64,000 nucleotides of DNA from Acetobacter fallax (GTDB lineage: Bacteria; Pseudomonadota; Alphaproteobacteria; Acetobacterales; Acetobacteraceae), in assembly GCF_011516735.1 (NCBI RefSeq), contig NZ_WOSX01000003.1:62001-126000 (forward strand). The letters run 5' to 3'. The translations under genes were made by a program, and so were the position numbers. The notes under the pieces were generated by a model. That model made no database searches. It was not told the DNA's origin and saw only the letters and a list, made by a program, of their open reading frames with translations. Shown here piece after piece: positions 1 to 64,000 of the stretch; within the stretch, counting starts at the first letter, position 1; each line of letters begins with the position of its first letter.

Positions 1-290
1 GCAGAGCGCGACAGACGGTTAACCCCGAAAGACATCACCATGACAAAGCCAAGCGGGGCAATCATAGCCAGCCAGCCAAGCCCTGTCGGTGCAACACCGC
101 GTTCCGTCATATGAAAGAAGAGCGCCCCGACGGATGTATTGGCGATGACATACGCAACCAACGCTGTAAGCAGAAGGCCGGATGCCATCCAGTTATAGAC
201 GCGGAGCATGTATGTCCGAAGGCCAGCGTCCACCTCGGCTGACGGTACACCAGTGGCAGAAGGCGACGAACGGAAGTCGCTGAATGACAT
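1..290 (-). CDS. Bax inhibitor-1/YccA family membrane protein (partial)
   Basis: Only the first 96 codons lie in the window; the frame is still open at base 1. The ATG is the complement of bases 288-290. The reading gives a hydrophilic N-terminus of about 28 residues, then the motif LRVYNWMASGLLLTALVAYV, which is typical of the first membrane helix of bacterial Bax inhibitor-1 (YccA/YbhL) proteins, and a second helix starting near LGWLAMIAPLGFVM. Family members are seven-helix inner-membrane proteins tied to ion leak and FtsH proteolysis control. The gene points away from adhA, so the 600-base gap between them must carry both promoters. Family assignment is from the visible N-terminal third only. 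Confidence 0.85.
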   Translation of the reverse strand, partial: MSFSDFRSSPSATGVPSAEVDAGLRTYMLRVYNWMASGLLLTALVAYVIANTSVGALFFHMTERGVAPTGLGWLAMIAPLGFVMVMSFGVNRLSRS

Positions 291-554
291 GATTCTTCCT
301 CTTACTTTCCCGGCAAAACCGGCATGCTTACTGATATGCGCATAGCAGACAAGCAATTCAAGTCCAGGATTTCTAACCCGTTTCCGCGCCGCATCATAAT
401 TAAAGGTGAGTCATCCGCCTCACATACCGACTCCCTTTCAAGCGTCGGATCGGCGCCGGGTTCACCCCGGCAGGCACCGTCCGTGATCACCTTTCTGTGA
501 GGAAACCCCTCCCATAACGCTCAGAAACAGCCCCGAGACCAGATATGAGGTCAG

Positions 555-603
555 TCATGGTCGAACAGCACGAAACAACATGAAACAGACCGTGCGACCA
601 TGA
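555..603. repeat. Inverted repeat / hairpin far upstream of adhA
   Basis: The 9-base arm TCATGGTCG (555-563) is matched perfectly by CGACCATGA (595-603). Inside it, CACG (569-572) can pair with CGTG (591-594), giving a two-tier stem around an A-rich 18-base loop. It starts about 350 bases before the adhA start codon. It may be an operator, an RNA hairpin or chance; nothing in the sequence decides between them. Confidence 0.45.
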
Positions 604-789
604 TCGAATTCGCTGTGTATTCATGCGGACATGGCAGTAGAGAGCGGGACATACGCCAAATTCCTCTCCGCAGCCCATCTTGCTGACAGAGGCGGGGAAC
701 ACACCACAGACTGTCCATGACAGGCATCGTCACAGGCGAAAGCTGCTTACCTGTTCTGAAAAGCCCCTACGGCTGACGCATAGGCCGTC

Positions 790-826
790 CCCACATGACA
801 CGATTGACATGATCAGTTCATGTGGG
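790..826 (+). promoter_or_regulatory. Candidate adhA promoter/operator repeat
   Basis: CCCACATGA (790-798) and TCATGTGGG (818-826) form a perfect 9-bp inverted repeat; a third copy of the half-site, ACATGA (807-812), sits between them and itself pairs with TCATGT (818-823). A consensus -35 hexamer TTGACA lies inside (804-809), but at 17 bases downstream only a poor -10 match is seen. The start codon of adhA is at 905. This arrangement suggests a regulator site overlapping a promoter; that is inference. Confidence 0.4.
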
Positions 827-904
827 CTGACTGACCCGCAACGGTAATTCCGCATTGATTTGCCGATTGAAGCTGCAATCAGTGATTTGTCGAGGACGTA
901 AGAC

Positions 905-3136
905 ATGATCCGCCCCGCATCCGCCAAGAGGACTTCCCTGCTTGGCATTCTCGCGGCAGGAACCTTCCTTGCTGCAGCCCTGGGCCAGCCCGCTGGCTCG
1001 GCCCGCGCCGCCGGCGCTTCCGGTGACACTGGTGAACAGATCATCCACGCGGACGATCATCCCGAAAACTGGCTCACTTATGGCCGAACCTATTCCGAAC
1101 AGCGTTACAGCCCGCTCGATAAGATCAACCGCGAAAATGTCGGCCAGCTGAAACTGGCCTGGATCAACGAACTGGACACCAACCGCGGTCAGGAGGGTAC
1201 CCCTCTGATCGTGGACGGGGTTATGTACGCGTCTACCAACTGGTCCAAAGTCCGGGCTCTGAAGGCTGATACCGGTGCGCTGCTCTGGGCGTTCGACCCG
1301 AAAGTTCCTGGCAACATTGCCGATAAAGGCTGCTGCGACACGGCCAACCGCGGCGTTGCTTACTGGAACGGCAAAGTCTATGTCGGCACTTTTGATGGTC
1401 GCCTGATCGCACTGGACGCAAAAACCGGTAAGCAGATCTGGAGCGTCAATACGATTCCGCAGGAAGCTGCCCTCGGTAAACAGCGCTCTTATACGATCGA
1501 TATCGCACCCCGTGTTGCCAAGGGCCGCGTCATTATCGGCAACGGCGGCTCCGAGTTTGGTGCGCGAGGGTTTATCTCTGCCTTTGATGCCGAAACCGGT
1601 AAGCTGGACTGGCGCTTCTTTACAGTGCCGAACAACAAGAATGAGCCGGATCACGCTGCCTCTGACAGCATTCTGATGAACAAGGCTTATAAAACATGGA
1701 GCCCGACAGGCGCCTGGACCCAGCAGGGCGGCGGCGGCACAGTATGGGATTCTCTCATTTACGATCCTGTCACTGACCTGATTTACATCGGCGTCGGCAA
1801 CGGTTCGCCATGGAACTACAAATATCGTTCAGACGGCAAAGGGAACAATCTGTTCCTTGGCAGCATTGTCGCCGTGAAACCGGAAACCGGCGAGTATGTC
1901 TGGCACTTCCAGGCAACGTCGATGGATCAGTGGGATTACACCTCGGTCCAGCAGATCATGACGCTTGATCTGCCGATCAACGGTGAAACCCGTCACGTTG
2001 TCGTTCACGCACCGAAGAACGGTTTCTTCTACATGCTTGACGCGAAAACCGGGCAGTTCATCAAGGGCAACAACTACACCTATGAGAACTGGGCCTACGG
2101 CCTGGACCCGAAGACAGGTCGCCCGATCTACAATCCGGAAGCGCTCTGGACGCTTAACGGCAAGGAATGGTACGGCATTCCCGGCGCACTCGGCGCCCAT
2201 AACTTCATGTCCATGGCCTACAGTCCCAAAACCGGGCTCGTGTATCTTCCTGTCCACCAGATCCCCTTTGTTTACAAGAATCAGGCGGGCGGCTTCAAGG
2301 CGCATCCGGATTCATGGAATCTCGGTCTCGACATGGTTAAAGTCGGTCTGCCGGACACACCGGAAGCCCGCACCGCTTACCTGAAGGACCTGAAAGGCTG
2401 GCTTGTCGCCTGGGATCCGGTCAACATGAAAGCGGTCTGGAAGGTCGATCATAAAGGTCCGTGGAATGGCGGTATCCTTGCCACTGGTGGCGATCTACTG
2501 TTCCAGGGACTGGCGACCGGAGAATTCCACGCCTACGATGCGACCAACGGCAATGATCTGTTCAACTTCAATATGAAGAGCGGCGTCATTGCTCCGCCAG
2601 TAACCTATACAGTCAACGGCAAGCAGTTTGTCGCGGTTGAAGTCGGCTGGGGTGGTATTTTCCCGATTTCGGCAGGCGGCATGTCCCGCGCTTCCGGCTG
2701 GACCGTCAATCATTCTTACATCGCAGCCTTCTCACTTGATGGTAAGGCCAGCCTTCCGCCGATGAATGAGATTGGCTTCCTGCCCGTGAAGCCACCTGCG
2801 CAGTACGATACGAAGGTCGTCGACAAAGGCTACTTCGAATACGAGACCTACTGCCAGACCTGTCACGGCGACGGCGCGGAAAGCGGCGGCGTGCTGCCTG
2901 ATCTGCGGTGGTCGGGTGCTATCCGGCATCAGGACGCGTTCTACAATGTCGTGGGTCGCGGTGCTCTGACCGCTTATGGCATGGACCGCTTCGATACTTC
3001 CATGAAGCCTGATGAAATTGAGTCTATCCGGCAGTTCATCATCAAGCGTGCCAATGAAACCTATCAGCGCGAAGTCGATGCCCGGAGGAACGATAAGAAT
3101 GTTCCGGACAGCCCGACTCTCGGCATTACTCAGTAA
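905..3136 (+). CDS. adhA: PQQ-dependent alcohol dehydrogenase, large (quinohaemoprotein) subunit
   Basis: Periplasmic catalytic subunit of the membrane alcohol dehydrogenase that oxidises ethanol to acetaldehyde and passes electrons through haem c to the cytochrome subunit and ubiquinone. The 743-residue product has an N-terminal signal peptide ending near ARA-A (about residue 35), an eight-bladed PQQ propeller, the vicinal disulfide pair Cys143-Cys144 in KGCCDTANRG that contacts PQQ, the likely catalytic Asp344 in DQWDYTS, and a C-terminal cytochrome c domain with CQTCH (Cys650, Cys653, His654). Length matches known Acetobacter and Gluconobacter AdhA. GAGGACG lies upstream of the ATG. adhB follows 56 bases later and the two share one terminator, so they are an operon; the small subunit adhS is not here, as is usual. 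Confidence 0.98.
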   Translation: MIRPASAKRTSLLGILAAGTFLAAALGQPAGSARAAGASGDTGEQIIHADDHPENWLTYGRTYSEQRYSPLDKINRENVGQLKLAWINELDTNRGQEGTPLIVDGVMYASTNWSKVRALKADTGALLWAFDPKVPGNIADKGCCDTANRGVAYWNGKVYVGTFDGRLIALDAKTGKQIWSVNTIPQEAALGKQRSYTIDIAPRVAKGRVIIGNGGSEFGARGFISAFDAETGKLDWRFFTVPNNKNEPDHAASDSILMNKAYKTWSPTGAWTQQGGGGTVWDSLIYDPVTDLIYIGVGNGSPWNYKYRSDGKGNNLFLGSIVAVKPETGEYVWHFQATSMDQWDYTSVQQIMTLDLPINGETRHVVVHAPKNGFFYMLDAKTGQFIKGNNYTYENWAYGLDPKTGRPIYNPEALWTLNGKEWYGIPGALGAHNFMSMAYSPKTGLVYLPVHQIPFVYKNQAGGFKAHPDSWNLGLDMVKVGLPDTPEARTAYLKDLKGWLVAWDPVNMKAVWKVDHKGPWNGGILATGGDLLFQGLATGEFHAYDATNGNDLFNFNMKSGVIAPPVTYTVNGKQFVAVEVGWGGIFPISAGGMSRASGWTVNHSYIAAFSLDGKASLPPMNEIGFLPVKPPAQYDTKVVDKGYFEYETYCQTCHGDGAESGGVLPDLRWSGAIRHQDAFYNVVGRGALTAYGMDRFDTSMKPDEIESIRQFIIKRANETYQREVDARRNDKNVPDSPTLGITQ

Positions 3137-3192
3137 GTGGCTTGTCCCAGGTAATGACGTCATCTGAACAAAAGCGACGCGGTGGTGAAACA

Positions 3193-4620
3193 ATGATCAA
3201 GGGACTTAAGGCTGCGATCGGCGCAGCCGTAGTCGGACTTCTGACGGGGACGTCGCTCAGCGCGACCCCGGGTCTGGCTCAGGATGCAGACAGTGATCTG
3301 GTGGCCAAAGGTGCGTATATCGCGCGTCTTGGCGACTGTGTGGCCTGTCACACGGGATTGCATGGAAAGGTCTATGCGGGCGGTCTTGAGATCAAGACGC
3401 CCATTGGAAAGATCTACTCAACCAACATCACGCCTGATCCGACACATGGCATCGGCACTTACACGCTGAAAGAGTTCGACGACGCAATTCGTCGTGGCGT
3501 GCGTAAGGACGGATCGCCTCTGTATCCGGCCATGCCTTATCCGTCCTTCGCCCGGATGACGGACGACGATATCAAGGCGCTGTATGCTTACTTCATGCAC
3601 GGCGTGAAGCCTGAGGTACAGACAAACCGGCCGACAGACATCAGCTGGCCGCTTTCCATGCGCTGGCCGCTTGGCTTCTGGGCCAAAATGTTCGCTCCGG
3701 CACCTAAAGGCTTCACGCCTGCACCGGGAACCGATCCGGTCGTCGCCCGTGGCGAATATATCGTGACAGGCCCGGGCCATTGCGGTGCGTGTCACACGCC
3801 TCGTGGCATCACGATGCAGGAAAAAGCGTATGACGGCGCAGGCGGCGCAGACTTCCTCGCCGGTGGTGCTCCGATCGACAACTGGATCGCTCCGAGCCTG
3901 CGCAACGATCCGGTCGTTGGACTTGGTCGCTGGTCAGAAGACGATCTCGTCCAGTTCCTGAAGTCGGGACGTATCGACCACTCTGCCGTGTTCGGTGGCA
4001 TGGCGGACGTTGTAGCATGGAGCACACAGTACTTCACGGATGACGATCTCCGCGCCATGGCGAAGTATCTGAAGAGCCTGCCACCGGTTCCGGCCGCGAA
4101 AGGCGATTACACATACGACGCATCTACAGCGAAGATGCTTGATTCCGGCAATACCGCCGGTACAGCTGGTGCTGACATCTACGTTCAGCAGTGCGCAATC
4201 TGTCACCGGAACGACGGCGGCGGTGTCGCCCGTATGTTCCCGCCAGTGGCCGGCAATCCGGTTGTTGTTTCGAATGATCCGACGTCGGTGGCCCATATCA
4301 TCGTTGCGGGTGGCGTTCTGCCTCTCACAAACTGGGCACCTTCCACCGTCGCCATGCCGGCCTATCAGCATATCCTGAACGATCAGCAGATCGCGGATGT
4401 AGTGAACTTCATCCGGTCGTCATGGGGCAACAAGGCCTCCTCGAATATCTCTGCCGGCGATATCGAGAAGCTGCGGACTTCGGGCACGTCCATCAATGCT
4501 CAGGCATGGGATGCGAGTTCAAGCACGACCTCCACATGGGGTTTCTCTGTTCCGCAGCCTTACGGCGCAGGCTGGACATTCGCTCCTGCCACGCATACGG
4601 GCGTCGACGCGGCTCAGTAA
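3193..4620 (+). CDS. adhB: Alcohol dehydrogenase cytochrome c subunit
   Basis: Three-haem cytochrome c subunit that anchors the alcohol dehydrogenase to the membrane and hands electrons to ubiquinone. The 475-residue product starts at the ATG at 3193; an in-frame TTG at 3142 would add 17 polar residues ahead of a good signal peptide and is less likely. The signal peptide ends at GLAQ (residue 30). Three CXXCH haem sites are present: Cys49-Cys52-His53 (CVACH), Cys197-Cys200-His201 (CGACH) and Cys334-Cys337-His338 (CAICH). The third lies in a separate cytochrome domain with PP-rich linkers. It is followed by the terminator at 4668. Related gluconate and sorbitol dehydrogenase cytochromes look alike, but adjacency to adhA fixes the partner. 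Confidence 0.97.
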   Translation: MIKGLKAAIGAAVVGLLTGTSLSATPGLAQDADSDLVAKGAYIARLGDCVACHTGLHGKVYAGGLEIKTPIGKIYSTNITPDPTHGIGTYTLKEFDDAIRRGVRKDGSPLYPAMPYPSFARMTDDDIKALYAYFMHGVKPEVQTNRPTDISWPLSMRWPLGFWAKMFAPAPKGFTPAPGTDPVVARGEYIVTGPGHCGACHTPRGITMQEKAYDGAGGADFLAGGAPIDNWIAPSLRNDPVVGLGRWSEDDLVQFLKSGRIDHSAVFGGMADVVAWSTQYFTDDDLRAMAKYLKSLPPVPAAKGDYTYDASTAKMLDSGNTAGTAGADIYVQQCAICHRNDGGGVARMFPPVAGNPVVVSNDPTSVAHIIVAGGVLPLTNWAPSTVAMPAYQHILNDQQIADVVNFIRSSWGNKASSNISAGDIEKLRTSGTSINAQAWDASSSTTSTWGFSVPQPYGAGWTFAPATHTGVDAAQ

Positions 4621-4667
4621 GACACCTTTCACGACCTCCCTTCCCGCCTCGGGAAGGGAAACAAAAA

Positions 4668-4699
4668 AGCCACGGATCTCTCGTCCGTGGCTTTTTTTT
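4668..4699 (+). terminator. Rho-independent terminator of adhAB
   Basis: A perfect 9-bp stem AGCCACGGA/TCCGTGGCT with a 7-base loop is followed by eight T. It is preceded by an A-run, so it can also stop transcripts arriving from the right. Confidence 0.93.
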
Positions 4700-4842
4700 G
4701 TGTCTTGTTTTCGCCCTGCGCGGCCATGCCCGGGCTGCAAAATTCAGCAACCGCCAGAAACCCATTTTATTTTGAACATATCGGACTACCGGGATTTCCT
4801 AGCTATCAGTCCGGAAACCAGTCAGCAATTACTCAGATACAA

Positions 4843-4959
4843 TCAAAGCCCGCCCGTCACGACATGTGCAAGCCTGTGCAGGGCTGCGACGTCTGCCACG
4901 GGGTCCAGGCTCGGACCGGATGCCTTCGTCCACAGCTCAATCTTCACAGCCTGTAACAT
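4843..4959 (-). CDS. Candidate small protein of 38 residues
   Basis: A short minus-strand frame between the adhB and argB terminators. It starts with ATG at 4957-4959 preceded by GGAGG (complement of 4970-4974) at a spacing of 10, and ends with TGA. The product begins MLQAVKIELW and ends in an amphipathic stretch with AALHRLAHVVTGGL. Composition looks protein-like and the ribosome site is better than for any other short frame here, but I do not recognise the family. The rest of 4700-5044 shows nothing else I can support. Confidence 0.35.
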   Translation of the reverse strand: MLQAVKIELWTKASGPSLDPVADVAALHRLAHVVTGGL

Positions 4960-5043
4960 GACATATCCGCCTCCGTGTCGATGAGCTGCGTCCCCTCTCT
5001 CCTACCCCACACGATTTCTGCTCAACTCTTCACGCTGCCGGAA

Positions 5044-5080
5044 TCAAAATGGCCCGGAGCCACTCAAAGCTCCGGGCCAT
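5044..5080 (-). terminator. Rho-independent terminator of argB
   Basis: A 12-bp perfect stem ATGGCCCGGAGC/GCTCCGGGCCAT (5049-5060 and 5069-5080) with an 8-base loop is followed, on the minus strand, by a short T-rich run. It lies about 45 bases after the argB stop. Confidence 0.85.
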
Positions 5081-5125
5081 CCCTGTCCACCTGGTCGTAA
5101 CCGGGCCGCTATTCTGACCGAAACT

Positions 5126-6046
5126 TCAGTCAGCACTCTCGTCACGCCGGATCATCGTTCCGGAACCAGCTTCCGTGAACAGTTCCAGCAAGCAGGCATG
5201 GGGTACACGCCCGTCCACAATGACAGCCGCCTTAGCGCCCGCCTGGACTGCTCGCAGGCATGTCTCAACCTTCGGGATCATCCCACCGGAAATCATGCCC
5301 GACTCAATTCCTTTCCGTGCCTGTTCAGCCGTCAACTCCGGAATCAGCTTGCCATTTGCATCCAGCACACCGGGAACATCTGTCAGCATCAGCAGTCGTG
5401 TCGCATGCACCGCACCTGCCACAGCACCGGCAATCGTGTCCGCGTTGACGTTATACGTTTCGCCGGCATACCCGGCGGCAATCGGCGCAATCACCGGGAT
5501 CAGTCCCGAACCGGAAAGTGCATAGAGAACCTGCGGATCAACCCGGTCAGGCTCACCCACAAAGCCAAGATCCAGCGTCTGCTCAATGCCGCTTGCCGGA
5601 TCCCTGACTTTCCGCACAAGCTTACGTGCCTTGATCAGCCCGCCATCCTTACCGGAAATACCCACGGCCAGAGCCCCGGCCCGATTGATCAGTCCTGCGA
5701 CCTGTTTATTTACAGAGCCGCACAGCACCATCTCGATAATGTCGATCGCGGACTCATCGGTCACCCGCAATCCATCCACGAAATGCGACCGGACCTGGAG
5801 CCTCTCCAGCATGCTGTTGATCTGCGGACCGCCACCGTGAACGACAATCGGATTGATCCCGACCAGTTTCAGCAACCCGATGTCGCTGCCAAAACCTTTC
5901 GCGAGTTCCGCGTTACCCATCGCATGGCCGCCATATTTCACGACGATCGTATCGCCTGCATAACGACGCAGATACGGTAACGCACCGGCAAGAGTCGCAG
6001 CCTGCTGCATCGGATCAGCTACCGGAGGAAGCCCGTCGTCCGTCAT
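5126..6046 (-). CDS. argB: Acetylglutamate kinase
   Basis: Phosphorylates N-acetylglutamate in the second step of arginine synthesis in the cytoplasm. The 306-residue product shows the amino acid kinase fold: VVKYGGHAMG near residue 35, the glycine loop VHGGGPQIN near 68, and GKDGGLIKARK in the mid-region. The C-terminal VETCLRAVQAG helix and VDGRVPHACLLELF end are typical of ArgB. Length is usual for the alphaproteobacterial enzyme. It is 70 bases downstream of engB on the same strand and ends at a strong terminator, so it is probably the last gene of the rpmH-to-argB run. Confidence 0.97.
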   Translation of the reverse strand: MTDDGLPPVADPMQQAATLAGALPYLRRYAGDTIVVKYGGHAMGNAELAKGFGSDIGLLKLVGINPIVVHGGGPQINSMLERLQVRSHFVDGLRVTDESAIDIIEMVLCGSVNKQVAGLINRAGALAVGISGKDGGLIKARKLVRKVRDPASGIEQTLDLGFVGEPDRVDPQVLYALSGSGLIPVIAPIAAGYAGETYNVNADTIAGAVAGAVHATRLLMLTDVPGVLDANGKLIPELTAEQARKGIESGMISGGMIPKVETCLRAVQAGAKAAVIVDGRVPHACLLELFTEAGSGTMIRRDESAD

Positions 6047-6116
6047 ATCACCTCACCTGTTCAGGAATTCCGCCCGGTCTCATTGCCGGTATATCGCGTG
6101 TAGCATCGAACAGCGT

Positions 6117-6791
6117 TTATGGCTGTGCAAATCCAGCCAGTTCCGCACGCAGTTCCGGAATGCCACGACCTGTCTGGCTACTGGTCGCAATCACAACAGG
6201 ATGCGCCGCCGGATGCCGCCCGATCTCTTCCACCACACTGTGATACCGCGCCTCTTCCGCACGCGGCTTCACGCTGTCGCACTTGGTCAGTACGACCTGA
6301 AAATTGATCGCCGCCCGGTCGAAAAGGTCCATCACCTCCTGGTCTGAAGCTTTGGTCTCTATCCGTGAATCCAGCAGGAGAATGACCCGGCGCAGGTTCG
6401 GGCGGCCACGCAGATAGGAGAACATCATCTCCTGCCAGTCTTCCTTCACCGCTTTTGCCGCTTTCGCGAAGCCGTAGCCCGGCATATCGACCAGAACCAG
6501 CCTTTCCGCGAGATTGAAGAAGTTAAGCTGCTTCGTCCGTCCCGGCTCCGATGATGCTCGCGCCAGAGCCTTCCGTCCCGTCACCGCATTGAGGAGACTG
6601 GATTTCCCCACATTCGAACGACCAGCAAACGCGACTTCCGGTTCGTCCGGAGCCGGAAGCTGTTCAAGCTGCTGCGCACCATGAAAGAAATCGCATGGAC
6701 CGGCAAATAACAGCCGGCCAGCTTCGATCTGCTCCGGAGACAGTTCCAGTGATCTGTCGAAGCCCTCCGGACGTGCATCGCTCCCGGCCAT
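6117..6791 (-). CDS. engB: Ribosome biogenesis GTP-binding protein EngB (YihA/YsxC)
   Basis: Small TRAFAC GTPase needed for assembly of the large ribosomal subunit. Of 224 residues, the G1 loop GRSNVGKS is at 57-64, G3 DMPGYGFA at about 102-109, G4 TKCD at 169-172 and a G5-like ATSSQTG near 200. The N-terminal 50 residues are a modest extension compared with the E. coli protein. The start is four bases after the yidC stop, so the two are cotranscribed and likely translationally coupled. Confidence 0.96.
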   Translation of the reverse strand: MAGSDARPEGFDRSLELSPEQIEAGRLLFAGPCDFFHGAQQLEQLPAPDEPEVAFAGRSNVGKSSLLNAVTGRKALARASSEPGRTKQLNFFNLAERLVLVDMPGYGFAKAAKAVKEDWQEMMFSYLRGRPNLRRVILLLDSRIETKASDQEVMDLFDRAAINFQVVLTKCDSVKPRAEEARYHSVVEEIGRHPAAHPVVIATSSQTGRGIPELRAELAGFAQP

Positions 6792-6795
6792 CTGT

Positions 6796-8559
6796 TCAGC
6801 CTTTCCGTTTCACAGGCGGCAAAATGGTCGTTTTCGGCTTCTTCTTCTCATTCGCATGCACACGCTTGATCACGAACTGCTGCGCAATCGTCAGCAGGTT
6901 ATTCCAGCAATAGTAAATCACCAGACCCACCGGCTGCCGCGCCATGAACAGCGTGAAGATGACTGGCATCATCATGAAAATCTGCTTCTGCATCGGATCC
7001 GTGGCAGCAGGATTGCTCCGCTGCATCAGAAAGATGGTCAGGCCATAGCAAATCGGCCACGCACCAAGCCAGAGCATCGTCGACAGATGCGTCGGATCAA
7101 ATGGGACCAACCCGAACAGATTGAAAATATTGGTCGGATCAGGTGCCGACAGATCGTGAATCCAGCCCACGAACGGCGCATGGCGCATCTCGATCGTGAC
7201 ATACAGATCCTTATACAGACACCAGAAGACCGGCGCCTGGATCAGCAACGGCAGACAACCACTCGCCGGACTCACACCTTCCTCACGATAAAGCGCCATG
7301 ACCTTCTGGTTCATCTCAACCGGATTGTCTTTGTAGCGCTCGCGAATAGCCTGAATCTTCGGCGCAACTTCGCGCATCGCTGCTGCCGCACGGAAGCCCT
7401 TGGAAGCCAGTGGGAAGAACAGCGTTTTAACAATCAGAGTAAACGCCAGCAGGGCCAGAGCAAAACTGCCAAGATGCTGATACAGCCAGTCCAGTACGAA
7501 GAAGACCGGACGCGTCAGAAACGCGAACCAGCCAAAATCCACCGCTTTCCAGAAATCCGGAATATTCAGTTCACTCTGATAGCGCTCCAGCAGCCGGACT
7601 TCCTTAGCGCCCGCAAAGACGTGTCCGACCATCTCGCCAGTGCCATTCGGCGCAACGACAAGCGGTTGCTGACGAGTAAAGCCAACCTGATAAGCGCCAT
7701 CTGGTGTATCGAACCCGTAAGTGCCGGTAACGTCCGCCGTCTGATCGGGAATAACCGCGGCCAGCCAGTATTTGTCGGTGATACCAGCCCAGCCGCCCTT
7801 CGCGGATTTCGTCCAGGACACATAATTCGGTGCCGTCGAACCCGTGCGAAGCGACTTGTAAGAATCCTCCGCCAGACGACCGTCAATCACGGAAACAGGT
7901 CCCTCATGAACCAGCACGCCACCCGTCTCGACCGGCGTGTATCCACGCACAACACGCGAATAAGGCACCAGAGAAATTGCCTCGCCCGTCGTATTATGAA
8001 CCCGCTGCGTGACCGAAAACATGTAATCCCGGTCCACCGACAGCACGAGCTCAAACGTCACACCCGAACCATTGTCCCAGTTCAGCGTCACCGGCGCGCT
8101 GGAATCCAGCTTCGGAGCCGTCGTCTTCCAGAGCGAATGAGCATCCGGCAGGCGAATATTCTGCCCGGGCGCACCATACCAGCCAAACTCAATATAATTC
8201 GGCTCTTTCCCGCCCTGCTCTTCCAGCACACGCACCAGCGGACTGTCAGGCTTTACCGTCTCATGATAAGTACGAAGAACCAGGTCATCGAGACGAGCGC
8301 CCCGCAGATTGACGGACCCGCTTACATCCACGGCATCGATCGGCAGACGCACCGGAGCGGTGCTGTCGCCATTCCCCGCCACCGAGCCGGCAGGAGGCGC
8401 CAGAGCCTGCTGCGGAGGCGTTACGGACGACGCAGTCTGCTGAGCGCCGGGTTTTCCCTGGATGGCTGCCGGAGTTTTGCTCTCCGGCATAAAGTAATCG
8501 AAACCCAACAGGACCAGCGCCGACAGAATGGTCGCTAATATGACGCGTTTGATATCCAT
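6796..8559 (-). CDS. yidC: Membrane protein insertase YidC (Oxa1 family)
   Basis: Inserts and folds inner-membrane proteins alone or with SecYEG. The 587-residue product has an N-terminal helix (about residues 7-23), a Pro/Ala/Gln-rich linker, the large periplasmic beta-sandwich domain typical of Gram-negative YidC (about 75-345), then the conserved 60KD insertase core with five helices in total; EGVSPASGCLPLLIQAPVFWCLY marks the core in abbreviated form at GVSPASGCLPLLIQ. A basic tail (RVHANEKKKPK) is expected to contact the ribosome. It follows yidD by 85 bases and precedes engB by four. Confidence 0.97.
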   Translation of the reverse strand: MDIKRVILATILSALVLLGFDYFMPESKTPAAIQGKPGAQQTASSVTPPQQALAPPAGSVAGNGDSTAPVRLPIDAVDVSGSVNLRGARLDDLVLRTYHETVKPDSPLVRVLEEQGGKEPNYIEFGWYGAPGQNIRLPDAHSLWKTTAPKLDSSAPVTLNWDNGSGVTFELVLSVDRDYMFSVTQRVHNTTGEAISLVPYSRVVRGYTPVETGGVLVHEGPVSVIDGRLAEDSYKSLRTGSTAPNYVSWTKSAKGGWAGITDKYWLAAVIPDQTADVTGTYGFDTPDGAYQVGFTRQQPLVVAPNGTGEMVGHVFAGAKEVRLLERYQSELNIPDFWKAVDFGWFAFLTRPVFFVLDWLYQHLGSFALALLAFTLIVKTLFFPLASKGFRAAAAMREVAPKIQAIRERYKDNPVEMNQKVMALYREEGVSPASGCLPLLIQAPVFWCLYKDLYVTIEMRHAPFVGWIHDLSAPDPTNIFNLFGLVPFDPTHLSTMLWLGAWPICYGLTIFLMQRSNPAATDPMQKQIFMMMPVIFTLFMARQPVGLVIYYCWNNLLTIAQQFVIKRVHANEKKKPKTTILPPVKRKG

Positions 8560-8644
8560 ACCGACCGGCTGGCCTCTCTTACAAAGGGTAACACCGCGAC
8601 GGCAATGCGGCAGTCCATCTCAATCGGGGTCTCTCATAGCGAAG

Positions 8645-8956
8645 TTACGCCCGATTTCCAGCCGTTCCTTCATCCCGAACGTGACTTTTCGCGGTTTCGC
8701 CGCATAGCGGAACCGGATCATAGCCTCCCACCGACCACGGATTGCATCGTAGAATCCGCTTTACCGTCAGCCAGCCGCCACGCATGGCACCATGCTTTCT
8801 CACTGCGTCAATGCCATAGCAGCTACAGGAAGGGTGAAACCGGCAATTCGGCCCCGTAACAGGGCTCAGCACGATCTGCCACAGACGCATGCCTCCGATG
8901 AGCACGCCCGAAGCAATCCGGCTGCCTGCTCCGCGCCCGGATTCGTCGTCGCTCAC
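8645..8956 (-). CDS. yidD: Membrane protein insertion efficiency factor YidD
   Basis: Short membrane-associated protein thought to help YidC-dependent insertion. The 103-residue product carries the family signature [17 protein letters not shown] and the downstream RILRCNPW, with the three conserved cysteines. A weakly hydrophobic N-terminal helix precedes it. Its ATG overlaps the rnpA stop by four bases (ATGA), giving the standard rnpA-yidD-yidC coupling. Confidence 0.96.
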
Positions 8957-9297
8957 GACACGGCTCCGGTCTTGCGCAAGGTCCGTCGCAAATCTTCAAC
9001 AAGATCGGTGAAGCGCCGCCGCCCGGTTCCGTCGCGACCGATCAGAACCAAATCGACCCCTGCAAGGGACGTATCCCGCTCGACCACGCGCAAAGCCTCA
9101 CGGAGACGGCGCCGAGCCCGATTCCGAACAACTGAATTGCCAACTTTTTTTGTAACGGTAAATCCGACCCGGGCGGCGGCTTCATCATCGCGACGAAGCG
9201 CCTGCAAAACCAGGCCGGGCGCGGGCGCCTTACGGGCACGCGCGGCAACAGCAAGAAACTGTGAGCGCTTCTTCAGCCGGGTCGAGTGCCGGAACAT
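8953..9297 (-). CDS. rnpA: Ribonuclease P protein component
   Basis: Protein cofactor of RNase P, which matures tRNA 5' ends. The 114-residue basic product contains [19 protein letters not shown], abbreviated here, with the RNR signature ([12 protein letters not shown]) that contacts the catalytic RNA, and the hydrophobic pair DLVLIGR. It lies about 50 bases after rpmH and overlaps yidD. Confidence 0.96.
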
Positions 9298-9349
9298 GAT
9301 CGCTCCCTTTTCCCGACCCGCTTCTGTCAGACTGAACCGTTCGGGCGAT

Positions 9350-9484
9350 TCAGGCGGACAGACGCTTACGACCCTTGGAACGACGGTTCGCGATCACCTT
9401 GCGACCACCAACGGTCGCCATACGTGCACGAAAACCGTGACGATGCTTACGAACCAGCTTGGAGGGTTGATACGTGCGCTTCAC
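9350..9484 (-). CDS. rpmH: 50S ribosomal protein L34
   Basis: A 44-residue, strongly basic protein that begins [20 protein letters not shown] after the initiator and ends KGRKRLSA, a near-perfect L34. The start codon is GTG (complement of 9482-9484), preceded by GAGGAG at normal spacing. It is too short to stand out by length but the sequence match is unambiguous. It heads the rpmH-rnpA-yidD-yidC-engB-argB run; its promoter must lie in the 160-base gap to the divergent gene at 9647. Confidence 0.97.
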
Positions 9485-9646
9485 GGCTGCACTCCTCGGT
9501 TTTAACTCAGATTAACTTCGCAGCAGACACCGGACACCGCCCGGCACCTTGCTTAGAACGCGGGCTTATAGTCATCTGCCCATTCCGCGTCAACGCCGCA
9601 CTCCATTTTTGCGGGCTCAGACGTCGCACCGGACAGGAGACGGACA

Positions 9647-10018
9647 GTGCACCGCTATCTTCCCGCTATCGCGGTATTTGTCATTTTCCTCGCCTGCACG
9701 CTGATCAGCCACCTGGTCGCGCTTCCACCCACTGCCAGCCTCATCCTAAGCTTCGCCGGCGCTGCAATCGCTGCTTCCATCACAGCCGCCGCAATGCGCA
9801 CGCACGCCGACTCGTCTCAGACGGCACCTGCCACACCGGACTTTGTTCCGGAGATCTCTCCGAAGCTCCGGCACGACCTGCGTGGAATCATTTCACCAGC
9901 CGTGCTTTGTGCCGATCAGCTTTCCACATATCAGGATGAGACAGTGCGAAACCGGGCGGAACAGATTCTGACAGCACTCGACCTTGCAACAGACCGGCTC
10001 AGGACCGCCAGAACCTGA
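9647..10018 (+). CDS. Small membrane protein with an isolated HisKA-like dimerisation motif
   Basis: The start is GTG at 9647 with AGGAGA ahead of it. The 123-residue product has two predicted membrane helices (about 5-23 and 29-50), a polar linker, then residues 73-118, which read like the dimerisation and phosphoacceptor helices of a sensor kinase: KLRHDLRGIISP with His76, followed by a second helix rich in DETVRNRAEQIL. There is no ATPase domain and no response regulator nearby. It could be a phosphotransfer or dimerisation partner, or a degenerate kinase. It is divergent from rpmH. The function is unknown; the helix assignment is from the sequence. Confidence 0.75.
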   Translation: MHRYLPAIAVFVIFLACTLISHLVALPPTASLILSFAGAAIAASITAAAMRTHADSSQTAPATPDFVPEISPKLRHDLRGIISPAVLCADQLSTYQDETVRNRAEQILTALDLATDRLRTART

Positions 10019-10048
10019 TTTCACTCCCCGAATCCCGATTCGGCCGGG

Positions 10049-10441
10049 TCAGACACGCTCAATCAACTCAGTCTTATAACCGTCAGGATCTTCCACGAAC
10101 GCGATCACTGTCGTTCCGAACTTTACCGGCCCTGCTTCCCGCGTCACCTTACCGCCAGCAGCCCGCACTTTTTCCACAACAGCCGCCACGTCCGGCACGC
10201 CAACAGCCAGATGCCCGAACCCGGTCCCCACATCGTAACCGGAATCATCACCCCAGTTATAAGTCAGCTCAAGTTCAGCCTGCCCCTCGGCATTACTGGC
10301 ATACCCAAGGAAAACGAGCGTATATTTCCCGTCAGGAACTTCTCGCCGGCGCAGCTCATGCATTCCAAGGATTTTATAAAATGCGATGCTCGCATCAAGA
10401 TTCTTTGTCCGCAGCATTGTGTGCAGAAAACTCGCCATCAA
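10049..10441 (-). CDS. gloA: Lactoylglutathione lyase (glyoxalase I)
   Basis: Converts the methylglyoxal-glutathione hemithioacetal to S-lactoylglutathione. The 130-residue product is a complete single-domain glyoxalase: N-terminal [18 protein letters not shown], the four metal-ligand positions His7, Glu59, His77 and Glu125, and the closing [10 protein letters not shown]. Length fits the Ni-type bacterial enzyme. It is convergent with the HisKA-like gene, 30 bases apart, and 80 bases from the lpxI stop. Confidence 0.95.
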
Positions 10442-10521
10442 CAGATCTCCTGTTCAGTAAATTATCGCAGCATCACAGCAATACGACGAAGACAAGACCT
10501 GGTTTCATCTTGCCGGATGTG

Positions 10522-11373
10522 TCAGCCAGCCCCAGCGACCTCAATACCGGACAGAAATAACCCTGCCCGATCCGCCGCCTTAATACAGGCAGGCAGATCA
10601 GTAAAAAGCGTCCCGCCAGCCTCAAACGCGATTCCCGCCAGCTTTGCCCGGGCTGCATTCTCAATCGTCCGTGGTCCGATTGTCGGCATATCCGCCCGCC
10701 GCTCCTGCCTTGGCTTGCACAGCTTCACCAGAACACCACCCGGTCCAGGCTGGCGACAACGCCCGGCCCGCTCCAGCATCGCGTCCGTGCCTTCTATCGC
10801 CTCGACAGCAAGCACTACACCATTCTGCACCACACAGCCCTGACCGATATCAAGATGTCCCAGCGTCCGGACCACATCCAGCCCTCTGCCCATATCGTCG
10901 CGTGCCATGTCATCAGGAACAATACAACCAAGCGGACCGGCGCGACCAACCGCATGGCGCAGAAACTCATGTGCGCCACGGACGGTGAACCCTTCCTCGC
11001 TGAGAACCCGGACCAGAGCCCCCAGCAGCCCGTCATCACCCGCGAACAGCGCCCGCCCCAGTCTTGCGAGAATCCGCGCTCCTTCCGCATCTGGCCTGAG
11101 ATCCCGAAGGGACGGCCGCCGCACCGGCCCGATCAGCACAATGTCGCGGCATCCATGCCGCCGCAATTCGGAGAGAATTGTGCCCGCAGCCGCCAGTCGC
11201 ACATAAGCATGCGGCCACGACCCCACCACATCAGGCTCGGCAAAATCCTGAAAGGCAACAATAAAAACGCCACGACCTTCAGCGGCAACTGCCTGAGCGA
11301 CCTGACCCGGCAGCGGCCCGCCACCAGCCAGTATTCCAACGCAATCCCGCCCCCCGGATGGCTGCCCGTTCAT
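10522..11373 (-). CDS. lpxI: UDP-2,3-diacylglucosamine pyrophosphatase LpxI
   Basis: Hydrolyses UDP-2,3-diacylglucosamine to lipid X in lipid A synthesis; it is the alphaproteobacterial replacement for LpxH. The 283-residue product has the N-terminal GILAGGGPLPGQVA, the middle DIVLIGPVRRPSL and the C-terminal catalytic region with PTIGPRTIENAARAKLAG and AGGTLF. It follows lpxA by 30 bases and closes the lpxD-fabZ-lpxA-lpxI run. Confidence 0.95.
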   Translation of the reverse strand: MNGQPSGGRDCVGILAGGGPLPGQVAQAVAAEGRGVFIVAFQDFAEPDVVGSWPHAYVRLAAAGTILSELRRHGCRDIVLIGPVRRPSLRDLRPDAEGARILARLGRALFAGDDGLLGALVRVLSEEGFTVRGAHEFLRHAVGRAGPLGCIVPDDMARDDMGRGLDVVRTLGHLDIGQGCVVQNGVVLAVEAIEGTDAMLERAGRCRQPGPGGVLVKLCKPRQERRADMPTIGPRTIENAARAKLAGIAFEAGGTLFTDLPACIKAADRAGLFLSGIEVAGAG

Positions 11374-11403
11374 GCGCAGGCAAGCCCTCGCACGGGAGCC
11401 ATA

Positions 11404-12303
11404 TCAGCCAGCCTCGGTCTCACTTGTGGAAAAATCACTCGTCGCGACCCGGACAAGACCCCGACGGCTCGGCGCCTCAATAAATGCAAGAATCTCCGCA
11501 ATCTTCGGATCGCTACTGAACTCTTCACGCACGAGAGCAATACGCTGAGAGAAGACCCCGCCCTCGCCATTGCGCGGGTACAAGGTCCGGAATGCCTGAC
11601 GCATCCGATGCATTTCCGGCGAAGAGACACCATTCCGGCGCAACCAGATCCAATGCAATCCGACAAGCCGCGCCCGGTTACCCAGCACGCTGCCATAAGG
11701 AATGACATCGGCCTCGACCCCGGCCACACCACCTACCAGCGCCGCGCGGCCGATACGTACAAACTGATGGATCGCCGCCGCGCCCATAATCCTCGCATCA
11801 TCAGCGATGGAGACGTGCCCGCCCATTACCACATTATTCACAATGATAACCCGGTCACCGAGCGTACAGTCATGAGCCACATGGGCGTTGGCCATAATCA
11901 GGCAGTCAGCACCTACATGTGTCAGACCGGTCCCGGTCGCCGTCCCGCGATGAATGGTGACATGCTCACGAACCACCGTCCGCGCACCGATCTCACAACG
12001 CGTCGGCTCACCACGATATTTGAGATCCTGAGGCGCCAGCCCCACTGTGGTAAACGGAAAATAACGAGACCCTTCGCCCAGCGTGGTGTGGCCATCCACG
12101 ATCACGCTGGAGATCATCTCCACACCATCGCCAATCACCACGTCCGGCCCGATGCAACACCAAGGGCCAATCTTCACGCCGACACCAAGCTTCGCACCAG
12201 GTGAGACGATCGCCGTCGGATGCACACCTTCAGAAGCCTGTTGCGAACTCCGGGTCACACCGTATTCTGCCGCCTTTATCGCCTCGCCCAGAACAGCCTC
12301 CAT
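11404..12303 (-). CDS. lpxA: UDP-N-acetylglucosamine acyltransferase
   Basis: First step of lipid A synthesis: transfers a 3-hydroxyacyl group from ACP to UDP-GlcNAc. The 299-residue form starts at MEAVLGEA; an in-frame ATG 87 bases further upstream would add an Arg/Cys/Trp-rich stretch with no family similarity. Left-handed beta-helix hexapeptides run from HPTAIVSPGAKLG, and the catalytic histidine sits in ANAHVAHDC. About 20 extra N-terminal residues precede the helix. The gap to fabZ (138 bases) is unusually long for this cluster and holds a small hairpin at the fabZ stop. Confidence 0.95.
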   Translation of the reverse strand: MEAVLGEAIKAAEYGVTRSSQQASEGVHPTAIVSPGAKLGVGVKIGPWCCIGPDVVIGDGVEMISSVIVDGHTTLGEGSRYFPFTTVGLAPQDLKYRGEPTRCEIGARTVVREHVTIHRGTATGTGLTHVGADCLIMANAHVAHDCTLGDRVIIVNNVVMGGHVSIADDARIMGAAAIHQFVRIGRAALVGGVAGVEADVIPYGSVLGNRARLVGLHWIWLRRNGVSSPEMHRMRQAFRTLYPRNGEGGVFSQRIALVREEFSSDPKIAEILAFIEAPSRRGLVRVATSDFSTSETEAG

Positions 12304-12441
12304 TGCCGTCTCAATTCTCTTACCACGTGCCTTGCAGCAATTCGCGGCTCTTCGCAACCGGAGCACCGGCCACCAGCACAGGCGCCACATACGCCATCAT
12401 GTTACCGCTCCGGCGAAAACGCGCAAAACGGACTGCAGCAG

Positions 12442-12927
12442 TCAGTCCATAATCATTGCGCTGAACGTCGCTTCCGCAACGGACACATCATCGATACGTG
12501 CCACACCACGAAATTTCCAGACATTCGCACGCTGGCGCTCTTTCACAACATGAATCCGCAACTGGTCACCCGGGCTGACCGGACGCCGGAACTTCGCATT
12601 CTCGATCGTCATGAAATAGACCAGCTTGCCTTCAAAGGCCGGACCAAGCGTCAGCACAACCAGCGTCGCCGCTGTCTGGGCCATGGCTTCGATAATCAGC
12701 ACACCGGGCATTACAGGGCGGGCCGGAAAATGCCCCTGAAAAAAAGGCTCGTTGACGGAGACGTTCTTGACCCCGACCGCGGACTGGCCCAGCTCAACAT
12801 CAACCATCCGGTCGATCAGCAGAAATGGATAGCGATGAGGGATCGCTTCCATGATGCGCATGATGTCTACGGCATCGATATGCGTCCGCTCAGCCGTCGG
12901 ACTCTGCGTTTCACGTTCCTGATCCAC
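12442..12927 (-). CDS. fabZ: 3-hydroxyacyl-ACP dehydratase FabZ
   Basis: Dehydrates 3-hydroxyacyl-ACP in fatty acid elongation and competes with LpxA/LpxD for substrate. I start it at GTG 12927 (GAGAG just ahead), giving 161 residues; the longer frame would run into lpxD. HRYPFLLIDRM, the catalytic His in GHFPARPVMPGV and the catalytic Glu in IEAMAQTAA are all present. It starts 43 bases after the lpxD stop, the usual lpxD-fabZ-lpxA order. Confidence 0.95.
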   Translation of the reverse strand: MDQERETQSPTAERTHIDAVDIMRIMEAIPHRYPFLLIDRMVDVELGQSAVGVKNVSVNEPFFQGHFPARPVMPGVLIIEAMAQTAATLVVLTLGPAFEGKLVYFMTIENAKFRRPVSPGDQLRIHVVKERQRANVWKFRGVARIDDVSVAEATFSAMIMD

Positions 12928-12970
12928 TGCTCTCAAACCATCCCAGTTGCGCGCGGCGCGCGAAGCTCCA

Positions 12971-14089
12971 TCAATTCTCTTCCGCGCCGGCATGACCGGC
13001 GCGGGTGCCACCGCTTTCCGGCTTCTTCGAAAGCCGACGCAGCGTGGCGACATTACGGAAGAACTCGCGGAATGGCATGGCAGGGCTGCCAATCACGTCA
13101 GCTCCGGCCTCCACATCCGACATCACACCGCACTGCGCACCGATACGGGCCTTCGAGCCAATCTTAATATGCCCGATCAGACCAGCCTGCGCGGCCACTG
13201 TCACGTAATCACCAAGTTCCGTTGACCCCGAGATGCCCGCCTGAGACACTACGATACAACATTTCCCAAGCCGGGTGTTGTGGCCAATCTGGACAAGATT
13301 GTCGAGGCGCGATCCTGCACCGATCACTGTATCCTGCACAGATCCGCGATCAATCGTTGAATTGGCGCCGATCTCGACGTCATGTTCGAGAACCACCCGC
13401 CCCAGTTGCGGCACCGTCTCGAACCCGGCCGGCCCGACTGCAAATCCAAATCCATCCTGCCCGATTTTCGCGCCTGGAAAGAGCGTCACGCGGTCTCCGA
13501 GCGTCGCATGAGAGATCACAGCATGCGCCCCGATCCGGCAGTCCTCACCGATGCACACTCCATCTCCAATGACGACATGAGACCCGATAATCGTCCCGGC
13601 ACCGATCTCGACACCATCTCCAATAACAGCGAATGGTCCGACCTCGCAGGATGGATCCACCATGCTGCTGGCACCGACAATCGCCATTGCATGGATTCCG
13701 GGTCGTGAGTTCCTGGCAGGATGAAACATCCGTGCGACCCGCGACCATGCCAGATAAGGTGTCGAAGACACGATAGCCGCACAACCCGCCGGCACCTGTT
13801 TTGCGAAGGCAGGAGCAAGAATCACCAGCCCCGCCTTCGTCCCGTCAAGCAATGACGCGTAACGTCGGTTATCAAGGAAACTGACTTCAGCAACACCGGC
13901 AGACTGCAACGGACCAATACCGACATACGTCCTGCCATCCGCATGTCCGTCCCTGGCGGGAATAAACTCTCCGCCAGCTTCCTTCGCCATCTGCTCACCC
14001 GAGAATGGTCCCTGGCGGGTAAAAAACCGCGTATCCGCCACGGTACTCGTCCGTTCGGCCTGCGTTGCCGGTCCCTGTCCGCGTGCCAT
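12971..14089 (-). CDS. lpxD: UDP-3-O-(3-hydroxyacyl)glucosamine N-acyltransferase
   Basis: Third step of lipid A synthesis. The 372-residue form starts at MARGQGPATQ with GGAG 11 bases ahead; an upstream ATG at 14116 would overlap ompH. The N-terminal uridine-binding domain contains SFLDNRRYASLL, the left-handed beta-helix follows from VDPSCEVGPFAVIG, and the catalytic His lies in QIGHNTRLGKC. Family length is about 340; the N-terminus is slightly long. Confidence 0.95.
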   Translation of the reverse strand: MARGQGPATQAERTSTVADTRFFTRQGPFSGEQMAKEAGGEFIPARDGHADGRTYVGIGPLQSAGVAEVSFLDNRRYASLLDGTKAGLVILAPAFAKQVPAGCAAIVSSTPYLAWSRVARMFHPARNSRPGIHAMAIVGASSMVDPSCEVGPFAVIGDGVEIGAGTIIGSHVVIGDGVCIGEDCRIGAHAVISHATLGDRVTLFPGAKIGQDGFGFAVGPAGFETVPQLGRVVLEHDVEIGANSTIDRGSVQDTVIGAGSRLDNLVQIGHNTRLGKCCIVVSQAGISGSTELGDYVTVAAQAGLIGHIKIGSKARIGAQCGVMSDVEAGADVIGSPAMPFREFFRNVATLRRLSKKPESGGTRAGHAGAEEN

Positions 14090-14105
14090 TGATCTGCTTA
14101 CTCCG

Positions 14106-14951
14106 TCAGTGTGCATCCGCCGGAGCAGAAGTCTCAGCCGGCGCAGCCGCTGTCGGCATCTTGCCAGATTTCGCCAGCACTTCCGGGTCTTCGTTCGCCG
14201 CCGGAATGTAAACCTTCGGCAGGACGACGTTCAGCTGCTTTGCCACTTCATTCGTGATGTCCTGTCCATCCACATGCAGAGCAACCTGCTCACTGTGAAG
14301 AACCAGGTTCATGCCGTGACTGGACGCAACATGCTGAATGACCTGCACCAGTTCACGTTCAATCTGACCCAGCGCAACCTGCGCCGCTTCCTGAATGATG
14401 CGGTTACGATCACGGAACTGACGCTGAGCCGTCATGACCCTGGACTGCAGACTGCGTTCCTGCGACTGAATCTGTTCCGCCGTCATATTCTTCGCAGAAG
14501 CCTGCAACTTCTGCTGCTCATCGCGCCAGCCGCCCTGGGCACGCTGCGCATCACGGGCAAGCGAATCACGACGACCGCCAAGCTCACGCTCAACCTGCTG
14601 TCCGGCCATCGACTGACGCATGACATCGGCAACACTGATGATCCCCATCACCACGGCTGGTGGCGGGGCTGCCTTAGGCAACTCAGGCGAAGGCGGAATC
14701 GGCGGCTGCGGCAAAACAGGTGGCGGACGTGAGGAATTTTCACCCTCGTCACCATCGGACATCTGCTCCGGCGCAGGCGCCATCGGGCGGGCGGCACGGA
14801 CCGGCGCATGGACCGGGGCCTGAGTGGTTTTCGGCACAAACCACCCTGAGCCACCACCTGCGGTCTGAGCATGCGCCAAGGAAGACGCGAGACCACTTCC
14901 CGCGAACAGGATGGAGGCGGTCATTACCGCACTCCGGGAAAAGCGAAACAT
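14106..14951 (-). CDS. ompH: OmpH/Skp-family periplasmic chaperone with a proline-rich insert
   Basis: Holdase for unfolded outer-membrane proteins on their way to BamA. The 281-residue form starts at MFRFSRSAVMTAS, seven bases after the bamA stop, with GAGGTGACA as ribosome site. A signal peptide ends at AHA-Q (about residue 28). Residues 30-100 are a Pro/Ala-rich acidic linker not found in E. coli Skp (161 residues). The OmpH domain begins at MGIISVADVMRQS and is mostly coiled coil (about 110-205), ending in a Pro/Ala tail. Position between bamA and lpxD is the classic one. Confidence 0.9.
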   Translation of the reverse strand: MFRFSRSAVMTASILFAGSGLASSLAHAQTAGGGSGWFVPKTTQAPVHAPVRAARPMAPAPEQMSDGDEGENSSRPPPVLPQPPIPPSPELPKAAPPPAVVMGIISVADVMRQSMAGQQVERELGGRRDSLARDAQRAQGGWRDEQQKLQASAKNMTAEQIQSQERSLQSRVMTAQRQFRDRNRIIQEAAQVALGQIERELVQVIQHVASSHGMNLVLHSEQVALHVDGQDITNEVAKQLNVVLPKVYIPAANEDPEVLAKSGKMPTAAAPAETSAPADAH

Positions 14952-14958
14952 TGTCACC

Positions 14959-17403
14959 TCAGAATTGCTGGCCAAAGCCAAACCGCAGAAGCTGCGTCCG
15001 GTCATTGCGACTGCGAATGATCGGAATACCACAGTCAATATTCAGCAGGCCAAACGGACTCTGCCACGAGAAACCGGCACCGGCGCTGACGCGCGGGGTC
15101 AGTGTATCGCCTGAAATAGCCGTGTATTTATAACCGTCAGTCGCCGGATTCGTATAAAGATGCTTCACACGCACGCCGGCCAGACTGCCTGTATCAACAA
15201 AACCACGGCCGCGAATCCCCATTCCCGATGCAAATGGCATCGGGAAATTAACGGTCGCAGAACCGGTATAAATAAACCGGCCACCGAGAAGATCTTCCTG
15301 CGAGTGGATAGCCTGCCCCGGGAAATAAGTCTGCGAAGTCTGACCAACACTTCGCGGACCCGCGCCACCATCAAGGAAGCCACGCAGATTGGAGCCACCA
15401 AGGTAAAAGTTATCGATGACATCGTGGCGTCCGTTGCCCCAGTCAGCCAGATAGCCCGTACCGGCCTTAAACTCGACAGTCCAGTCGTGATTACCCATCA
15501 GGTCATCCAGCGGCAGATAATACGCCGCATCAAACTTGCCGCGGACATATTTCTCATCGCCACCGGCACCCGCGAAGTCACCGCCAGCCCGGATTACGTA
15601 GCCCTTATGTGGCAACATCCGGCGATCGCGCGTGTCATACATCAGTGTCGTGCCAATCTGCGACAGCGTCGACGTCCCCGCCTGGTCAAGAATATACCAC
15701 GAGGTCTCACTCCATGACCCACCAATATGACGCCGGGTCAGAGTATAGTTCCAGGACTGCGACAGATGATTGGTATAGGAATACCCCATCCTGAGCGTGA
15801 TACCGTAACGACCTTCCGAGTAGTTCTGATACGTCTGGTAACGGTTATTGATGTAGAAAATATCCGCACCAGCCACCAGGTTCCGGTTCAGGAAGAACGG
15901 GTCAGTAATCGAGAGATCGGCCTGACGTTCATAATACGCCATCGTACCCGAAAGGCCGGCATCAACACCGGTTCCGAGCAGATTGTGTTGCTTCAGACCC
16001 ATATTACCGATGATACCAACGTCCGTCGAATAACCGCCGCCCAGCGAGAACTCACCGGTGGGCTTTTCAACAACGTTCGCCGAAACGTTTACCTTATCCG
16101 GCGCTGATCCCTGGCTCTGATCAATCGAAACAGATTTGAAGTAACCAAGATCCTGCAAAGCCTGCTTGGCGTATTTCTTGTACATCGGCGTGTACGGATC
16201 GCCTTCCGTCATCGGAAGCTGACGGCGGATCACGCCATCCTGCGTGATCGTATTGCCGTTGATGTCCAGCCGCTCGACATACATGCGCGGGCCTTCACTC
16301 ACATCGAACAGCAGATTGACGACATGCTTCTCAGGATTACGCGCAATCGATGGCCGCACAACCGCGAACGGATGCCCCTCTGCCTGGAGCGTCTCCTCCA
16401 TATCGGTCGCATTATGCTGGACAGCGTTTCCATCGTACCACTGATTCGGGAACAGCTCGATATATTTACGCAGCGACAGGGCAGGCACATGCCGCAGGCT
16501 GGAGCGGATATCGAGCTTACCAAGGCGATAACGCGGACCTTCCTTGATCGTAAACGTCACGTAGAAAGACTTACGATCCGGCGACATCTCACCTGTGGCG
16601 TTGATCATCTCGAAGTCGACAAAACCATTTGCGAGATAGAACCGACGCAGGAGCTCGGCATCATAGCGCAGACGTTCCGGATTATATTCGTCCGATGACG
16701 AGAAAAACCGATACCAGGCCGTTTCTTTCGACGAAACAACACTCGCCAGCTGTGCTTCGCTGAAGAATTTATTCCCGACAAAAGAAATTTTCTTGATCAG
16801 CGTCTGCGGACCTTCCGTAATCTGGAAAACCACATCAACGCGGTTATGCGCCAGCCTGATAATCTGCGGCGTGACATCGGCACCATAACGGGCCTTCTGC
16901 GCATAAACCTCAAGAATCTTCTGCCTGTCCGCCATTGTGGTCTCCGAGGAGAACACTGCACGCGGTCGCAACGAGATCACCTTACGCAGATCTTCATCCT
17001 TCGCCGCGTGATTGCCCTCAAAGACAATGCGATTGACGATCGGATTCTCCACGACCTGAACCTGCAGCACGTCACCGGAACGGTGCAGGGTGACATCCTT
17101 AAAAAGTCCGGTGGCATAAAGCGTCTTCAGTGACCGGTCGAGATCGTCCTGATTGAACGGATCCCCGGTGCGCACCACCATATAGGACAGAACAGTGCTG
17201 GCTTCGATACGGTCATTACCGTGAACCTCGATCGCGCTGATGCGCTGACCTTTGGGGCCCCAGTCCTCAGACGCAATATTTCGTTCGACAGAATGGCTGT
17301 GCCTCTTCGGGTCAAACTGGGCCGAAGCCTTGCTGGCAAGCAGAACTGGCAGCATGCACACCGATGCAAGCAGAGCCGTACGTTTACTCTTCAACCCCAG
17401 CAC
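14959..17403 (-). CDS. bamA: Outer membrane protein assembly factor BamA
   Basis: Central pore of the outer-membrane beta-barrel assembly machine. The 814-residue product has a signal peptide ending at ASA-Q (residue 28), five POTRA domains (about 45-425) beginning with ISAIEVHGNDRIEA, and a C-terminal 16-stranded barrel ending in aromatic FGFGQQF. FSLGGGYSTDVG marks the start of the barrel. It sits between rseP and ompH as in most proteobacteria; the 245-base gap to rseP may hold an extra promoter. Confidence 0.97.
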   Translation of the reverse strand: MLGLKSKRTALLASVCMLPVLLASKASAQFDPKRHSHSVERNIASEDWGPKGQRISAIEVHGNDRIEASTVLSYMVVRTGDPFNQDDLDRSLKTLYATGLFKDVTLHRSGDVLQVQVVENPIVNRIVFEGNHAAKDEDLRKVISLRPRAVFSSETTMADRQKILEVYAQKARYGADVTPQIIRLAHNRVDVVFQITEGPQTLIKKISFVGNKFFSEAQLASVVSSKETAWYRFFSSSDEYNPERLRYDAELLRRFYLANGFVDFEMINATGEMSPDRKSFYVTFTIKEGPRYRLGKLDIRSSLRHVPALSLRKYIELFPNQWYDGNAVQHNATDMEETLQAEGHPFAVVRPSIARNPEKHVVNLLFDVSEGPRMYVERLDINGNTITQDGVIRRQLPMTEGDPYTPMYKKYAKQALQDLGYFKSVSIDQSQGSAPDKVNVSANVVEKPTGEFSLGGGYSTDVGIIGNMGLKQHNLLGTGVDAGLSGTMAYYERQADLSITDPFFLNRNLVAGADIFYINNRYQTYQNYSEGRYGITLRMGYSYTNHLSQSWNYTLTRRHIGGSWSETSWYILDQAGTSTLSQIGTTLMYDTRDRRMLPHKGYVIRAGGDFAGAGGDEKYVRGKFDAAYYLPLDDLMGNHDWTVEFKAGTGYLADWGNGRHDVIDNFYLGGSNLRGFLDGGAGPRSVGQTSQTYFPGQAIHSQEDLLGGRFIYTGSATVNFPMPFASGMGIRGRGFVDTGSLAGVRVKHLYTNPATDGYKYTAISGDTLTPRVSAGAGFSWQSPFGLLNIDCGIPIIRSRNDRTQLLRFGFGQQF

Positions 17404-17648
17404 CCTTTCCGACCGGGAGCAATGCTCCCAAAACCACTATGCATTTGCCTGCTCCGGGCTGAATTTTCCGGAACGACACGCCGCCTTGTCCGGATGGACC
17501 TTTCCGCAAAACCGACGCTCAACAGTCAAATCCATGATACAGCACAGGCGGCAGCATCCGGACACTCCGGGAACTATCCGAAATCCCTGCCCCCCCGCAA
17601 GGAGTGAACGTCCCTTTTTTCCCTGACAGGCAGCTAATTTTTTCCTTC

Positions 17649-18758
17649 CTAGCCTGCCAGAGAAGCGACCCATCTGAACAGACCGAAACTCGAAAGGTCA
17701 TTGAAGGTCGAAAACAGGAAAAGACCGGCAATCAGAGCAAAGCCGGCCTGAAAGCCCAGCTCCTGAATTTTCTTCGGCACCGGACGGCCCCGGATCGCTT
17801 CTGCCAGATAGAAAACCAGTCGGCCACCATCGAGAATCGGCACCGGGAAAAGATTGATCAGTCCCAGATTCACCGAGAGCAGCGCCATGAAGGACAGCAA
17901 ACTGACAATGCCATACTGCGCCACCTGCCCGGATAACTGGGCGATGCGGAGCGGTCCCCCAAGATCCCGGGCCGTGTGCCGACCCGTGATGATCTGCCAC
18001 AACCCGTCAACTGTCTGCACCGTCGTGGACCATGTCGCTTTCCCGCCGTCCACAACAGCCATTGGCAGCGAAACCGGCTTGCCGGCAACCGTCGCAAACG
18101 TAACACCAAGCTGACCTGCTGGCTTCGCGGCATCCCCACCAGGCACAACGCCGATCGTCGCCGGAAGCGCGACATCCTCTCCGCCCCGCTTCACGTGCAG
18201 CACGGTCGCCTGATTCGGCTCTCCCAAAATAGCCTGCTGCACAGACAGCGCGGATGGCGTCTGCTGCGTGCCAATCGCCGTGATGACATCTCCTGGCTTC
18301 AGCCCTGCTGTCGCAGCCGGACTCCCTGCCGCGACAGAGCCCACCTCATTCTTCACCTGCGGCTGACCGCATGTCGCGAAGAGAATGGTGAACAGCACAA
18401 AAGCCAGCAGAAAATTAAAGACCGGACCGGCCATGATGATAATCGCGCGCGACAGAACAGGCTTGTCATGGAACGTCCGCCCGGGCTCCCAGGCCGCCTT
18501 TTGCTCAGGTGTGGCCTCGTCCGGCCCCTCGAAACCGTGCGGCTTGACGAATCCCCCAAGAGGAATTGGCCCCACCCGCCACTCCGTCCCGGCGCGATCC
18601 TGCCATTTCAGCAATGGCGGCCCGAATCCGATCGAAAAGGTCTCGACCTTCACTCCGCGCCAGCGCGCCGCAAGATAATGCCCCAGCTCATGAATGAAAA
18701 CGAGAACACCAAGCACAACAACGAACGAGACAACCGTCCGGATCAGATCATGCATCAC
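17649..18758 (-). CDS. rseP: Site-2 intramembrane metalloprotease RseP
   Basis: Inner-membrane protease that cleaves anti-sigma factors and signal-peptide remnants. The 369-residue product shows the zinc motif FIHELGHYLAARW in the first helix, one PDZ domain around GSPAATAGLKPGDVITA, and the second active-site motif NLFPVPILDGG near the C-terminus. One PDZ domain is seen, as in Caulobacter MmpA-type proteins, rather than the two of E. coli. It lies between dxr and bamA. Confidence 0.96.
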   Translation of the reverse strand: MMHDLIRTVVSFVVVLGVLVFIHELGHYLAARWRGVKVETFSIGFGPPLLKWQDRAGTEWRVGPIPLGGFVKPHGFEGPDEATPEQKAAWEPGRTFHDKPVLSRAIIIMAGPVFNFLLAFVLFTILFATCGQPQVKNEVGSVAAGSPAATAGLKPGDVITAIGTQQTPSALSVQQAILGEPNQATVLHVKRGGEDVALPATIGVVPGGDAAKPAGQLGVTFATVAGKPVSLPMAVVDGGKATWSTTVQTVDGLWQIITGRHTARDLGGPLRIAQLSGQVAQYGIVSLLSFMALLSVNLGLINLFPVPILDGGRLVFYLAEAIRGRPVPKKIQELGFQAGFALIAGLFLFSTFNDLSSFGLFRWVASLAG

Positions 18759-18889
18759 CCTACTCCTTCGTGCCTGCCAGGTTCAGCCGCCACGCAGCAA
18801 TCGTCTATCCAGCCACAGATTATGTCACAGCGTGTTAATTTCAACGGAGACCGCTCTCCTGCCTCCGGGAAACTCCTGGCAACCTCAGC

Positions 18890-20047
18890 TCAGGCCGCCA
18901 GCTTCGCAATGTAACCCTGCGCAGCGCCGCGTGCCTCGCTGTCCCAGTGCAGAACAGCCTGAAGATCATTGATCGCCGGCGCACCAAGCTGATTCATCAC
19001 CGTTTCAACCAGGCGCGGAATATCGAGAAAGCCGATCCGCCCCCCAAGAAAAGCCTCAACTGCAATCTCATTCGCCGCAGAAAGAATTGTCGAAGCCGCA
19101 CCGCCTTCGCGCAGTGCCTGACGCGCCAGGCGCAGAGCCGGGAACCGCACCGGATCCGGAGCCTCAAACACGAGCGTCCCGAACGCAGCCAGATCAAGCC
19201 GCGGGGATGTCGTCGCCATCCGCTTCGGCCAGGCCAGGCAATGTGCAATCGGAATCCGCATATCAGCCGACCCAAGCTGCGCAATCAGACTGCCATCCGT
19301 ATACTGCACCATTCCATGCACCACCGACTGCGGATGCACCAGAACATCAATCCTGTCCTCCGGCAGACCGAAGATCCGCGCCGCCTCGATCACCTCAAGG
19401 CCCTTATTAAACATCGTTGCCGAATCAATGCTGATCTTGGCACCCATCGACCATGTCGGATGCTTCAGCGCCTGCGCCGGTGTTGCCGCTTCCATGACCC
19501 CGATCGTCGCCGTACGAAACGGACCACCGGATGCTGTCAGAATAATTTTCTCAACCTGATCCGTCTGTCGGTCCGCCATCGCCTGGAAAATGGCGTTATG
19601 CTCGGAATCCACAGGCAACAGGGTAGCCCTCGCTTCCTTCACCGCACGCAGCATCACGTCACCCGCGCAGACCAGCGCTTCTTTGTTGGCCAGCGCCACT
19701 GTACGCCCGTTACGCACCGCAGCCAGTGTCGGCTCCAGTCCTGCCGCGCCCGTGATAGCCGCCATCGTCCAGTCCGCCGGCACTCCGGCAGCCTCGATTA
19801 CGGCCGTCCGTCCTGCACTCACAACAGTCCCCGTCCCTGCCAGCAGAGCCTTCAGCTCAGGCAGAGCCTGTTCATCAGCAATAACGGCCTGCTCAGCCCG
19901 CAACGCCCTGGCCTGCTCAGCCAGAAGTGCGACATTCCGTCCACCAACCAGAGCCTTAACTGCAACGCCCTCACCCGCCTGATGCAGCAGATCGACCGTC
20001 GAACACCCGATGCTGCCTGTGCAGCCAAGAACAGTAACCGTTTTCAT
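18890..20047 (-). CDS. dxr: 1-deoxy-D-xylulose 5-phosphate reductoisomerase
   Basis: Makes MEP, the committed intermediate of the non-mevalonate isoprenoid pathway, using NADPH. The 385-residue product has the N-terminal nucleotide loop GCTGSIGCSTVDLL, NKEALVCAG, the metal and substrate site around PVDSEHNAIFQ, and LTASGGPFR, SMGAKISIDSATMFNKG. Usual length. It feeds farnesyl diphosphate to UppS, encoded two genes upstream, and hopanoid synthesis elsewhere. Confidence 0.97.
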   Translation of the reverse strand: MKTVTVLGCTGSIGCSTVDLLHQAGEGVAVKALVGGRNVALLAEQARALRAEQAVIADEQALPELKALLAGTGTVVSAGRTAVIEAAGVPADWTMAAITGAAGLEPTLAAVRNGRTVALANKEALVCAGDVMLRAVKEARATLLPVDSEHNAIFQAMADRQTDQVEKIILTASGGPFRTATIGVMEAATPAQALKHPTWSMGAKISIDSATMFNKGLEVIEAARIFGLPEDRIDVLVHPQSVVHGMVQYTDGSLIAQLGSADMRIPIAHCLAWPKRMATTSPRLDLAAFGTLVFEAPDPVRFPALRLARQALREGGAASTILSAANEIAVEAFLGGRIGFLDIPRLVETVMNQLGAPAINDLQAVLHWDSEARGAAQGYIAKLAA

Positions 20048-20117
20048 CGTAGTTCCATCTTAACCGGATTCAGTCTCAGAAACGAATCCACATCCCGCGC
20101 CAGAGACGCCACGCACC

Positions 20118-20987
20118 TCATTGTCCCGTGAGCCGCAGCAAAGCCGCCCACACATCACCCGGTCCAACAGACCAGAAGCCTTGCCCTGGCCGCGCCGCAA
20201 GCGACAGCATCGCCGCCAGAGGTGCCACCGCCAGCAGCGCATCAAACCGGTCAAGCAACCCGCCATGACCTGGGAGCAACGTGCCGGAATCCTTCACACC
20301 CCGCGCCCGCTTCACAGCACTTTCCGCCAGATCTCCCGCCTGAGCCAGAACACCGAGCAGTACCGCCCAGACCGCGCTGCGCATCAGAACCACCGAATCT
20401 GCGCCCCACAAAGAGGCCACAACAACGCCGGCAATCAGCGCGCCCGCCAGACCACCCATCGCACCGGAACGTGTTTTACCAGGAGAAATGCGCGGCGCCA
20501 GCTTCGGACCGCCCGCTACGCGCCCAACCACATAAGCCGTGGAATCACTGCACACGACCACCGCAATGGCAAACAGAACCGACCAGGCACCCGGTGGCGT
20601 GCAGAGCCGCAGCCAGAGGAGAGCCGCACCCGCGGCGATGATCACGGCGCTGCCTGCCCATAGCGGCGGTCCAAAAATAAACGCACTCATCACGAAAGCC
20701 GGGACCGCGCTCCAGTGTCCGTAAAACGCCGCGAGTCCGGCACAGCCCATCCATGCGACATAGAGCACGCCACGCCAGCTCCGCACTGATGTGCGGAACA
20801 GCGTAGCCACTTCAGACGCCATACCGCACATCGCGGCAATGACCAGCACACCGTAGAACAGCCCACCCGCCCCGATCGCGGCACCAGCCACGACGATCAG
20901 GACGGCGGCTGAAATGAGACGAGGCCTGAGATCCTGCCAGTTTGCGCCACGGCGGTCTGGTATCTGCGGTGCAGGCGATGAAATCAC
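20118..20987 (-). CDS. cdsA: Phosphatidate cytidylyltransferase
   Basis: Makes CDP-diacylglycerol from phosphatidic acid and CTP in the inner membrane. The 289-residue product is highly hydrophobic with about seven to eight helices and the C-terminal family signature: SAVKRARGVKDSG, then LLPGHGGLLDRFD with the metal-binding aspartates. The ATG overlaps the uppS stop by four bases. Confidence 0.96.
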   Translation of the reverse strand: MISSPAPQIPDRRGANWQDLRPRLISAAVLIVVAGAAIGAGGLFYGVLVIAAMCGMASEVATLFRTSVRSWRGVLYVAWMGCAGLAAFYGHWSAVPAFVMSAFIFGPPLWAGSAVIIAAGAALLWLRLCTPPGAWSVLFAIAVVVCSDSTAYVVGRVAGGPKLAPRISPGKTRSGAMGGLAGALIAGVVVASLWGADSVVLMRSAVWAVLLGVLAQAGDLAESAVKRARGVKDSGTLLPGHGGLLDRFDALLAVAPLAAMLSLAARPGQGFWSVGPGDVWAALLRLTGQ

Positions 20988-21748
20988 GCCGGACGGGCGC
21001 CAAAACGACGTTCACGGCGACCATAAATATCGAGAACGCGCGCGAAGCAGTCGCCGTCAAAATCAGGCCAGAGCGTTTCAAGAAACACCAGTTCGGCGTA
21101 AGCACTCTGCCAGAGCAGAAAGTTGGACAAACGGTGCTCACCGCTCGTTCGCACAATCACATCCGGATCCGGAACACCTGCCGTCAACAGGTGCCGCGAC
21201 ACCATCGTCTCGTCAATAAGACCCGGATCAAGCTCACCGCGCTGCGCCGCCCGCGCCAGAGCCTGTGCTGCCTGCACAATATCGCTCCGACCGCCATAAG
21301 AAAGCGCCAGCAACAATGTCAGTCCCGTATTGCCGGCTGTCAGCGCCTCGGCCCGCGCCATCTCGGCACACAGATCAGCCCCGAAACGCCCGACCTCACC
21401 AACAAACCGGATCTTCACTTGTTCCTGGTGAAGTTCCGATACCTTATGTCGCAGATAGAATTTCAGAAGCCCGGTGAGATCCGCTACCTCGCTCGGCTCA
21501 CGCCGCCAGTTTTCCGAAGAGAACGCATACAGCGTGAGATAGTCCACCCCGTTGGCCCGCGCGGCCCGCAGGCACCGTGTCACAGCTTCAGCACCGGCCT
21601 TATGACCAGCCGCACGCGGCAACCCGCGTGACGCTGCCCAGCGACCATTTCCGTCCATGATGATCGCGACGTGTGCAGGAATCGGACCACACGACGATGT
21701 TCCGGTCGGGAGCGCACCCGTCCGGGCGACTCCCACAAGGGGTGGCAT
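20984..21748 (-). CDS. uppS: Isoprenyl (undecaprenyl) diphosphate synthase
   Basis: Cis-prenyltransferase producing the lipid carrier for peptidoglycan and surface glycans. Of 254 residues, the catalytic Asp sits in HVAIIMDGNGRWA (about residue 33), followed by the SSENWRR loop and the C-terminal PDPDVIVRTSGEHRLSNFL region. It starts eight bases after frr and overlaps cdsA. Confidence 0.97.
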   Translation of the reverse strand: MPPLVGVARTGALPTGTSSCGPIPAHVAIIMDGNGRWAASRGLPRAAGHKAGAEAVTRCLRAARANGVDYLTLYAFSSENWRREPSEVADLTGLLKFYLRHKVSELHQEQVKIRFVGEVGRFGADLCAEMARAEALTAGNTGLTLLLALSYGGRSDIVQAAQALARAAQRGELDPGLIDETMVSRHLLTAGVPDPDVIVRTSGEHRLSNFLLWQSAYAELVFLETLWPDFDGDCFARVLDIYGRRERRFGARPA

Positions 21749-21756
21749 GATTTGTC

Positions 21757-22320
21757 TCAGACCTGCTTAATCTCGCGTTCCTTGTCCGCAAGGATTTCTT
21801 CGACTTTCTTCACATACTGATCAGTCAGCTTCTGGATCACATCCGACCAGGACTTCACCTCATCCTGACCGATCTCGCTCTTTTTTTCGAGTGTCTTCGT
21901 CTGATCCATACCGTCACGACGCACACCACGAACAGCGATCTTTGCGCCCTCGGCATACCGTCCTGCTGCTTTAGCCAGTTCGTTACGCCGCTCTTCCGTC
22001 AGTTGCGGAATTGGCACGCGGATCGTCTGCCCCTCACCCGCCGGATTCAGTCCCAGTCCGGAATCACGAATCGCCTTCTCCACAAGACCTGCCAGCGAGC
22101 GATCCCAGACCTGCACCGTCAGCATCCGCGCCTCGGGCGCGGCGATCGTTGCCACCTGAGACAGTGGCACCTCACCGCCATAAGCCTCGACCCGGACCGG
22201 CTCCAGAAGTGCCGCGTTTGCCCGCCCGGACCGAAGGCCGGCCAGATCACGACGCAGGCTCTCAAGCGCACCATCCATTCGGCGCGTCAGATCCTCTGTA
22301 AGGGTGCTCAGTTCAGCCAC
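21757..22320 (-). CDS. frr: Ribosome recycling factor
   Basis: Splits post-termination ribosomes with EF-G. I start at GTG 22320, preceded by GGAGAG at good spacing, giving 187 residues (family about 185). An upstream in-frame ATG would overlap pyrH and add unrelated sequence. LESLRRDLAGLRSGRANAAL, the hinge, and C-terminal DEVKSWSDVIQKLTDQYV are typical. Order pyrH-frr-uppS-cdsA is standard. Confidence 0.96.
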   Translation of the reverse strand: MAELSTLTEDLTRRMDGALESLRRDLAGLRSGRANAALLEPVRVEAYGGEVPLSQVATIAAPEARMLTVQVWDRSLAGLVEKAIRDSGLGLNPAGEGQTIRVPIPQLTEERRNELAKAAGRYAEGAKIAVRGVRRDGMDQTKTLEKKSEIGQDEVKSWSDVIQKLTDQYVKKVEEILADKEREIKQV

Positions 22321-22405
22321 GATGGCTCTCCTACAACAAGCCAGGGAAGTGGATTCCCCACCCCCGGCAAAAACAAAATCTCTCAGTGCATGTCCATGCG
22401 CTGCA

Positions 22406-23143
22406 TCAACCCGCTTCTTCAATCCGGGTGAATTTTCCCTTACCCTGGATCACACGCTCAAAAGCGCCGGCCTCGTGAATGTTAAAGACCACGATCGGCA
22501 GTCGATTCTCACGCGCGAGACTGATCGCTGCCGCATCCATGACATTCAGGTCACGGGACAATACTTCCAGATAAGTCAGCGTGTCATAGCGCGTCGCCGT
22601 CTCATCCTTGCGGGGATCAGCACTATACACCCCATCAACCTGCGTGCCTTTCAGCAGCAGATCGCAATCCATCTCAGCCGCCCGCAGCGCCGCCGCCGTA
22701 TCGGTCGTGAAGAACGGATTACCCGTGCCCGCCGCGAAAATGACCACACGGCCCTTTTCCATGTGCCGGACAGCCCGCCTGCGAATGTAAGGCTCGGCGA
22801 TCGACGACATATGAATCGCCGACATCACACGCGTCGGGACACCTTCGCGCTCCAGCGCATTCTGCACCATGAGAGCATTGATCACCGTCGCCAGCATGCC
22901 GGCATAATCACCCTGCGCCCGGTCCATGCCGCGCGCCGCCGCAGTCAGTCCGCGAAAGATGTTACCGCCGCCCACCACAAGGCAAACCTCGGTCCCCCCA
23001 CGGGAAACATTTGCGACATCAGCCGCGATCCGGTCGACGGTCTGAGCGTCAACGCCGAACTGGCCGGAGCCCATCAGCGCTTCGCCTGAAATCTTGAGGA
23101 GCGCACGGCGCGGGGCGACAGATGTGTCGTTGATGGTATTCAT
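22406..23143 (-). CDS. pyrH: UMP kinase
   Basis: Phosphorylates UMP to UDP; hexameric amino-acid-kinase fold. The 245-residue product shows [38 protein letters not shown] and [14 protein letters not shown]. The start ATG is followed by a short polar leader. The 167-base gap upstream to era probably carries a promoter for the pyrH-frr-uppS-cdsA-dxr run. Confidence 0.97.
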
Positions 23144-23310
23144 TGGACCTCAATGCGCGGACAACCGGGACATACCCGCGACACAAACCCGATCAGATCC
23201 GGCACGCGGGCTCCGATGCACGTCATATCGTTCACAGCCCCGCGCCACAAGGCTCGGAACCAGGCTTTTCGCCCTGCGTCCGACTCACATCCTTCATCAG
23301 GCACACCCGT

Positions 23311-24210
23311 TCAGACGTTGTCATCAAGCCCGATCGCCCGTAACCGCGCCCGCTCTTCATCCCAGCCCGACCGTTCCTTCACGTTCAGAAACAGGTGACA
23401 GGGTCTGTCCAGCAGTCCCGAAAGCTGCACCCGCGCTTTCTGCCCGATCTCCCGAATACGCTGTCCGCGTTCACCAATCAAAATCGCTTTATGGCTCGCT
23501 CTCGCAACGTAAATCGTCACATCAATCCGAACCGAACCATCCGGCCGCTCGGCAAAACTCTCCGTCTCTGCCGTTGCGGCATAAGGCACTTCTTCGTGCG
23601 TCTGCAGAAAGACCTGTTCACGCACCAGTTCCGCCGCCAGCAACCGGTCCGGCAGATCTGTCAGGTCATCCTCCGGATAGAGATACGGCCCGACAGGTAA
23701 ATTCGCCGCCAGACGATCCAGCAGGTCGTTCACACCGTTACCGGACCGCGCGCTGATCATGAAAACATGCTCAATCTCTATCAGCTTCGAAATCTCGGCC
23801 GTCAGCGGCAGCAGAGACTGGGCCATTACCAGATCAGTCTTGTTCAGAATCAGCCACACCCGACGCTTCACTGCCGTAAGCCGCTCAATGACCGCCCGTA
23901 CGCCATCATTCAGCCCCGCTTTCGAATCAACCAGCAGAAGCGTCACATCAGCATCGTCTGACCCCGCCCAGGCCGCCGCTACCATCGCCCGGTCCAGCTT
24001 ACGCCGCGGCTGAAAAATACCCGGCGTATCCACCAGAAGAATCTGCGTCGTGCCCCGCATCAGAATACCAAGCACGCGAAACCGCGTCGTCTGAGCCTTG
24101 GGACTGACAATCGACAGCTTCGCACCCGCCATGCGGTTCAGCAGGGTGGATTTCCCCGCATTCGGCGCCCCGACCAGCGCCGCAAAACCGCACCGTGTTT
24201 CCTGAGTCAT
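23311..24210 (-). CDS. era: GTPase Era
   Basis: Binds 16S rRNA 3' end and couples 30S maturation to growth. Of 299 residues, the G1 loop GAPNAGKST is at about 14-22, G3 DTPGIF near 62, G4 NKTD near 122, and a C-terminal KH domain contains ILIGERGQRIREIGQKAR, abbreviated here to its GERGQRIREIG core. Its ATG overlaps the rnc stop by four bases. Confidence 0.97.
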   Translation of the reverse strand: MTQETRCGFAALVGAPNAGKSTLLNRMAGAKLSIVSPKAQTTRFRVLGILMRGTTQILLVDTPGIFQPRRKLDRAMVAAAWAGSDDADVTLLLVDSKAGLNDGVRAVIERLTAVKRRVWLILNKTDLVMAQSLLPLTAEISKLIEIEHVFMISARSGNGVNDLLDRLAANLPVGPYLYPEDDLTDLPDRLLAAELVREQVFLQTHEEVPYAATAETESFAERPDGSVRIDVTIYVARASHKAILIGERGQRIREIGQKARVQLSGLLDRPCHLFLNVKERSGWDEERARLRAIGLDDNV

Positions 24211-24941
24211 TTTATTCCTGTTCCCGGCGCCTCACCAAACTGCACCAGCAGACTGGCTGCGGCCGCACTCTCAGCCGCCCGTTTATTTCCCGCTTCACCT
24301 TCGCCACACGCACCAGCTGCATGCACCGCCACAACAAATCGCGGCGCATGAGACGGTCCGTCCGCGCTCACAATCGCATAAACGGGGAGCGAAAGCCCCC
24401 GTGCCAGCACCCACTCCTGAAGCGCTGTCTTCGGGTCCTTCGGTGGCTGAGCCTGTGCCGTTATCGCACCGGACCAGTACCGCCGCACCAGCACCCGCGC
24501 CGCATCAAGGCCGCCATCCAGATAAAGCGCCCCGAGAATCGCCTCCAGCGCATCAGACAGAACATTCGCCGTTTCACGAATGCCAATGCGCTCCTCATGC
24601 AATGCAACATCCAGCGCCTCAGACAGATCAAGCGCATGCGCCACTTCCGCCAGCGCCGTGCGCGACACCAGATGCGCATGACGCGACCCCAGAGCTCCCT
24701 CCTGCTCGCCCGGATAGCGCTCCAGCAACCACTCCGCCATCAGCAGCCCAAGCACACGGTCGCCAATGAATTCGAGCCGCTCGTTCGAGCCCGCCCCCTT
24801 CACCACACGCCGTCCGCTTCTCCCGACCGAGCGCTGGTGAGCCGCAGAACGGTGAGTCAGGGCCATCCGAAGCAGAGCAGCATCCGCAAAGCGATACCCT
24901 ATCCGCTCCTGAAGCCGGTCCACCACCTTCTCGTCCACCAC
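24207..24941 (-). CDS. rnc: Ribonuclease III
   Basis: Double-strand-specific endoribonuclease for rRNA and mRNA processing. The 244-residue product carries the signature NERLEFIGDRVLGLL, the second metal-binding region with LSDALEAILGALYLDGG, and a C-terminal dsRNA-binding domain starting at DPKTALQEW. lepB-rnc-era is the conserved order; the 125-base gap to lepB holds no gene. Confidence 0.97.
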   Translation of the reverse strand: MVDEKVVDRLQERIGYRFADAALLRMALTHRSAAHQRSVGRSGRRVVKGAGSNERLEFIGDRVLGLLMAEWLLERYPGEQEGALGSRHAHLVSRTALAEVAHALDLSEALDVALHEERIGIRETANVLSDALEAILGALYLDGGLDAARVLVRRYWSGAITAQAQPPKDPKTALQEWVLARGLSLPVYAIVSADGPSHAPRFVVAVHAAGACGEGEAGNKRAAESAAAASLLVQFGEAPGTGIK

Positions 24942-25066
24942 GCCCCCCTTTTTTCCGTCACGTCACATGATGCGCGCATCACGACGCTATGCCCCGGGCA
25001 CATCGATTGATTCAGACACACACTTCCGGACAACTGCTCGGGACAGAAATCCGGATGCTGCTCCTG

Positions 25067-25885
25067 TCAGTGAATCAGCATGAAAAGCCGTGACCACCGG
25101 ATTTCCATCGGCCATTCCCAGAACTGCCAGATCGGATAAGCCGCATCCACGGAAAAGAATATCATTCCGGCATGTCCGACGAGATTCTCCATCGGGACAA
25201 AACCAAGATCTTCCTTCCCATCGCCCATAAAACGACTATCCGCGCTGTCATCGCGGTTATCGCCCATCGCGAAGAAGTATCCCGGCGGCACTACATAGTC
25301 CGGCGTGTCGTTCTGCATCCCCTCATTGGTCAGCCGCAAAACATCATGCTCCACCGGTGCCGCACCAGCACTGCCCGGCAGCGTCTCATGACACAAAGCT
25401 CCCTCCATTCGGGTCCGCCGCTCATCCACCGCCGCATAGTCGCCACGCGGCGAGCAGGGAACAGCCGTCCCGTTAAGATAAAGCTGCCCCATCCTTACCT
25501 GAATATGGTCGCCGGGAAGCCCGATAATGCGCTTCACATAGTCAATCGACGTGTCCTTGGTAAACCGGAACACAGCCACATCTCCCCGATGTGGCACGCG
25601 ATCAGGAATCCGCCCCTCAAAGAGATTGGGAGACAGCGGCAGAGAAAACCGGGAATAACCGTAGCTGTATTTCGAGACCCAGAGATAATCTCCGACCTGC
25701 AATGTCGGAATCATCGAGCCGGACGGAATGTTGAACGGTTCCCACAGAAACGTCCTCACAGCGACGACAACCAGAACAACCGTAGCCAGAGAACGAACCG
25801 TCTCGATCAGAGCGTCTTTACCCGACTGCTTTCCGTCCTGCGGTGTCGACGCCATATCGTCCGTCTTCTCCATGCCAGTCATCAT
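25067..25885 (-). CDS. lepB: Signal peptidase I
   Basis: Inner-membrane serine protease that removes signal peptides from secreted proteins. The 272-residue product has one helix (about 30-47) followed by the catalytic Ser57 in IPSGSMIPTL and the general-base Lys118 in DYVKRIIGLPGD. GDNRDDSADSR and the C-terminal box E region are present. Only one N-terminal helix is seen, as in many alphaproteobacteria. A later start at residue 5 is possible. Confidence 0.96.
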   Translation of the reverse strand: MMTGMEKTDDMASTPQDGKQSGKDALIETVRSLATVVLVVVAVRTFLWEPFNIPSGSMIPTLQVGDYLWVSKYSYGYSRFSLPLSPNLFEGRIPDRVPHRGDVAVFRFTKDTSIDYVKRIIGLPGDHIQVRMGQLYLNGTAVPCSPRGDYAAVDERRTRMEGALCHETLPGSAGAAPVEHDVLRLTNEGMQNDTPDYVVPPGYFFAMGDNRDDSADSRFMGDGKEDLGFVPMENLVGHAGMIFFSVDAAYPIWQFWEWPMEIRWSRLFMLIH

Positions 25886-26112
25886 CTTTCACTGTTGCGG
25901 CAGAAGGCTCCGTGAAACATTCCGCTCCACCGCCAGCGCATTCCCGCCCCGGCCTGCCCGGAACGCCGGCGGATCAAGCCGCCCCCTCCGTTCCCTGTCA
26001 AGCACGGAAACCAGCGCGGATCGACCGCCGAACACACGCTGCATCCCTGAACTGACGGGATATCCCGGAACTCTGCCCAAACCTGACAGGGACCAAAGCC
26101 CCCGGACCAGGA

Positions 26113-26538
26113 TCAATGTATTCCGGCAACCAGTTCATCCGGAACAGCTTCAATCATCACCTGCGCCAGAGCATAAGGCACATCATCGGTCATCGTCAGA
26201 TGCACCCGCACCACCATCCCCGCCGGCGTCAGTGCCGCGAGTCGCGTCGCTGCCCCACCGGTAAGAGTCAGTGTGGGCTGACCGGACGGTAAATTCCCGA
26301 CCCCGATCGTGCTGTGAAAAACTCCGGCGGCAAATCCGGTCCCGAGCGCCTTCGCACAGGCCTCCTTCGCTGCCCATCGCTTCGCATACGTACCAATCCG
26401 CGCATGCCCGCTGCGCCGCTCCGCTCGCCCCCGCTCCGCATCCGTGAACACACGCTGCAAAAACCGGTCGCCAAATCGCCCGATCGCCCGATCGATCCGC
26501 CGCATATCGGTGAGATCCATGCCAACGCCAATAATCAT
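26113..26538 (-). CDS. acpS: Holo-[acyl-carrier-protein] synthase
   Basis: Transfers 4'-phosphopantetheine from CoA to ACP. The 141-residue form starts at [11 protein letters not shown]; the metal-binding Asp is in [11 protein letters not shown] and the second motif is [16 protein letters not shown]. The last ten residues are extra relative to E. coli. It follows rsh by 48 bases; the 227 bases to lepB hold only a weak TTG-initiated frame that I reject. Confidence 0.95.
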
Positions 26539-26586
26539 ATAAAACGACCCGCCATACCCGGACACCCGGAGCAACAGACACCCGCG

Positions 26587-28845
26587 TCAGGACCGTGCCC
26601 GTTCAACCTGCGAAATCCCCTCGCATGATCGCAATCCACCAATCACACTCGACAAATGCCTCAGATCGCGCACTTCAACATCAACGAGGATTTCCATAAA
26701 ATCGAGTTGTCTGTTGACAATCTTGAGATTGACGATCGCTCCGTCCTGTCGTGACACAGTATTCGTGATCGCCGCCAGGGTCCCCGGCTCATTCGCCGCA
26801 ATGACCGTCACCCGCCCGACAAATGGCTCCGAAACCGGACCACCCTTGCCAATCGCACTGTAATCCCAGTCCACATCCAGAAAGCGCTCCGGCGTCGCGG
26901 CAAAAGCCTCCAGCGTCTGACAATTCGCCGTATGAACCGTCACGCCCTTGCCGTTGGCCACAACACCAACGATCCGGTCACCTGGCAGGGGATGGCAACA
27001 ACCGGCAAAATGAACCGCAATCCCCGCACCCAGCCCGACCAGCGGCGTCGTGCCCCCCCCGCTTTTGGGACGCAACCCTGGTGGCCGCGCTGCAAAACCG
27101 GGAATCATCCGGGGACCGCGCGACGTCCGTCTCAGCTCAGGATAAGCCGCGTGCACCACATCGCGAGGCCCGATATTGCCTGCCGCAACAGCGACGTATA
27201 AATCCTCGACAGAAGCCTGCTTCAGATCCTTGAGAAGAGTTTCAAGCACCTTCTCCGATCCGTCCACGCCTTCCTGACGGAACGCTTTCGCCAGCGCCAC
27301 CTTGCCGGAATCCAGCGAAACCTGACGCTGCTGCGCCGCTACATAGCGCCGGATGCGCGCCCGCGCCTTGCCCGTGACGACAAACCGCTCCCAGGAGGGG
27401 GACGGCGTCCCGCCCCGCGCGGTCATGATCTCGACCTGGTCACCGTTCTGCAGTTCGTAACGCAGCGGAACCAGCCGCCCGTTCACCTTCGCGCCAACAC
27501 AGGCATCCCCGACCTGACTATGCACCGCATAGGCAAAATCGACCGGTGTGGCCCCACGCGGCAGCGGTATCAGTTGCCCTTTCGGCGTGAAGCAGAAAAC
27601 CTGATCCTGATAGAGTTCCAGCTTGGTATTTTCGAGAAACTCATCCGGGGCAGCAGAATCCTCAAGAATCTCCAGCAGATCCTGCACCCAGCGTGGCCGC
27701 TTCATCGTCCGCGCCGCGCCCTCCGCCGTCGTCTGTGGAAGCTGCTTATACGCCCAGTGTGCCGCAACGCCGTTCTCGGCGATGTCGTGCATGTCTTCCG
27801 TGCGGATCTGCACCTCAATCTTCTGATTGCGCGGATGCCTCAGCGTCACACCCGTATGCAGGCTCTGATAACCGTTGGCCTTCGGGGTCGAGATATAGTC
27901 CTTAAACCGCCCGGCTATCATCGGAAACGCCGCATGGATTGCGCCCAGCGCCGCGTAACATTCTTCCCGGCTATCAACGAGGATACGAAACGCCATGATG
28001 TCGGAAAGCTGTTCGAACGCCACGTTCCGGCGCTGCATCTTCTCCCAGATCGAGTAAGGCGATTTCTCGCGCCCTGAGACCTCCACATGTGTAATGCCTG
28101 TCTCATGACACAGCCGCGCCAGCTCGATCTTCACCTCATCAATGACATCCGCGCCCTGTCCGCGCAGATAATTCAGACGTGCCCGGATCGTCGCATCCGC
28201 CTCCGGCTCCAGCTGGGCAAACGCCAGATTCTGAAGCTCGGTCTTGACGCGATCCATACCAATGCGCCCGGCCAGCGGGGCATAGATATCCATCGTCTCG
28301 CGCGCGATACGCCGCCTGCGGTCCTCGCGCTGCACGAAATGCAACGTCCGCATGTTGTGCAGCCGATCCGCCAGCTTGACGATCAGCACCCGAATATCGC
28401 GCGACATCGCCAGCACAAGCTTGCGGAAATTCTCCGCCTGCTTCGTCCGGTCCGACTGCAATTCCAGTCGCGTCAGCTTGGTGACACCATCCACCAGTTC
28501 CGCAACCGTAGGCCCGAACTGCTCCCGCAGGGTGTCAGCCGTAACGCCGGTATCTTCAATTGTATCGTGAAGCAGTGCTGTTGCGATTGAAGGAACATCG
28601 AGATGAAAGCCGGCGAGTATCATCGCCACAGCCAGCGGGTGAGTAATGTAAGGATCACCCGCGTCCCGCAACTGCCCTTCATGCGCCTCACAGGCCACAT
28701 CGAAAGCACGCCGGATCAGCGCGACATCAGCATCAGGATTGTACTGGAGAATTCGATGAATGAGTTTGTCGGGCGACACGGAAGGAACCGGACCGTCCTG
28801 CATCGACGGGGAGAGCCCGTGGCCGCCAGCCACCGCTCCCTGCAT
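26587..28845 (-). CDS. rsh: Bifunctional (p)ppGpp synthetase/hydrolase (Rel/Spo)
   Basis: Single stringent-response enzyme that makes and degrades (p)ppGpp. Domains in order: HD hydrolase with ALLHDTIEDTG (intact HDXXED), synthetase with REKSPYSIWEKM and FKDYISTPKANGYQSLH, TGS domain (FCFTPKGQLIPLP), zinc-finger-like HFAGCCHPLPGDRI and C-terminal ACT. I place the start at ATG 28845 (AGG eight bases ahead, 752 residues); ATG 28803 (738 residues) is also plausible. The frame stays open to ATG 28977, but that codon lies inside the rpoZ terminator palindrome. Both active sites look intact. Confidence 0.95.
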   Translation of the reverse strand: MQGAVAGGHGLSPSMQDGPVPSVSPDKLIHRILQYNPDADVALIRRAFDVACEAHEGQLRDAGDPYITHPLAVAMILAGFHLDVPSIATALLHDTIEDTGVTADTLREQFGPTVAELVDGVTKLTRLELQSDRTKQAENFRKLVLAMSRDIRVLIVKLADRLHNMRTLHFVQREDRRRRIARETMDIYAPLAGRIGMDRVKTELQNLAFAQLEPEADATIRARLNYLRGQGADVIDEVKIELARLCHETGITHVEVSGREKSPYSIWEKMQRRNVAFEQLSDIMAFRILVDSREECYAALGAIHAAFPMIAGRFKDYISTPKANGYQSLHTGVTLRHPRNQKIEVQIRTEDMHDIAENGVAAHWAYKQLPQTTAEGAARTMKRPRWVQDLLEILEDSAAPDEFLENTKLELYQDQVFCFTPKGQLIPLPRGATPVDFAYAVHSQVGDACVGAKVNGRLVPLRYELQNGDQVEIMTARGGTPSPSWERFVVTGKARARIRRYVAAQQRQVSLDSGKVALAKAFRQEGVDGSEKVLETLLKDLKQASVEDLYVAVAAGNIGPRDVVHAAYPELRRTSRGPRMIPGFAARPPGLRPKSGGGTTPLVGLGAGIAVHFAGCCHPLPGDRIVGVVANGKGVTVHTANCQTLEAFAATPERFLDVDWDYSAIGKGGPVSEPFVGRVTVIAANEPGTLAAITNTVSRQDGAIVNLKIVNRQLDFMEILVDVEVRDLRHLSSVIGGLRSCEGISQVERARS

Positions 28846-28952
28846 TGCGTTACCTGCTTCACCGCTCACGCCCGCACCCCGATCGGAGCGGACAGGAACA
28901 GCAGAACGGTCAGACGCAGAATCACGGATTGTGTCAGCTCTCCGGGCAGCAA

Positions 28953-28992
28953 TAAAAACATTACCATCCTGGCTCATGAGCCAGGATGGTAA
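28953..28992 (-). terminator. Rho-independent terminator of rpoZ (32-base perfect palindrome)
   Basis: Bases 28961-28992 are a perfect palindrome with 16-base halves (TTACCATCCTGGCTCA and its complement). On the minus strand it begins eight bases after the rpoZ stop and is followed by GTTTTTATT. It separates rpoZ from rsh and contains an in-frame ATG for rsh, so it decides against that start. Confidence 0.9.
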
Positions 28993-29000
28993 TTAAAAAA

Positions 29001-29384
29001 TCAGCGCTTGCGACCGCTCATTTCAGCCTCGAAAGCAGCCTTCATTTCTTCCGGAGAGAGGTCAGTAACCTCCTCCTCCGCCGAACTCTCCTGCAGCCCA
29101 AAAATATTCTGCTCGGTCGGGATAAGATCCAGCACTTCTTCATCAGCCGGCTCCGGCTCCGGCGCACGTGCCAGCGACCGGATCAGATCGTTGCGCAACG
29201 AGTCCAGCGGAACGGTCTGTTCAGCAATCTCACGGAGCGCGACAACCGGATTCTTGTCGTTATCGCGGTCGATCGTCATTTCTTCGCCACGCGACAGATT
29301 CCGTGCCCGCTGAGAAGCCAGAAGAACCAGTTCAAATCGGTTGGATACCTTGTCGACGCAATCTTCGACTGTGACGCGCGCCAT
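29001..29384 (-). CDS. rpoZ: DNA-directed RNA polymerase subunit omega
   Basis: Small RNA polymerase subunit that helps assemble beta' and takes part in ppGpp sensing. The 127-residue form starts at [29 protein letters not shown] and [11 protein letters not shown] are family signatures. The C-terminal half is a Glu-rich acidic tail, common in alphaproteobacteria. An upstream in-frame ATG would add 11 residues. It is monocistronic by the terminator that follows. Confidence 0.96.
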
Positions 29385-29487
29385 AGGGCATGCCTCCGGA
29401 AATTTTGTTAAAGACAAGTCTTACCATCCCGGACCGCTCAGGGGAAGAGAGAGTTTCCATACCCGTCATAAGCTGACTCTGGCTGGT

Positions 29488-30021
29488 TCAGGACTCAGCC
29501 CGCAATAACCTGATATCCTGCGGCCCAAGCGCCCCGATCAGCGTCTCTACCGATTGCCTCAGAACCGGATGCACCCAGCCCGCGCTCACATCCCGCAGCG
29601 GAAGCAGCACAAAGGCACGCTCATGAGCCCGGGGATGCGGCAGCAACGGCGCCCTTTCAGTCCTCACCATGCCGTCCATATCGATCAGGTCGAGATCAAG
29701 AGTCCGTGCGGCATTCGCCACGCTCCGCACCCGCCCGAAGCACGTTTCGATCCCATGCAGCGCCTCCAGCAGCGCTTCCGGCCCGAGTTCGCTCTTGCCG
29801 AGCACAACACCATTTATGTAGGGAGGCTGTCCGGAGGGAGGAATCGCCTCACTCTCGTACCACGGGGAGACCGTCTCCACGATCAGACCGGGCAGGGCAC
29901 GCAATGCAGCGACCGCCGCCTCACAGGTCGCTGCGGGAGATGCCGTTTCCCCGGACACAGGATCAGCGCAGGCGAGATTGGCACCAAGAGCAATCAGAAC
30001 GGACACCGGTTTCTTTTCCAT
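29488..30021 (-). CDS. folK: 2-amino-4-hydroxy-6-hydroxymethyldihydropteridine diphosphokinase
   Basis: Pyrophosphorylates 6-hydroxymethyl-dihydropterin in folate synthesis. The 177-residue form begins MEKKPVSVLIALGANLA; a start 12 codons earlier is possible. SPWYESEAI, the metal-binding RTLDLDLIDMDG and the closing LPHPRAHERAFVLLPLRD are diagnostic. folP and folB are not adjacent. It is divergent from the NYN-domain gene. Confidence 0.95.
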   Translation of the reverse strand: MEKKPVSVLIALGANLACADPVSGETASPAATCEAAVAALRALPGLIVETVSPWYESEAIPPSGQPPYINGVVLGKSELGPEALLEALHGIETCFGRVRSVANAARTLDLDLIDMDGMVRTERAPLLPHPRAHERAFVLLPLRDVSAGWVHPVLRQSVETLIGALGPQDIRLLRAES

Positions 30022-30131
30022 ACGCATCTCAATGATGACCCTGCGCTCAGCCGGCAACCCTCATTCACCAATAACCAAAACTTAACCCGTCCCCAGATAA
30101 ACTCCACGTCATTCAAGGAAGAAGCACATAT

Positions 30132-30743
30132 ATGATTACCCACAACTCGGAACGGACATGCCTTTTTATTGACGGATCAAGTCTTTATTCAGCATCCCGC
30201 GGCCTCAATTTTGATGTCGATTATCGCAAGATGCTCGATTTTTTCTCAAAAAAATGCCACCTTCTGCGTGCCTACTACTACGCAGCCATCCTCGATACCG
30301 AAGAATATTCTCCCATCAAGCCGCTGACCGACTGGCTGTCCTACAACGGTTACTTCCTCGTCACGAAGACAGCCCGGGAATATACAGACCAGAACGGTCG
30401 TCGGCGCGTCAAAGGAAACATGGATATCGAGGTCGCGGTAGACATGATGGAAGCCGCTCCGCGCATCGATCACGCCATCCTGTTCACCGGCGACTCCGAT
30501 TTTCGTCGCGTTGTCGAGGCGGTTCAGCGACAGGGTGTGCGGGTTTCGGTCGTCTCATCCATGCGCTCATCCCCACCCCTGATCGGTGATGACCTCCGTC
30601 GCCAGGCCGATCAGTTTGTCGAGCTGGCAGATATCGCCGAAGAATTCACCCGGCGTCAGGCTGAACCCCGGCCCCGGCCGACAGCCCCGGTTCGCCACCC
30701 GGCTGACCAGTTCAGCGAACCCGACGATGAGTCCTACACCTGA
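30132..30743 (+). CDS. NYN domain (LabA/DUF88-like) putative ribonuclease
   Basis: The 203-residue product matches the NYN/PIN-like nuclease fold: N-terminal FIDGSSLY with Asp14, the middle acidic motif GNMDIEVAVDMM, and FTGDSDFRRVVEAV. The C-terminal 30 residues are Pro/Arg-rich and probably disordered. AAGGAAG precedes the ATG. Relatives are called LabA-like or 'NYN domain' proteins and are thought to cut RNA; substrate is unknown. It is divergent from folK and 97 bases ahead of a DNA glycosylase gene, perhaps in one transcript. Confidence 0.9.
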   Translation: MITHNSERTCLFIDGSSLYSASRGLNFDVDYRKMLDFFSKKCHLLRAYYYAAILDTEEYSPIKPLTDWLSYNGYFLVTKTAREYTDQNGRRRVKGNMDIEVAVDMMEAAPRIDHAILFTGDSDFRRVVEAVQRQGVRVSVVSSMRSSPPLIGDDLRRQADQFVELADIAEEFTRRQAEPRPRPTAPVRHPADQFSEPDDESYT

Positions 30744-30840
30744 CCATGCCGGCCAGCCTCTCCGTTAATACGCACCCACTGCAACATATCCCGTCCCGGG
30801 CGGAGAGGGGTATCAGCTGCCACAGCCGGAAACAGACGAC

Positions 30841-31509
30841 ATGAATTCCGGCTACACCCCGATCATCGACGCTCCCCGCGCCCGCGAGCCGGCTGCGGAC
30901 TGCGCGCTCTGTCCACGCCTGGCCACTCACCGTGAAACAGGGCGCGTTGCCGACCCCGAAGGATGGTATACTCCCGTACCGTCGCTTGGATCGCGCGGTG
31001 CGCCGTTGCTGATCGTGAGTCCTGGTCCCGGCGGCAGTCGTGTCCACGCTGCGAGCCGCCCCTTCGTGGATGAACACGCAGCAACGTTTCTGTATGAGTC
31101 CCTGTATGCCGCAGGCCTCGCCGAAACACCCCACGGCCTGGCCACCCATAATCTCCCGGAACCCACCCGTTACCGGATCGTCTGCGCCACACGCTGCGGC
31201 GCGCCAGGGCATCTCCCGCAGCCCTCGGAAATCATCGCCTGTAACCAGTTTCTCAAGTCCGAAGTGCAGACCATGCCAAATCTGCGCGTCGTTCTCGCGC
31301 TCGGCGTCCTGGCCCATAATGCCACCATTGCGGCCTGCGGCGTGCCCTTCTCACGCACAGGGTTTCATCATGGCAGAATCACCAGCATGCCCGATGGTCT
31401 GCGCATCGCCGACACCTATCACCCGTCGCGCCATAACATCGAAAACGGCCTTGTCACACCGGAGGCCTTTCGGAAACTGATTGGCGAGATCATCGCGGAA
31501 CTCAATTAA
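30841..31509 (+). CDS. Uracil-DNA glycosylase family protein (Fe-S type)
   Basis: The 222-residue product fits the thermostable family 4/5 uracil-DNA glycosylases. Cys21 and Cys24 (CALC) plus Cys119 and Cys134 (RCGAPGHLPQPSEIIAC) are the four likely [4Fe-4S] ligands. LALGVLAHNA and the C-terminal DTYHPSRHN (motif with His) are present. The first active-site loop reads SPGPGGSRVHAASRPFVDE, lacking the usual GExPG form, so it is closer to family 5 or a divergent branch. Substrate range cannot be told from sequence. Confidence 0.85.
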   Translation: MNSGYTPIIDAPRAREPAADCALCPRLATHRETGRVADPEGWYTPVPSLGSRGAPLLIVSPGPGGSRVHAASRPFVDEHAATFLYESLYAAGLAETPHGLATHNLPEPTRYRIVCATRCGAPGHLPQPSEIIACNQFLKSEVQTMPNLRVVLALGVLAHNATIAACGVPFSRTGFHHGRITSMPDGLRIADTYHPSRHNIENGLVTPEAFRKLIGEIIAELN

Positions 31510-31562
31510 CGCCAAGTCTGACCTGGAATCGACAGAGACTGCAAACGCATACCCCTCCTCGT

Positions 31563-32183
31563 TTAAGTCCGGCGATCAAATCGTGTCGCGAGCAGAACAA
31601 GAGTCAGAACCGCGTAAATCACCGGCTCGATTTTCACACTGTCGAAAGACAGCAGGTAATGAACCGCGACAAGCAATGCCGCGATGTAAATTCCCCTGTG
31701 TAATACACGCCATTTCCATCCAAGCGCACGTATCGACGCTCGCTGAGATGTCGCCGCCAGCACAGTCAGAATAAGAAAAGCCACGACTCCAAAAGGAATA
31801 AAATAATTCGTGAGCACGTCATGAAGAATGACAGACATCGCAAGCTTCTTGTCTATGACGGCAAAAATCCCGACATGAAAAAGAGCATACGTAAAAGCCA
31901 GCAACCCGGTCACACGGCGCCACCGCACCAGGTTGATCCCGCCATAACGACGTAAAGGCGTGATCGCGAGCGTTACGAGCAAAAAACGAAACGCCCAGAG
32001 GCCCAGATCGCTTTCCGCCTGTGCCACCGGGTCATCGCCGAGTTCGCCCGACCTGAACATCCACAGTTCTGACGCCAGCGGAATCAGCAAAAGACAGTAA
32101 AGCATAATCTCCCGCAGGAGCGGAGAACCGAAACGCAGCGGACGTGGGCGCATCGGTGAACGCCCGGAGGGCGTCATACCCAT
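31563..32183 (-). CDS. msrQ: Haem-binding membrane subunit of periplasmic methionine sulfoxide reductase
   Basis: Six-helix ferric-reductase-like inner-membrane protein that feeds electrons from the quinone pool to the periplasmic molybdoenzyme MsrP. The product is about 206 residues from ATG 32183 (an in-frame TTG lies at 32198). Helices begin at LREIMLYCLLLIPLASELW; haem-ligand histidines are expected in TYALFHVGIF and LHRGIYIAALLVAVHYLLS. msrP, normally directly upstream, is absent; instead a repeat element begins 22 bases upstream. Identity as MsrQ rests on overall pattern. Confidence 0.88.
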   Translation of the reverse strand: MGMTPSGRSPMRPRPLRFGSPLLREIMLYCLLLIPLASELWMFRSGELGDDPVAQAESDLGLWAFRFLLVTLAITPLRRYGGINLVRWRRVTGLLAFTYALFHVGIFAVIDKKLAMSVILHDVLTNYFIPFGVVAFLILTVLAATSQRASIRALGWKWRVLHRGIYIAALLVAVHYLLSFDSVKIEPVIYAVLTLVLLATRFDRRT

Positions 32184-32204
32184 CCATTCCACCCGCAAAA
32201 TCTA

Positions 32205-32428
32205 ATACCAGAGGTTGTGAAGATTGACCTGTGGATGAGAGTATTCGGGCTCAGTCCGGACCCGGCAGGGACCGCAGACCCCTGCACCCCGGTTTGCTGA
32301 TCATAAAACGGTTTGCAAAGGCGAGCCTTTGCAGGGCTCCAGGGCAGAGCCAGAGCCCTGCCAGTCCCGCACCGGCCAGCCCTGCACCAGCCAGTCTCAC
32401 ACAGGTCAAAGGCCAGACCCTCTGGTAT
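32205..32428. repeat. Non-coding element A bounded by 10-bp inverted repeats
   Basis: ATACCAGAGG (32205-32214) is repeated in inverted form as CCTCTGGTAT (32419-32428). The 224 bases between have no credible gene, are rich in short CAGGGCT/AGCCCTG-type inverted words, and include the triplicated 15-mer at 32360. The layout resembles an interspersed repeat; copy number cannot be seen here. Confidence 0.55.
32360..32404. repeat. Three degenerate 15-bp tandem repeats
   Basis: GCCAGTCCCGCACCG, GCCAGCCCTGCACCA and GCCAGTCTCACACAG follow one another without spacers inside element A. Confidence 0.7.
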
Positions 32429-32430
32429 CG

Positions 32431-32592
32431 GAGGCTGTTTCAAAAACCTCACTGCTGAGCGAGAGCACCCCTGAGAGGCATGACCGGCATGTGTTTTTGA
32501 GTACGGAAGCGGAGCAACCGTGCGGGCCGTGAGCAGCGGAGCGCAGAAAACGCGCGTCGGATCACCGGCAGAGGGGCTTTTGAAACAGCCTC
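32431..32592. mobile_element. Element B: 162-bp MITE-like element
   Basis: GAGGCTGTTTCAAAA (32431-32445) and its exact complement TTTTGAAACAGCCTC (32578-32592) are 15-bp terminal inverted repeats, with partial match continuing to about 25 bases. The inside is non-coding. The termini look like those of transposase-carrying insertion sequences (IS5-like by appearance), so this is probably a non-autonomous derivative. No clear target duplication is seen; its left end abuts element A by two bases. Confidence 0.7.
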
Positions 32593-32843
32593 TAATCTTC
32601 GCTGCGCTACTCCTCATCACCGCCCCCATATCCTCACCTCATAAGAAAACACACTGCACCCAGTCGCAACACCGGCTCACCAGTTTCTCAGAACGGAACC
32701 ACACTCAGATGCGTTAGACTGACATTACGACAGTCCGGAAATCTGTCCTGTTTCCACAGACATGCCTCCGGGCTTTGTTTCATAAGCCAGTTTCCCCGGC
32801 CTGCGATGCGTGCCGGTGGAAGCGGCGGTAAAGGAGAATACAT

Positions 32844-33746
32844 ATGTCCCAGCTTTCAGCGGAAAACGCCCCGAAAATTGGATTTATCGGCTTCGGCGCT
32901 ATGGCAAGCCGGATGGGCGCTCACCTGACGAAAGCCGGTTACGCCGTGACCGCCTATACCCCCACAGGCAAAAGCTCCGCCCCCTCGGTCAGAATGATCG
33001 ATTCCCCGCGACATCTCGCGCAACAGACCGAAACCGTCATCGTCTGCGTCCCAGATGACGAAGCTCTCGCCGCGTCCATGTATGGTGAAAACGGCACCCT
33101 CGCCGGCATGAAGTCCGGCGCAATGCTCATCAACACCTCCTCGGTCTCACCGGAAGCCACAGCAGAACTCGCGGCCGCCGGAGAAAAAGCTGGCATCACC
33201 GTGCTTGACGCCCCCGTCTCCGGCAGCACCCCCGAAGCAGAAGCAGGCACTCTGGTCATCCTTGTGGGCGGTGCCACAGATGATGTAGCAAAGGCACAGC
33301 CGATCTTCGATGCTATCGGCAAAATCACTATCCATGCCGGCCCGGCGGGAAGCGGCGCCCGTCTGAAACTCGTCATTAACGGCATTATGGGTGCCGGCCT
33401 CACCGCCCTGGCCGAAACCGTCGCATACGGCCTTGCCGCAGGCCTCGATCGTACCATGCTGTTTGACGCGCTTGATCAGGTTGCCGTGATCTCCCCGCAT
33501 CACAAACGCAAGCTGAAAGCCGCGAAAAACGGTAATTTCGCCCCACAATTCCCTGGTCGCCTGATGCAAAAGGATATGCGTCTGCTGCTCGATGCCGCTG
33601 CCCGCGAAGCCGTGCCCGTGCCAACCATCGCCGCGACAACCCAGATGCTTTCCCTCGGCCGACGCCAGTATCCGAACGAGGATTACTCTGCCCTGATTGG
33701 CATCATGGAAAAAATTGTCGCAAACGACGCCGGCAAGCGGAAATAG
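32844..33746 (+). CDS. NAD(P)-binding beta-hydroxyacid dehydrogenase (3-hydroxyisobutyrate dehydrogenase family)
   Basis: The 300-residue product has the Rossmann loop GFIGFGAMASRMGAHL near residue 14, the substrate motif DAPVSGSTPEAEAGTL around 128, and the catalytic Lys in GSGARLKLVINGIMG (about residue 175). The AAGGAGAATACAT ribosome site is strong. Relatives reduce tartronate semialdehyde, methylmalonate semialdehyde or succinic semialdehyde; context does not choose between them. It stands alone between the repeat cluster and a convergent aminotransferase gene. Confidence 0.9.
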   Translation: MSQLSAENAPKIGFIGFGAMASRMGAHLTKAGYAVTAYTPTGKSSAPSVRMIDSPRHLAQQTETVIVCVPDDEALAASMYGENGTLAGMKSGAMLINTSSVSPEATAELAAAGEKAGITVLDAPVSGSTPEAEAGTLVILVGGATDDVAKAQPIFDAIGKITIHAGPAGSGARLKLVINGIMGAGLTALAETVAYGLAAGLDRTMLFDALDQVAVISPHHKRKLKAAKNGNFAPQFPGRLMQKDMRLLLDAAAREAVPVPTIAATTQMLSLGRRQYPNEDYSALIGIMEKIVANDAGKRK

Positions 33747-33879
33747 ATCTGAGTGAAGGGGTCCGCGCCCCGTTCCGGGTGCGGGCGCACTCTCTGACTT
33801 TTGACTGATTACCTCTGGCTTTTGTCCGGAAACCCACAAAAAATCCTGACCCTTTGATCCGTTTAAACGCGAAAAACCC

Positions 33880-35346
33880 TTACGCCGCCCTGAACCTCGC
33901 CGTCGCCTCATCGCACAGATAGTGTGACACCCTCGGATACGGAGCGCGCGCGAGATTATCCACCGCACCGATAATCCGGTCTGCCTTCTCATCACTCAGC
34001 AACACGCTCAGATTGAGCCGCACCCAGCCCGGCTTGAGAATTTCCTCACCCGCCAGAATCGCCTCCAGCAATCGGGCAGACTCCGCTTCCCCTATCCCCA
34101 GCAGACGATGAGCGTATGGCCCGGCACACGCGCATCCGCCCCGCGCCTGAATCCCATAACAGTCCGACAGCATTCGCGTGAAAAGCTGCTGATGAATCCA
34201 GCCGCCCTTCACGGAATCTCTCACCCGGAAAGAAAAAACGGGCAGAGCATGCTTCGCCGTAACATTCCCCAGAACCTCAATATCCGGATTTCCCGACCAC
34301 CGTTCCAGAGCCCGACGGCGCAATTCCGCATGCCGCCGGTCCATCTCCTCCTGGCCAATCGCATCCTTCACCAGAAACACCAGTGCTGCCCGGATATCCC
34401 CCACGACATTCGGCGTCCCCGCCTCTTCCCGTGATACCAGATCGCCGCTGTATTCATGCCCCCAGGGCGACACAAACCGCACTGTCCCGCCGCCAGGACA
34501 AACCGGTCGCGACATCCCCACCGCGCCCTTTCGTACAATCAGAACCCCCGATGCCCCCGGGCCGCCTATAAACTTATGAGGCGACACGACCACAGCATCT
34601 TTCTGACACGTCGTCCCGACACGCATGTCGATCGGCAAATACGGCCCGGCGCCGGCATAATCCCATACCACCGCAGCCCCATGCCGCCGCAGCAAAGCAC
34701 TGACCGGATCAGGATCCGTCACAATCCCACTTACATTGGACGCTGCTGAGAACGCCCCGACCTTCACCCGGTCATTACCGGCTTCCGCCAGAACCCGCTC
34801 CAGAACCACCAGATCCGGGCCACCTTCAGCCACCTCCGGAATCCCGATCACCTCAGCACCGCTCTCACGCCAGGGCAGAATGTTCGAGTGATGCTCATAA
34901 GGCCCGATCAGCACCAGTGGCCGCTCGCAAAGTCCCGCAGCAGCCTTCCGCGCTGCCTCCCCGACACCCAGCAACTCAACCAGCCGGTTCAGCCCTGCAG
35001 TTGCGCCCGAGCCGGCAAAAATCGTCGCGTAATCGTCAGTCGCACCGCACAGCCCGGCAATGATCCGCCGCCCGGCCTCACGCGTCCGCCCGGAATACCG
35101 GCCGCAAAACGACGCCTCCGTGTGCGTATTCGCATAATATGGCAGCACATGCTCCATCACGAAGTTCTCGACCTGCCGCACAGCTCGCCCCGACGCCACG
35201 TAATCCGCATAAACCAGCGTCTTCGGCCCAAATGGCCCGGGAACGGACGCTCCTTCCCCGATCACCCCCGCTGCAAGCCGCGCCAGCCGGTCATCCCCCA
35301 GCAAAGACTCCGAAAATGCTGCAAAAGACGCCTGATCCGAAACCAT
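33880..35346 (-). CDS. Class V aminotransferase (cysteine desulfurase-like fold)
   Basis: PLP enzyme of 488 residues, longer than IscS/SufS (about 400). Lys258 in VSPHKFIGGPGASG is the PLP anchor; YEHHSNILPWRESG and SAASNVSGIVTDP are the usual cofactor loops. A Cys-rich loop GGCACAGPYAH lies where desulfurases have their catalytic cysteine. The C-terminal 60 residues extend the fold. It is divergent from an Lrp-type regulator, so it may act on an amino acid that the regulator senses. I cannot name the substrate. Confidence 0.88.
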   Translation of the reverse strand: MVSDQASFAAFSESLLGDDRLARLAAGVIGEGASVPGPFGPKTLVYADYVASGRAVRQVENFVMEHVLPYYANTHTEASFCGRYSGRTREAGRRIIAGLCGATDDYATIFAGSGATAGLNRLVELLGVGEAARKAAAGLCERPLVLIGPYEHHSNILPWRESGAEVIGIPEVAEGGPDLVVLERVLAEAGNDRVKVGAFSAASNVSGIVTDPDPVSALLRRHGAAVVWDYAGAGPYLPIDMRVGTTCQKDAVVVSPHKFIGGPGASGVLIVRKGAVGMSRPVCPGGGTVRFVSPWGHEYSGDLVSREEAGTPNVVGDIRAALVFLVKDAIGQEEMDRRHAELRRRALERWSGNPDIEVLGNVTAKHALPVFSFRVRDSVKGGWIHQQLFTRMLSDCYGIQARGGCACAGPYAHRLLGIGEAESARLLEAILAGEEILKPGWVRLNLSVLLSDEKADRIIGAVDNLARAPYPRVSHYLCDEATARFRAA

Positions 35347-35425
35347 TCTGATCCACCCTCACCCCGACATGTGACGGACAGATCATCACCTGCCAGCACT
35401 CAAAACTCTTCCTCTGTTTTTTCCT

Positions 35426-35465
35426 TCATAATGTAATATTTGTGTCATATGATCGCTCATTATGA
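35426..35465. promoter_or_regulatory. Inverted repeat at the aminotransferase/Lrp divergent promoter
   Basis: TCATAATG (35426-35433) and CATTATGA (35458-35465) form a perfect 8-bp inverted repeat in an AT-rich 115-base intergenic region. The right arm overlaps the start of the Lrp gene. It is a good candidate for autoregulatory binding of the Lrp protein; this is inference. Confidence 0.45.
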
Positions 35466-35920
35466 GAAATATCGATCATATTGATCGCGCAATACTCCGT
35501 ACCCTGCAGCGCGATGCCTCCCTCTCGCAGCGCGCTCTCGCTGATGCTGTCGGCCTGTCGCAAAACGCCTGCTGGAAACGCCTCAATGCCCTGAAGGAAA
35601 GTGGTCTCCTCGGCCAGCACACCCTCCGCCTCAATCCAACCGATCTCGGTCTTGGCTTCACTGCCTTTGTCATGGTCCGGACCCGCCATCATGACCACAA
35701 CTGGCTCACCCGTTTTCGCAACCTCGTCCTCGCCATCCCGAACGTCACAGATTTCCACCGCATCGCCGGAGAATACGATTATCTGCTGAAAGTCGTCGCC
35801 CGTGACATGCAGGATTTCGATAGGGTCTACCGGAACCTGATCGAAAAAATCGACCTCGATACCGTCACCTCCCACATCGTCATGGAAGCCATCGCGGATA
35901 ACCGCGAACTGCCGATCTGA
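35462..35920 (+). CDS. Lrp/AsnC family transcriptional regulator
   Basis: The 152-residue product has an N-terminal winged helix-turn-helix (DRAILRTLQRDASLSQRALA, then GLSQNACWKRLNALKESGLL) and a C-terminal RAM ligand-binding domain (GLGFTAFVMVRTRHH ... IAGEYDYLLKVVARD). It is transcribed away from the class V aminotransferase gene across a short AT-rich region, the usual arrangement for a local amino-acid-responsive regulator. Confidence 0.94.
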   Translation: MRNIDHIDRAILRTLQRDASLSQRALADAVGLSQNACWKRLNALKESGLLGQHTLRLNPTDLGLGFTAFVMVRTRHHDHNWLTRFRNLVLAIPNVTDFHRIAGEYDYLLKVVARDMQDFDRVYRNLIEKIDLDTVTSHIVMEAIADNRELPI

Positions 35921-36027
35921 TACGTCCGGATAATCATTTCGCCTGGTGACTTCAAAAGAAACCATCCTCTACTTATGCTCCATCCGGACACCAGGCTCCC
36001 AACGCAGCAACCAGACGAGAAAAACAG

Positions 36028-36993
36028 ATGCATCCTGAGGCGCGACAGGTCAGCCCGGACTCCCTCCCGGTCATCCCGGTTGCAGGGCTCTGCTCCTCAG
36101 ACCCTGTACAAAGACAGGCCGTCGGCGACGCCCTGCGCACCGCCTGCGCCAGCACAGGATTTTTCTACTGCGTGGACCATGGCATCCCACCGGCGCTGAT
36201 CGACGCTGTCCTCGCCGAAAGCAAAGCCTTCTTCGCCCGCTCCCCCACCGACAAAGCCGCCCTCGACAAGGCCCGTTCGCCCTGCAACCGGGGCTACGAA
36301 CCTCTGCGCAACCAGACGCTCGAAGCCGGAACCCCGCCGGACCTCAAGGAAGGCTTCTACATCGGCGAAGAACAGCCCGCGAACGCCGCAGAACTTCGCT
36401 TCAACCAGGGCCCCAACCAGTGGCCCCGGAACAGCGCAGGCTTCCGCCCGACCATGATGGCCTACTTCGCCGCCCTGAATATCCTCGCCGAAAGACTGAT
36501 GCGCGGCATCGCCCTTTCCCTCGGTCTGGAAGAAACCTTCTTCACTCGCTTCTGCCAGAATCCCCAGGCCACGCTCCGCCTCCTGCATTACCCGCCTCAG
36601 CCTTCCGACCCGCAACCGGGAGAAAAAGGCTGCGGAGCCCATACGGATTTCGGCGGCCTCACTCTTCTGCTCCAGGACGCAAGCGGTGGTCTCCAGGTCC
36701 GTGGTCCCGACGATACCTGGATCCACGCCACCCCCATTCTCGGCAGTTTCATCGTCAATCTCGGTGACATGATCGCCCGCTGGACCAATGACCGCTACCG
36801 CTCCACCCTGCACCGCGTGGTGAACACCTCCGGTACGGACCGTTACTCCGTGCCGTTCTTCCACAGCGGCAACCCCGATTACGTCATCTCATGCCTGCCG
36901 GGTTGCCTGGCGCCCGGCGAAACCCCCCGTTACCCCTCTGTCACAGTCCAGGACCACCTCCGCGAAATGTATCAGCGAACCTACGGCCAATGA
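36028..36993 (+). CDS. 2-oxoglutarate-Fe(II) oxygenase, isopenicillin N synthase family
   Basis: The 321-residue product has the DIOX_N domain (VIPVAGLCSS ... GFFYCVDHGIPPALI) and the catalytic double-stranded beta-helix. Iron ligands are His205, Asp207 (GAHTDFGGLTLLLQD) and His262 (STLHRVVN); Arg272 and Ser274 in DRYSVPFF should bind the 2-oxoglutarate carboxylate. All key residues are intact, so it should be active. Its stop overlaps the next start (ATGA), making a coupled three-gene operon with a hydrolase and a BMP-type binding protein. Confidence 0.93.
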   Translation: MHPEARQVSPDSLPVIPVAGLCSSDPVQRQAVGDALRTACASTGFFYCVDHGIPPALIDAVLAESKAFFARSPTDKAALDKARSPCNRGYEPLRNQTLEAGTPPDLKEGFYIGEEQPANAAELRFNQGPNQWPRNSAGFRPTMMAYFAALNILAERLMRGIALSLGLEETFFTRFCQNPQATLRLLHYPPQPSDPQPGEKGCGAHTDFGGLTLLLQDASGGLQVRGPDDTWIHATPILGSFIVNLGDMIARWTNDRYRSTLHRVVNTSGTDRYSVPFFHSGNPDYVISCLPGCLAPGETPRYPSVTVQDHLREMYQRTYGQ

Positions 36994-37748
36994 GCGCGCC
37001 CGAACCCCTGATCCTGATCCACGGCGCCTGGCAGGGCTCATGGGTCTGGGACGGCTTCCTCGCCGCCCTGTCACAACGCAGCGGAAACCGGTACGAACCC
37101 ATCCCCGTCGACCTCCCCGGCAATGGCGCCGACGGCGCGCCGCCCGGTACCGCCTCGATGGCCACCTATCTCGACCATCTGGATACTCTCGTCGCCAGCC
37201 TCGACTGCCCCTTCACCCTCATCGCCCACTCCGGAGGCGGCGTCGTCGCCTCCGCCCTCGCGGAGCGCTACCCTGATCGCGTCCGCCGCATCATCTACAT
37301 CGCCGGAATGATGCTGCCCTCCGGAATGGGGTTCGCCGAAGTCGTGGACCGCATCCTCCCCCAGGATCCCACAGTCGCCGGCATCACCCCCTGGCTCGAC
37401 TGGCCCGTAAAGGGTGAAATCTCCGTCGTGCCGCCGGAAGCCGCCATCGCCTTCTTCCTGCAGGACTGCCCTCCTGCACTCGCCGTCCCCGCCGCCCGCC
37501 GCTTCACAGCACAGGGTGAACAGGGCCGCGCCCTCACTGCCCGTCTGACCCCGGAGCGATACGGCCGCGTCCCGCGCCTTTACGTCCAGGCGACACAGGA
37601 CCGCTCCGTCACCCTCCCCCTGCAGCGCCTCATGTGCGAACTCGTCCCTGGCACTGCCGTCCGGTCCGTGGACACCGGCCACGCCCCTCATGTCGTCGCG
37701 CCCGACACCCTGCTCGATGTGATTCTTCCCTTCCTCGACACACCCTGA
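36990..37748 (+). CDS. Alpha/beta hydrolase (esterase/salicylic-acid-binding-protein-like)
   Basis: The 252-residue product starts at the ATGA overlap. LILIHGAWQGSWVWD is the oxyanion-hole region, Ser81 in IAHSGGGVVAS the nucleophile, Asp in QATQDRSV and His in TGHAPH the remaining triad. The closest look is to small esterases of the methyl-ester/hydroxynitrile lyase type. A start further upstream would overlap the oxygenase gene. Its stop overlaps the next start (TGATG). Confidence 0.92.
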   Translation: MSAPEPLILIHGAWQGSWVWDGFLAALSQRSGNRYEPIPVDLPGNGADGAPPGTASMATYLDHLDTLVASLDCPFTLIAHSGGGVVASALAERYPDRVRRIIYIAGMMLPSGMGFAEVVDRILPQDPTVAGITPWLDWPVKGEISVVPPEAAIAFFLQDCPPALAVPAARRFTAQGEQGRALTARLTPERYGRVPRLYVQATQDRSVTLPLQRLMCELVPGTAVRSVDTGHAPHVVAPDTLLDVILPFLDTP

Positions 37749-38926
37749 TGCCCGGACAGACACAGTCGCCCCCCGGACCCGTCATCCCCCGGCGAACCCT
37801 GCTGGGTCTCGCTGCCTCCCTGCTTCCCGCTTCCGTCTGCACCGGCACCACGCCCTCGAAAGCCGGACTGCCTCCCGACCCGCCTCTCACCCGGCTGGCT
37901 GCCCCATGGGCCACGCCGCCCCTGCTCCCCGCCATCCGCGAGGAAGACGCCCTCCTCGCCATCGCCCATGTCGGCCCGGTATCGGACGGCGGCTGGAGCA
38001 CCATCCACAACGAAGCCGTCGCCAGCGTCCGCACCGCCTTTCCCCGCCTGCGCACAGTCTGGGTGGAAAGCGTGCCCTACTCAGCCGACGCCACACGGAT
38101 CTTCCGTCAGTTCGTCGCCGAAGGTGCGAACATGGTTCTCTCCAGTGCCGATTATGGCGACTTTCTCATGGATGTCGCCCGTCTGGCGCCCGAAGTCGCT
38201 TTCGTGCAATGCGACAGCAATCTGATCTCCCGCAACGTGAGCTGGTACTACGTCTCACAATGGTACGCCTGCTACGTCATCGGCGTCGCCGCGGGGCTGC
38301 TCACCCGAACCGGCCAGATCGGCTACATCGCCTCCTTCCCTCTGCCCTCCGTCTACGCCAGTGCCAACGCCCTCCTCCTCGGAGCCCGGTCCGTCAGACC
38401 GGATGCCACTGTCCGCGTCGTCTCTATCAACTCCTGGTTCGATCCGCAGGGCGCGCTGGGTGCTGCCACAGCCCTCGCCGACAGCGGCTGCGACATCCTG
38501 AGCGGCATCATGGACGAGCCCGCTTATCTGAGACTCGCCCAGGCCCGGGGCCTCTGGGCCATCATGTCCAATAACGACGAACGCGCCGCCGGACCGGACG
38601 CCTATCTCAGCTCAATCGTGTACGATTTCAGACCCTATTACGTCGAACAGGTCCGCGCCCGCCTGGAAGGCCGCTGGACCCCCACCCCTGCCTTCCTCCC
38701 TCTCGGTGCCGGCACCGACCGCGACGCATGGGGCGCCCGCGTGCCCGAAAACGTCCGCCGCCAGGCCGACGCCGTGCGCGCCCGCATCCTGACCGGGTGG
38801 TCTCCCTTCGCCGGCCCGATCCACGACAGCCACGGCAACCAGCGTGTCGCCGTCGGCGAAACAATGAGCGATCTCACCCTCTACCATTGGAACTGGCCCG
38901 TCGACGGCGTCCTCGGGCTGGACTAG
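37748..38926 (+). CDS. BMP-family periplasmic binding protein
   Basis: A 392-residue type I periplasmic binding protein of the Bmp/PnrA/Med group, which bind purine nucleosides or bases. The export signal contains twin arginines (PRRTLLGLAASL, Arg15-Arg16) and a Cys at 31 that does not sit in a canonical lipobox. IAHVGPVSDGGWSTIHNEAV, SADYGDFLMDVA, IGYIASFPLPSVYA and MSNNDERAAGPDAYLSSIVYD (in part) are typical. No permease or ATPase gene is next to it. It ends at CTAG, convergent with the NDUFAF6-like gene region. Confidence 0.9.
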   Translation: MPGQTQSPPGPVIPRRTLLGLAASLLPASVCTGTTPSKAGLPPDPPLTRLAAPWATPPLLPAIREEDALLAIAHVGPVSDGGWSTIHNEAVASVRTAFPRLRTVWVESVPYSADATRIFRQFVAEGANMVLSSADYGDFLMDVARLAPEVAFVQCDSNLISRNVSWYYVSQWYACYVIGVAAGLLTRTGQIGYIASFPLPSVYASANALLLGARSVRPDATVRVVSINSWFDPQGALGAATALADSGCDILSGIMDEPAYLRLAQARGLWAIMSNNDERAAGPDAYLSSIVYDFRPYYVEQVRARLEGRWTPTPAFLPLGAGTDRDAWGARVPENVRRQADAVRARILTGWSPFAGPIHDSHGNQRVAVGETMSDLTLYHWNWPVDGVLGLD

Positions 38927-39054
38927 CCGTCAGACCGAAGGCTTTCTCCCGCCCGGAACCAGTCCATCCATCCCCGATAGCCACGCACCCCAGGCTGATC
39001 CGGTTCGTCGAACGCGCCACCGCGCTCCTGGACATTTTCCAGGTAACGAGACCG
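38923..39054 (-). other. Protein-like in-frame tail after the stop of the NDUFAF6-like gene
   Basis: Directly after the TAG of the 39055-39900 gene, the same frame runs 43 more codons to a second TAG. The reading (RYLENVQERGGAFDEPDQPG, then RGYRGWMDWFRAGESLR) looks like real protein, but no ATG, GTG or TTG precedes it; the first is an internal GTG. It may be a separate gene with a rare start, a remnant, or the true C-terminus lost to a nonsense change. Its stop shares CTAG with the BMP gene on the other strand. Confidence 0.4.
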
Positions 39055-39900
39055 CTACCGCCTCCGCAACCCGGCGATCGCCACTGCCAGCCTGTCCCCG
39101 ATCCCGCGACTGACCTCTCCCGCTACAGCCGTCCCGCGGCGCAAATCCCGCGCAGCCAGCACCCCGGGCAACATCGCCAGACGTGAGGTCCGCGACTGGC
39201 TCTCCAGCCGCCCGGGCAACAATGCCAGTCCTTCCTGACGCAGCCAGGAACTGACAGACTCAAGCCGACCCGGCCCAAACAGATCTCCCGGCTCAGCATC
39301 CGATTCCAACCCGACCGCCCTCAGCACCTCAACCGGCAACGGCATCCGGCCGCTCCGAAGCACCCCGGGCAAATGACGCAGCAACGCCCCGACTGCGAAT
39401 GCGGCACCCGACCGCGCAACCGTAGCCAGCACAGCCTCATCCGCCTCACCGAGCAGCCCCGCCACCATCCGCTGCACCATACCCGATCCGCCCAGCATCA
39501 TCTGCCGCCACGCAGCCTGATCGGGAACCCGGTACAGCTCCGTTTCCCGTGCATCCACCAGTGACAGCAGAGCCTCCGCCGCGACTCGCTCCTGCCTGAG
39601 CAGCCCCGCCACCGCCACAGCAACATCGTGACGCGCCTGAATGCCCCGCGCAGGCTCCGCAATCACGTCCCGCCACCATTGCAGCCGGATCAGACCGGCC
39701 ATTGGCCCCGTTAACGAACCGGAGACCGGCAGCACCGTCGCTCGCGATAATTCGTAATTGAAGGCGATCAGCACAAAAGCACACGCCCGCACCTTCGGCG
39801 GCAGAAACATCGCGCAGAAATGACGATCAGGGTCACGCAGACGTGCAATTTCCGCGCACGCCTCCCGTGCAACCGCGAATGCATCCTCTTCCGTGCTCAC
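39055..39900 (-). CDS. Squalene/phytoene synthase-fold protein, NDUFAF6-like
   Basis: The 281-residue product has the isoprenoid-synthase helical fold pattern: DPDRHFCAMFLPPKVRACAF, LIAFNYELSR and GLIRLQWWRDVI. The first Asp-rich motif (DXXXD) of true squalene synthases is missing, as in the NDUFAF6 group of complex I assembly proteins, so I do not expect prenyl transfer. It is convergent with the BMP gene and divergent from sodB. HpnC/HpnD are alternatives but lack of the Asp motifs argues against them. Confidence 0.75.
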   Translation of the reverse strand: MSTEEDAFAVAREACAEIARLRDPDRHFCAMFLPPKVRACAFVLIAFNYELSRATVLPVSGSLTGPMAGLIRLQWWRDVIAEPARGIQARHDVAVAVAGLLRQERVAAEALLSLVDARETELYRVPDQAAWRQMMLGGSGMVQRMVAGLLGEADEAVLATVARSGAAFAVGALLRHLPGVLRSGRMPLPVEVLRAVGLESDAEPGDLFGPGRLESVSSWLRQEGLALLPGRLESQSRTSRLAMLPGVLAARDLRRGTAVAGEVSRGIGDRLAVAIAGLRRR

Positions 39901-40035
39901 CGCGTTGACTCCTTCATGCAGCTTTGCCTCCCCTCGTCACCGTCTCTTCCCTTGACGGTCCACGGAGCGGCACATAGCTCTTGCGGGCGGCGCTTATCCG
40001 CCCTCTCTTCGTGATCGCCAACCAAGGAGCACGTC

Positions 40036-40644
40036 ATGGCTTTCGAACTGCCAGCCCTTCCCTTCTCCTATAATGCACTTGCAAACAAAAACATGTGCCA
40101 GGAGACCCTGGAGCTTCATCACGACAAGCATCATCAGGCCTATGTGACGGCCCTTAACGGTTTCGTCGAGGCGAAGCCGGAACTGCAGGGCAAGTCGCTC
40201 GACGAGATCATTCTCGCAGTGAAGGGCGACGCAGCTCTGGCTCCCGTCTTCAACAACGCGGGCCAGCACTGGAACCACATTCTGTTCTGGAACAACCTGT
40301 CCCCGACCGGCGGCGCGATCCCAACCTCGCTTGAGACGAAGATTAAGGAAGATCTCGGCAGCGTCGAAAAATTCAAGGAAGAGTTCAAAAAGGCAGCGAC
40401 CACCCAGTTTGGTTCCGGCTGGGCCTGGCTCGTCCTCGCACCGTCCGGCAAGCTCGCTGTCACCAAGACTGCCAACGGCTCCAACCCGCTGGCCGAAGGT
40501 CAGGGCAAGGCACTGCTCGGCCTCGATGTGTGGGAGCACTCCTACTACCTCGACTTCCGCAACCGTCGCCCTGACTACATCACCAACTATCTCGACAAAC
40601 TCGCCAACTACGAGTTCGCCGAAGCCCAGCTGAAAGCCGCCTGA
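40036..40644 (+). CDS. sodB: Iron superoxide dismutase
   Basis: Cytoplasmic enzyme that dismutes superoxide. The 202-residue product carries metal ligands His28 (LELHHDKHH), His81 (GQHWNHILFW) and the DVWEHSYYLDF pair. Gln77, just before the WNH motif, is the position that marks Fe-type enzymes. Length is usual. AAGGAG precedes the ATG. It is a single gene with its own terminator. Confidence 0.96.
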   Translation: MAFELPALPFSYNALANKNMCQETLELHHDKHHQAYVTALNGFVEAKPELQGKSLDEIILAVKGDAALAPVFNNAGQHWNHILFWNNLSPTGGAIPTSLETKIKEDLGSVEKFKEEFKKAATTQFGSGWAWLVLAPSGKLAVTKTANGSNPLAEGQGKALLGLDVWEHSYYLDFRNRRPDYITNYLDKLANYEFAEAQLKAA

Positions 40645-40660
40645 GGCCGCTTTACAACAG

Positions 40661-40701
40661 AAAAAAGGCCCGGTTTCCCAAAAGGAAACCGGGCCTTTTT
40701 T
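40661..40701. terminator. Bidirectional terminator between sodB and the MFS gene
   Basis: An 18-bp perfect stem, AAAAAAGGCCCGGTTTCC with its complement, encloses a 5-base loop. A-run on one side and T-run on the other allow it to stop both the sodB and the convergent MFS transcripts. Confidence 0.95.
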
Positions 40702-40754
40702 GTATGAACCCCACAGGCCGTACCCACAGACATCCGGCCTGAACTGAGTAGCCG

Positions 40755-42026
40755 TCAGGAGCGGACCACACGCCCCGGCACATCATGTGTCTCAGGCATC
40801 GCAAACAGAAACAACCCAAACGCCAGAACACCACTCCCCGCCAGCGCCAGAAACGCCGTATTGAAACCATAACGGGCCGCCAGCAGCCCTCCGCAGAAAT
40901 TCGATAAAAGCGCGCCGATCGTTCCGACCGCCAGCCCCGTCCCGATCAGCAGATTGCATCGTCCTCCACCCGATGCGAGATCAGCCAGCACCGCATAGAA
41001 CAAAACCAGGATAACGCCCGAGGACAGGCCGTCCAGAATTTCAGCAACACACATCGCCGGCCAGCGGGCACTCCACATAATCAGAAGATCACGCAACGGC
41101 TGCAAAGCAAGAGCCAGAAGAAGCGGCAACCGGCGAGACCAGCGCTTCGCACTCCGTCCCACCACATAAGCCACAGGCACCATGGTCGCCTGCGCAACGA
41201 TAATGCACAGCGCAGTCATGGAGGACGAACTGCCAAAATGAAAAGCAACCTGACGCTCGATCATCAGCGGGACCGTCGCGCCATTTGCCACATTGAACAT
41301 CAGATAACAGGCCAGAAAAATCAGCAGCCGCGGATCAGCAAGCGGATGATGCGCTTGCGCTCCCGCCGGCACGCCCCGTACTGAAGGCTCGTGCCTCGCA
41401 TCCGGCGCATCCGCCCGCGACGTCATCAGCCCCACCAGCAACAGACTGGCCGCCGCCAGACCGCTGATCGCCCATAATGGCGCAATCGGCCCGATTACCC
41501 CGCCAGCAATGCTCATAATACAGGCAATCACCGCGTTTCCGGAGTGGTTGAACGCCTCGTTGCGTCCCATCCGGACCATATAGCCATCGTCACCCGCCGT
41601 CGCACGGCTGATGGCCGCCAGTAATGGCGAAAACAGCGCCCCCGCCCCTCCGGCCAGGAAATGCACACACGCAATCTGCCAGAACCCCGGAAACACGGCC
41701 GCAACCGTGATCGAGACTGCCGTCACCACGCAACATGCCGCCAGCAGCGCCCTGCGGGAGGAAATCCGGTCCAGCACCCAGCCACCAGCCAGACGCGCCG
41801 TCACCGCACCCGCGCCACCCGCCGCAATCATCGTGCCAATATCAGACGCCACCCAGCCATAAGCTGCGAGAAGCGACGTCAGAAAAGCACCCAGATTGTC
41901 CTGTACATCGGCCAGCAAAAAACTGATGCCATCAAGGGCGATCGTATCACGACCGTCGCTCTCCTCGCCGCCATTTCGGTTCGCAATCCTGCCTCCGGAA
42001 AGAGACCCTTCTGTCGCAGCACTCAT
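40755..42026 (-). CDS. MFS transporter
   Basis: The 423-residue form starts at MSAATEGSLSGGR; about 12 hydrophobic helices follow from ISFLLADVQDNLGAF. The loop LAGGWVLDRISSRRALLA is the MFS motif A position between helices 2 and 3. The central loop (residues about 205-235) is polar and His/Arg-rich. No substrate is apparent. The 5' side is a 500-base stretch without other genes. Confidence 0.88.
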   Translation of the reverse strand: MSAATEGSLSGGRIANRNGGEESDGRDTIALDGISFLLADVQDNLGAFLTSLLAAYGWVASDIGTMIAAGGAGAVTARLAGGWVLDRISSRRALLAACCVVTAVSITVAAVFPGFWQIACVHFLAGGAGALFSPLLAAISRATAGDDGYMVRMGRNEAFNHSGNAVIACIMSIAGGVIGPIAPLWAISGLAAASLLLVGLMTSRADAPDARHEPSVRGVPAGAQAHHPLADPRLLIFLACYLMFNVANGATVPLMIERQVAFHFGSSSSMTALCIIVAQATMVPVAYVVGRSAKRWSRRLPLLLALALQPLRDLLIMWSARWPAMCVAEILDGLSSGVILVLFYAVLADLASGGGRCNLLIGTGLAVGTIGALLSNFCGGLLAARYGFNTAFLALAGSGVLAFGLFLFAMPETHDVPGRVVRS

Positions 42027-42537
42027 GGGCACAGAATCAGACGCACGCCCTGACCCGCGAGACAACGACGCAACCCGTCGCCACTGGCCCTCAGGCATCC
42101 TGTCAGGAACAGGCAACTCATATCAGGCATCATTGCTCCCCTTGCGTTACGACACGGAAGGGCTGCCGCATTTCTCAGCGCCCGAAACCAGAACACTGTC
42201 CGGAAAAATGTGCAGACCAGCCCTGGTCTGACGTCGTGGATGCGCCAGCCCGCCAAATTAGGGCTATCAGCCATACAGCGGAACGAACTTCAGCGCCTGT
42301 CACGCGACATTCCGCATTGTTCGATAAACGCCTGAAATCGAAGCCGGTTTGTTCCGGGATGGCAGAGAGTCAGATACCTGTCCCGCGGGAAGGGTCACGG
42401 CCTCCGGTGATGAAACAAACCTGCGTTCATAGATCCCGATCCATCAAACGGGATGCAAAACCCCTGCCGGATTCAGACAGAATCCGGCCTTCTTTGTCCG
42501 CCTGCCCCCGCATCTGTGAAGCCGCGCCCGGAAACGC
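42027..42537. other. Intergenic region upstream of the MFS gene
   Basis: No gene can be supported in these 511 bases. It contains a 7-bp hairpin (CAGACCA/TGGTCTG, 42213-42230) near the likely MFS promoter and the thioredoxin-gene terminator at 42466. Confidence 0.5.
42455..42488 (-). terminator. Probable terminator of the thioredoxin-family gene
   Basis: GCCGGATT (42466-42473) pairs with AATCCGGC (42481-42488) around a 7-base loop; on the minus strand the stem is followed by AGGGGTTTTGC. The U-run is short, so efficiency is uncertain. Confidence 0.6.
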
Positions 42538-43068
42538 TCAGTCCCGGGCCGCCCAGCCCGCAATCAGATTTACGACTGCCTGAGACGACATCCGGCGCGC
42601 ATTCCCCAGATCCTTCGACCCGTCCGTATTCAGCGCCTTACCCTCCGGTGTCACAATCAGCACCGTCGGCACCGAGGTCACCGTCACACCGTATTTCTGA
42701 GCAATGTCCATATTGGTTTTGAAGCGTGAAACATTCACGCTCACTACCTCAAAATTCTGCTTCAGCCAGGTATCCACAGCCGGCAAGGCAAAAATCCCGG
42801 CCAGAATCCGGCAATCCGGGCACCAGTTCCCACCGAAATCCAGCAGAACTGATTTCTTTTCCGCCTTTGCTTTCTCAAAAGCAGCAGCCACGGCCGCCGG
42901 TGCTTTCTCCGGCGCGTCATACGGCGCAGCAACCGGCGTAACCGATGCCTCCCCAATCTGCGGAACTTCAGTAATCGCACGGGCACAGGCCGCGTTCGGA
43001 GCAGACATCATCAACACTCCCGGCAGCGACAAAGAAAGCGCAAACATTACGGCAACGCGGTAGCGCAT
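42538..43068 (-). CDS. Periplasmic thioredoxin-family protein
   Basis: The 176-residue form starts at MRYRVAVMFALSLSLPG, with GGAGAAG at good spacing. A signal peptide ends near ACARA (about residue 31), an Ala/Pro-rich linker follows, and the thioredoxin fold carries the redox site Trp82-Cys-Pro-Asp-Cys86 in GNWCPDCRIL and the cis-Pro in TSVPTVLIV. WCPDC is the DsbD-gamma/thioredoxin-like type. Its substrate is unknown; nothing nearby is an obvious partner. Confidence 0.9.
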   Translation of the reverse strand: MRYRVAVMFALSLSLPGVLMMSAPNAACARAITEVPQIGEASVTPVAAPYDAPEKAPAAVAAAFEKAKAEKKSVLLDFGGNWCPDCRILAGIFALPAVDTWLKQNFEVVSVNVSRFKTNMDIAQKYGVTVTSVPTVLIVTPEGKALNTDGSKDLGNARRMSSQAVVNLIAGWAARD

Positions 43069-43182
43069 GGCAGTCTTCTCCAATGGTCGAATCATTCTCT
43101 GCATCCAATGTGTGCCGTCACACCGGCCAGCACAACATCCTGCGCCCCCGAAGTCTCTCCGGCGGCCCTCAACGCCCCCAGA

Positions 43183-44106
43183 TCAGGGCGCTTCCCAGAA
43201 AAACGTCATCTCATGCTTGTTATGAAACAGATGCGCCAGCGACCCGCCCGGAATGGCTGCAAACGCTTCCATCACCTCAAAATCAGTCGTCCCCTGAAAC
43301 TTCACACTCATCACAATGCGCTTCGCACGCTCCGCTTCAATCCACCGCTTCGCCAGTGTCAGCAATCGCCCGGGATAGGCAATCACATCCGAAAACAGCC
43401 AGTCCACCGAAGCCTCATCGCGCGGCTCCAGTCCGAACGCACTCCCCTGGCGGAATGAAACTCCCGGCATCGCCTGCACGGACGGTGCCAGCGGTGCCCT
43501 GTCTATTGCCGTCACAGACGCCCCGAGCTTTGCAATCGCCCACGTCCACCCGCCCGGCGTCGCCCCCAGATCCAGACAGGTCTCCCCCGGAACCGGCCAC
43601 TGACCGAGCCGCGTACACGCTTCCCACAACTTCAGATAAGCCCGCGAAGGCGGTCCCTCCCGGTCTTCCACGAAACGAGGCTCCCCCATCGGAAACGGGC
43701 TGGTCTTCGTCTGCGAGAACAGAATCCGGTCCGGCGCCAGCAATGTCCAGGCCCCCAGCGGACTCGTCGGGGCCACCTGCGGAAACACCAGTGGCGCGGC
43801 TTTCACCGGCGGCAAACGCTCCTCTATCAGAGACGCCCGCCTGAAGTGCCCTGCAGGCACCAGCGACCAGTTCCGCTGCCGGCTCTTCAGCAGCTTTGCC
43901 GCCTCGCCAATCGACGCAATGGTGTGAATCTCCGGCGCCGTCCAGACATCCAGCGCCCACACACTTTTCACCGGCGGCCCACCGCACAACGCCAGAGGTC
44001 CGAGCCACTCCTCCGGTGGCGAACCCAGCCGCTCGAGTTCCGCCTGCAACACACCCTCAAAACCCGGCGGGGCCACATAAACGCTGCCAATACCCATTTC
44101 AGCCAT
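43183..44106 (-). CDS. RlmM-like 23S rRNA 2'-O-ribose methyltransferase
   Basis: The 307-residue product has an N-terminal THUMP-like region (VYVAPPGFEGVLQAELERLG) and a C-terminal FtsJ/RrmJ-type methyltransferase: LDLGATPGGWTWAIAKLGA is the SAM loop, and the catalytic lysines are expected in RAYLKLWEA and VMSVKFQGTTDF. E. coli RlmM (C2498) is the closest known relation by architecture. It overlaps the DUF423 gene by eight bases. Confidence 0.88.
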   Translation of the reverse strand: MAEMGIGSVYVAPPGFEGVLQAELERLGSPPEEWLGPLALCGGPPVKSVWALDVWTAPEIHTIASIGEAAKLLKSRQRNWSLVPAGHFRRASLIEERLPPVKAAPLVFPQVAPTSPLGAWTLLAPDRILFSQTKTSPFPMGEPRFVEDREGPPSRAYLKLWEACTRLGQWPVPGETCLDLGATPGGWTWAIAKLGASVTAIDRAPLAPSVQAMPGVSFRQGSAFGLEPRDEASVDWLFSDVIAYPGRLLTLAKRWIEAERAKRIVMSVKFQGTTDFEVMEAFAAIPGGSLAHLFHNKHEMTFFWEAP

Positions 44107-44467
44107 GACGAAGAAACGAAACCCCCAGCAAACACCAGGACAGAATCAAAATCGATCCACCCGTGGGCGCAACCGAACCCAGGTGGCGTCCCCAAAAAGC
44201 CGTGACATAGAGCGCGCCACAGAAAATAAGCATCCCCAGTACAAACCCGCATCCGGCCAGCACCGTGAGGCGCGACGGGCGCAAACACCCAAGCCCCAGC
44301 GCCAGAAGCGCCAGCGTGTGCCACATCTGCATCTGAACCGCGCTCTGCACGATTGTCCGTCCGTCCGGAAGCCCAAACCGCTCAGCCGGAAGATGCGCGG
44401 CAACCGCGCCCATCGCCACACCGGTCGCACCCATAAAGGCCGCAACACATCGCCACAGCCGTGCCAT
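44099..44467 (-). CDS. DUF423 (YgdD-type) membrane protein
   Basis: The 122-residue form starts at MARLWRCVAAFMGATGVAMG; an ATG five codons earlier is possible. Four helices are visible. GAVAAHLP, QMQMWHTLALLALG and GSVAPTGGSILILSW are family signatures. Function unknown. It overlaps the RlmM-like gene and is probably cotranscribed. Confidence 0.9.
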   Translation of the reverse strand: MARLWRCVAAFMGATGVAMGAVAAHLPAERFGLPDGRTIVQSAVQMQMWHTLALLALGLGCLRPSRLTVLAGCGFVLGMLIFCGALYVTAFWGRHLGSVAPTGGSILILSWCLLGVSFLRHG

Positions 44468-44582
44468 CCCGTCTGCCATCACACCTCAAACTCCGGAGAC
44501 CGATCCGCCACGCTCTTCAGAACCGGCAAACACGCCACAAAGACCGGCCACATAGTGCCCCGACTCATAGCCACGCAATTTG

Positions 44583-44631
44583 TATAGGCAACAATCGCCG
44601 TGTTAACCGCATCGCCAGGAACCGGCAAACG
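44583..44631 (+). promoter_or_regulatory. Upstream element of the first DUF4142 gene (copy 1)
   Basis: GCCGTGTTAACCGCAT (44597-44612) and GGAACCGGCAAACG (44618-44631) recur, base for base, upstream of the second DUF4142 gene at nearly the same distance from its ATG. The GGAAC word recalls the -35 of alphaproteobacterial EcfG stress promoters, but no matching -10 is found. Confidence 0.55.
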
Positions 44632-44695
44632 CGCATCCACATTTCTGCCGGGTCATGTTACACCGACGGAAAAATCCGGAAGCGGAGCGAAATTC

Positions 44696-45277
44696 ATGAA
44701 CACAGTCAGTAAAATCACCATTCTTGCAGCGCTCACGATGCTTGGCGCCTGCTCGGCCATCACCGGACCGGTCGCACCGCCCGCGCCACCACCGCCATCA
44801 GCCCTCAGCACCTCAGACGCCACCTTCGTACAGAATGCATCGGAAATTAACCTCGTCGAGGTCGCCCTCGGTAAAGCCGCCGCGACCAGTGCCGAAAACG
44901 CCGGCGTGAAATCCTATGCGGCAGCACAGGTTTCAGATCATACGGCAGCCGAGAACCGCCTCTCCGCCATCGCATCATCCCACGGCGTAACTCTGGCAAC
45001 CGCCCCGAACGCCGATGATCAGAAAATCATCACTACGATGGCCGCCCTGAAAAACAGCGCCTTCGATCAGGCCTATCTCAGCAGGATGGTCGCAAATCAT
45101 AAGGCTGCTCTGCCGGTAATGACCTCAGAAGCGTCCACCTCCACAGATATCGACCTGAAGTCTTATGCTGAAGACAACAGCGCGACTGTGCAGAAGCACC
45201 TGACGGCGGCAGAAGCTCTCGAGAACCCGGGCCATCATGCCGTCACCCACTCACGCAGGCATAAACGCAAATCCTGA
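44696..45277 (+). CDS. DUF4142 lipoprotein (paralogue 1)
   Basis: A 193-residue lipoprotein: signal peptide with lipobox LGAC (Cys19), a Pro-rich linker (PPAPPPPS), then the DUF4142 four-helix, ferritin-like domain (FVQNASEINLVEVALGKAAA ... SYAAAQVSDHTAAENRLSAI). It ends in a basic His/Arg tail (HHAVTHSRRHKRKS). The start is the ATG at 44696. A close paralogue lies 440 bases downstream. Family members are often induced by stress; function is not known. Confidence 0.9.
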   Translation: MNTVSKITILAALTMLGACSAITGPVAPPAPPPPSALSTSDATFVQNASEINLVEVALGKAAATSAENAGVKSYAAAQVSDHTAAENRLSAIASSHGVTLATAPNADDQKIITTMAALKNSAFDQAYLSRMVANHKAALPVMTSEASTSTDIDLKSYAEDNSATVQKHLTAAEALENPGHHAVTHSRRHKRKS

Positions 45278-45717
45278 TTGCCCCAGGACAACGCAGGACA
45301 CTGAATGTGGAACAGTGACCGGATTGATCCCCGGTCACACCACAACGCGCCGCCGATAACGCGCATCAGCACGGCACATTGCGGGCACCATGAAAATGGC
45401 GATCATAAGAGTTCGTCATGTTATACGATGCCGCGACACAAACTCACTACAGCCAGCAACTCGCTCTGAGAATGCATCGCCAGAACCGCGCCGCACATCC
45501 CGTCAGCCTGTTAAATCGTCATTATAATCACGACGAACGAACCGTTCCCGACACAGACGCCGCGACTCCGCGTCAAATAGCCCGCTTCAAAGTGATAATA
45601 CCCCGATTGTGCAGGGAATAACCGCCGTGTTAACCGCATTACGGGAACCGGCAAACGAGCGCCCAGCTACTGCCGAGGAGTTTCCCACCGGAAGAATCCG
45701 GAACCGGAGTATGGTTC
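45278..45717. other. Intergenic region between the DUF4142 paralogues
   Basis: No gene is supported; a 67-codon frame at 45418 has no ribosome site or recognisable sequence. A hairpin with an 8-bp stem (GTGACCGG/CCGGTCAC, 45315-45338) without T-run follows the first gene. The last 110 bases duplicate the upstream region of paralogue 1. Confidence 0.5.
45610..45657 (+). promoter_or_regulatory. Upstream element of the second DUF4142 gene (copy 2)
   Basis: Holds the same two blocks as copy 1, GCCGTGTTAACCGCAT (45624-45639) and GGAACCGGCAAACG (45644-45657), with one base less between them. The flanking TTGT...AGG.AA block and the ribosome-site region (AATCCGGAACCGGAG) are also similar. Confidence 0.55.
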
Positions 45718-46278
45718 ATGAAAACAGTCAATAAGATTGCCACTCTTGCGGCGCTCGCTACGCTCGCCGCCTGTGCAGGCACCACACCGCCCCCTCCGCC
45801 CCCGCCACCACCGGCCGCTCTGAGCGATACAGACAGCACGTTCATCCAGAAGGCTTCCGAGATTAACCTCGTCGAAGTCGCACTCGGCAAAGTCGCTGCG
45901 ACCAATGCTAAAAGCGCCGACGTAAAATCCTACGCGGAAACACTGGTTACCGATCACACCGCCGCGCAGGAACGCCTCTCCGGCATCGTCACAAGCCACG
46001 GCGTAACCCTGCCGACCGAGCCGGATGCGGATGACCAGAAAGCCATTACCACAATGACGGCTCTGAAAGGCGGCAAGTTCGATCATGCCTATATCGGCAA
46101 AATGATCCAGGGCCATAAAGCCGCCCTCACGGTCATGACCGACGAAGACTCCACCTCGGATACTGACCTGAAGTCCTACGCTGAAGACACCGGCACAGCC
46201 GTGCAGAAACATCTGACCGCGGCAGAAGCGCTGCAGAAGCCCGGCCATCACGGTTATAAGCACACCCATAAGCACTAA
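45718..46278 (+). CDS. DUF4142 lipoprotein (paralogue 2)
   Basis: A 186-residue lipoprotein with lipobox LAAC (Cys19), a run of ten prolines, and the same DUF4142 domain (FIQKASEINLVEVALGKVAA). It ends in a His-rich tail (HHGYKHTHKH) that could bind metal. Sequence and upstream DNA show it arose by tandem duplication with paralogue 1. Tail charge and linker length differ between the copies. Confidence 0.9.
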   Translation: MKTVNKIATLAALATLAACAGTTPPPPPPPPPAALSDTDSTFIQKASEINLVEVALGKVAATNAKSADVKSYAETLVTDHTAAQERLSGIVTSHGVTLPTEPDADDQKAITTMTALKGGKFDHAYIGKMIQGHKAALTVMTDEDSTSDTDLKSYAEDTGTAVQKHLTAAEALQKPGHHGYKHTHKH

Positions 46279-46567
46279 AGCAGTGCATCATCAGGAAACA
46301 CCATCCGGAACAGATTACACCGGAGTATAAGAACAGCTGAACACCTGGCACATACTATGAAATAAAGATTTCCCGGTCAGATCCCGCGATCTGGCCGGAT
46401 CATCCCCCCCCCTCCCTCCCCCAGCAGAGACAGACCAGCCCACCGGCAAAACGTAGCCCGAACCTGTTGACCGCCTGTCCGCATACAGATTATCGCCATC
46501 TGGCAGCAGCAGCCCGCACCTGGTCAGCAACCTGTTCCCGCTTTTTCATCAGACGGAGACCACCGGA

Positions 46568-47140
46568 ATGGTTGTCAGAATAGACCGTGTCGTGACACGT
46601 GGCGGCGACAAAGGACAAACATCGCTCGGGGACGGCAGCCGCATCAGTAAAGCCTCCCGTCATGTCGATGCCATCGGCATGCTCGATGAAGCCAACGCCA
46701 TCATCGGCCTCCTCCGAGCCCACGTCGCCGGCACAGATGCAGACCTCGCCAGTCGCCTCGCCAGTATTCAGAACCTTCTCTTTGATATGGGCGGAGATCT
46801 CTGCCAGCCCGAAGGCAGCAAACACGCAAAGCGCCTCGACATCAGCCTCACAACAGTCATTGAAGAGGAAGTGGAACGCCTGCGGGCCAGCCAGCTACCG
46901 CTGACCAGCTTTGTTCTTCCCGGTGGCAGTCTCCCCGCCGCCTGGGCTCACCTTGCACGCACCACCATTCGCCGCACGGAACGCAGCGTTGTCACCCTTT
47001 CAGAAGAAACCACCATCAATCCTGCCCTGACACCAATACTTAACAGATTGTCAGATTATTTCTTCGTGCTCAGTCGTCATCTGAATGATAATGGTCGTGA
47101 GGACATTGTGTGGGAGCCGGGGAAACCATTTTTCCGGTAA
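46568..47140 (+). CDS. Cob(I)alamin adenosyltransferase, PduO type
   Basis: Adds the 5'-deoxyadenosyl group of ATP to cob(I)alamin. The 190-residue product has the N-terminal ATP loop TRGGDKGQTSLGDGSRISK, then IQNLLFDMGGDL, VLPGGS, AHLARTTIRRTER and NRLSDYFFVLSRHLN. No other cobalamin gene and no B12 riboswitch is seen; the 289 bases upstream hold a C9 run (46404-46412) and little else. The 297 bases downstream show no gene. Confidence 0.95.
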   Translation: MVVRIDRVVTRGGDKGQTSLGDGSRISKASRHVDAIGMLDEANAIIGLLRAHVAGTDADLASRLASIQNLLFDMGGDLCQPEGSKHAKRLDISLTTVIEEEVERLRASQLPLTSFVLPGGSLPAAWAHLARTTIRRTERSVVTLSEETTINPALTPILNRLSDYFFVLSRHLNDNGREDIVWEPGKPFFR

Positions 47141-47437
47141 ACAACATTACGAAACACTTTGACAGGAAAAGCGTCTTTCGTTTCCTCTCAATATAATCCC
47201 GTTCCGGTGGTCTATTTTCATGACCATTCTTGAACTACGCTGATCACCGTGCTATTGAACAAGGCACCATCCGAATGATAGCGCGAAATCCTGATGCTGA
47301 CCGGCCCCTGAAATCCAGGTCCTGCCCGGAAACTCTGTCAGCCGATGTGCTGGCGTTAGTCAGGATAACGTCCCGTTCCAGTGTGCTTTCATTCCAGTAA
47401 AAAGCGGACGTTGAGTAATATTTTTGAAAGAATCGTC

Positions 47438-48106
47438 GTGAATACCGGATTTCTGAAAACAAAACATCCCCTCGCCACAGACTCCCAGGAAGACCTTCTG
47501 GAATCAGGCGCAGAAGAGGCTGCTCTTCGTGCCCTGAACCGCATGGGCTCCCATAAAGCAGGCAAGCCCGTCAGCCGTCCTGTACAGTCCGGTCGGACCT
47601 CGGATGACTCCTCACGCCTCACACTCCGCAGCCCGCAGGACACAAATCAGGTCCGCAAGCGCCGCTTCGTGCGGGACGGTGACATTCCCGTTGAGCATCA
47701 TAATTTTTCCCGCTCACAGCAGCGCACGGCACAGTCCGGCACCATCGAAGCCAATGTTCCGCAGAACAACAGAGCCCTGGAAGCCGAAAGACGCGCCCGC
47801 GCCGATGCCGAACGCCACGCTCATGACCTCGAAGTCGCACAGCGTTCGCTGGAAACACGCCTCGGTCACGCGGAAATGCTTCTCACCGAACTGAAGCAAA
47901 CGCTGGCAACCCGTGATATGGAACTGGCGGACCGCAACACTGAACTGGCCGCCGAACGTGCAAATAATCAGACTGTTCAGCAGGAAATAAAATCTCTGCG
48001 GCAGCAGGTAAAAGCACCAGGCACAAAGACCCGCGAAGACACCACGGCAAGAGCCGTAAGCACATCAGCCGGCGAACCACAGCCCGTCAAATGGTGGAAA
48101 GACTGA
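47438..48106 (+). CDS. Coiled-coil protein of unknown function
   Basis: I start at GTG 47438 (GAAAG ahead), giving 222 residues; the frame extends 19 codons further upstream. The N-terminal 115 residues are polar and low in structure, with a basic patch VRKRRFVRDGD. Residues about 120-195 are a strong coiled coil (ALEAERRARADAERHAHDLE, then LATRDMELADRNTELAAERA). It ends PVKWWKD. No known domain is recognised. It overlaps the next gene by 16 bases, so the two are coexpressed and may interact. Confidence 0.7.
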   Translation: MNTGFLKTKHPLATDSQEDLLESGAEEAALRALNRMGSHKAGKPVSRPVQSGRTSDDSSRLTLRSPQDTNQVRKRRFVRDGDIPVEHHNFSRSQQRTAQSGTIEANVPQNNRALEAERRARADAERHAHDLEVAQRSLETRLGHAEMLLTELKQTLATRDMELADRNTELAAERANNQTVQQEIKSLRQQVKAPGTKTREDTTARAVSTSAGEPQPVKWWKD

Positions 48107-48612
48107 TACGTCCCGACAGAGAGCCCCTCTCCCGGCACACCGGCGTCCCCCGTGTCGTCATGGCGCTATCCTGCGCCTGCACGATCGCCGCACTGCTCGT
48201 TCCGGATCTTATCGTCGGCTTTCTCGGCCTGCTGAGAAGCACGTTGGAAGCACTGTTTCTGCCGTTCCGTCTGCTGTTTGATCTCGCTGTCTGGATGACG
48301 ACCGGCGAGTCTATCGGTACGGCTGTCGCCAGCGTTGGCCACGCCTCTGATCAGGCCAGGCACAACCGCGCCCTGCTTCATTGCTATATTCCGACAGTAC
48401 TCGTCGCCTCAGGATTTCTCCTGTCGCTGATCGCCGTGCCAGACAGACATCCGGCACCGCTTCTGTGGACCAGTCTGGCGCTGCTCATCGTAGCGGCAAT
48501 CCTGGTCGGCGTCCCCATCGCCGCACTTCTTATTCCTGCGCTTCTCGCTCTGGCGTTTATTCTCTATGCAGCCTGGGCCGCTACGAATCAGGGTGCAGCC
48601 GGAAGCAGGTGA
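48091..48612 (+). CDS. Membrane protein of unknown function
   Basis: A 173-residue protein with four to five hydrophobic segments: about 20-48, 52-68, 98-117, 122-142 and 144-163. The N-terminus is basic. No motif is recognised. It begins inside the coiled-coil gene, which makes the two a likely membrane-anchor/cytoplasmic-rod pair. Confidence 0.7.
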   Translation: MVERLIRPDREPLSRHTGVPRVVMALSCACTIAALLVPDLIVGFLGLLRSTLEALFLPFRLLFDLAVWMTTGESIGTAVASVGHASDQARHNRALLHCYIPTVLVASGFLLSLIAVPDRHPAPLLWTSLALLIVAAILVGVPIAALLIPALLALAFILYAAWAATNQGAAGSR

Positions 48613-48678
48613 TTCAGGTTCAGACGATAACCGAGCCAGCTTCCCCATGCCATCCGGTTTTAACCAGCGGTAACCACC

Positions 48679-49743
48679 CTACCCTGGCGGTTGCCCGGCC
48701 AGCATCCGACCGATTTCATCATCAGAAACATCGCGACCGAAATAAGTCTGGTAAAAAACCTTCATCCCGCCCTTCAGATCGTAACCGCCGAAGAGATCGG
48801 GCTGCAGCAGCGCCCCGGCCCAACGCAACTGCAATAAAAACTCCGAGCCATAACGATCCCACGGGAATACACCAACAGGATTCGCAAACACTCGCTCTTC
48901 CCGCACAGCCCGCAACGCATCCCATCCGGCCGGTGCATTCCCCTGATTCGGGACAGCCACACCACCCTGAATAATGATCACGTCCGGATCCCAGACCTGA
49001 ATCTGCTCCATCGTGACCGGCCTTTTCACGCCGTGCAGACTACCCGCCGCATTCCGCCCGCCAGCATAACGAATCCACTGATCGATAATCGTTTCGCCGC
49101 CATCCACCAGAAGCGGAGACAGGCTCATCACATGCAGAACACGAGGTTTCTTATCCTCACTGACTGATGAAAGACTTTTCTGGAAATATTCCAGATCCGC
49201 CTCAAGTCTGGCTTTATACGACGCAGCCCGATCCCGCGCGACCGAATCGTTCAGCACATCTGCCGTCAGCGCCACGGACCGGAGCAGGCCACCCACATCC
49301 TGAAATGTCATGTCCAGAACAGGAAACCCGGCTTCCCGGAGCGAACCGGCCCGCGTCAGCCCCGCCGAAACAAAGACAAGATCAACACTATCCGCCAGTA
49401 ATGCTTCCGCACTGGCAGTGCCCGGCATGACAGCACGCGCTTTCGACAGTTGTGGATTCAGCCGAAACAGCCAGGGCTGGTTCGCCGGACGGTCAACCGT
49501 CACCACAATCCGGTCAGCCGCACCGAGCATCGCCAGAACTTCGTTATGCGCAAACCAGAGATCAGCAATCCGTTGCGGATGCGCAGGCACCGCAACCGAC
49601 GCACCGGTCATGTCCCGCACAATCCGTTTATCAGCCGTCTCATCCGCCCGCGCCAGACCCGATCCGACCACACAGGTCACCAGACCGGAAATGCAAAACA
49701 AACGACGACTCAAAAGCATCTGCCGACTGAACCAGTCCCTCAC
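48679..49743 (-). CDS. Type III periplasmic binding protein (iron-siderophore/haem/cobalamin type)
   Basis: The 354-residue product has a signal peptide ending near ARAD (about residue 34) and the two-lobe FecB/BtuF pattern: RIVRDMTGASVAVPAHPQRI, DLVFVSAGL, WIRYAGGRNAA, WDPDVIIIQGG. The start is GTG at 49743; a later ATG at 49719 fits the signal peptide equally well. No permease or ATPase gene is adjacent. A perfect 14-bp inverted repeat sits just upstream and is a likely operator. The ligand cannot be read from sequence. Confidence 0.85.
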   Translation of the reverse strand: MRDWFSRQMLLSRRLFCISGLVTCVVGSGLARADETADKRIVRDMTGASVAVPAHPQRIADLWFAHNEVLAMLGAADRIVVTVDRPANQPWLFRLNPQLSKARAVMPGTASAEALLADSVDLVFVSAGLTRAGSLREAGFPVLDMTFQDVGGLLRSVALTADVLNDSVARDRAASYKARLEADLEYFQKSLSSVSEDKKPRVLHVMSLSPLLVDGGETIIDQWIRYAGGRNAAGSLHGVKRPVTMEQIQVWDPDVIIIQGGVAVPNQGNAPAGWDALRAVREERVFANPVGVFPWDRYGSEFLLQLRWAGALLQPDLFGGYDLKGGMKVFYQTYFGRDVSDDEIGRMLAGQPPG

Positions 49744-49750
49744 ATCACAC

Positions 49751-49788
49751 TCACATTATCTATATTCCTTCGGCTATAGATAATGTGA
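49751..49788. promoter_or_regulatory. Perfect 14-bp inverted repeat upstream of the binding-protein gene
   Basis: TCACATTATCTATA (49751-49764) and TATAGATAATGTGA (49775-49788) are exact complements separated by TTCCTTCGGC. It ends eight bases before the GTG start. The AT-rich arms with GATAAT words recall Fur-type operators; the order TCACA...TGTGA is the reverse of a CRP site. Operator is my preferred reading; an RNA hairpin is possible. Confidence 0.6.
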
Positions 49789-50105
49789 CACAAAGAATTG
49801 CAAGGCATGACAACACGAAATTTCCACCTGTTGCTGAATCAACACGGCACAGGATCAGGACAGTAAAGCCGGATGCCCGCTTCAGCCTCAGAGCCTTTTT
49901 GGAAAATGCCGGGAATGGCGGAAATCCGCTATTTTCTGATGCTATGCGCGCGCTCAGTGAGGCTGATTTGGCGTCAGATTACGATTTTCCAAAAGAGCTC
50001 TCAGTGCTCTACCCTGAAACCCACAAAAGGGCGCAGCCTCTCTGAGGCTGCTTTATTCAGAAACCACACGATGCCAGAATAAATCTTCTGACACCCCCAT
50101 GAGCG
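49789..50105. other. Intergenic region with a terminator hairpin
   Basis: Between two diverging/converging transcripts (binding-protein gene leaves leftward; lipoprotein gene arrives from the right). Two overlapping short plus-strand frames lack ribosome sites and family resemblance. The only firm feature is the hairpin at 50033-50056. Confidence 0.5.
50033..50056. terminator. Terminator hairpin after the lipoprotein operon
   Basis: GCAGCCTC (50033-50040) and GAGGCTGC (50044-50051) enclose a 3-base loop. TTTATT follows on the plus strand and GCGCCCTTTTG on the minus strand, so it can serve the lipoprotein gene that ends at 50106. Confidence 0.75.
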
Positions 50106-51068
50106 TTATCCCCGTCCACCTGTCGCCCCCGCCTTTACTGCGCCGGAAGCAGGCACACCCTTCGCGTCCGGCAACGGTTTCACATCGCGAATAGTGTAGC
50201 GCGTGATCATTTCCTCAACCGCACCCGCAGCCTCCTGCGAGGCCGCAATCGCCACATCACCCCACATCCCGTCAAGCGAATGTGCCGGAATGTCGTGCAA
50301 CTGCGTCGCAATGCCGACTTCCTTGTCCGCCTTGTCCGTCACGCGCCAGTTGATCTCGATATTCTGCTGCGGATTGTTCCGCGATCCCGCCGGCCCGGCT
50401 TTCAGCTTCACAACACCTGTAACGGCGAAATCCGAATCCTGCTGCGACGTCTGAATCGTGTCCTTCATCTCATGAAACGACACCACAAAAGCCTGTGCCA
50501 GAGACGTATTCCCATCTCCCGGCGCTCCCGTCACACCCCGAAACCAGATCCGCGCACCCCGATGCTTCAGACTATGCGGATCCTCTTCCATCTGCTCGGC
50601 CTGAATACCATTCAGAACATTCACAACCTGCCCGGCACCATAGGCCGAGGCCTCACGCAGTCCGTCCGCATTCAGCGCGTTCCACGCCGCAACCAGAATA
50701 CCCGGCCCTTCCTGCGTCGCCCGCACCGCCCCCTTCGGCGTCATCACGGTATAAAGCGGAACAATCAGATCCCCGCGACGCTCCGTGTGCAGTTTCAGCC
50801 ACCAGTCGCCAGGGCGCACAGGCTGCTTAATCGCCGGAACAGACTGCTGAAGCAGCGCCTCAACAATGTCACTCGCCCACAATGCCGAACCACCCGCTCC
50901 CAGCGCTTTCTCATCAGGAACAGGAACATCCAGCCGAGACGGCGGAGGATTACCCGCCAGTGTCCTCGCTTCCCTGCCCGGATCACGGAACGGATGCGGC
51001 ACATCCAGGCAGCCGGACAACAACAAAAGAGAAGAAACCGAAATAAAAGAAGTCAGTGACCACCTCAT
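50106..51068 (-). CDS. Conserved lipoprotein, last gene of the lgt operon
   Basis: A 320-residue lipoprotein with a clear signal peptide and lipobox LLSGC (Cys20). After a Pro-rich spacer there is a soluble domain with DWWLKLHTERRGDLIVPLYT and ARIWFRGVTGAPGDGNTSLA. No named family is recognised. It overlaps pgeF by four bases and belongs to the lgt-MidA-pgeF-lipoprotein run, so it is likely matured by the Lgt encoded in the same operon. Confidence 0.85.
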   Translation of the reverse strand: MRWSLTSFISVSSLLLLSGCLDVPHPFRDPGREARTLAGNPPPSRLDVPVPDEKALGAGGSALWASDIVEALLQQSVPAIKQPVRPGDWWLKLHTERRGDLIVPLYTVMTPKGAVRATQEGPGILVAAWNALNADGLREASAYGAGQVVNVLNGIQAEQMEEDPHSLKHRGARIWFRGVTGAPGDGNTSLAQAFVVSFHEMKDTIQTSQQDSDFAVTGVVKLKAGPAGSRNNPQQNIEINWRVTDKADKEVGIATQLHDIPAHSLDGMWGDVAIAASQEAAGAVEEMITRYTIRDVKPLPDAKGVPASGAVKAGATGGRG

Positions 51069-51874
51069 AAACGAAGTTCCGCTCCATATCCCGCCGCAAT
51101 CACCGAAATCTGGTGGCCGATCCGCCCACCTCCCGCAAGGGTCCGGCGCCGGTAACTGAAAAAGCGCTGTTCATCAGCCAATGTGTCAAGACCGACAGAA
51201 ACCGCCCGGCCAGCACCGGCACGAAGCAACCGCCCCACGCAATATCCCGCCAGATCGAACTGAAAATGTTGTTCCCGCACACCGGAAGAGAACCAGGCCC
51301 CGGCCTCAGGGTCAGCCGCCAGCGCCGCAGCCCGCATATCACTGCCAACCTCATAACTCGCCCGCGCAATACACGGCCCGACAACCACCACAACATCATC
51401 GGGCGTGGCACCCAGAGCCTCCATGGCAGTCAGCGTCGCCTCAAGCACACCACCAACAGCACCACGCCAGCCAGCATGCGCCGCCCCGACAACCCGCCCG
51501 TCCCGCGAAGCAAACAGCACCGGCCCGCAATCCGCTGTGATCACCCCAAGTGCCACATCTTCCCGCGTCGTCACCATCGCATCGGCCGGGGAACCTTCGC
51601 CCGGCTTCCACGGTTCCGTCACCGTCACAACGTCCGGCCCGTGCACCTGCGTCACGCCGAGCAGACGATCCGTCTCCAGCCCGAACGTCACCGCCACGCG
51701 CCGCCGGTTCTCAGCCAGAGCAGTCGGATCATCCCCGGACCGCATCGAACAGTTCAGGCTGGCATAAGGCCCTTCCGAGACCCCACCCAGCCGTGTGAAA
51801 AATCCATGCCGCACAAAAGAAAGATCCGCAGCCCGCACCACCGCATCCCGATCAGGACCGCCTGCCGTCATCAC
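51065..51874 (-). CDS. pgeF: Purine nucleoside phosphorylase / peptidoglycan editing factor PgeF (laccase domain)
   Basis: The 269-residue product is a multicopper-laccase-fold protein (YfiH/YlmD group): HGFFTRLGGVSEGPYASLN, ADCGPVLFASRDG with Cys, VVGAAHAGWRGAVGG with the zinc-ligand His, and VVGPCIARASYEVG. Members act on purine nucleosides and help keep muropeptides correct. It sits between the MidA-like and lipoprotein genes with four-base overlaps on both sides. Confidence 0.93.
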   Translation of the reverse strand: MMTAGGPDRDAVVRAADLSFVRHGFFTRLGGVSEGPYASLNCSMRSGDDPTALAENRRRVAVTFGLETDRLLGVTQVHGPDVVTVTEPWKPGEGSPADAMVTTREDVALGVITADCGPVLFASRDGRVVGAAHAGWRGAVGGVLEATLTAMEALGATPDDVVVVVGPCIARASYEVGSDMRAAALAADPEAGAWFSSGVREQHFQFDLAGYCVGRLLRAGAGRAVSVGLDTLADEQRFFSYRRRTLAGGGRIGHQISVIAAGYGAELRL

Positions 51875-52962
51875 CTCGTCTCCTTTTGTCCATAGGGCAC
51901 CCCGTCCGGAAACCCCGGCGGCGCCACAAGGCCCGGCGCGATACCCGCCGGCGACATCACCGCCAGAGCCTTGAACAGGCGCCCCATCCGCTCCGGCGCA
52001 ATCAGCCGGTCAAGCGCCGTCCGCACCGTGTTAGCCTGATCCGGCACTGCTGCACAAAGTGCCCGCGCCCGCTCCACAGCCCCGAGCGTCACCAGAAGCT
52101 CGCCCTGTTCCACCGGCCCGAAACACAGAGCCCCGGCATCCATCGCCACATGCGCGATCGCTTCAAAGTCGACATGCGCCGTCAGATCCGCCGTCCCCGC
52201 TTCCACCAGCGGCGACACAGGCCGACCATCCCGCAATGCCTGCAATGTCTCTCCCGAAGCCGTCACGGCCGTCCCGTAATCAATAAATAACGCCACTCCC
52301 GGCTCAGCACACAGCCGCGCCGCCACCTCGCGCACAAACGCACACGCCACCGGACAAATCTCCACAACCTCACCAGGCTCCGCCACCCGCCCGGCAAGTT
52401 CCGACGGCTCAACACGATCCGACAGCGCAAACACCCCGTCCTGTACAAACCGTTCCCGCCACTCCGTCTCCTCACCGACAAACTGTCGGATCGGCAAAGC
52501 ATCGAGAAACTCATTGGCCACCAAAATCATTGGTCCACGTGGCACACTTTCCAGCCCGTCATGCCAGGTTACTGAAACGCCGGATTGACTCAGTGCCGCT
52601 TTCTGTGCTGCCCGCAGACGCGGCGAAGTCTCAATAAGATGCACAGACAGAGTGGCGAAAAGATGTGGCGCCACCCGGACGAGCACCCGCACCATGTCCA
52701 CCATCAGCGTCCCGCGTCCCGGTCCCGCCTCGACGAGCATCAATCCGGCGCCACCCGTACATCCCGCGAGTATTCCCTGCCCGACCACAGCACACCAGGC
52801 CCCGAGCAGTTCACCAAAAATCTGTGAAATCTCAGGCGCAGTCACAAAATCTGCGAACGGATCGCGCCCGGCGTAATAAGCCGCATTCGCCCGCGCCATG
52901 AACGCGTCCAGCCGCTCAGGCGCCCCGCGTTGCGGCATGGACGCTTCCGCCGATGCAGGCAT
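51871..52962 (-). CDS. SAM-dependent methyltransferase of the MidA/NDUFAF7 family
   Basis: The 363-residue product has the family pattern: DFVTAPEISQIFGELLGAW, the SAM loop LMLVEAGPGRGTLMVDMVR, NEFLDALPIRQFV and VALFIDYGTA. Eukaryotic members methylate a complex I subunit arginine; the bacterial role is less clear. It is eight bases after lgt and overlaps pgeF by four. Confidence 0.92.
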   Translation of the reverse strand: MPASAEASMPQRGAPERLDAFMARANAAYYAGRDPFADFVTAPEISQIFGELLGAWCAVVGQGILAGCTGGAGLMLVEAGPGRGTLMVDMVRVLVRVAPHLFATLSVHLIETSPRLRAAQKAALSQSGVSVTWHDGLESVPRGPMILVANEFLDALPIRQFVGEETEWRERFVQDGVFALSDRVEPSELAGRVAEPGEVVEICPVACAFVREVAARLCAEPGVALFIDYGTAVTASGETLQALRDGRPVSPLVEAGTADLTAHVDFEAIAHVAMDAGALCFGPVEQGELLVTLGAVERARALCAAVPDQANTVRTALDRLIAPERMGRLFKALAVMSPAGIAPGLVAPPGFPDGVPYGQKETR

Positions 52963-52970
52963 CCTGCCAG

Positions 52971-53822
52971 TCAGGGTGCCTCTCCGGGTGACACGGTTCC
53001 ATCATCCGGCACGCCGGCATATTCCGGCGATCGGAACGCATGCACCATCAGCCCGACACCAGCCAGAATCATCGGAATACTCAGAACCTGCCCCATCGTC
53101 ACACCAAATGAAAAATATCCCAGAAACGCATCTGGCTCCCGAAAGAATTCACAAAAAATCCGCGCGCAGCCATACCCGGCCAGAAACAACCCCGCCAGAA
53201 ACCCTGGACGTGCCCGCAGATTTTCCTGCCGTGCTGCAAACAGCAACACGAGAAACAGCAGCAGCCCTTCCATCAGCGCCTCATAAATTTCCGAAGGATG
53301 ACGTGGCACACCGTCCGAATCCGGAAAAATCATCGCCCAGGGCAGGTCAGGACTGACCGCCCGCCCCCACAACTCACCATTGATAAAATTCGCAATCCGC
53401 CCGAAGCATAACCCGATCGGCACACACACTGTCACCCGGTCAGAAAACGCCAGAAAACTAAGTCCATAACGCCGTGCGAACAGAAACAGCGCAATAATCA
53501 CACCGGTCGCGCCGCCATGGAACGACATCCCGCCTTTCCACACCTGCGGAATAGCCAGTGGATGCGTCAGAAAAAACGACGGCTGATAGAACAGTACATA
53601 ACCAAGCCGCCCACCGAGCACGACGCCCAGTGTCACCCAGGTCAGAAAATCATCTGCCTGCCGCACCGTCGCCGCGCGTGGAGCCCACATCACAATCCGC
53701 TTGAGAAGCTGCGCGCCAAGAATGATCCCGGCGATATAAGCCAGCGCATACCAGCGGATCGCGAGCGGCCCCAGATGGATCAGCACGGGGTCGAACTGCG
53801 GAAAAATGAGAACAGGCAGCAT
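52971..53822 (-). CDS. lgt: Prolipoprotein diacylglyceryl transferase
   Basis: Adds diacylglycerol to the lipobox cysteine of prolipoproteins in the inner membrane. The 283-residue form starts at MLPVLIFPQFDPVLIHLG. Seven helices; HGGATGVIIALFLFAR, the signature GLCFGRIANFINGELWGR (Arg and Glu) and RHPSEIYEALMEG are present. First gene of a four-gene run ending with a lipoprotein. Confidence 0.96.
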   Translation of the reverse strand: MLPVLIFPQFDPVLIHLGPLAIRWYALAYIAGIILGAQLLKRIVMWAPRAATVRQADDFLTWVTLGVVLGGRLGYVLFYQPSFFLTHPLAIPQVWKGGMSFHGGATGVIIALFLFARRYGLSFLAFSDRVTVCVPIGLCFGRIANFINGELWGRAVSPDLPWAMIFPDSDGVPRHPSEIYEALMEGLLLFLVLLFAARQENLRARPGFLAGLFLAGYGCARIFCEFFREPDAFLGYFSFGVTMGQVLSIPMILAGVGLMVHAFRSPEYAGVPDDGTVSPGEAP

Positions 53823-54106
53823 AAATGACGTATCCTGAAAACCAGACTGTAAATTCAGAAAAAACATGGTCCCGACGGCACACCGGGCAAATCACCGAAA
53901 GAAGACCTCTCATACCGGCCGGCACAAAGGCTGACCGCCAGGAAGAACCCCAGGCTGTCCTGGACCGGGAGGGAGCGTAACTCCCTTCACCCTGACCGGC
54001 AGGCAAACAAACCGGATTCCAAAATCCGTGACCTTTGGCGGAGGAGAGGCGGAGCTTCGGGCTTCCGTCCGGTCTCCCTGCGTGTCAGCCTTAATGCGGG
54101 TCCACC
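53823..54106. other. Structured-looking gap between hldD and lgt
   Basis: No gene is supported in 284 bases. Several short stems can be drawn, e.g. GGGAG/CTCCC around 53970, CCAGG/CCTGG around 53953. It may hold the lgt promoter, an hldD terminator or a small RNA; none matches an RNA family I recognise. Confidence 0.4.
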
Positions 54107-55087
54107 TCAGAGATAAGGATCGCTTTTACTCAGATAATCCCGGACATAAAGCCCGATGCCATCTTCGAGAGTCACAAACGGCTCCCGATATCCGGCCGTC
54201 CGCAGCCGCGACATATCTGCCCGCGTAAAGGACTGATACTGCCCGCGCAGACTCTCAGGCATGTCGATAAACTCAATCCGCTCCGGCACACCAGCCGCCT
54301 TGCACACCGCCTGCGCCAGATGACGATAGCTCCGCGCAGCCCCTGTCCCGCAGTTGAACAACCCGTCCACCTGAGGCGTGTCAAAGAACCAGAGCAGCAC
54401 CTTCACCACATCGCCAACCCAGATGAAATCACGCGCCTGCTCACCGTCGGCGACCTCCGGCCTGTCGGAACGAAACAGCCGCGCAGGAGCACCCGCCTTC
54501 ACTTCGTCGTATTTGACCTTCACGACCGAAAGCATGTTGCCCTTATGATACTCATTCGGGCCATAAACATTGAAAAATTTCAACCCTGCCCATTGCGGCG
54601 GTCGCGCACCTCCGCGCTCCAGCCGCGCCTGTACATGCAGATCGAACACATGTTTTGACCAGCCATACAAATTCAGCGGTTTCAGCGACTTCAGCCGCTT
54701 CGGATCGTCTGAAAACAGCTCCGGCCGGTCAGCCGCGCCATAAGTCGCCGCGGAAGACGCATAAATGAACCGCACACCCTGCCGCGCGCACCAGTCCCAT
54801 AACGCCTCCGACAACACCACATTCGTCGCCCAGACCAGATCGCCATCCCGCGCCGTGGTCGAACTGACCGCCCCCATATGAAACACGGCCTCAACATCCG
54901 ATGCGCCGTCGAGCAGCGCGTCCAGTTTGTCCGGACTGACAATCCGCACAGGCGGGTGGTGACGGAGATTCAGCCATTTCCCATTGTCGCCCAGCCAGTC
55001 GACGATAACCACGTCCAGCCCGCGCACACTCAGAGCGGCCACAAGACACGAACCGATGAAGCCGGCCCCGCCGGTAACAATAATCAT
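54107..55087 (-). CDS. hldD: ADP-L-glycero-D-manno-heptose 6-epimerase
   Basis: Makes the ADP-heptose used for lipopolysaccharide inner core. The 326-residue form starts at MIIVTGGAGFIGSCLVA. An SDR epimerase: TGGAGFIG nucleotide loop, SSAATYG and catalytic YGWSKH (Tyr and Lys), FFNVYGPNEYHKGNM specific to heptose epimerases. A longer frame upstream adds 23 residues without the Rossmann start. The other heptose genes are elsewhere. Confidence 0.95.
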   Translation of the reverse strand: MIIVTGGAGFIGSCLVAALSVRGLDVVIVDWLGDNGKWLNLRHHPPVRIVSPDKLDALLDGASDVEAVFHMGAVSSTTARDGDLVWATNVVLSEALWDWCARQGVRFIYASSAATYGAADRPELFSDDPKRLKSLKPLNLYGWSKHVFDLHVQARLERGGARPPQWAGLKFFNVYGPNEYHKGNMLSVVKVKYDEVKAGAPARLFRSDRPEVADGEQARDFIWVGDVVKVLLWFFDTPQVDGLFNCGTGAARSYRHLAQAVCKAAGVPERIEFIDMPESLRGQYQSFTRADMSRLRTAGYREPFVTLEDGIGLYVRDYLSKSDPYL

Positions 55088-55306
55088 GAGACGAGCCTTA
55101 TAGTCAGGATGCCGCACGATACCAGACAGGAACCGCACCGGAAAACCATCGCACACCGGACCATATCAGACAGAAATGCCGCATCAGCGAGAAACGCAGC
55201 TAAAGAGGACCAGCACGGATTGGATTAATCTGCCCTCAATGCTTATAAGTCATGGTGAAGAGAAGAGCCGCCGCATTTGCGGTTCATGAGACCCAGGAGG
55301 ACCGGG

Positions 55307-55672
55307 ATGACAGACCGACCGCGTCTCTTTGACGATCTCGCCGGTGTCGCCGGCGGAGCCATTTCCGCCCTCACAGGGATGAGAGAAGAGATCAACGCTC
55401 TCGTGCGCTCCCGTGTCGATGAAGTTCTCGGTCAGCTTCAGGTTGTCCGCCGCGAAGAATTCGAAGTCGTCCGGGAGCTGGCCGCAAACGCCCGCATGGC
55501 CGGCGAAGACGCAGACCAGCGCATCGCCGCTCTCGAAAAACGCATGGATGAGCTTGAAAAACGATCAGTGCACACTCCGGACACGCATACTGCACCCGGC
55601 AACGCTGTCGGTTCCGGTTATTCCGATCAGCCCAGTGGCTGGAGCGGCGACAACGACGCAAACCCGAACTGA
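55307..55672 (+). CDS. ubiK: Ubiquinone biosynthesis accessory factor UbiK (BMFP family)
   Basis: A 121-residue protein with an N-terminal amphipathic helix (FDDLAGVAGGAISALTG), a coiled coil with RSRVDEVLGQLQVVRREEFE and a C-terminal Gly/Asn/Pro-rich tail. AGGAGGACCGGG before ATG 55307 is a near-perfect ribosome site. UbiK helps the aerobic ubiquinone complex. A TetR/COQ9-like gene lies 1.6 kb downstream on the same strand. Confidence 0.9.
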   Translation: MTDRPRLFDDLAGVAGGAISALTGMREEINALVRSRVDEVLGQLQVVRREEFEVVRELAANARMAGEDADQRIAALEKRMDELEKRSVHTPDTHTAPGNAVGSGYSDQPSGWSGDNDANPN

Positions 55673-55811
55673 CCGGCACACCAGACAACGCGGCCTGACG
55701 GGAGCGTGTTTCGAAAAAGACTGCCACGGCTCCTTGCCGGTCGCGGCGAGGGTTCATAGGCTCAACGGTGTGACGAGTCGGACAGCCCGTCCCTTCACCT
55801 GATTCGCAGAC

Positions 55812-55844
55812 AAAACCATCCGCCCGCAGCAGCGGACCGGTTTT
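55812..55844 (+). terminator. Hairpin before the YbjN gene, possible terminator of ubiK
   Basis: AAAACC/GGTTTT and TCCGC/GCGGA form a stem with small bulges around an 8-base loop, followed by an A after four T. It lies 140 bases after ubiK and 18 before the YbjN start, so partial attenuation is possible. Confidence 0.5.
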
Positions 55845-55862
55845 ATGGCTTGGGAGGCCAGT

Positions 55863-56366
55863 ATGCCTGCTCTGACGATGACCACCTCCACTCCCCACTC
55901 CAACCCGCTCGATCTGATGGAACAGATCGTCTGCAGCTACGAATGGGCGTTCGAACGCCGCAATTCCGCGGAGATGGCAGCAGAAGCCCCCGGTAAATGG
56001 TGCGATTACGGCCTGTTTTTCTCCTGGTCGGCCGAACTTTCCGCCATGCATTTCACCTGCGCTTTCGACCTCAAGGTTCCCGAACAGCAACGTAAAGCCC
56101 TCTTCGAACTTATCGCTCTGGCCAATGAACGCCTCTGGATCGGACATTTCTCGATCGATCTGGAATGCGGCATGCCCATGTTCCGCCACGCAATTCTCCT
56201 GCGCGGCGCCCCTGGCGCTTCCATGGAGAGCCTTGAAGACATGATCGACATCGCCATCAGTGAGTGCGAACGCTTCTATCCAGCCTTCCAGTTCGTCCTC
56301 TGGGGCGGTAAGGCCCCGCAGGAAGCCATCGACGCCGCCATGCTCGACTGCGTCGGCGAGGCCTGA
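55863..56366 (+). CDS. YbjN domain protein
   Basis: The 167-residue form starts at ATG 55863 with GGGAGGCC ahead; an ATG six codons upstream is less well placed. Residues 14-140 match the YbjN/type III chaperone-like fold: YEWAFERRNSAEMAAEAPG, WCDYGLFFSW, CAFDLKVPEQQRKALFEL. The role in E. coli relatives is in stress and surface phenotypes; here it is unknown. It overlaps proC by one base (TGATG). Confidence 0.9.
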   Translation: MPALTMTTSTPHSNPLDLMEQIVCSYEWAFERRNSAEMAAEAPGKWCDYGLFFSWSAELSAMHFTCAFDLKVPEQQRKALFELIALANERLWIGHFSIDLECGMPMFRHAILLRGAPGASMESLEDMIDIAISECERFYPAFQFVLWGGKAPQEAIDAAMLDCVGEA

Positions 56367-57196
56367 TGGTGTCTCACCTGCCTCCCCTTCTTCTGATCGG
56401 ATGCGGCCAGATGGGGGGAGCCCTTTTCCGGGCCTGGGAGAAAAACGGCCTCGCGCCGTCCGTCATCATCGACCGGCACAGGGAAACCGTGGCCACACCA
56501 CACTCCCTCGCCCGGTCGATTGATGACATCCCGAACAAATTCTCGCCGGACGCCATCGTTTTGGCCGTAAAGCCGCAGAAAGCGATCGGGACGATCGCGG
56601 AACTTACAGCAAAGCGCCCTGATCTTCTCGCCAACAGCCCGGTTATCATCTCCGTGATGGCCGGCTGCACCACGCAGTCCCTGGCAAGCACTTTCGCTGA
56701 TTCACCAGCCGGATTATCCCCGGCCATCGTCCGGACAATGCCCAACACGCCTTCGGCAGTCGGTCGCGGTATGACCGGCCTGTTCGCCGGTACCGGCGTC
56801 AGCGCTGAGCAGAAAGCACTGTGTGACACCCTTCTCGGCGCTGTCGGCGCGACAGTATGGCTGGACGAAGAAGACCAGATCAATGCCCTCACTGCCATCT
56901 CCGGCAGTGGGCCGGCCTATGTTTTCCTGCTCGCCGAGTTCCTTGAGCAAGCCGCCATCGAGCAAGGTCTTCCGCAGGATATCGCACGTCTTCTGGCCCG
57001 GAAGACCATCACCGGCGCCGGAGAACTTCTTGATCAGATGCCCGAAGATGCCGCACAACTGCGCCGGAACGTAACCAGCCCGGGAGGCACGACCGCCGAA
57101 GCCATCAGTATTCTCAACGCGCCGGACAACTGGCCTTCATCAATCCCGGAGGCCGTAGCCGCTGCCGCCCGCCGCGCACGTGAACTTGCCGCCTGA
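56366..57196 (+). CDS. proC: Pyrroline-5-carboxylate reductase
   Basis: Last step of proline synthesis. The 276-residue product has the Rossmann loop LIGCGQMGGALFRAW, AVKPQK, RTMPNTPSAVGRGM and the C-terminal signature SGSGPAYVFLLAEFLEQAA, then LRRNVTSPGGTTAEAI. Fused in translation to the YbjN gene by TGATG. The YbjN-proC link is common in alphaproteobacteria. Confidence 0.96.
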   Translation: MVSHLPPLLLIGCGQMGGALFRAWEKNGLAPSVIIDRHRETVATPHSLARSIDDIPNKFSPDAIVLAVKPQKAIGTIAELTAKRPDLLANSPVIISVMAGCTTQSLASTFADSPAGLSPAIVRTMPNTPSAVGRGMTGLFAGTGVSAEQKALCDTLLGAVGATVWLDEEDQINALTAISGSGPAYVFLLAEFLEQAAIEQGLPQDIARLLARKTITGAGELLDQMPEDAAQLRRNVTSPGGTTAEAISILNAPDNWPSSIPEAVAAAARRARELAA

Positions 57197-57233
57197 TTTT
57201 TTCGCCGCCAGTCCGGTCCCCACTCTCCAGACC

Positions 57234-57893
57234 ATGAGCCCATTGCAAATGGAAGACGACGACCAGTTTGATACAACCCTGCTCGCTTCAGCAATGTCGC
57301 TTGCAGCCAGCAAAGGATGGAGACATATCTCCATGCCAGAGATAGCGCGCAACGCGGGGCTTGATATCGGCGAAGTACGCACGCGTTATCCGTTCAAAAC
57401 TTCAGTTCTGCTACTGCTCGGTCGCCTCGCCGACCGCTCCGCGCTTGTCGATGATGGCAGCCTCTCAACGCCGCGCGAAGCCCTCTTCGATCTGCTGATG
57501 CGGCGCTTCGATGTCTTCCAGCAATATCGCGAAGGCGTCCTCGCCGTGCTCCGCGGGCTACCCTTCGATCCCGCTCTCGCCATCGTGCTTGGTGTCGCCA
57601 CAATGGATAGCATGAGCTGGATTGCCGGTGCCGCAGGGATCGAAACCAGCGGCCTCCAGGGCGCCCTCCGCATACAGGGCGTCACCGCACTGTGGACGCA
57701 TACGCTGCGCGCCTGGGAGAAAGACGACAGCGAGGATCTGGGGACCACCATGGCCGCCCTGGAGCAGGGCCTCGACCGGGCAGAGCGTATGGGTCTCTTC
57801 CCCGCAGCAAATCCGCCCGCCCTTCCCACAGAAGAGCCTGTTACAGACAACCTGCCAGAAAACGATGGGCTCGATACAAGTTTTGTGGAGTAA
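57234..57893 (+). CDS. TetR-like/COQ9-like protein
   Basis: The 219-residue form starts at ATG 57234; a GTG at 57180 would overlap proC. The N-terminal half is a TetR-type helix-turn-helix with SLAASKGWRHISMPEIARNA and IGEVRTRYPFKTSVLLLL, and the rest resembles the lipid-binding COQ9 fold (FDVFQQYREGVLAVLRGLP). Annotation as a TetR regulator and as a COQ9 homologue both fit. With ubiK upstream, a ubiquinone role is attractive but unproven. Confidence 0.75.
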   Translation: MSPLQMEDDDQFDTTLLASAMSLAASKGWRHISMPEIARNAGLDIGEVRTRYPFKTSVLLLLGRLADRSALVDDGSLSTPREALFDLLMRRFDVFQQYREGVLAVLRGLPFDPALAIVLGVATMDSMSWIAGAAGIETSGLQGALRIQGVTALWTHTLRAWEKDDSEDLGTTMAALEQGLDRAERMGLFPAANPPALPTEEPVTDNLPENDGLDTSFVE

Positions 57894-57963
57894 ACAAACG
57901 ACGCATCTTTACGCATCGTTCGGGTCGCACTACAAAGTCACAGCGACGCAGGCGACTGCATTT

Positions 57964-58038
57964 TGGGGTGTAGCCAAGCGGTAAGGCAGCGGATTTTGAT
58001 TCCGCCATGCGGAGGTTCGATCCCTCCCACCCCAGCCA
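57964..58038 (+). tRNA. tRNA-Gln (anticodon TTG)
   Basis: A full cloverleaf can be folded: acceptor TGGGGTG/CACCCCA, D arm AGCCAAGCGGTAAGGC, anticodon stem with loop TTTTGAT reading CAA codons, T arm GGAGG-TTCGATC-CCTCC, and an encoded CCA at 58036-58038. Confidence 0.97.
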
Positions 58039-58085
58039 GCACAGCAGGAACAAAAGTTCCTGCCGCCAGCTTCAGAAAAATCGCC

Positions 58086-58355
58086 TCAGACAGCTTTCTT
58101 CAGGTTCGGACTCGCCTTGAAACGAACTGTCTTGCCAGCTTTTACCTTGACCGGATCACCTGTCCGCGGATTCAAAGCCTTGCGAGCCTTCGTCTTCTTG
58201 ACGGTGAATGTGCCGAAAGACGGCAGGGTGAAGCCACCTTCTTTCTTCATTTCCTTAACGATTGCATCCATAAGGTCAGCCGCAGCCTTGTTCGCAGCGA
58301 CACCTGTGCAGTTGATCGAATCCTGAATTACCGCGGCAATAAAAGCTTTACTCAT
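58086..58355 (-). CDS. hup: HU family DNA-binding protein
   Basis: The 89-residue form starts at MSKAFIAAVIQDS. It has the HU signature GFTLPSFGTFTVKKTKAR, the beta-arm region RTGDPVKVKAGKTVRFKA and C-terminal KASPNLKKAV. Nucleoid architecture protein. It is convergent with the tRNA gene. The 245 bases upstream to the next gene are AT-rich and should hold its promoter. Confidence 0.96.
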   Translation of the reverse strand: MSKAFIAAVIQDSINCTGVAANKAAADLMDAIVKEMKKEGGFTLPSFGTFTVKKTKARKALNPRTGDPVKVKAGKTVRFKASPNLKKAV

Positions 58356-58600
58356 AAACCCACCCATTCTTTCTTAAGACACATCGGGACCAGCCACCCC
58401 AAACCTTCATACAGTCTAAAGCGACTTGACCAATCGCGCGGCTTTTAACGTGACATACTAAATGAAACCAGAAAAAAGTTACTCTGCAAACTCGCTTCTG
58501 ATGAATATATGCGAAAAAATCTCAACATGAGGTAAAACGGACACGCTTCTTTCCCGCAACAACCCACAGACTTCCCCTCAGAAAGTGGTGCGATAAATTC

Positions 58601-59521
58601 ATGCCTGAACAGGTCTGCCTCTTTGCCGCCTATACCCCGGACGGCCGCCTCCCTCCTCATACCGTTTATTATTTGTCCGAACTGACCTCCTGTGGCTTCA
58701 GCGTGCATGTTGCTCTCTCGGGTGCGGAACAGATCAGCGACGAAACAGAACAGCTTTGTCATGACATTGGTATTATTCTCTGGCCACGCCCTAATATCGG
58801 GCATGATTTCGCTTCGTGGCAACATCTTCTTCTGAACGGCTGCATCGGCACCGCCAGCCGTGTTCTTCTCGCCAATGACAGCGTCTTTGGCCCCCTGACA
58901 CCCCTGAAACCAATTTTCCGGAGAATGCAGTCCTCAGGCGCGGATGTCTGGGGCATGGTACAAACCCGCGCCATCACGCCACACCTGCAATCCTGGTTTG
59001 TCTGTTTCGAACACAACAGTATTTCCACCCCACCGGTCCAGCGAACTCTCCACCAGAACTTTACTGATATGACGCGCGAAGAACTGATCTGGCACGCGGA
59101 GCTCGGCCTGGCCATCGCCTGCCGCGCCGGTGGACTCGCCACCAAGGCCCTCTGGAGCGACAGAAAAGCCAGAACCGGCGCATTCCTGGCAACCAATCCC
59201 ATGCATTCTCACTGGCGTCAGCTCGCCGGAACAGGAACAGTCCCTTTTATCAAAACTGAACTTCTCAGAGACAATCCATTCCACCTGAAAACAACGTCAG
59301 ACTGGAAGCAGCTCGTAAGACCATCCTCCGGTTTCAAACCGGAATGGATCGATGATTACCTCAGAACCAATCCGCCCCGGATAAAAACCACTCCATCCAA
59401 TCTGAAAGGCCGGCTCCTTTATAATCTCATCGACCAGTTCACAGGCAGGAAGAAGAGAGCGCTTCCGTCCGGCGTGCTGCAGCAACCCGACGGTCAGCCA
59501 TCACCTCAAAAGCTTTTCTGA
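58601..59521 (+). CDS. Rhamnan synthesis F (RgpF)-family glycosyltransferase
   Basis: The 306-residue product carries the RgpF pattern: LFAAYTPDGRLPPHTVYYLS, RPNIGHDFASWQHLLL and VLLANDSVFGPLTPL. Members take part in surface polysaccharide synthesis. Its 3' end overlaps the convergent ATP-grasp gene by 83 bases, which is large for two real genes. No operon partner on the same strand is present. Confidence 0.88.
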   Translation: MPEQVCLFAAYTPDGRLPPHTVYYLSELTSCGFSVHVALSGAEQISDETEQLCHDIGIILWPRPNIGHDFASWQHLLLNGCIGTASRVLLANDSVFGPLTPLKPIFRRMQSSGADVWGMVQTRAITPHLQSWFVCFEHNSISTPPVQRTLHQNFTDMTREELIWHAELGLAIACRAGGLATKALWSDRKARTGAFLATNPMHSHWRQLAGTGTVPFIKTELLRDNPFHLKTTSDWKQLVRPSSGFKPEWIDDYLRTNPPRIKTTPSNLKGRLLYNLIDQFTGRKKRALPSGVLQQPDGQPSPQKLF

Positions 59522-60623
59522 TTCTCTTAATGCAGGCTGACTTATAAGGAAAAATATCTGCCGGATCACGGTCATGCACAATCATGCCCGTCTCTATTTC
59601 AAATACAACCAGAGTGCCATCGGCCAGAATACCGAAATCGAGTCCAAAATAATCAAGCCCCACAGCTCTGGCCACGCCAGATAACGCCAGCCCCACAGAT
59701 TCAGGAAAATAACCCGCCATATCCTGCATGAACCGCGCTTCTTCAGCGCGTCGTTCCGGATAATCCTCCATCTTCGCATTATAATACCAGATGGCCCAGT
59801 CATCATGAATCGCAAGATGGACAGGATACGCAACCCCATCAACAAAGACGATCCGATACTTTCTGTACAAACCGTCATCACTGACGTAATCCACAAACCG
59901 GGTTACATAATATGTGCCATCCGCACCTGCTGCTTTCACATAGCCCTCAAGCTCTGCCCGGTCCGAAATACGGCGCAATCCCAGTCCCGCATGCGACGTA
60001 ACAGGCCGGATCAGCACCGGAAAGGACGGAATGTCCGCAAACGGCTCTCGCGCAACCACACAGGCCGGAGTCAGAACGCCTGGGATACCCGCCAGAAGCT
60101 TTGGCGCGCCCGAACGGGCAACACGGCTAATACAGCCACCACCGTTGAGCACCGGCACACCGCTCGCCGCCGCAACATCCTCTGCCTGCGCGATAGCCAC
60201 CTTCTGGCGCTCATCTTCAGCAATCGCGATGAACACGACATCAGGACACAACTCCCTGACTGTCCTGACCAGCATATCCCGGGCAGACGCATGGCCTGAG
60301 ACCCAGACCGTATCAATCTCCGTGTGATCATCAAAAAGCATCGCAACCGGTGCATTCGCCTGAAACGACCCGGGCGCATTCAGAACAACCAGCCGCCGCA
60401 ACCGCTCCGACGTTCCTTTTGCCGAACGCTGAACCGGGTCCAGAACCATGGCAGCATCCAGATGGCGCAACGCCGCAGGCTCATCACCGCAAACCTGGCA
60501 GACTTCCCACAACAGATAATGCTGCACAGCCTGCTCGGCAGGACTACCCGCTTCCTGCAACCGGCGTTCGAGTATCAGACGCACAAGAAGCGGATTTTCG
60601 GCAATATCGGTAAAATCAAGCAT
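59439..60623 (-). CDS. ATP-grasp (RimK-like) protein with TPR-like N-terminus
   Basis: The 394-residue product has an alpha-helical N-terminal segment of about 70 residues (TPR-like: EQAVQHYLLWEVCQVCGDEP, AALRHLDAAMVLD), a nucleotide-fold region (PVAMLFDDHTEIDTVWVSGH), and a C-terminal ATP-grasp with FPVLIRPVTSHAGLGLRRI and the metal-binding GTLVVFEIETGMIVHDRD. It probably ligates a carboxylate to an amine. The substrate is unknown. It is 98 bases after the large glycosyltransferase gene and on the same strand. Confidence 0.85.
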   Translation of the reverse strand: MLDFTDIAENPLLVRLILERRLQEAGSPAEQAVQHYLLWEVCQVCGDEPAALRHLDAAMVLDPVQRSAKGTSERLRRLVVLNAPGSFQANAPVAMLFDDHTEIDTVWVSGHASARDMLVRTVRELCPDVVFIAIAEDERQKVAIAQAEDVAAASGVPVLNGGGCISRVARSGAPKLLAGIPGVLTPACVVAREPFADIPSFPVLIRPVTSHAGLGLRRISDRAELEGYVKAAGADGTYYVTRFVDYVSDDGLYRKYRIVFVDGVAYPVHLAIHDDWAIWYYNAKMEDYPERRAEEARFMQDMAGYFPESVGLALSGVARAVGLDYFGLDFGILADGTLVVFEIETGMIVHDRDPADIFPYKSACIKRIRKAFEVMADRRVAAARRTEALSSSCL

Positions 60624-60721
60624 GTACCGAGTTTATTCGACGAAATTCTAACCCTGCGTAAACAGATACCGGAACAGAGCTTTGCCAATATTCCTCCTGT
60701 TTAAAACCTGCTCAGGAGAAC

Positions 60722-63478
60722 TCACATTTTCGGACGAACAACAGACTCCAGAAATGTCATCAATTCCACAGCCTGCCCTTCAAAAGTCGGTAAACCCGAT
60801 TTCAGCGGATTGTTGTAATCATCAAACCGCTCTTTCTGGGCCAGAACTCCCTCTACAGCCGATCGCAACGATTCAGGCCGCCCGTCGAGCGGAATCAGTG
60901 TCCCGTTCACGCCATCAACAATATCTTCAGCCTGCCCACCCGGTGATGTCGAAATCACCCAGACATCCCGCGCCAGAGCCTCCCGAACCGTCAGCCCGTA
61001 ACTCTCCATCCACTGAGACGGAAACAAAAGTACATCAATCTGCTCGTAAAACGCATCCATCGTATCCTGGCTGTAAGCAGGAAGCACCTTAACGCTACCC
61101 TGAACTTTCCAGTCATCGGCATGAATCGAAGAGAAACCGAGATTGAGCTTGTTATCAATCAGAACAAGCTCCCAGTCTCCCTGATCAAGCGCCTCAAATG
61201 CCTTACGGATCAGCGGGTAGCCTTTTACCGCCTCAGCGCCGCCGACATACCCAAAACGCAGCGGCATCCCCGATTTGCGAGGCGTCCGCTTCGTCTTTGG
61301 CCATGCAAATCCGTTCCGGTTGACTTTGATCCGGTCGGCCGCAATGCCATTTTCCATATATAGCGCCCGGTGCGACTGACTCGGCGTCAGCAGAAGCGTC
61401 GCCGATTTTAGTGACGCATTCATCATATCAGCCCGCAATCCCAGGTGTCGTGCTTCGGGCACACACATCGCGCAGACCTTCAGGTCAATATGACGCTGAA
61501 AACAATACCGACCATCCTGCCGCACCATGAACTGCCGCTCACACAGCCACCAGGCATCGTGAAGCGTAATCACATACGGAATACGGCGCTCAAGGCAAAG
61601 CTGAGTCAGCCCCAGCCCCAGTCCCTGTACCGAATGAAAATGTACCACATCCGGACGAAACGCATCCAGCCAGGCAGAAAACTGCGCGCTGCATCTCGGA
61701 TTATCGAGACCAGCTACCCGATCGATATGAATTGACAGCGGCGTCGCAACAACAGGTGCACCGTCCTCCTCATAACGAATGGAAGACGCATGACGCCCAT
61801 CCAGAAAAGGAGCAGACGTGAACACCGCCAGATCCATGCCCCGACCAGAAAGCTGCCGTACCATTTCCTCAGCAATGAGGGTCGCCCCCCCGAATGACCG
61901 TGGCGCGAAATAAATATTCGCACTCATCACCCGCAATGGCCGCTCTTCCGGCAAGTCCGCAACAGGCTCAGGAAAACAGAGCGCAACCTGCTCTCGCGCC
62001 ACGTCTTCCGGACGATAACGCTTCAGAACATCTTCCCGCGCCTGACGACCAAGACGCGCCCGCAACGCCGGATCACGACACAAATCCAGCACAGCATCCC
62101 GCCATGCATCCGTCCCTTCAGCCAGCAATCCGTTTTCACCATTTCGAACAACATGCGTGAACGCATCACGGGGTGAACACACCGCCGGCACGTCAAGCAC
62201 AGCGGCTTCAAGAAACTTGATGTTGCTTTTGGCATCGTTGAACAGCGTAGGCTCAAGCGGCGCGATCGTCAGATCAGCCCGGGCAAGCAAAGCCATGTAA
62301 GCCGGATAATCCCGTCCCTGAAGCTGCTGCACACGACTACCAAATCGTCTGAATTCATCCGGCAGCGTCAGCTCCCCGATGACCTGAAGACTCAATCGTG
62401 GCTCAGCCTCCATCGCCGCCACCAGGCCATCGGCGCAGCACCGGAAATCAGCATCATGCGTCCGTGTTCCAGAACCATAAACAATCAGGAACGATTCCCT
62501 GACGTCATCAGGCGACCGCTCGATCCGCAATGCATCCGCCAGGGCAATCGTCTGCCTGTCCAGTGCATTCTCAATGACATGAACATCCTCGATCCCCGCG
62601 CGCCTCATGGCCTCACCCAGGGCCCGCGTTGAAGCAATTCCCCGCCCGCAGCTTTGCAGACTGTCCAGAAAAAGCCCGACACCAAACAAAAGCTCGCGCT
62701 GTTCACTGTCGGATAAGGTGGCCAGATTGCCATTCTGTCGATACTCAGCTGCATCAAAGATCAGATCATCGACCTCCCAGTGAGATAGCAGGCCAAGGCG
62801 CCTGACCTCCCGGAAAAGGCTTTTGACCGACGGGAAAGCTGGCACCCGGTAGAAAATGACCTCGGTGCAGGTCTGCAATGCCGTGAGGGATGCCTCCACG
62901 TCACGCCAGTCCGTCACGTCAACCTGCCAGTTCAGGAGCTCAAGCTCTTCCTTCCGCTGCCAGACCCGGTATTTGGCGCATTGTGGTAAAGTCAGTTCGG
63001 CAACGATCAGAATCCGGGGCCGAAGATCCCGCAGCCTGGCTGAGGGCACATTCACCATATAAGGCGCGTCGACATCGCCGGTCTCTGCGGGACTCGTATT
63101 TTTCGTGGGAACAACTGCCTTCCTGATTGCCAGCCGATGTTCCAGGCGTGCCCATACCCGTGACTTCACCCGGCGGTACAGAACGCCAACACCTTCAGTC
63201 TCAGCCACCTCCGCTGCGCGACGGGTGACCTTCCGAAGCGACTGCCCGGATGGGGTCATCCCCTGACACAGGAGCCACCCGGTTCTGATGACACGACTGA
63301 GACGAGCCGTCCGGGAGCTGTTCCATCCCAGAAGCATATGTCGGTTATGAGCCGCTTCAGTCGCAAGTCCATCAGCACGCATACTGTGAATGACAGCACT
63401 TGAGCGGTAACCCGCCAACAAAGACTCCGCTTCCTCAAGACGCGCTTCCAGCTCATCACGTGAAATATTGTCGGTCAC
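60722..63478 (-). CDS. Large two-module GT-B glycosyltransferase
   Basis: Of 918 residues, 1-60 may be coiled coil, about 150-490 form one GT-B module (ILIVAELTLPQCAKYRVWQR ... NDAKSNIKFLEAAVLDVPAV), and about 500-915 a second GT4 module (VMSANIYFAPRSFGGATLIA, VVHFHSVQGLGLG, FGYVGGAEAVKGYPLIRKAF, then MESYGLTVREALARDV). Both modules have the C-terminal glutamate-rich nucleotide-sugar loop. It likely builds a cell-surface glycan or decorates the neighbouring secreted protein. Confidence 0.88.
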   Translation of the reverse strand: MTDNISRDELEARLEEAESLLAGYRSSAVIHSMRADGLATEAAHNRHMLLGWNSSRTARLSRVIRTGWLLCQGMTPSGQSLRKVTRRAAEVAETEGVGVLYRRVKSRVWARLEHRLAIRKAVVPTKNTSPAETGDVDAPYMVNVPSARLRDLRPRILIVAELTLPQCAKYRVWQRKEELELLNWQVDVTDWRDVEASLTALQTCTEVIFYRVPAFPSVKSLFREVRRLGLLSHWEVDDLIFDAAEYRQNGNLATLSDSEQRELLFGVGLFLDSLQSCGRGIASTRALGEAMRRAGIEDVHVIENALDRQTIALADALRIERSPDDVRESFLIVYGSGTRTHDADFRCCADGLVAAMEAEPRLSLQVIGELTLPDEFRRFGSRVQQLQGRDYPAYMALLARADLTIAPLEPTLFNDAKSNIKFLEAAVLDVPAVCSPRDAFTHVVRNGENGLLAEGTDAWRDAVLDLCRDPALRARLGRQAREDVLKRYRPEDVAREQVALCFPEPVADLPEERPLRVMSANIYFAPRSFGGATLIAEEMVRQLSGRGMDLAVFTSAPFLDGRHASSIRYEEDGAPVVATPLSIHIDRVAGLDNPRCSAQFSAWLDAFRPDVVHFHSVQGLGLGLTQLCLERRIPYVITLHDAWWLCERQFMVRQDGRYCFQRHIDLKVCAMCVPEARHLGLRADMMNASLKSATLLLTPSQSHRALYMENGIAADRIKVNRNGFAWPKTKRTPRKSGMPLRFGYVGGAEAVKGYPLIRKAFEALDQGDWELVLIDNKLNLGFSSIHADDWKVQGSVKVLPAYSQDTMDAFYEQIDVLLFPSQWMESYGLTVREALARDVWVISTSPGGQAEDIVDGVNGTLIPLDGRPESLRSAVEGVLAQKERFDDYNNPLKSGLPTFEGQAVELMTFLESVVRPKM

Positions 63479-63583
63479 TGTCAGGCCTTCAGTTTTCTGC
63501 TACCACTCTCTTTACCGTGGCTCTTCTGTGCACAGCAATTAACATGTAGTGCAAACCACGCGAACCAGCCCGAAGAGCAAAAA

Positions 63584-63609
63584 AAAACCGGGCCAGATGG
63601 CCCGGTTTT
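63584..63609 (-). terminator. Rho-independent terminator of the repeat-protein gene
   Basis: An 11-bp perfect stem AAAACCGGGCC/GGCCCGGTTTT with a 4-base loop; on the minus strand it is followed by a long T-run (about nine). It lies 20 bases after the stop at 63629. Confidence 0.93.
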
Positions 63610-63628
63610 CTCTTGAAGATCCTGATTC

Positions 63629-64000
63629 TTACCAGATCTGGAAATCGGAAGCATTAAGACTTGCAACGTTCTGGAATGTGATCTGGCTGTTGTCAGACAG
63701 CTTGATCGTGGTGCTGCCATCCGTCGTCGTCTGGCTGGCCAGCGCCTTAGTAAGATCACTCTGCGAATAACCCAGAAGGCCAACGAAGTTGCCCGCTGCC
63801 GAACCGAAGTCAGTGATGGTGTAGTTCGCTCCGGCAATCCCGTCACGAAACGCGAAGGTGTTCGCAGCGCCCGAACCACCGGTCATGGTCGCATCACCAA
63901 CGCCAGCCACCAGCGTATCGGAAGCTGTACCACCGATAAACGTCTGTGAGCCTGACGTTCCGACGTTATTACCGAACACGTGAACACCGGCCGCCGAGCT
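63629..64000 (-). CDS. C-terminal end of a large repeat-rich secreted/surface protein (partial)
   Basis: The frame is open at base 64000, so only the last 123 residues are seen; an internal GTG near 63979 is not the true start. GGTASDTLVAGVGDATMTGG and GSGAANTFAF are degenerate RTX-like (hemolysin-type calcium-binding) nonapeptides. The tail (ITFQNVASLNASDFQIW) resembles type I secretion C-termini. The glycosyltransferase gene next to it may modify the protein. Confidence 0.8.
   Translation of the reverse strand, partial: SSAAGVHVFGNNVGTSGSQTFIGGTASDTLVAGVGDATMTGGSGAANTFAFRDGIAGANYTITDFGSAAGNFVGLLGYSQSDLTKALASQTTTDGSTTIKLSDNSQITFQNVASLNASDFQIW

Follow-up and report, generated by a model that had tools for sequence, protein, structure and literature searches.

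A conserved oxygenase, hydrolase, and binding protein gene unit of Acetobacteraceae as a candidate accessory cassette for nucleobase-type uptake and oxidation

Three overlapping genes in the window, which is the whole 64,000-nucleotide stretch of Acetobacter fallax DNA analyzed here, form a real, conserved gene unit. They encode a 2-oxoglutarate (2OG)-Fe(II) oxygenase (OXY), an alpha/beta hydrolase (ABH), and a BMP-family periplasmic binding protein (BMP), and they occur in the same order in eight genomes: A. fallax itself, Acetobacter musti (G018), G001, UBA5411 (G036), Gluconacetobacter liquefaciens, Ga. dulcium, G107, and G229 (two records, L024 and L106, are one and were counted once). The BMP is an orphan, in that no permease gene adjoins it and each carrier encodes a related transporter elsewhere. 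On balance, we lean toward reading the unit as an accessory cassette for nucleobase-type uptake and oxidation, in which the orphan BMP operates on a shared importer.

All three reading frames are open and lie on the plus strand: OXY (321 aa) at positions 36028–36993, ABH (252 aa) at 36990–37748, and BMP (392 aa) at 37748–38926. OXY and ABH overlap by four bases at an ATGA (36990–36993), while ABH and BMP overlap by one base within a TGATG (37746–37750). The ABH frame is open from 36891 at the earliest, and its coupled start is the ATG at 36990. Matches of all three products exceed the Pfam cut-offs (PF12697/PF00561 in the case of ABH). Relative to the A. musti orthologues, differences at codon positions 1/2/3 number 38/28/156 for OXY, 46/27/130 for ABH, and 42/32/183 for BMP, such that third positions are the main site of change in every gene. 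The unit is flanked upstream by an Lrp/AsnC-family regulator gene (35462–35920, plus strand; PF01037) and downstream, on the opposite strand, by a gene assigned by Pfam to SQS_PSY (39055–39900); no ABC gene adjoins it in the window. The regulator was rejected as a member of the unit, being shared by A. fallax and A. musti only (88%), while the vicinity of the unit gave no match to it in the six other carriers. A scan of positions 35300–39400 gave two sites, both on the plus strand: a promoter-like one (35425–35453) ahead of the Lrp gene and a terminator-like one (38146–38159) inside BMP; none was found in that interval at the end of the unit. The original prediction, which described an intact oxygenase, hydrolase, and BMP coupled by overlaps, a twin-arginine-like signal on the BMP, and no ABC permease alongside, is borne out on each of these points, and the search that it proposed for the three-gene neighborhood returned the conserved unit described below.

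The BMP belongs to the BMP/PnrA-like family (PF02608; E 3.8e-26, 92.2 bits against a curated cut-off of 24.1), and its PDB matches include 3s99 (6e-52) and AtzT (6pi5; 1.5e-48). The export signal contains a twin-arginine pair, Arg15-Arg16 (codons at 37790–37795, plus strand), that is invariant in 8/8 orphan BMPs, including that of A. fallax. In AtzT, guanine is sandwiched between Tyr45 and Trp194, with polar contacts provided by Ser97, Glu165, Asn218, and Asn220 (PMC6834077). Trp83 and Trp230 of the BMP align with the two aromatic residues, but Glu165, Asn218, and Asn220 are replaced by Ser201, Ile254, and Asp256, respectively, and the guanine preference of AtzT is therefore not transferable. 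These replacements also occur in the aligned transporter BMPs. The correspondence of the Ser97/Phe98 stretch is uncertain, given a gapped alignment; in this gapped stretch the orphan BMPs have Ala134 where transporter BMPs have serine. Assignment of the AtzT ligand by residue identity was consequently ruled out. Since both aromatic positions are kept and the polar set is changed, the alignment indicates a ligand that is likely a planar ring, without implying guanine.

OXY is an IPNS/DIOX_N-type 2OG-Fe(II) oxygenase (PF14226, E 7.5e-28; PF03171, E 1.4e-25). By motif, its iron residues are H205, D207, and H262 (HxD...H) and its 2-oxoglutarate residues are R272 and S274 (RxS), all of which are invariant in 11/11 sequences, its own included. 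PDB matches include 9ovh (4.4e-60), 6jyv (2.3e-58), and the thymine dioxygenase 5c3p (7e-42). ABH matches PF12697 (E 1e-23), although its best PDB match reaches just 1.2e-14. By motif, Ser81, Asp204, and His231 could form a catalytic triad, and they are invariant in 10/10 sequences, its own included. Among 14 NCBIfam families for named activities (e.g., enol-lactonase, BioH), none matched ABH at its cut-off, the best score being 43.1 bits against 300. As read from their sequences, OXY and ABH have no signal peptide, and both probably act in the cytosol.

The nature of the substrate was approached through gene context in relatives. Of 147 BMP relatives surveyed, 80 loci were kept; three of these are orphan units and the other 77 were counted as transporter loci, with an ATPase in 77/77, permease 2 in 77/77, and permease 1 in 75/77. 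An amidohydrolase resembling 8-oxoguanine deaminase occurs in 61/77, with 24–100% identity to the R. daejeonense protein, and the distant matches among these may be other amidohydrolases. A Rieske-oxygenase catalytic-domain gene is found in 59/77 loci, an adenine-deaminase-like gene in 35/77, and a nicotinamidase-like gene in 10/77. An OXY relative (58%) is present in 4/77, all rhizobial records, and an ABH relative as well in 1/77. For example, the gene order in Rhizobium alvei is BMP-ATPase-permease-permease-OXY-ABH-8-oxoguanine deaminase-Rieske catalytic gene, with OXY and ABH at 58% and 45% identity, respectively. The R. daejeonense protein scores 602.6 against the 8-oxoguanine deaminase cut-off of 532, while the R. 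cremeum protein resembling adenine deaminase reaches 347, under its cut-off of 472.5.

Purine-type genes also lie near some of the units themselves. In G107, an amidohydrolase of the 8-oxoguanine-deaminase family is located directly upstream of OXY-ABH-BMP (467.7, under the cut-off of 532), and the unit is followed in both G107 and G229 by a convergent guanine-deaminase-like gene (370 and 368, narrowly under 375.4). In G043, where OXY-ABH occurs and no BMP reaches E 1e-60, the pair is convergent with a xanthine permease gene (455 bits against 414). The A. fallax genome encodes a guanine deaminase (554.9 against 375.4) and XdhA (621.8 against 467). It also encodes, on contig C4 and outside the window, an amidohydrolase that we term type B, which scores 549.7 bits against the NF006055 cut-off of 532. 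Type B shares 65% identity with the G107 amidohydrolase, 72–87% with transporter-locus genes of 11 Gluconobacter and Asaia records, and 75–77% with those of three Mesorhizobium records plus one Rhizobiaceae MAG. Type B occurs in 7/8 orphan carriers, A. musti being the one without it. Within the genus, it was found by score in 3/4 orphan carriers and 0/45 other genomes (p 0.0002, with the carriers related), a count in which G021 alone was retrieved and proved to be type A, a partial match in G012 (263 positions) is untyped, and a third group of about 425–437 bits in five genomes is likewise untyped. Only the type B subgroup of the family tracks the orphan unit in the genus. The family as a whole was discarded as a marker of the transporter there, as it occurs in 9/16 genomes that have the transporter and in 21/33 that lack it (Fisher p 0.76). 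No deaminase match was found in the transporter loci of eight named Acetobacter records, or in those of A. fallax, G001, G018, and G036; most of these loci have a nicotinamidase-like gene (161.5 bits against a cut-off of 174).

The most frequent informative neighbors are thus of purine type, namely 8-oxoguanine deaminase, adenine- and guanine-deaminase-like genes, and a xanthine permease, and this context in relatives favors a purine-like substrate class. There is an appreciable chance, although we would not bet on it, that the architecture of the cassette is the same and that the substrate is instead a pyrimidine, pterin, pyridine, other N-heterocycle, or an alkylated derivative. Such a substrate is compatible with the transport part of the cassette explanation, and would suit a BMP pocket unlike that of AtzT, an OXY distantly related to thymine dioxygenase, and the presence of a nicotinamidase-like gene within the transporter operon of Acetobacter. 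It would also agree with the surroundings of an OXY relative in G662 (52–53%), which lies in a stretch with an AtzD/TrzD-type ring-opening amidohydrolase (profile-tested), a hydantoin/Asp/Glu racemase-family gene, and an amidase. Another OXY relative, in G583 (52%), has an AtzD/TrzD-type amidohydrolase (recognized by eye), a nucleoside hydrolase, and another BMP transporter nearby. Against a non-purine substrate stands the predominance of purine-type genes among the informative neighbors.

With respect to transport, the A. fallax genome contains two BMP-family genes. The second, 58% identical to the window BMP, resides on contig C32, where the gene order is nicotinamidase-like gene, BMP, ABC ATPase, and the two permeases. 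When the genome was searched in full with permease 1, a single match passed the E 1e-20 limit; it lay on C32, and none lay within the window at that limit. A complete local transporter was accordingly ruled out, there being no ABC gene adjacent to the unit and a permease match on C32 only. The same search gave one match in each of 8/9 genomes, which comprise all of the carriers, and none at E 1e-20 in the ninth (G043). In 8/8 carriers, a complete transporter exists elsewhere in the genome, with a permease of the same family and its own, paralogous BMP at the permease locus, and no permease match occurs near any of the eight orphan units, none of which therefore constitutes a complete BMP-type ABC importer operon. 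In G001 and UBA5411, the unit is bordered only by a gene for a 637-aa protein, 196 aa of which align with the ATPase at 35% identity. The original prediction had named a cognate permease elsewhere, with its own binding protein, as one of two results that would count against it, and this is what was found on C32 and in all eight carriers. Its capture-and-degrade route does not survive in stand-alone form, the permeases being on C32, and can be retained only with the orphan BMP sharing an importer. As for the substrates that it proposed, the purine-like one is favored by the context in relatives, while the ester-containing one derives from nothing beyond the alpha/beta-hydrolase name.

In a phylogenetic tree, the eight orphan BMPs form one branch (support 98/99), and the transporter BMPs of the same genomes all fall outside it. 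Fifteen Acetobacteraceae transporter BMPs form a branch of their own, with support of 84/94 that is below the tool's strong mark. From these separate branches it follows that the duplication predates the split of these genera, or that the gene was passed between them. Within the genus, a BMP was found at E 1e-60 in 16/49 genomes, including all four orphan carriers, each with a second, transporter BMP (Fisher p 0.0086, too small a value given that the carriers are related). In the family sample, a BMP was present in 40/299 genomes, among them three carriers with two BMPs each (Fisher p 0.0022, too small for the same reason). With only eight carriers, and those related to one another, these p-values overstate independence. 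There is precedent for orphan binding proteins that work with a permease whose gene lies elsewhere (PMC7731109). AdcA and AdcAII share a permease at 39% identity, and sharing fails at 25%, but the same source notes that a binding protein and its permease are, for the most part, paired with high specificity (PMC7731109). By comparison, the two A. fallax BMPs are 58% identical.

A different role for the orphan BMP, which we consider unlikely, is one outside of uptake, as a sensor or a periplasmic ligand buffer, with the two enzymes acting on a metabolite made inside the cell. A unit without a permease in 8/8 carriers, and a history of the orphan BMPs separate from that of the transporter BMPs, would be expected on such terms. 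However, all eight carriers keep a related transporter, four rhizobial records have an OXY relative within the transporter locus, and no sensory partner gene recurs across all four neighborhoods whose neighbors were read.

The unit is both rare and well preserved, and it occupies at least four gene neighborhoods. Certain flanking genes are common to A. fallax and A. musti, others to G001 and UBA5411, and still others to the two Gluconacetobacter. The ATGA overlap of OXY and ABH is found in 6/8 carriers, A. fallax included, and is absent from the two Gluconacetobacter, while an overlap of ABH and BMP, as TGATG or ATGA, is possible in 8/8, again including A. fallax. Close relatives of BMP (78–100%) and OXY (82–100%) coexist in 4/49 genomes of the genus. 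In the family sample, OXY was detected at E 1e-90 or better in 7/299 genomes, with the full unit in three (A. fallax, G107, and G229); the OXY stretches of G067, G157, G210, and G313 gave no ABH or BMP match, and the G210 contig ends just behind OXY. In the class sample, OXY occurs in 4/385 genomes, including A. fallax, with no ABH match near OXY in the other three. A plasmid collection yielded 206 records with BMP relatives at an E limit of 1e-40 and six with ABH relatives at 1e-25, all of them under 60% identity. A text search of the literature, which covered titles and the starts of abstracts with subscription papers mostly outside its range, returned nothing on the OXY-ABH-BMP unit. Decay or a chance clustering of genes without joint function is highly improbable: rarity (4/49 genus genomes) speaks for it, but the unit is intact with overlapping starts in eight genomes and at least four neighborhoods, differences concentrate at third codon positions, and the motif residues and arginine pair are invariant.

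In the accessory cassette that we favor, the BMP would be exported via the Tat system and would capture a planar, purine-like heterocycle between its two aromatic residues. Having no permease of its own, it would dock on the AtzT/PnrA-like ABC importer whose genes adjoin the paralogous BMP on a different contig, thereby widening the range of the borrowed importer. Once the compound is in the cytosol, an 8-oxoguanine-deaminase-family amidohydrolase may deaminate it and OXY may oxidize it with 2-oxoglutarate and O2, after which ABH would hydrolyze the oxidized product; the order and chemistry of these enzyme steps, like the docking and the substrate class, are put forward conditionally. Several observations weigh against the cassette reading: OXY and ABH occur together in a transporter locus in just 1/77 cases, pairing of binding proteins with permeases is mostly highly specific, the AtzT polar set is replaced, some deaminase neighbors score under cut-off, the 8-oxoguanine-deaminase family does not go with the transporter in the genus, A. 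musti has no type B, and the Acetobacter transporter loci named above gave no deaminase match. A more specific version, in which OXY and ABH constitute a two-step oxidative/hydrolytic route for an oxo-/amino-purine or derivative, dispensing with a molybdenum hydroxylase, while the existing ABC importer is re-targeted to this compound by the orphan BMP, strikes us as doubtful.

If the cassette reading is true, the range of an ABC importer is extended by an enzyme unit that supplies no more than a binding protein and relies on the pump of another system, and functions could be given to an oxygenase-hydrolase pair of acetic acid bacteria and at least one rhizobium. The type B deaminase would be a fourth candidate part. 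Set against known uptake systems, an orphan binding protein coupled to two enzymes would be a modest twist, though one open to testing.

Among known enzymes, thymine-7-hydroxylase (PDB 5c3p) is, like OXY, an IPNS-type 2OG oxygenase with the iron and 2OG motifs, yet it is distant, ranking ninth among the PDB matches (E 7e-42). The residues common to the two are probably generic to the IPNS-type subfamily. Therefore, no substrate claim is made from them, and their use as proof of a base substrate for OXY was dropped. They include an aromatic residue after HxD and a phenylalanine after RxS, placed in OXY by motif spacing rather than by alignment, and the residues used for comparison are named in PMC4787775. 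HxnY of Aspergillus, another relative of thymine-7-hydroxylase, was of no help as a guide, its own function being unsettled (PMC9304392).

The BMP resembles AtzT (6pi5) and the purine-binding BMP of Brucella melitensis (3s99) in sequence kinship, a Tat-type signal, and the positions of the aromatic sandwich; it differs from them in having no adjoining transporter genes, and in replacement of the AtzT polar set. Orphan binding proteins of zinc systems, notably in streptococci, are also extra paralogues outside of a transporter operon (PMC7731109), whereas the orphan BMP of this unit is encoded together with two catabolic-type enzymes and is a candidate for such sharing. Finally, BMP-ATPase-permease-permease loci are found in Alphaproteobacteria, with a BMP 50–63% identical to that of the window, and many of them include 8-oxoguanine- and adenine-deaminase-like genes. 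In contrast to those loci, the OXY, ABH, and second BMP genes described here make up a separate unit, apart from transporter and deaminase genes.

Upstream of the Lrp/AsnC-family regulator gene that precedes the oxygenase-hydrolase-binding protein unit, and divergent to it, lies a gene for a 488-aa class V aminotransferase-like protein (window 33880-35346). This protein met no NCBIfam cut-off, the best match being sufS (120.2 vs 475.1). In UBA5411, an Acetobacter sp. that also carries the unit, two genes lie downstream and convergent to it (L106:11890-13907). One of them encodes 352 aa and matches the Rieske-group gene at 31%; the product of the other, 314 aa long, is reductase-like by reading.

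Relative G043 possesses an additional oxygenase-like gene (about 42%; L107:3177-4999), apparently broken across two frames, which adjoins the xanthine permease and, by reading, a putative AraC-type regulator. The second guanine-deaminase-like gene of A. fallax (L149:1716-3089) scored 367.5 bits, below the cut-off of 375.4. It occurs on a 4.8 kb contig and is flanked on both sides by ORFs that read as transposase-like.

Genes of a putative “Rieske” oxygenase in relatives are located at L070:15364-16218, L070:6344-7138 and L005:4639-5514. The “Rieske” gene of the transporter locus encodes a VanA_C catalytic domain, with no Rieske-domain match. Since Rhizobium daejeonense encodes a Rieske-domain protein separately, upstream and on the opposite strand, the gene arrangement suggests a Rieske oxygenase split over two proteins. 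The solved structures nearest to the “Rieske” gene product are, in order, SxtDIOX and SxtT, followed by NdmB and NdmA, which are methylxanthine demethylases.
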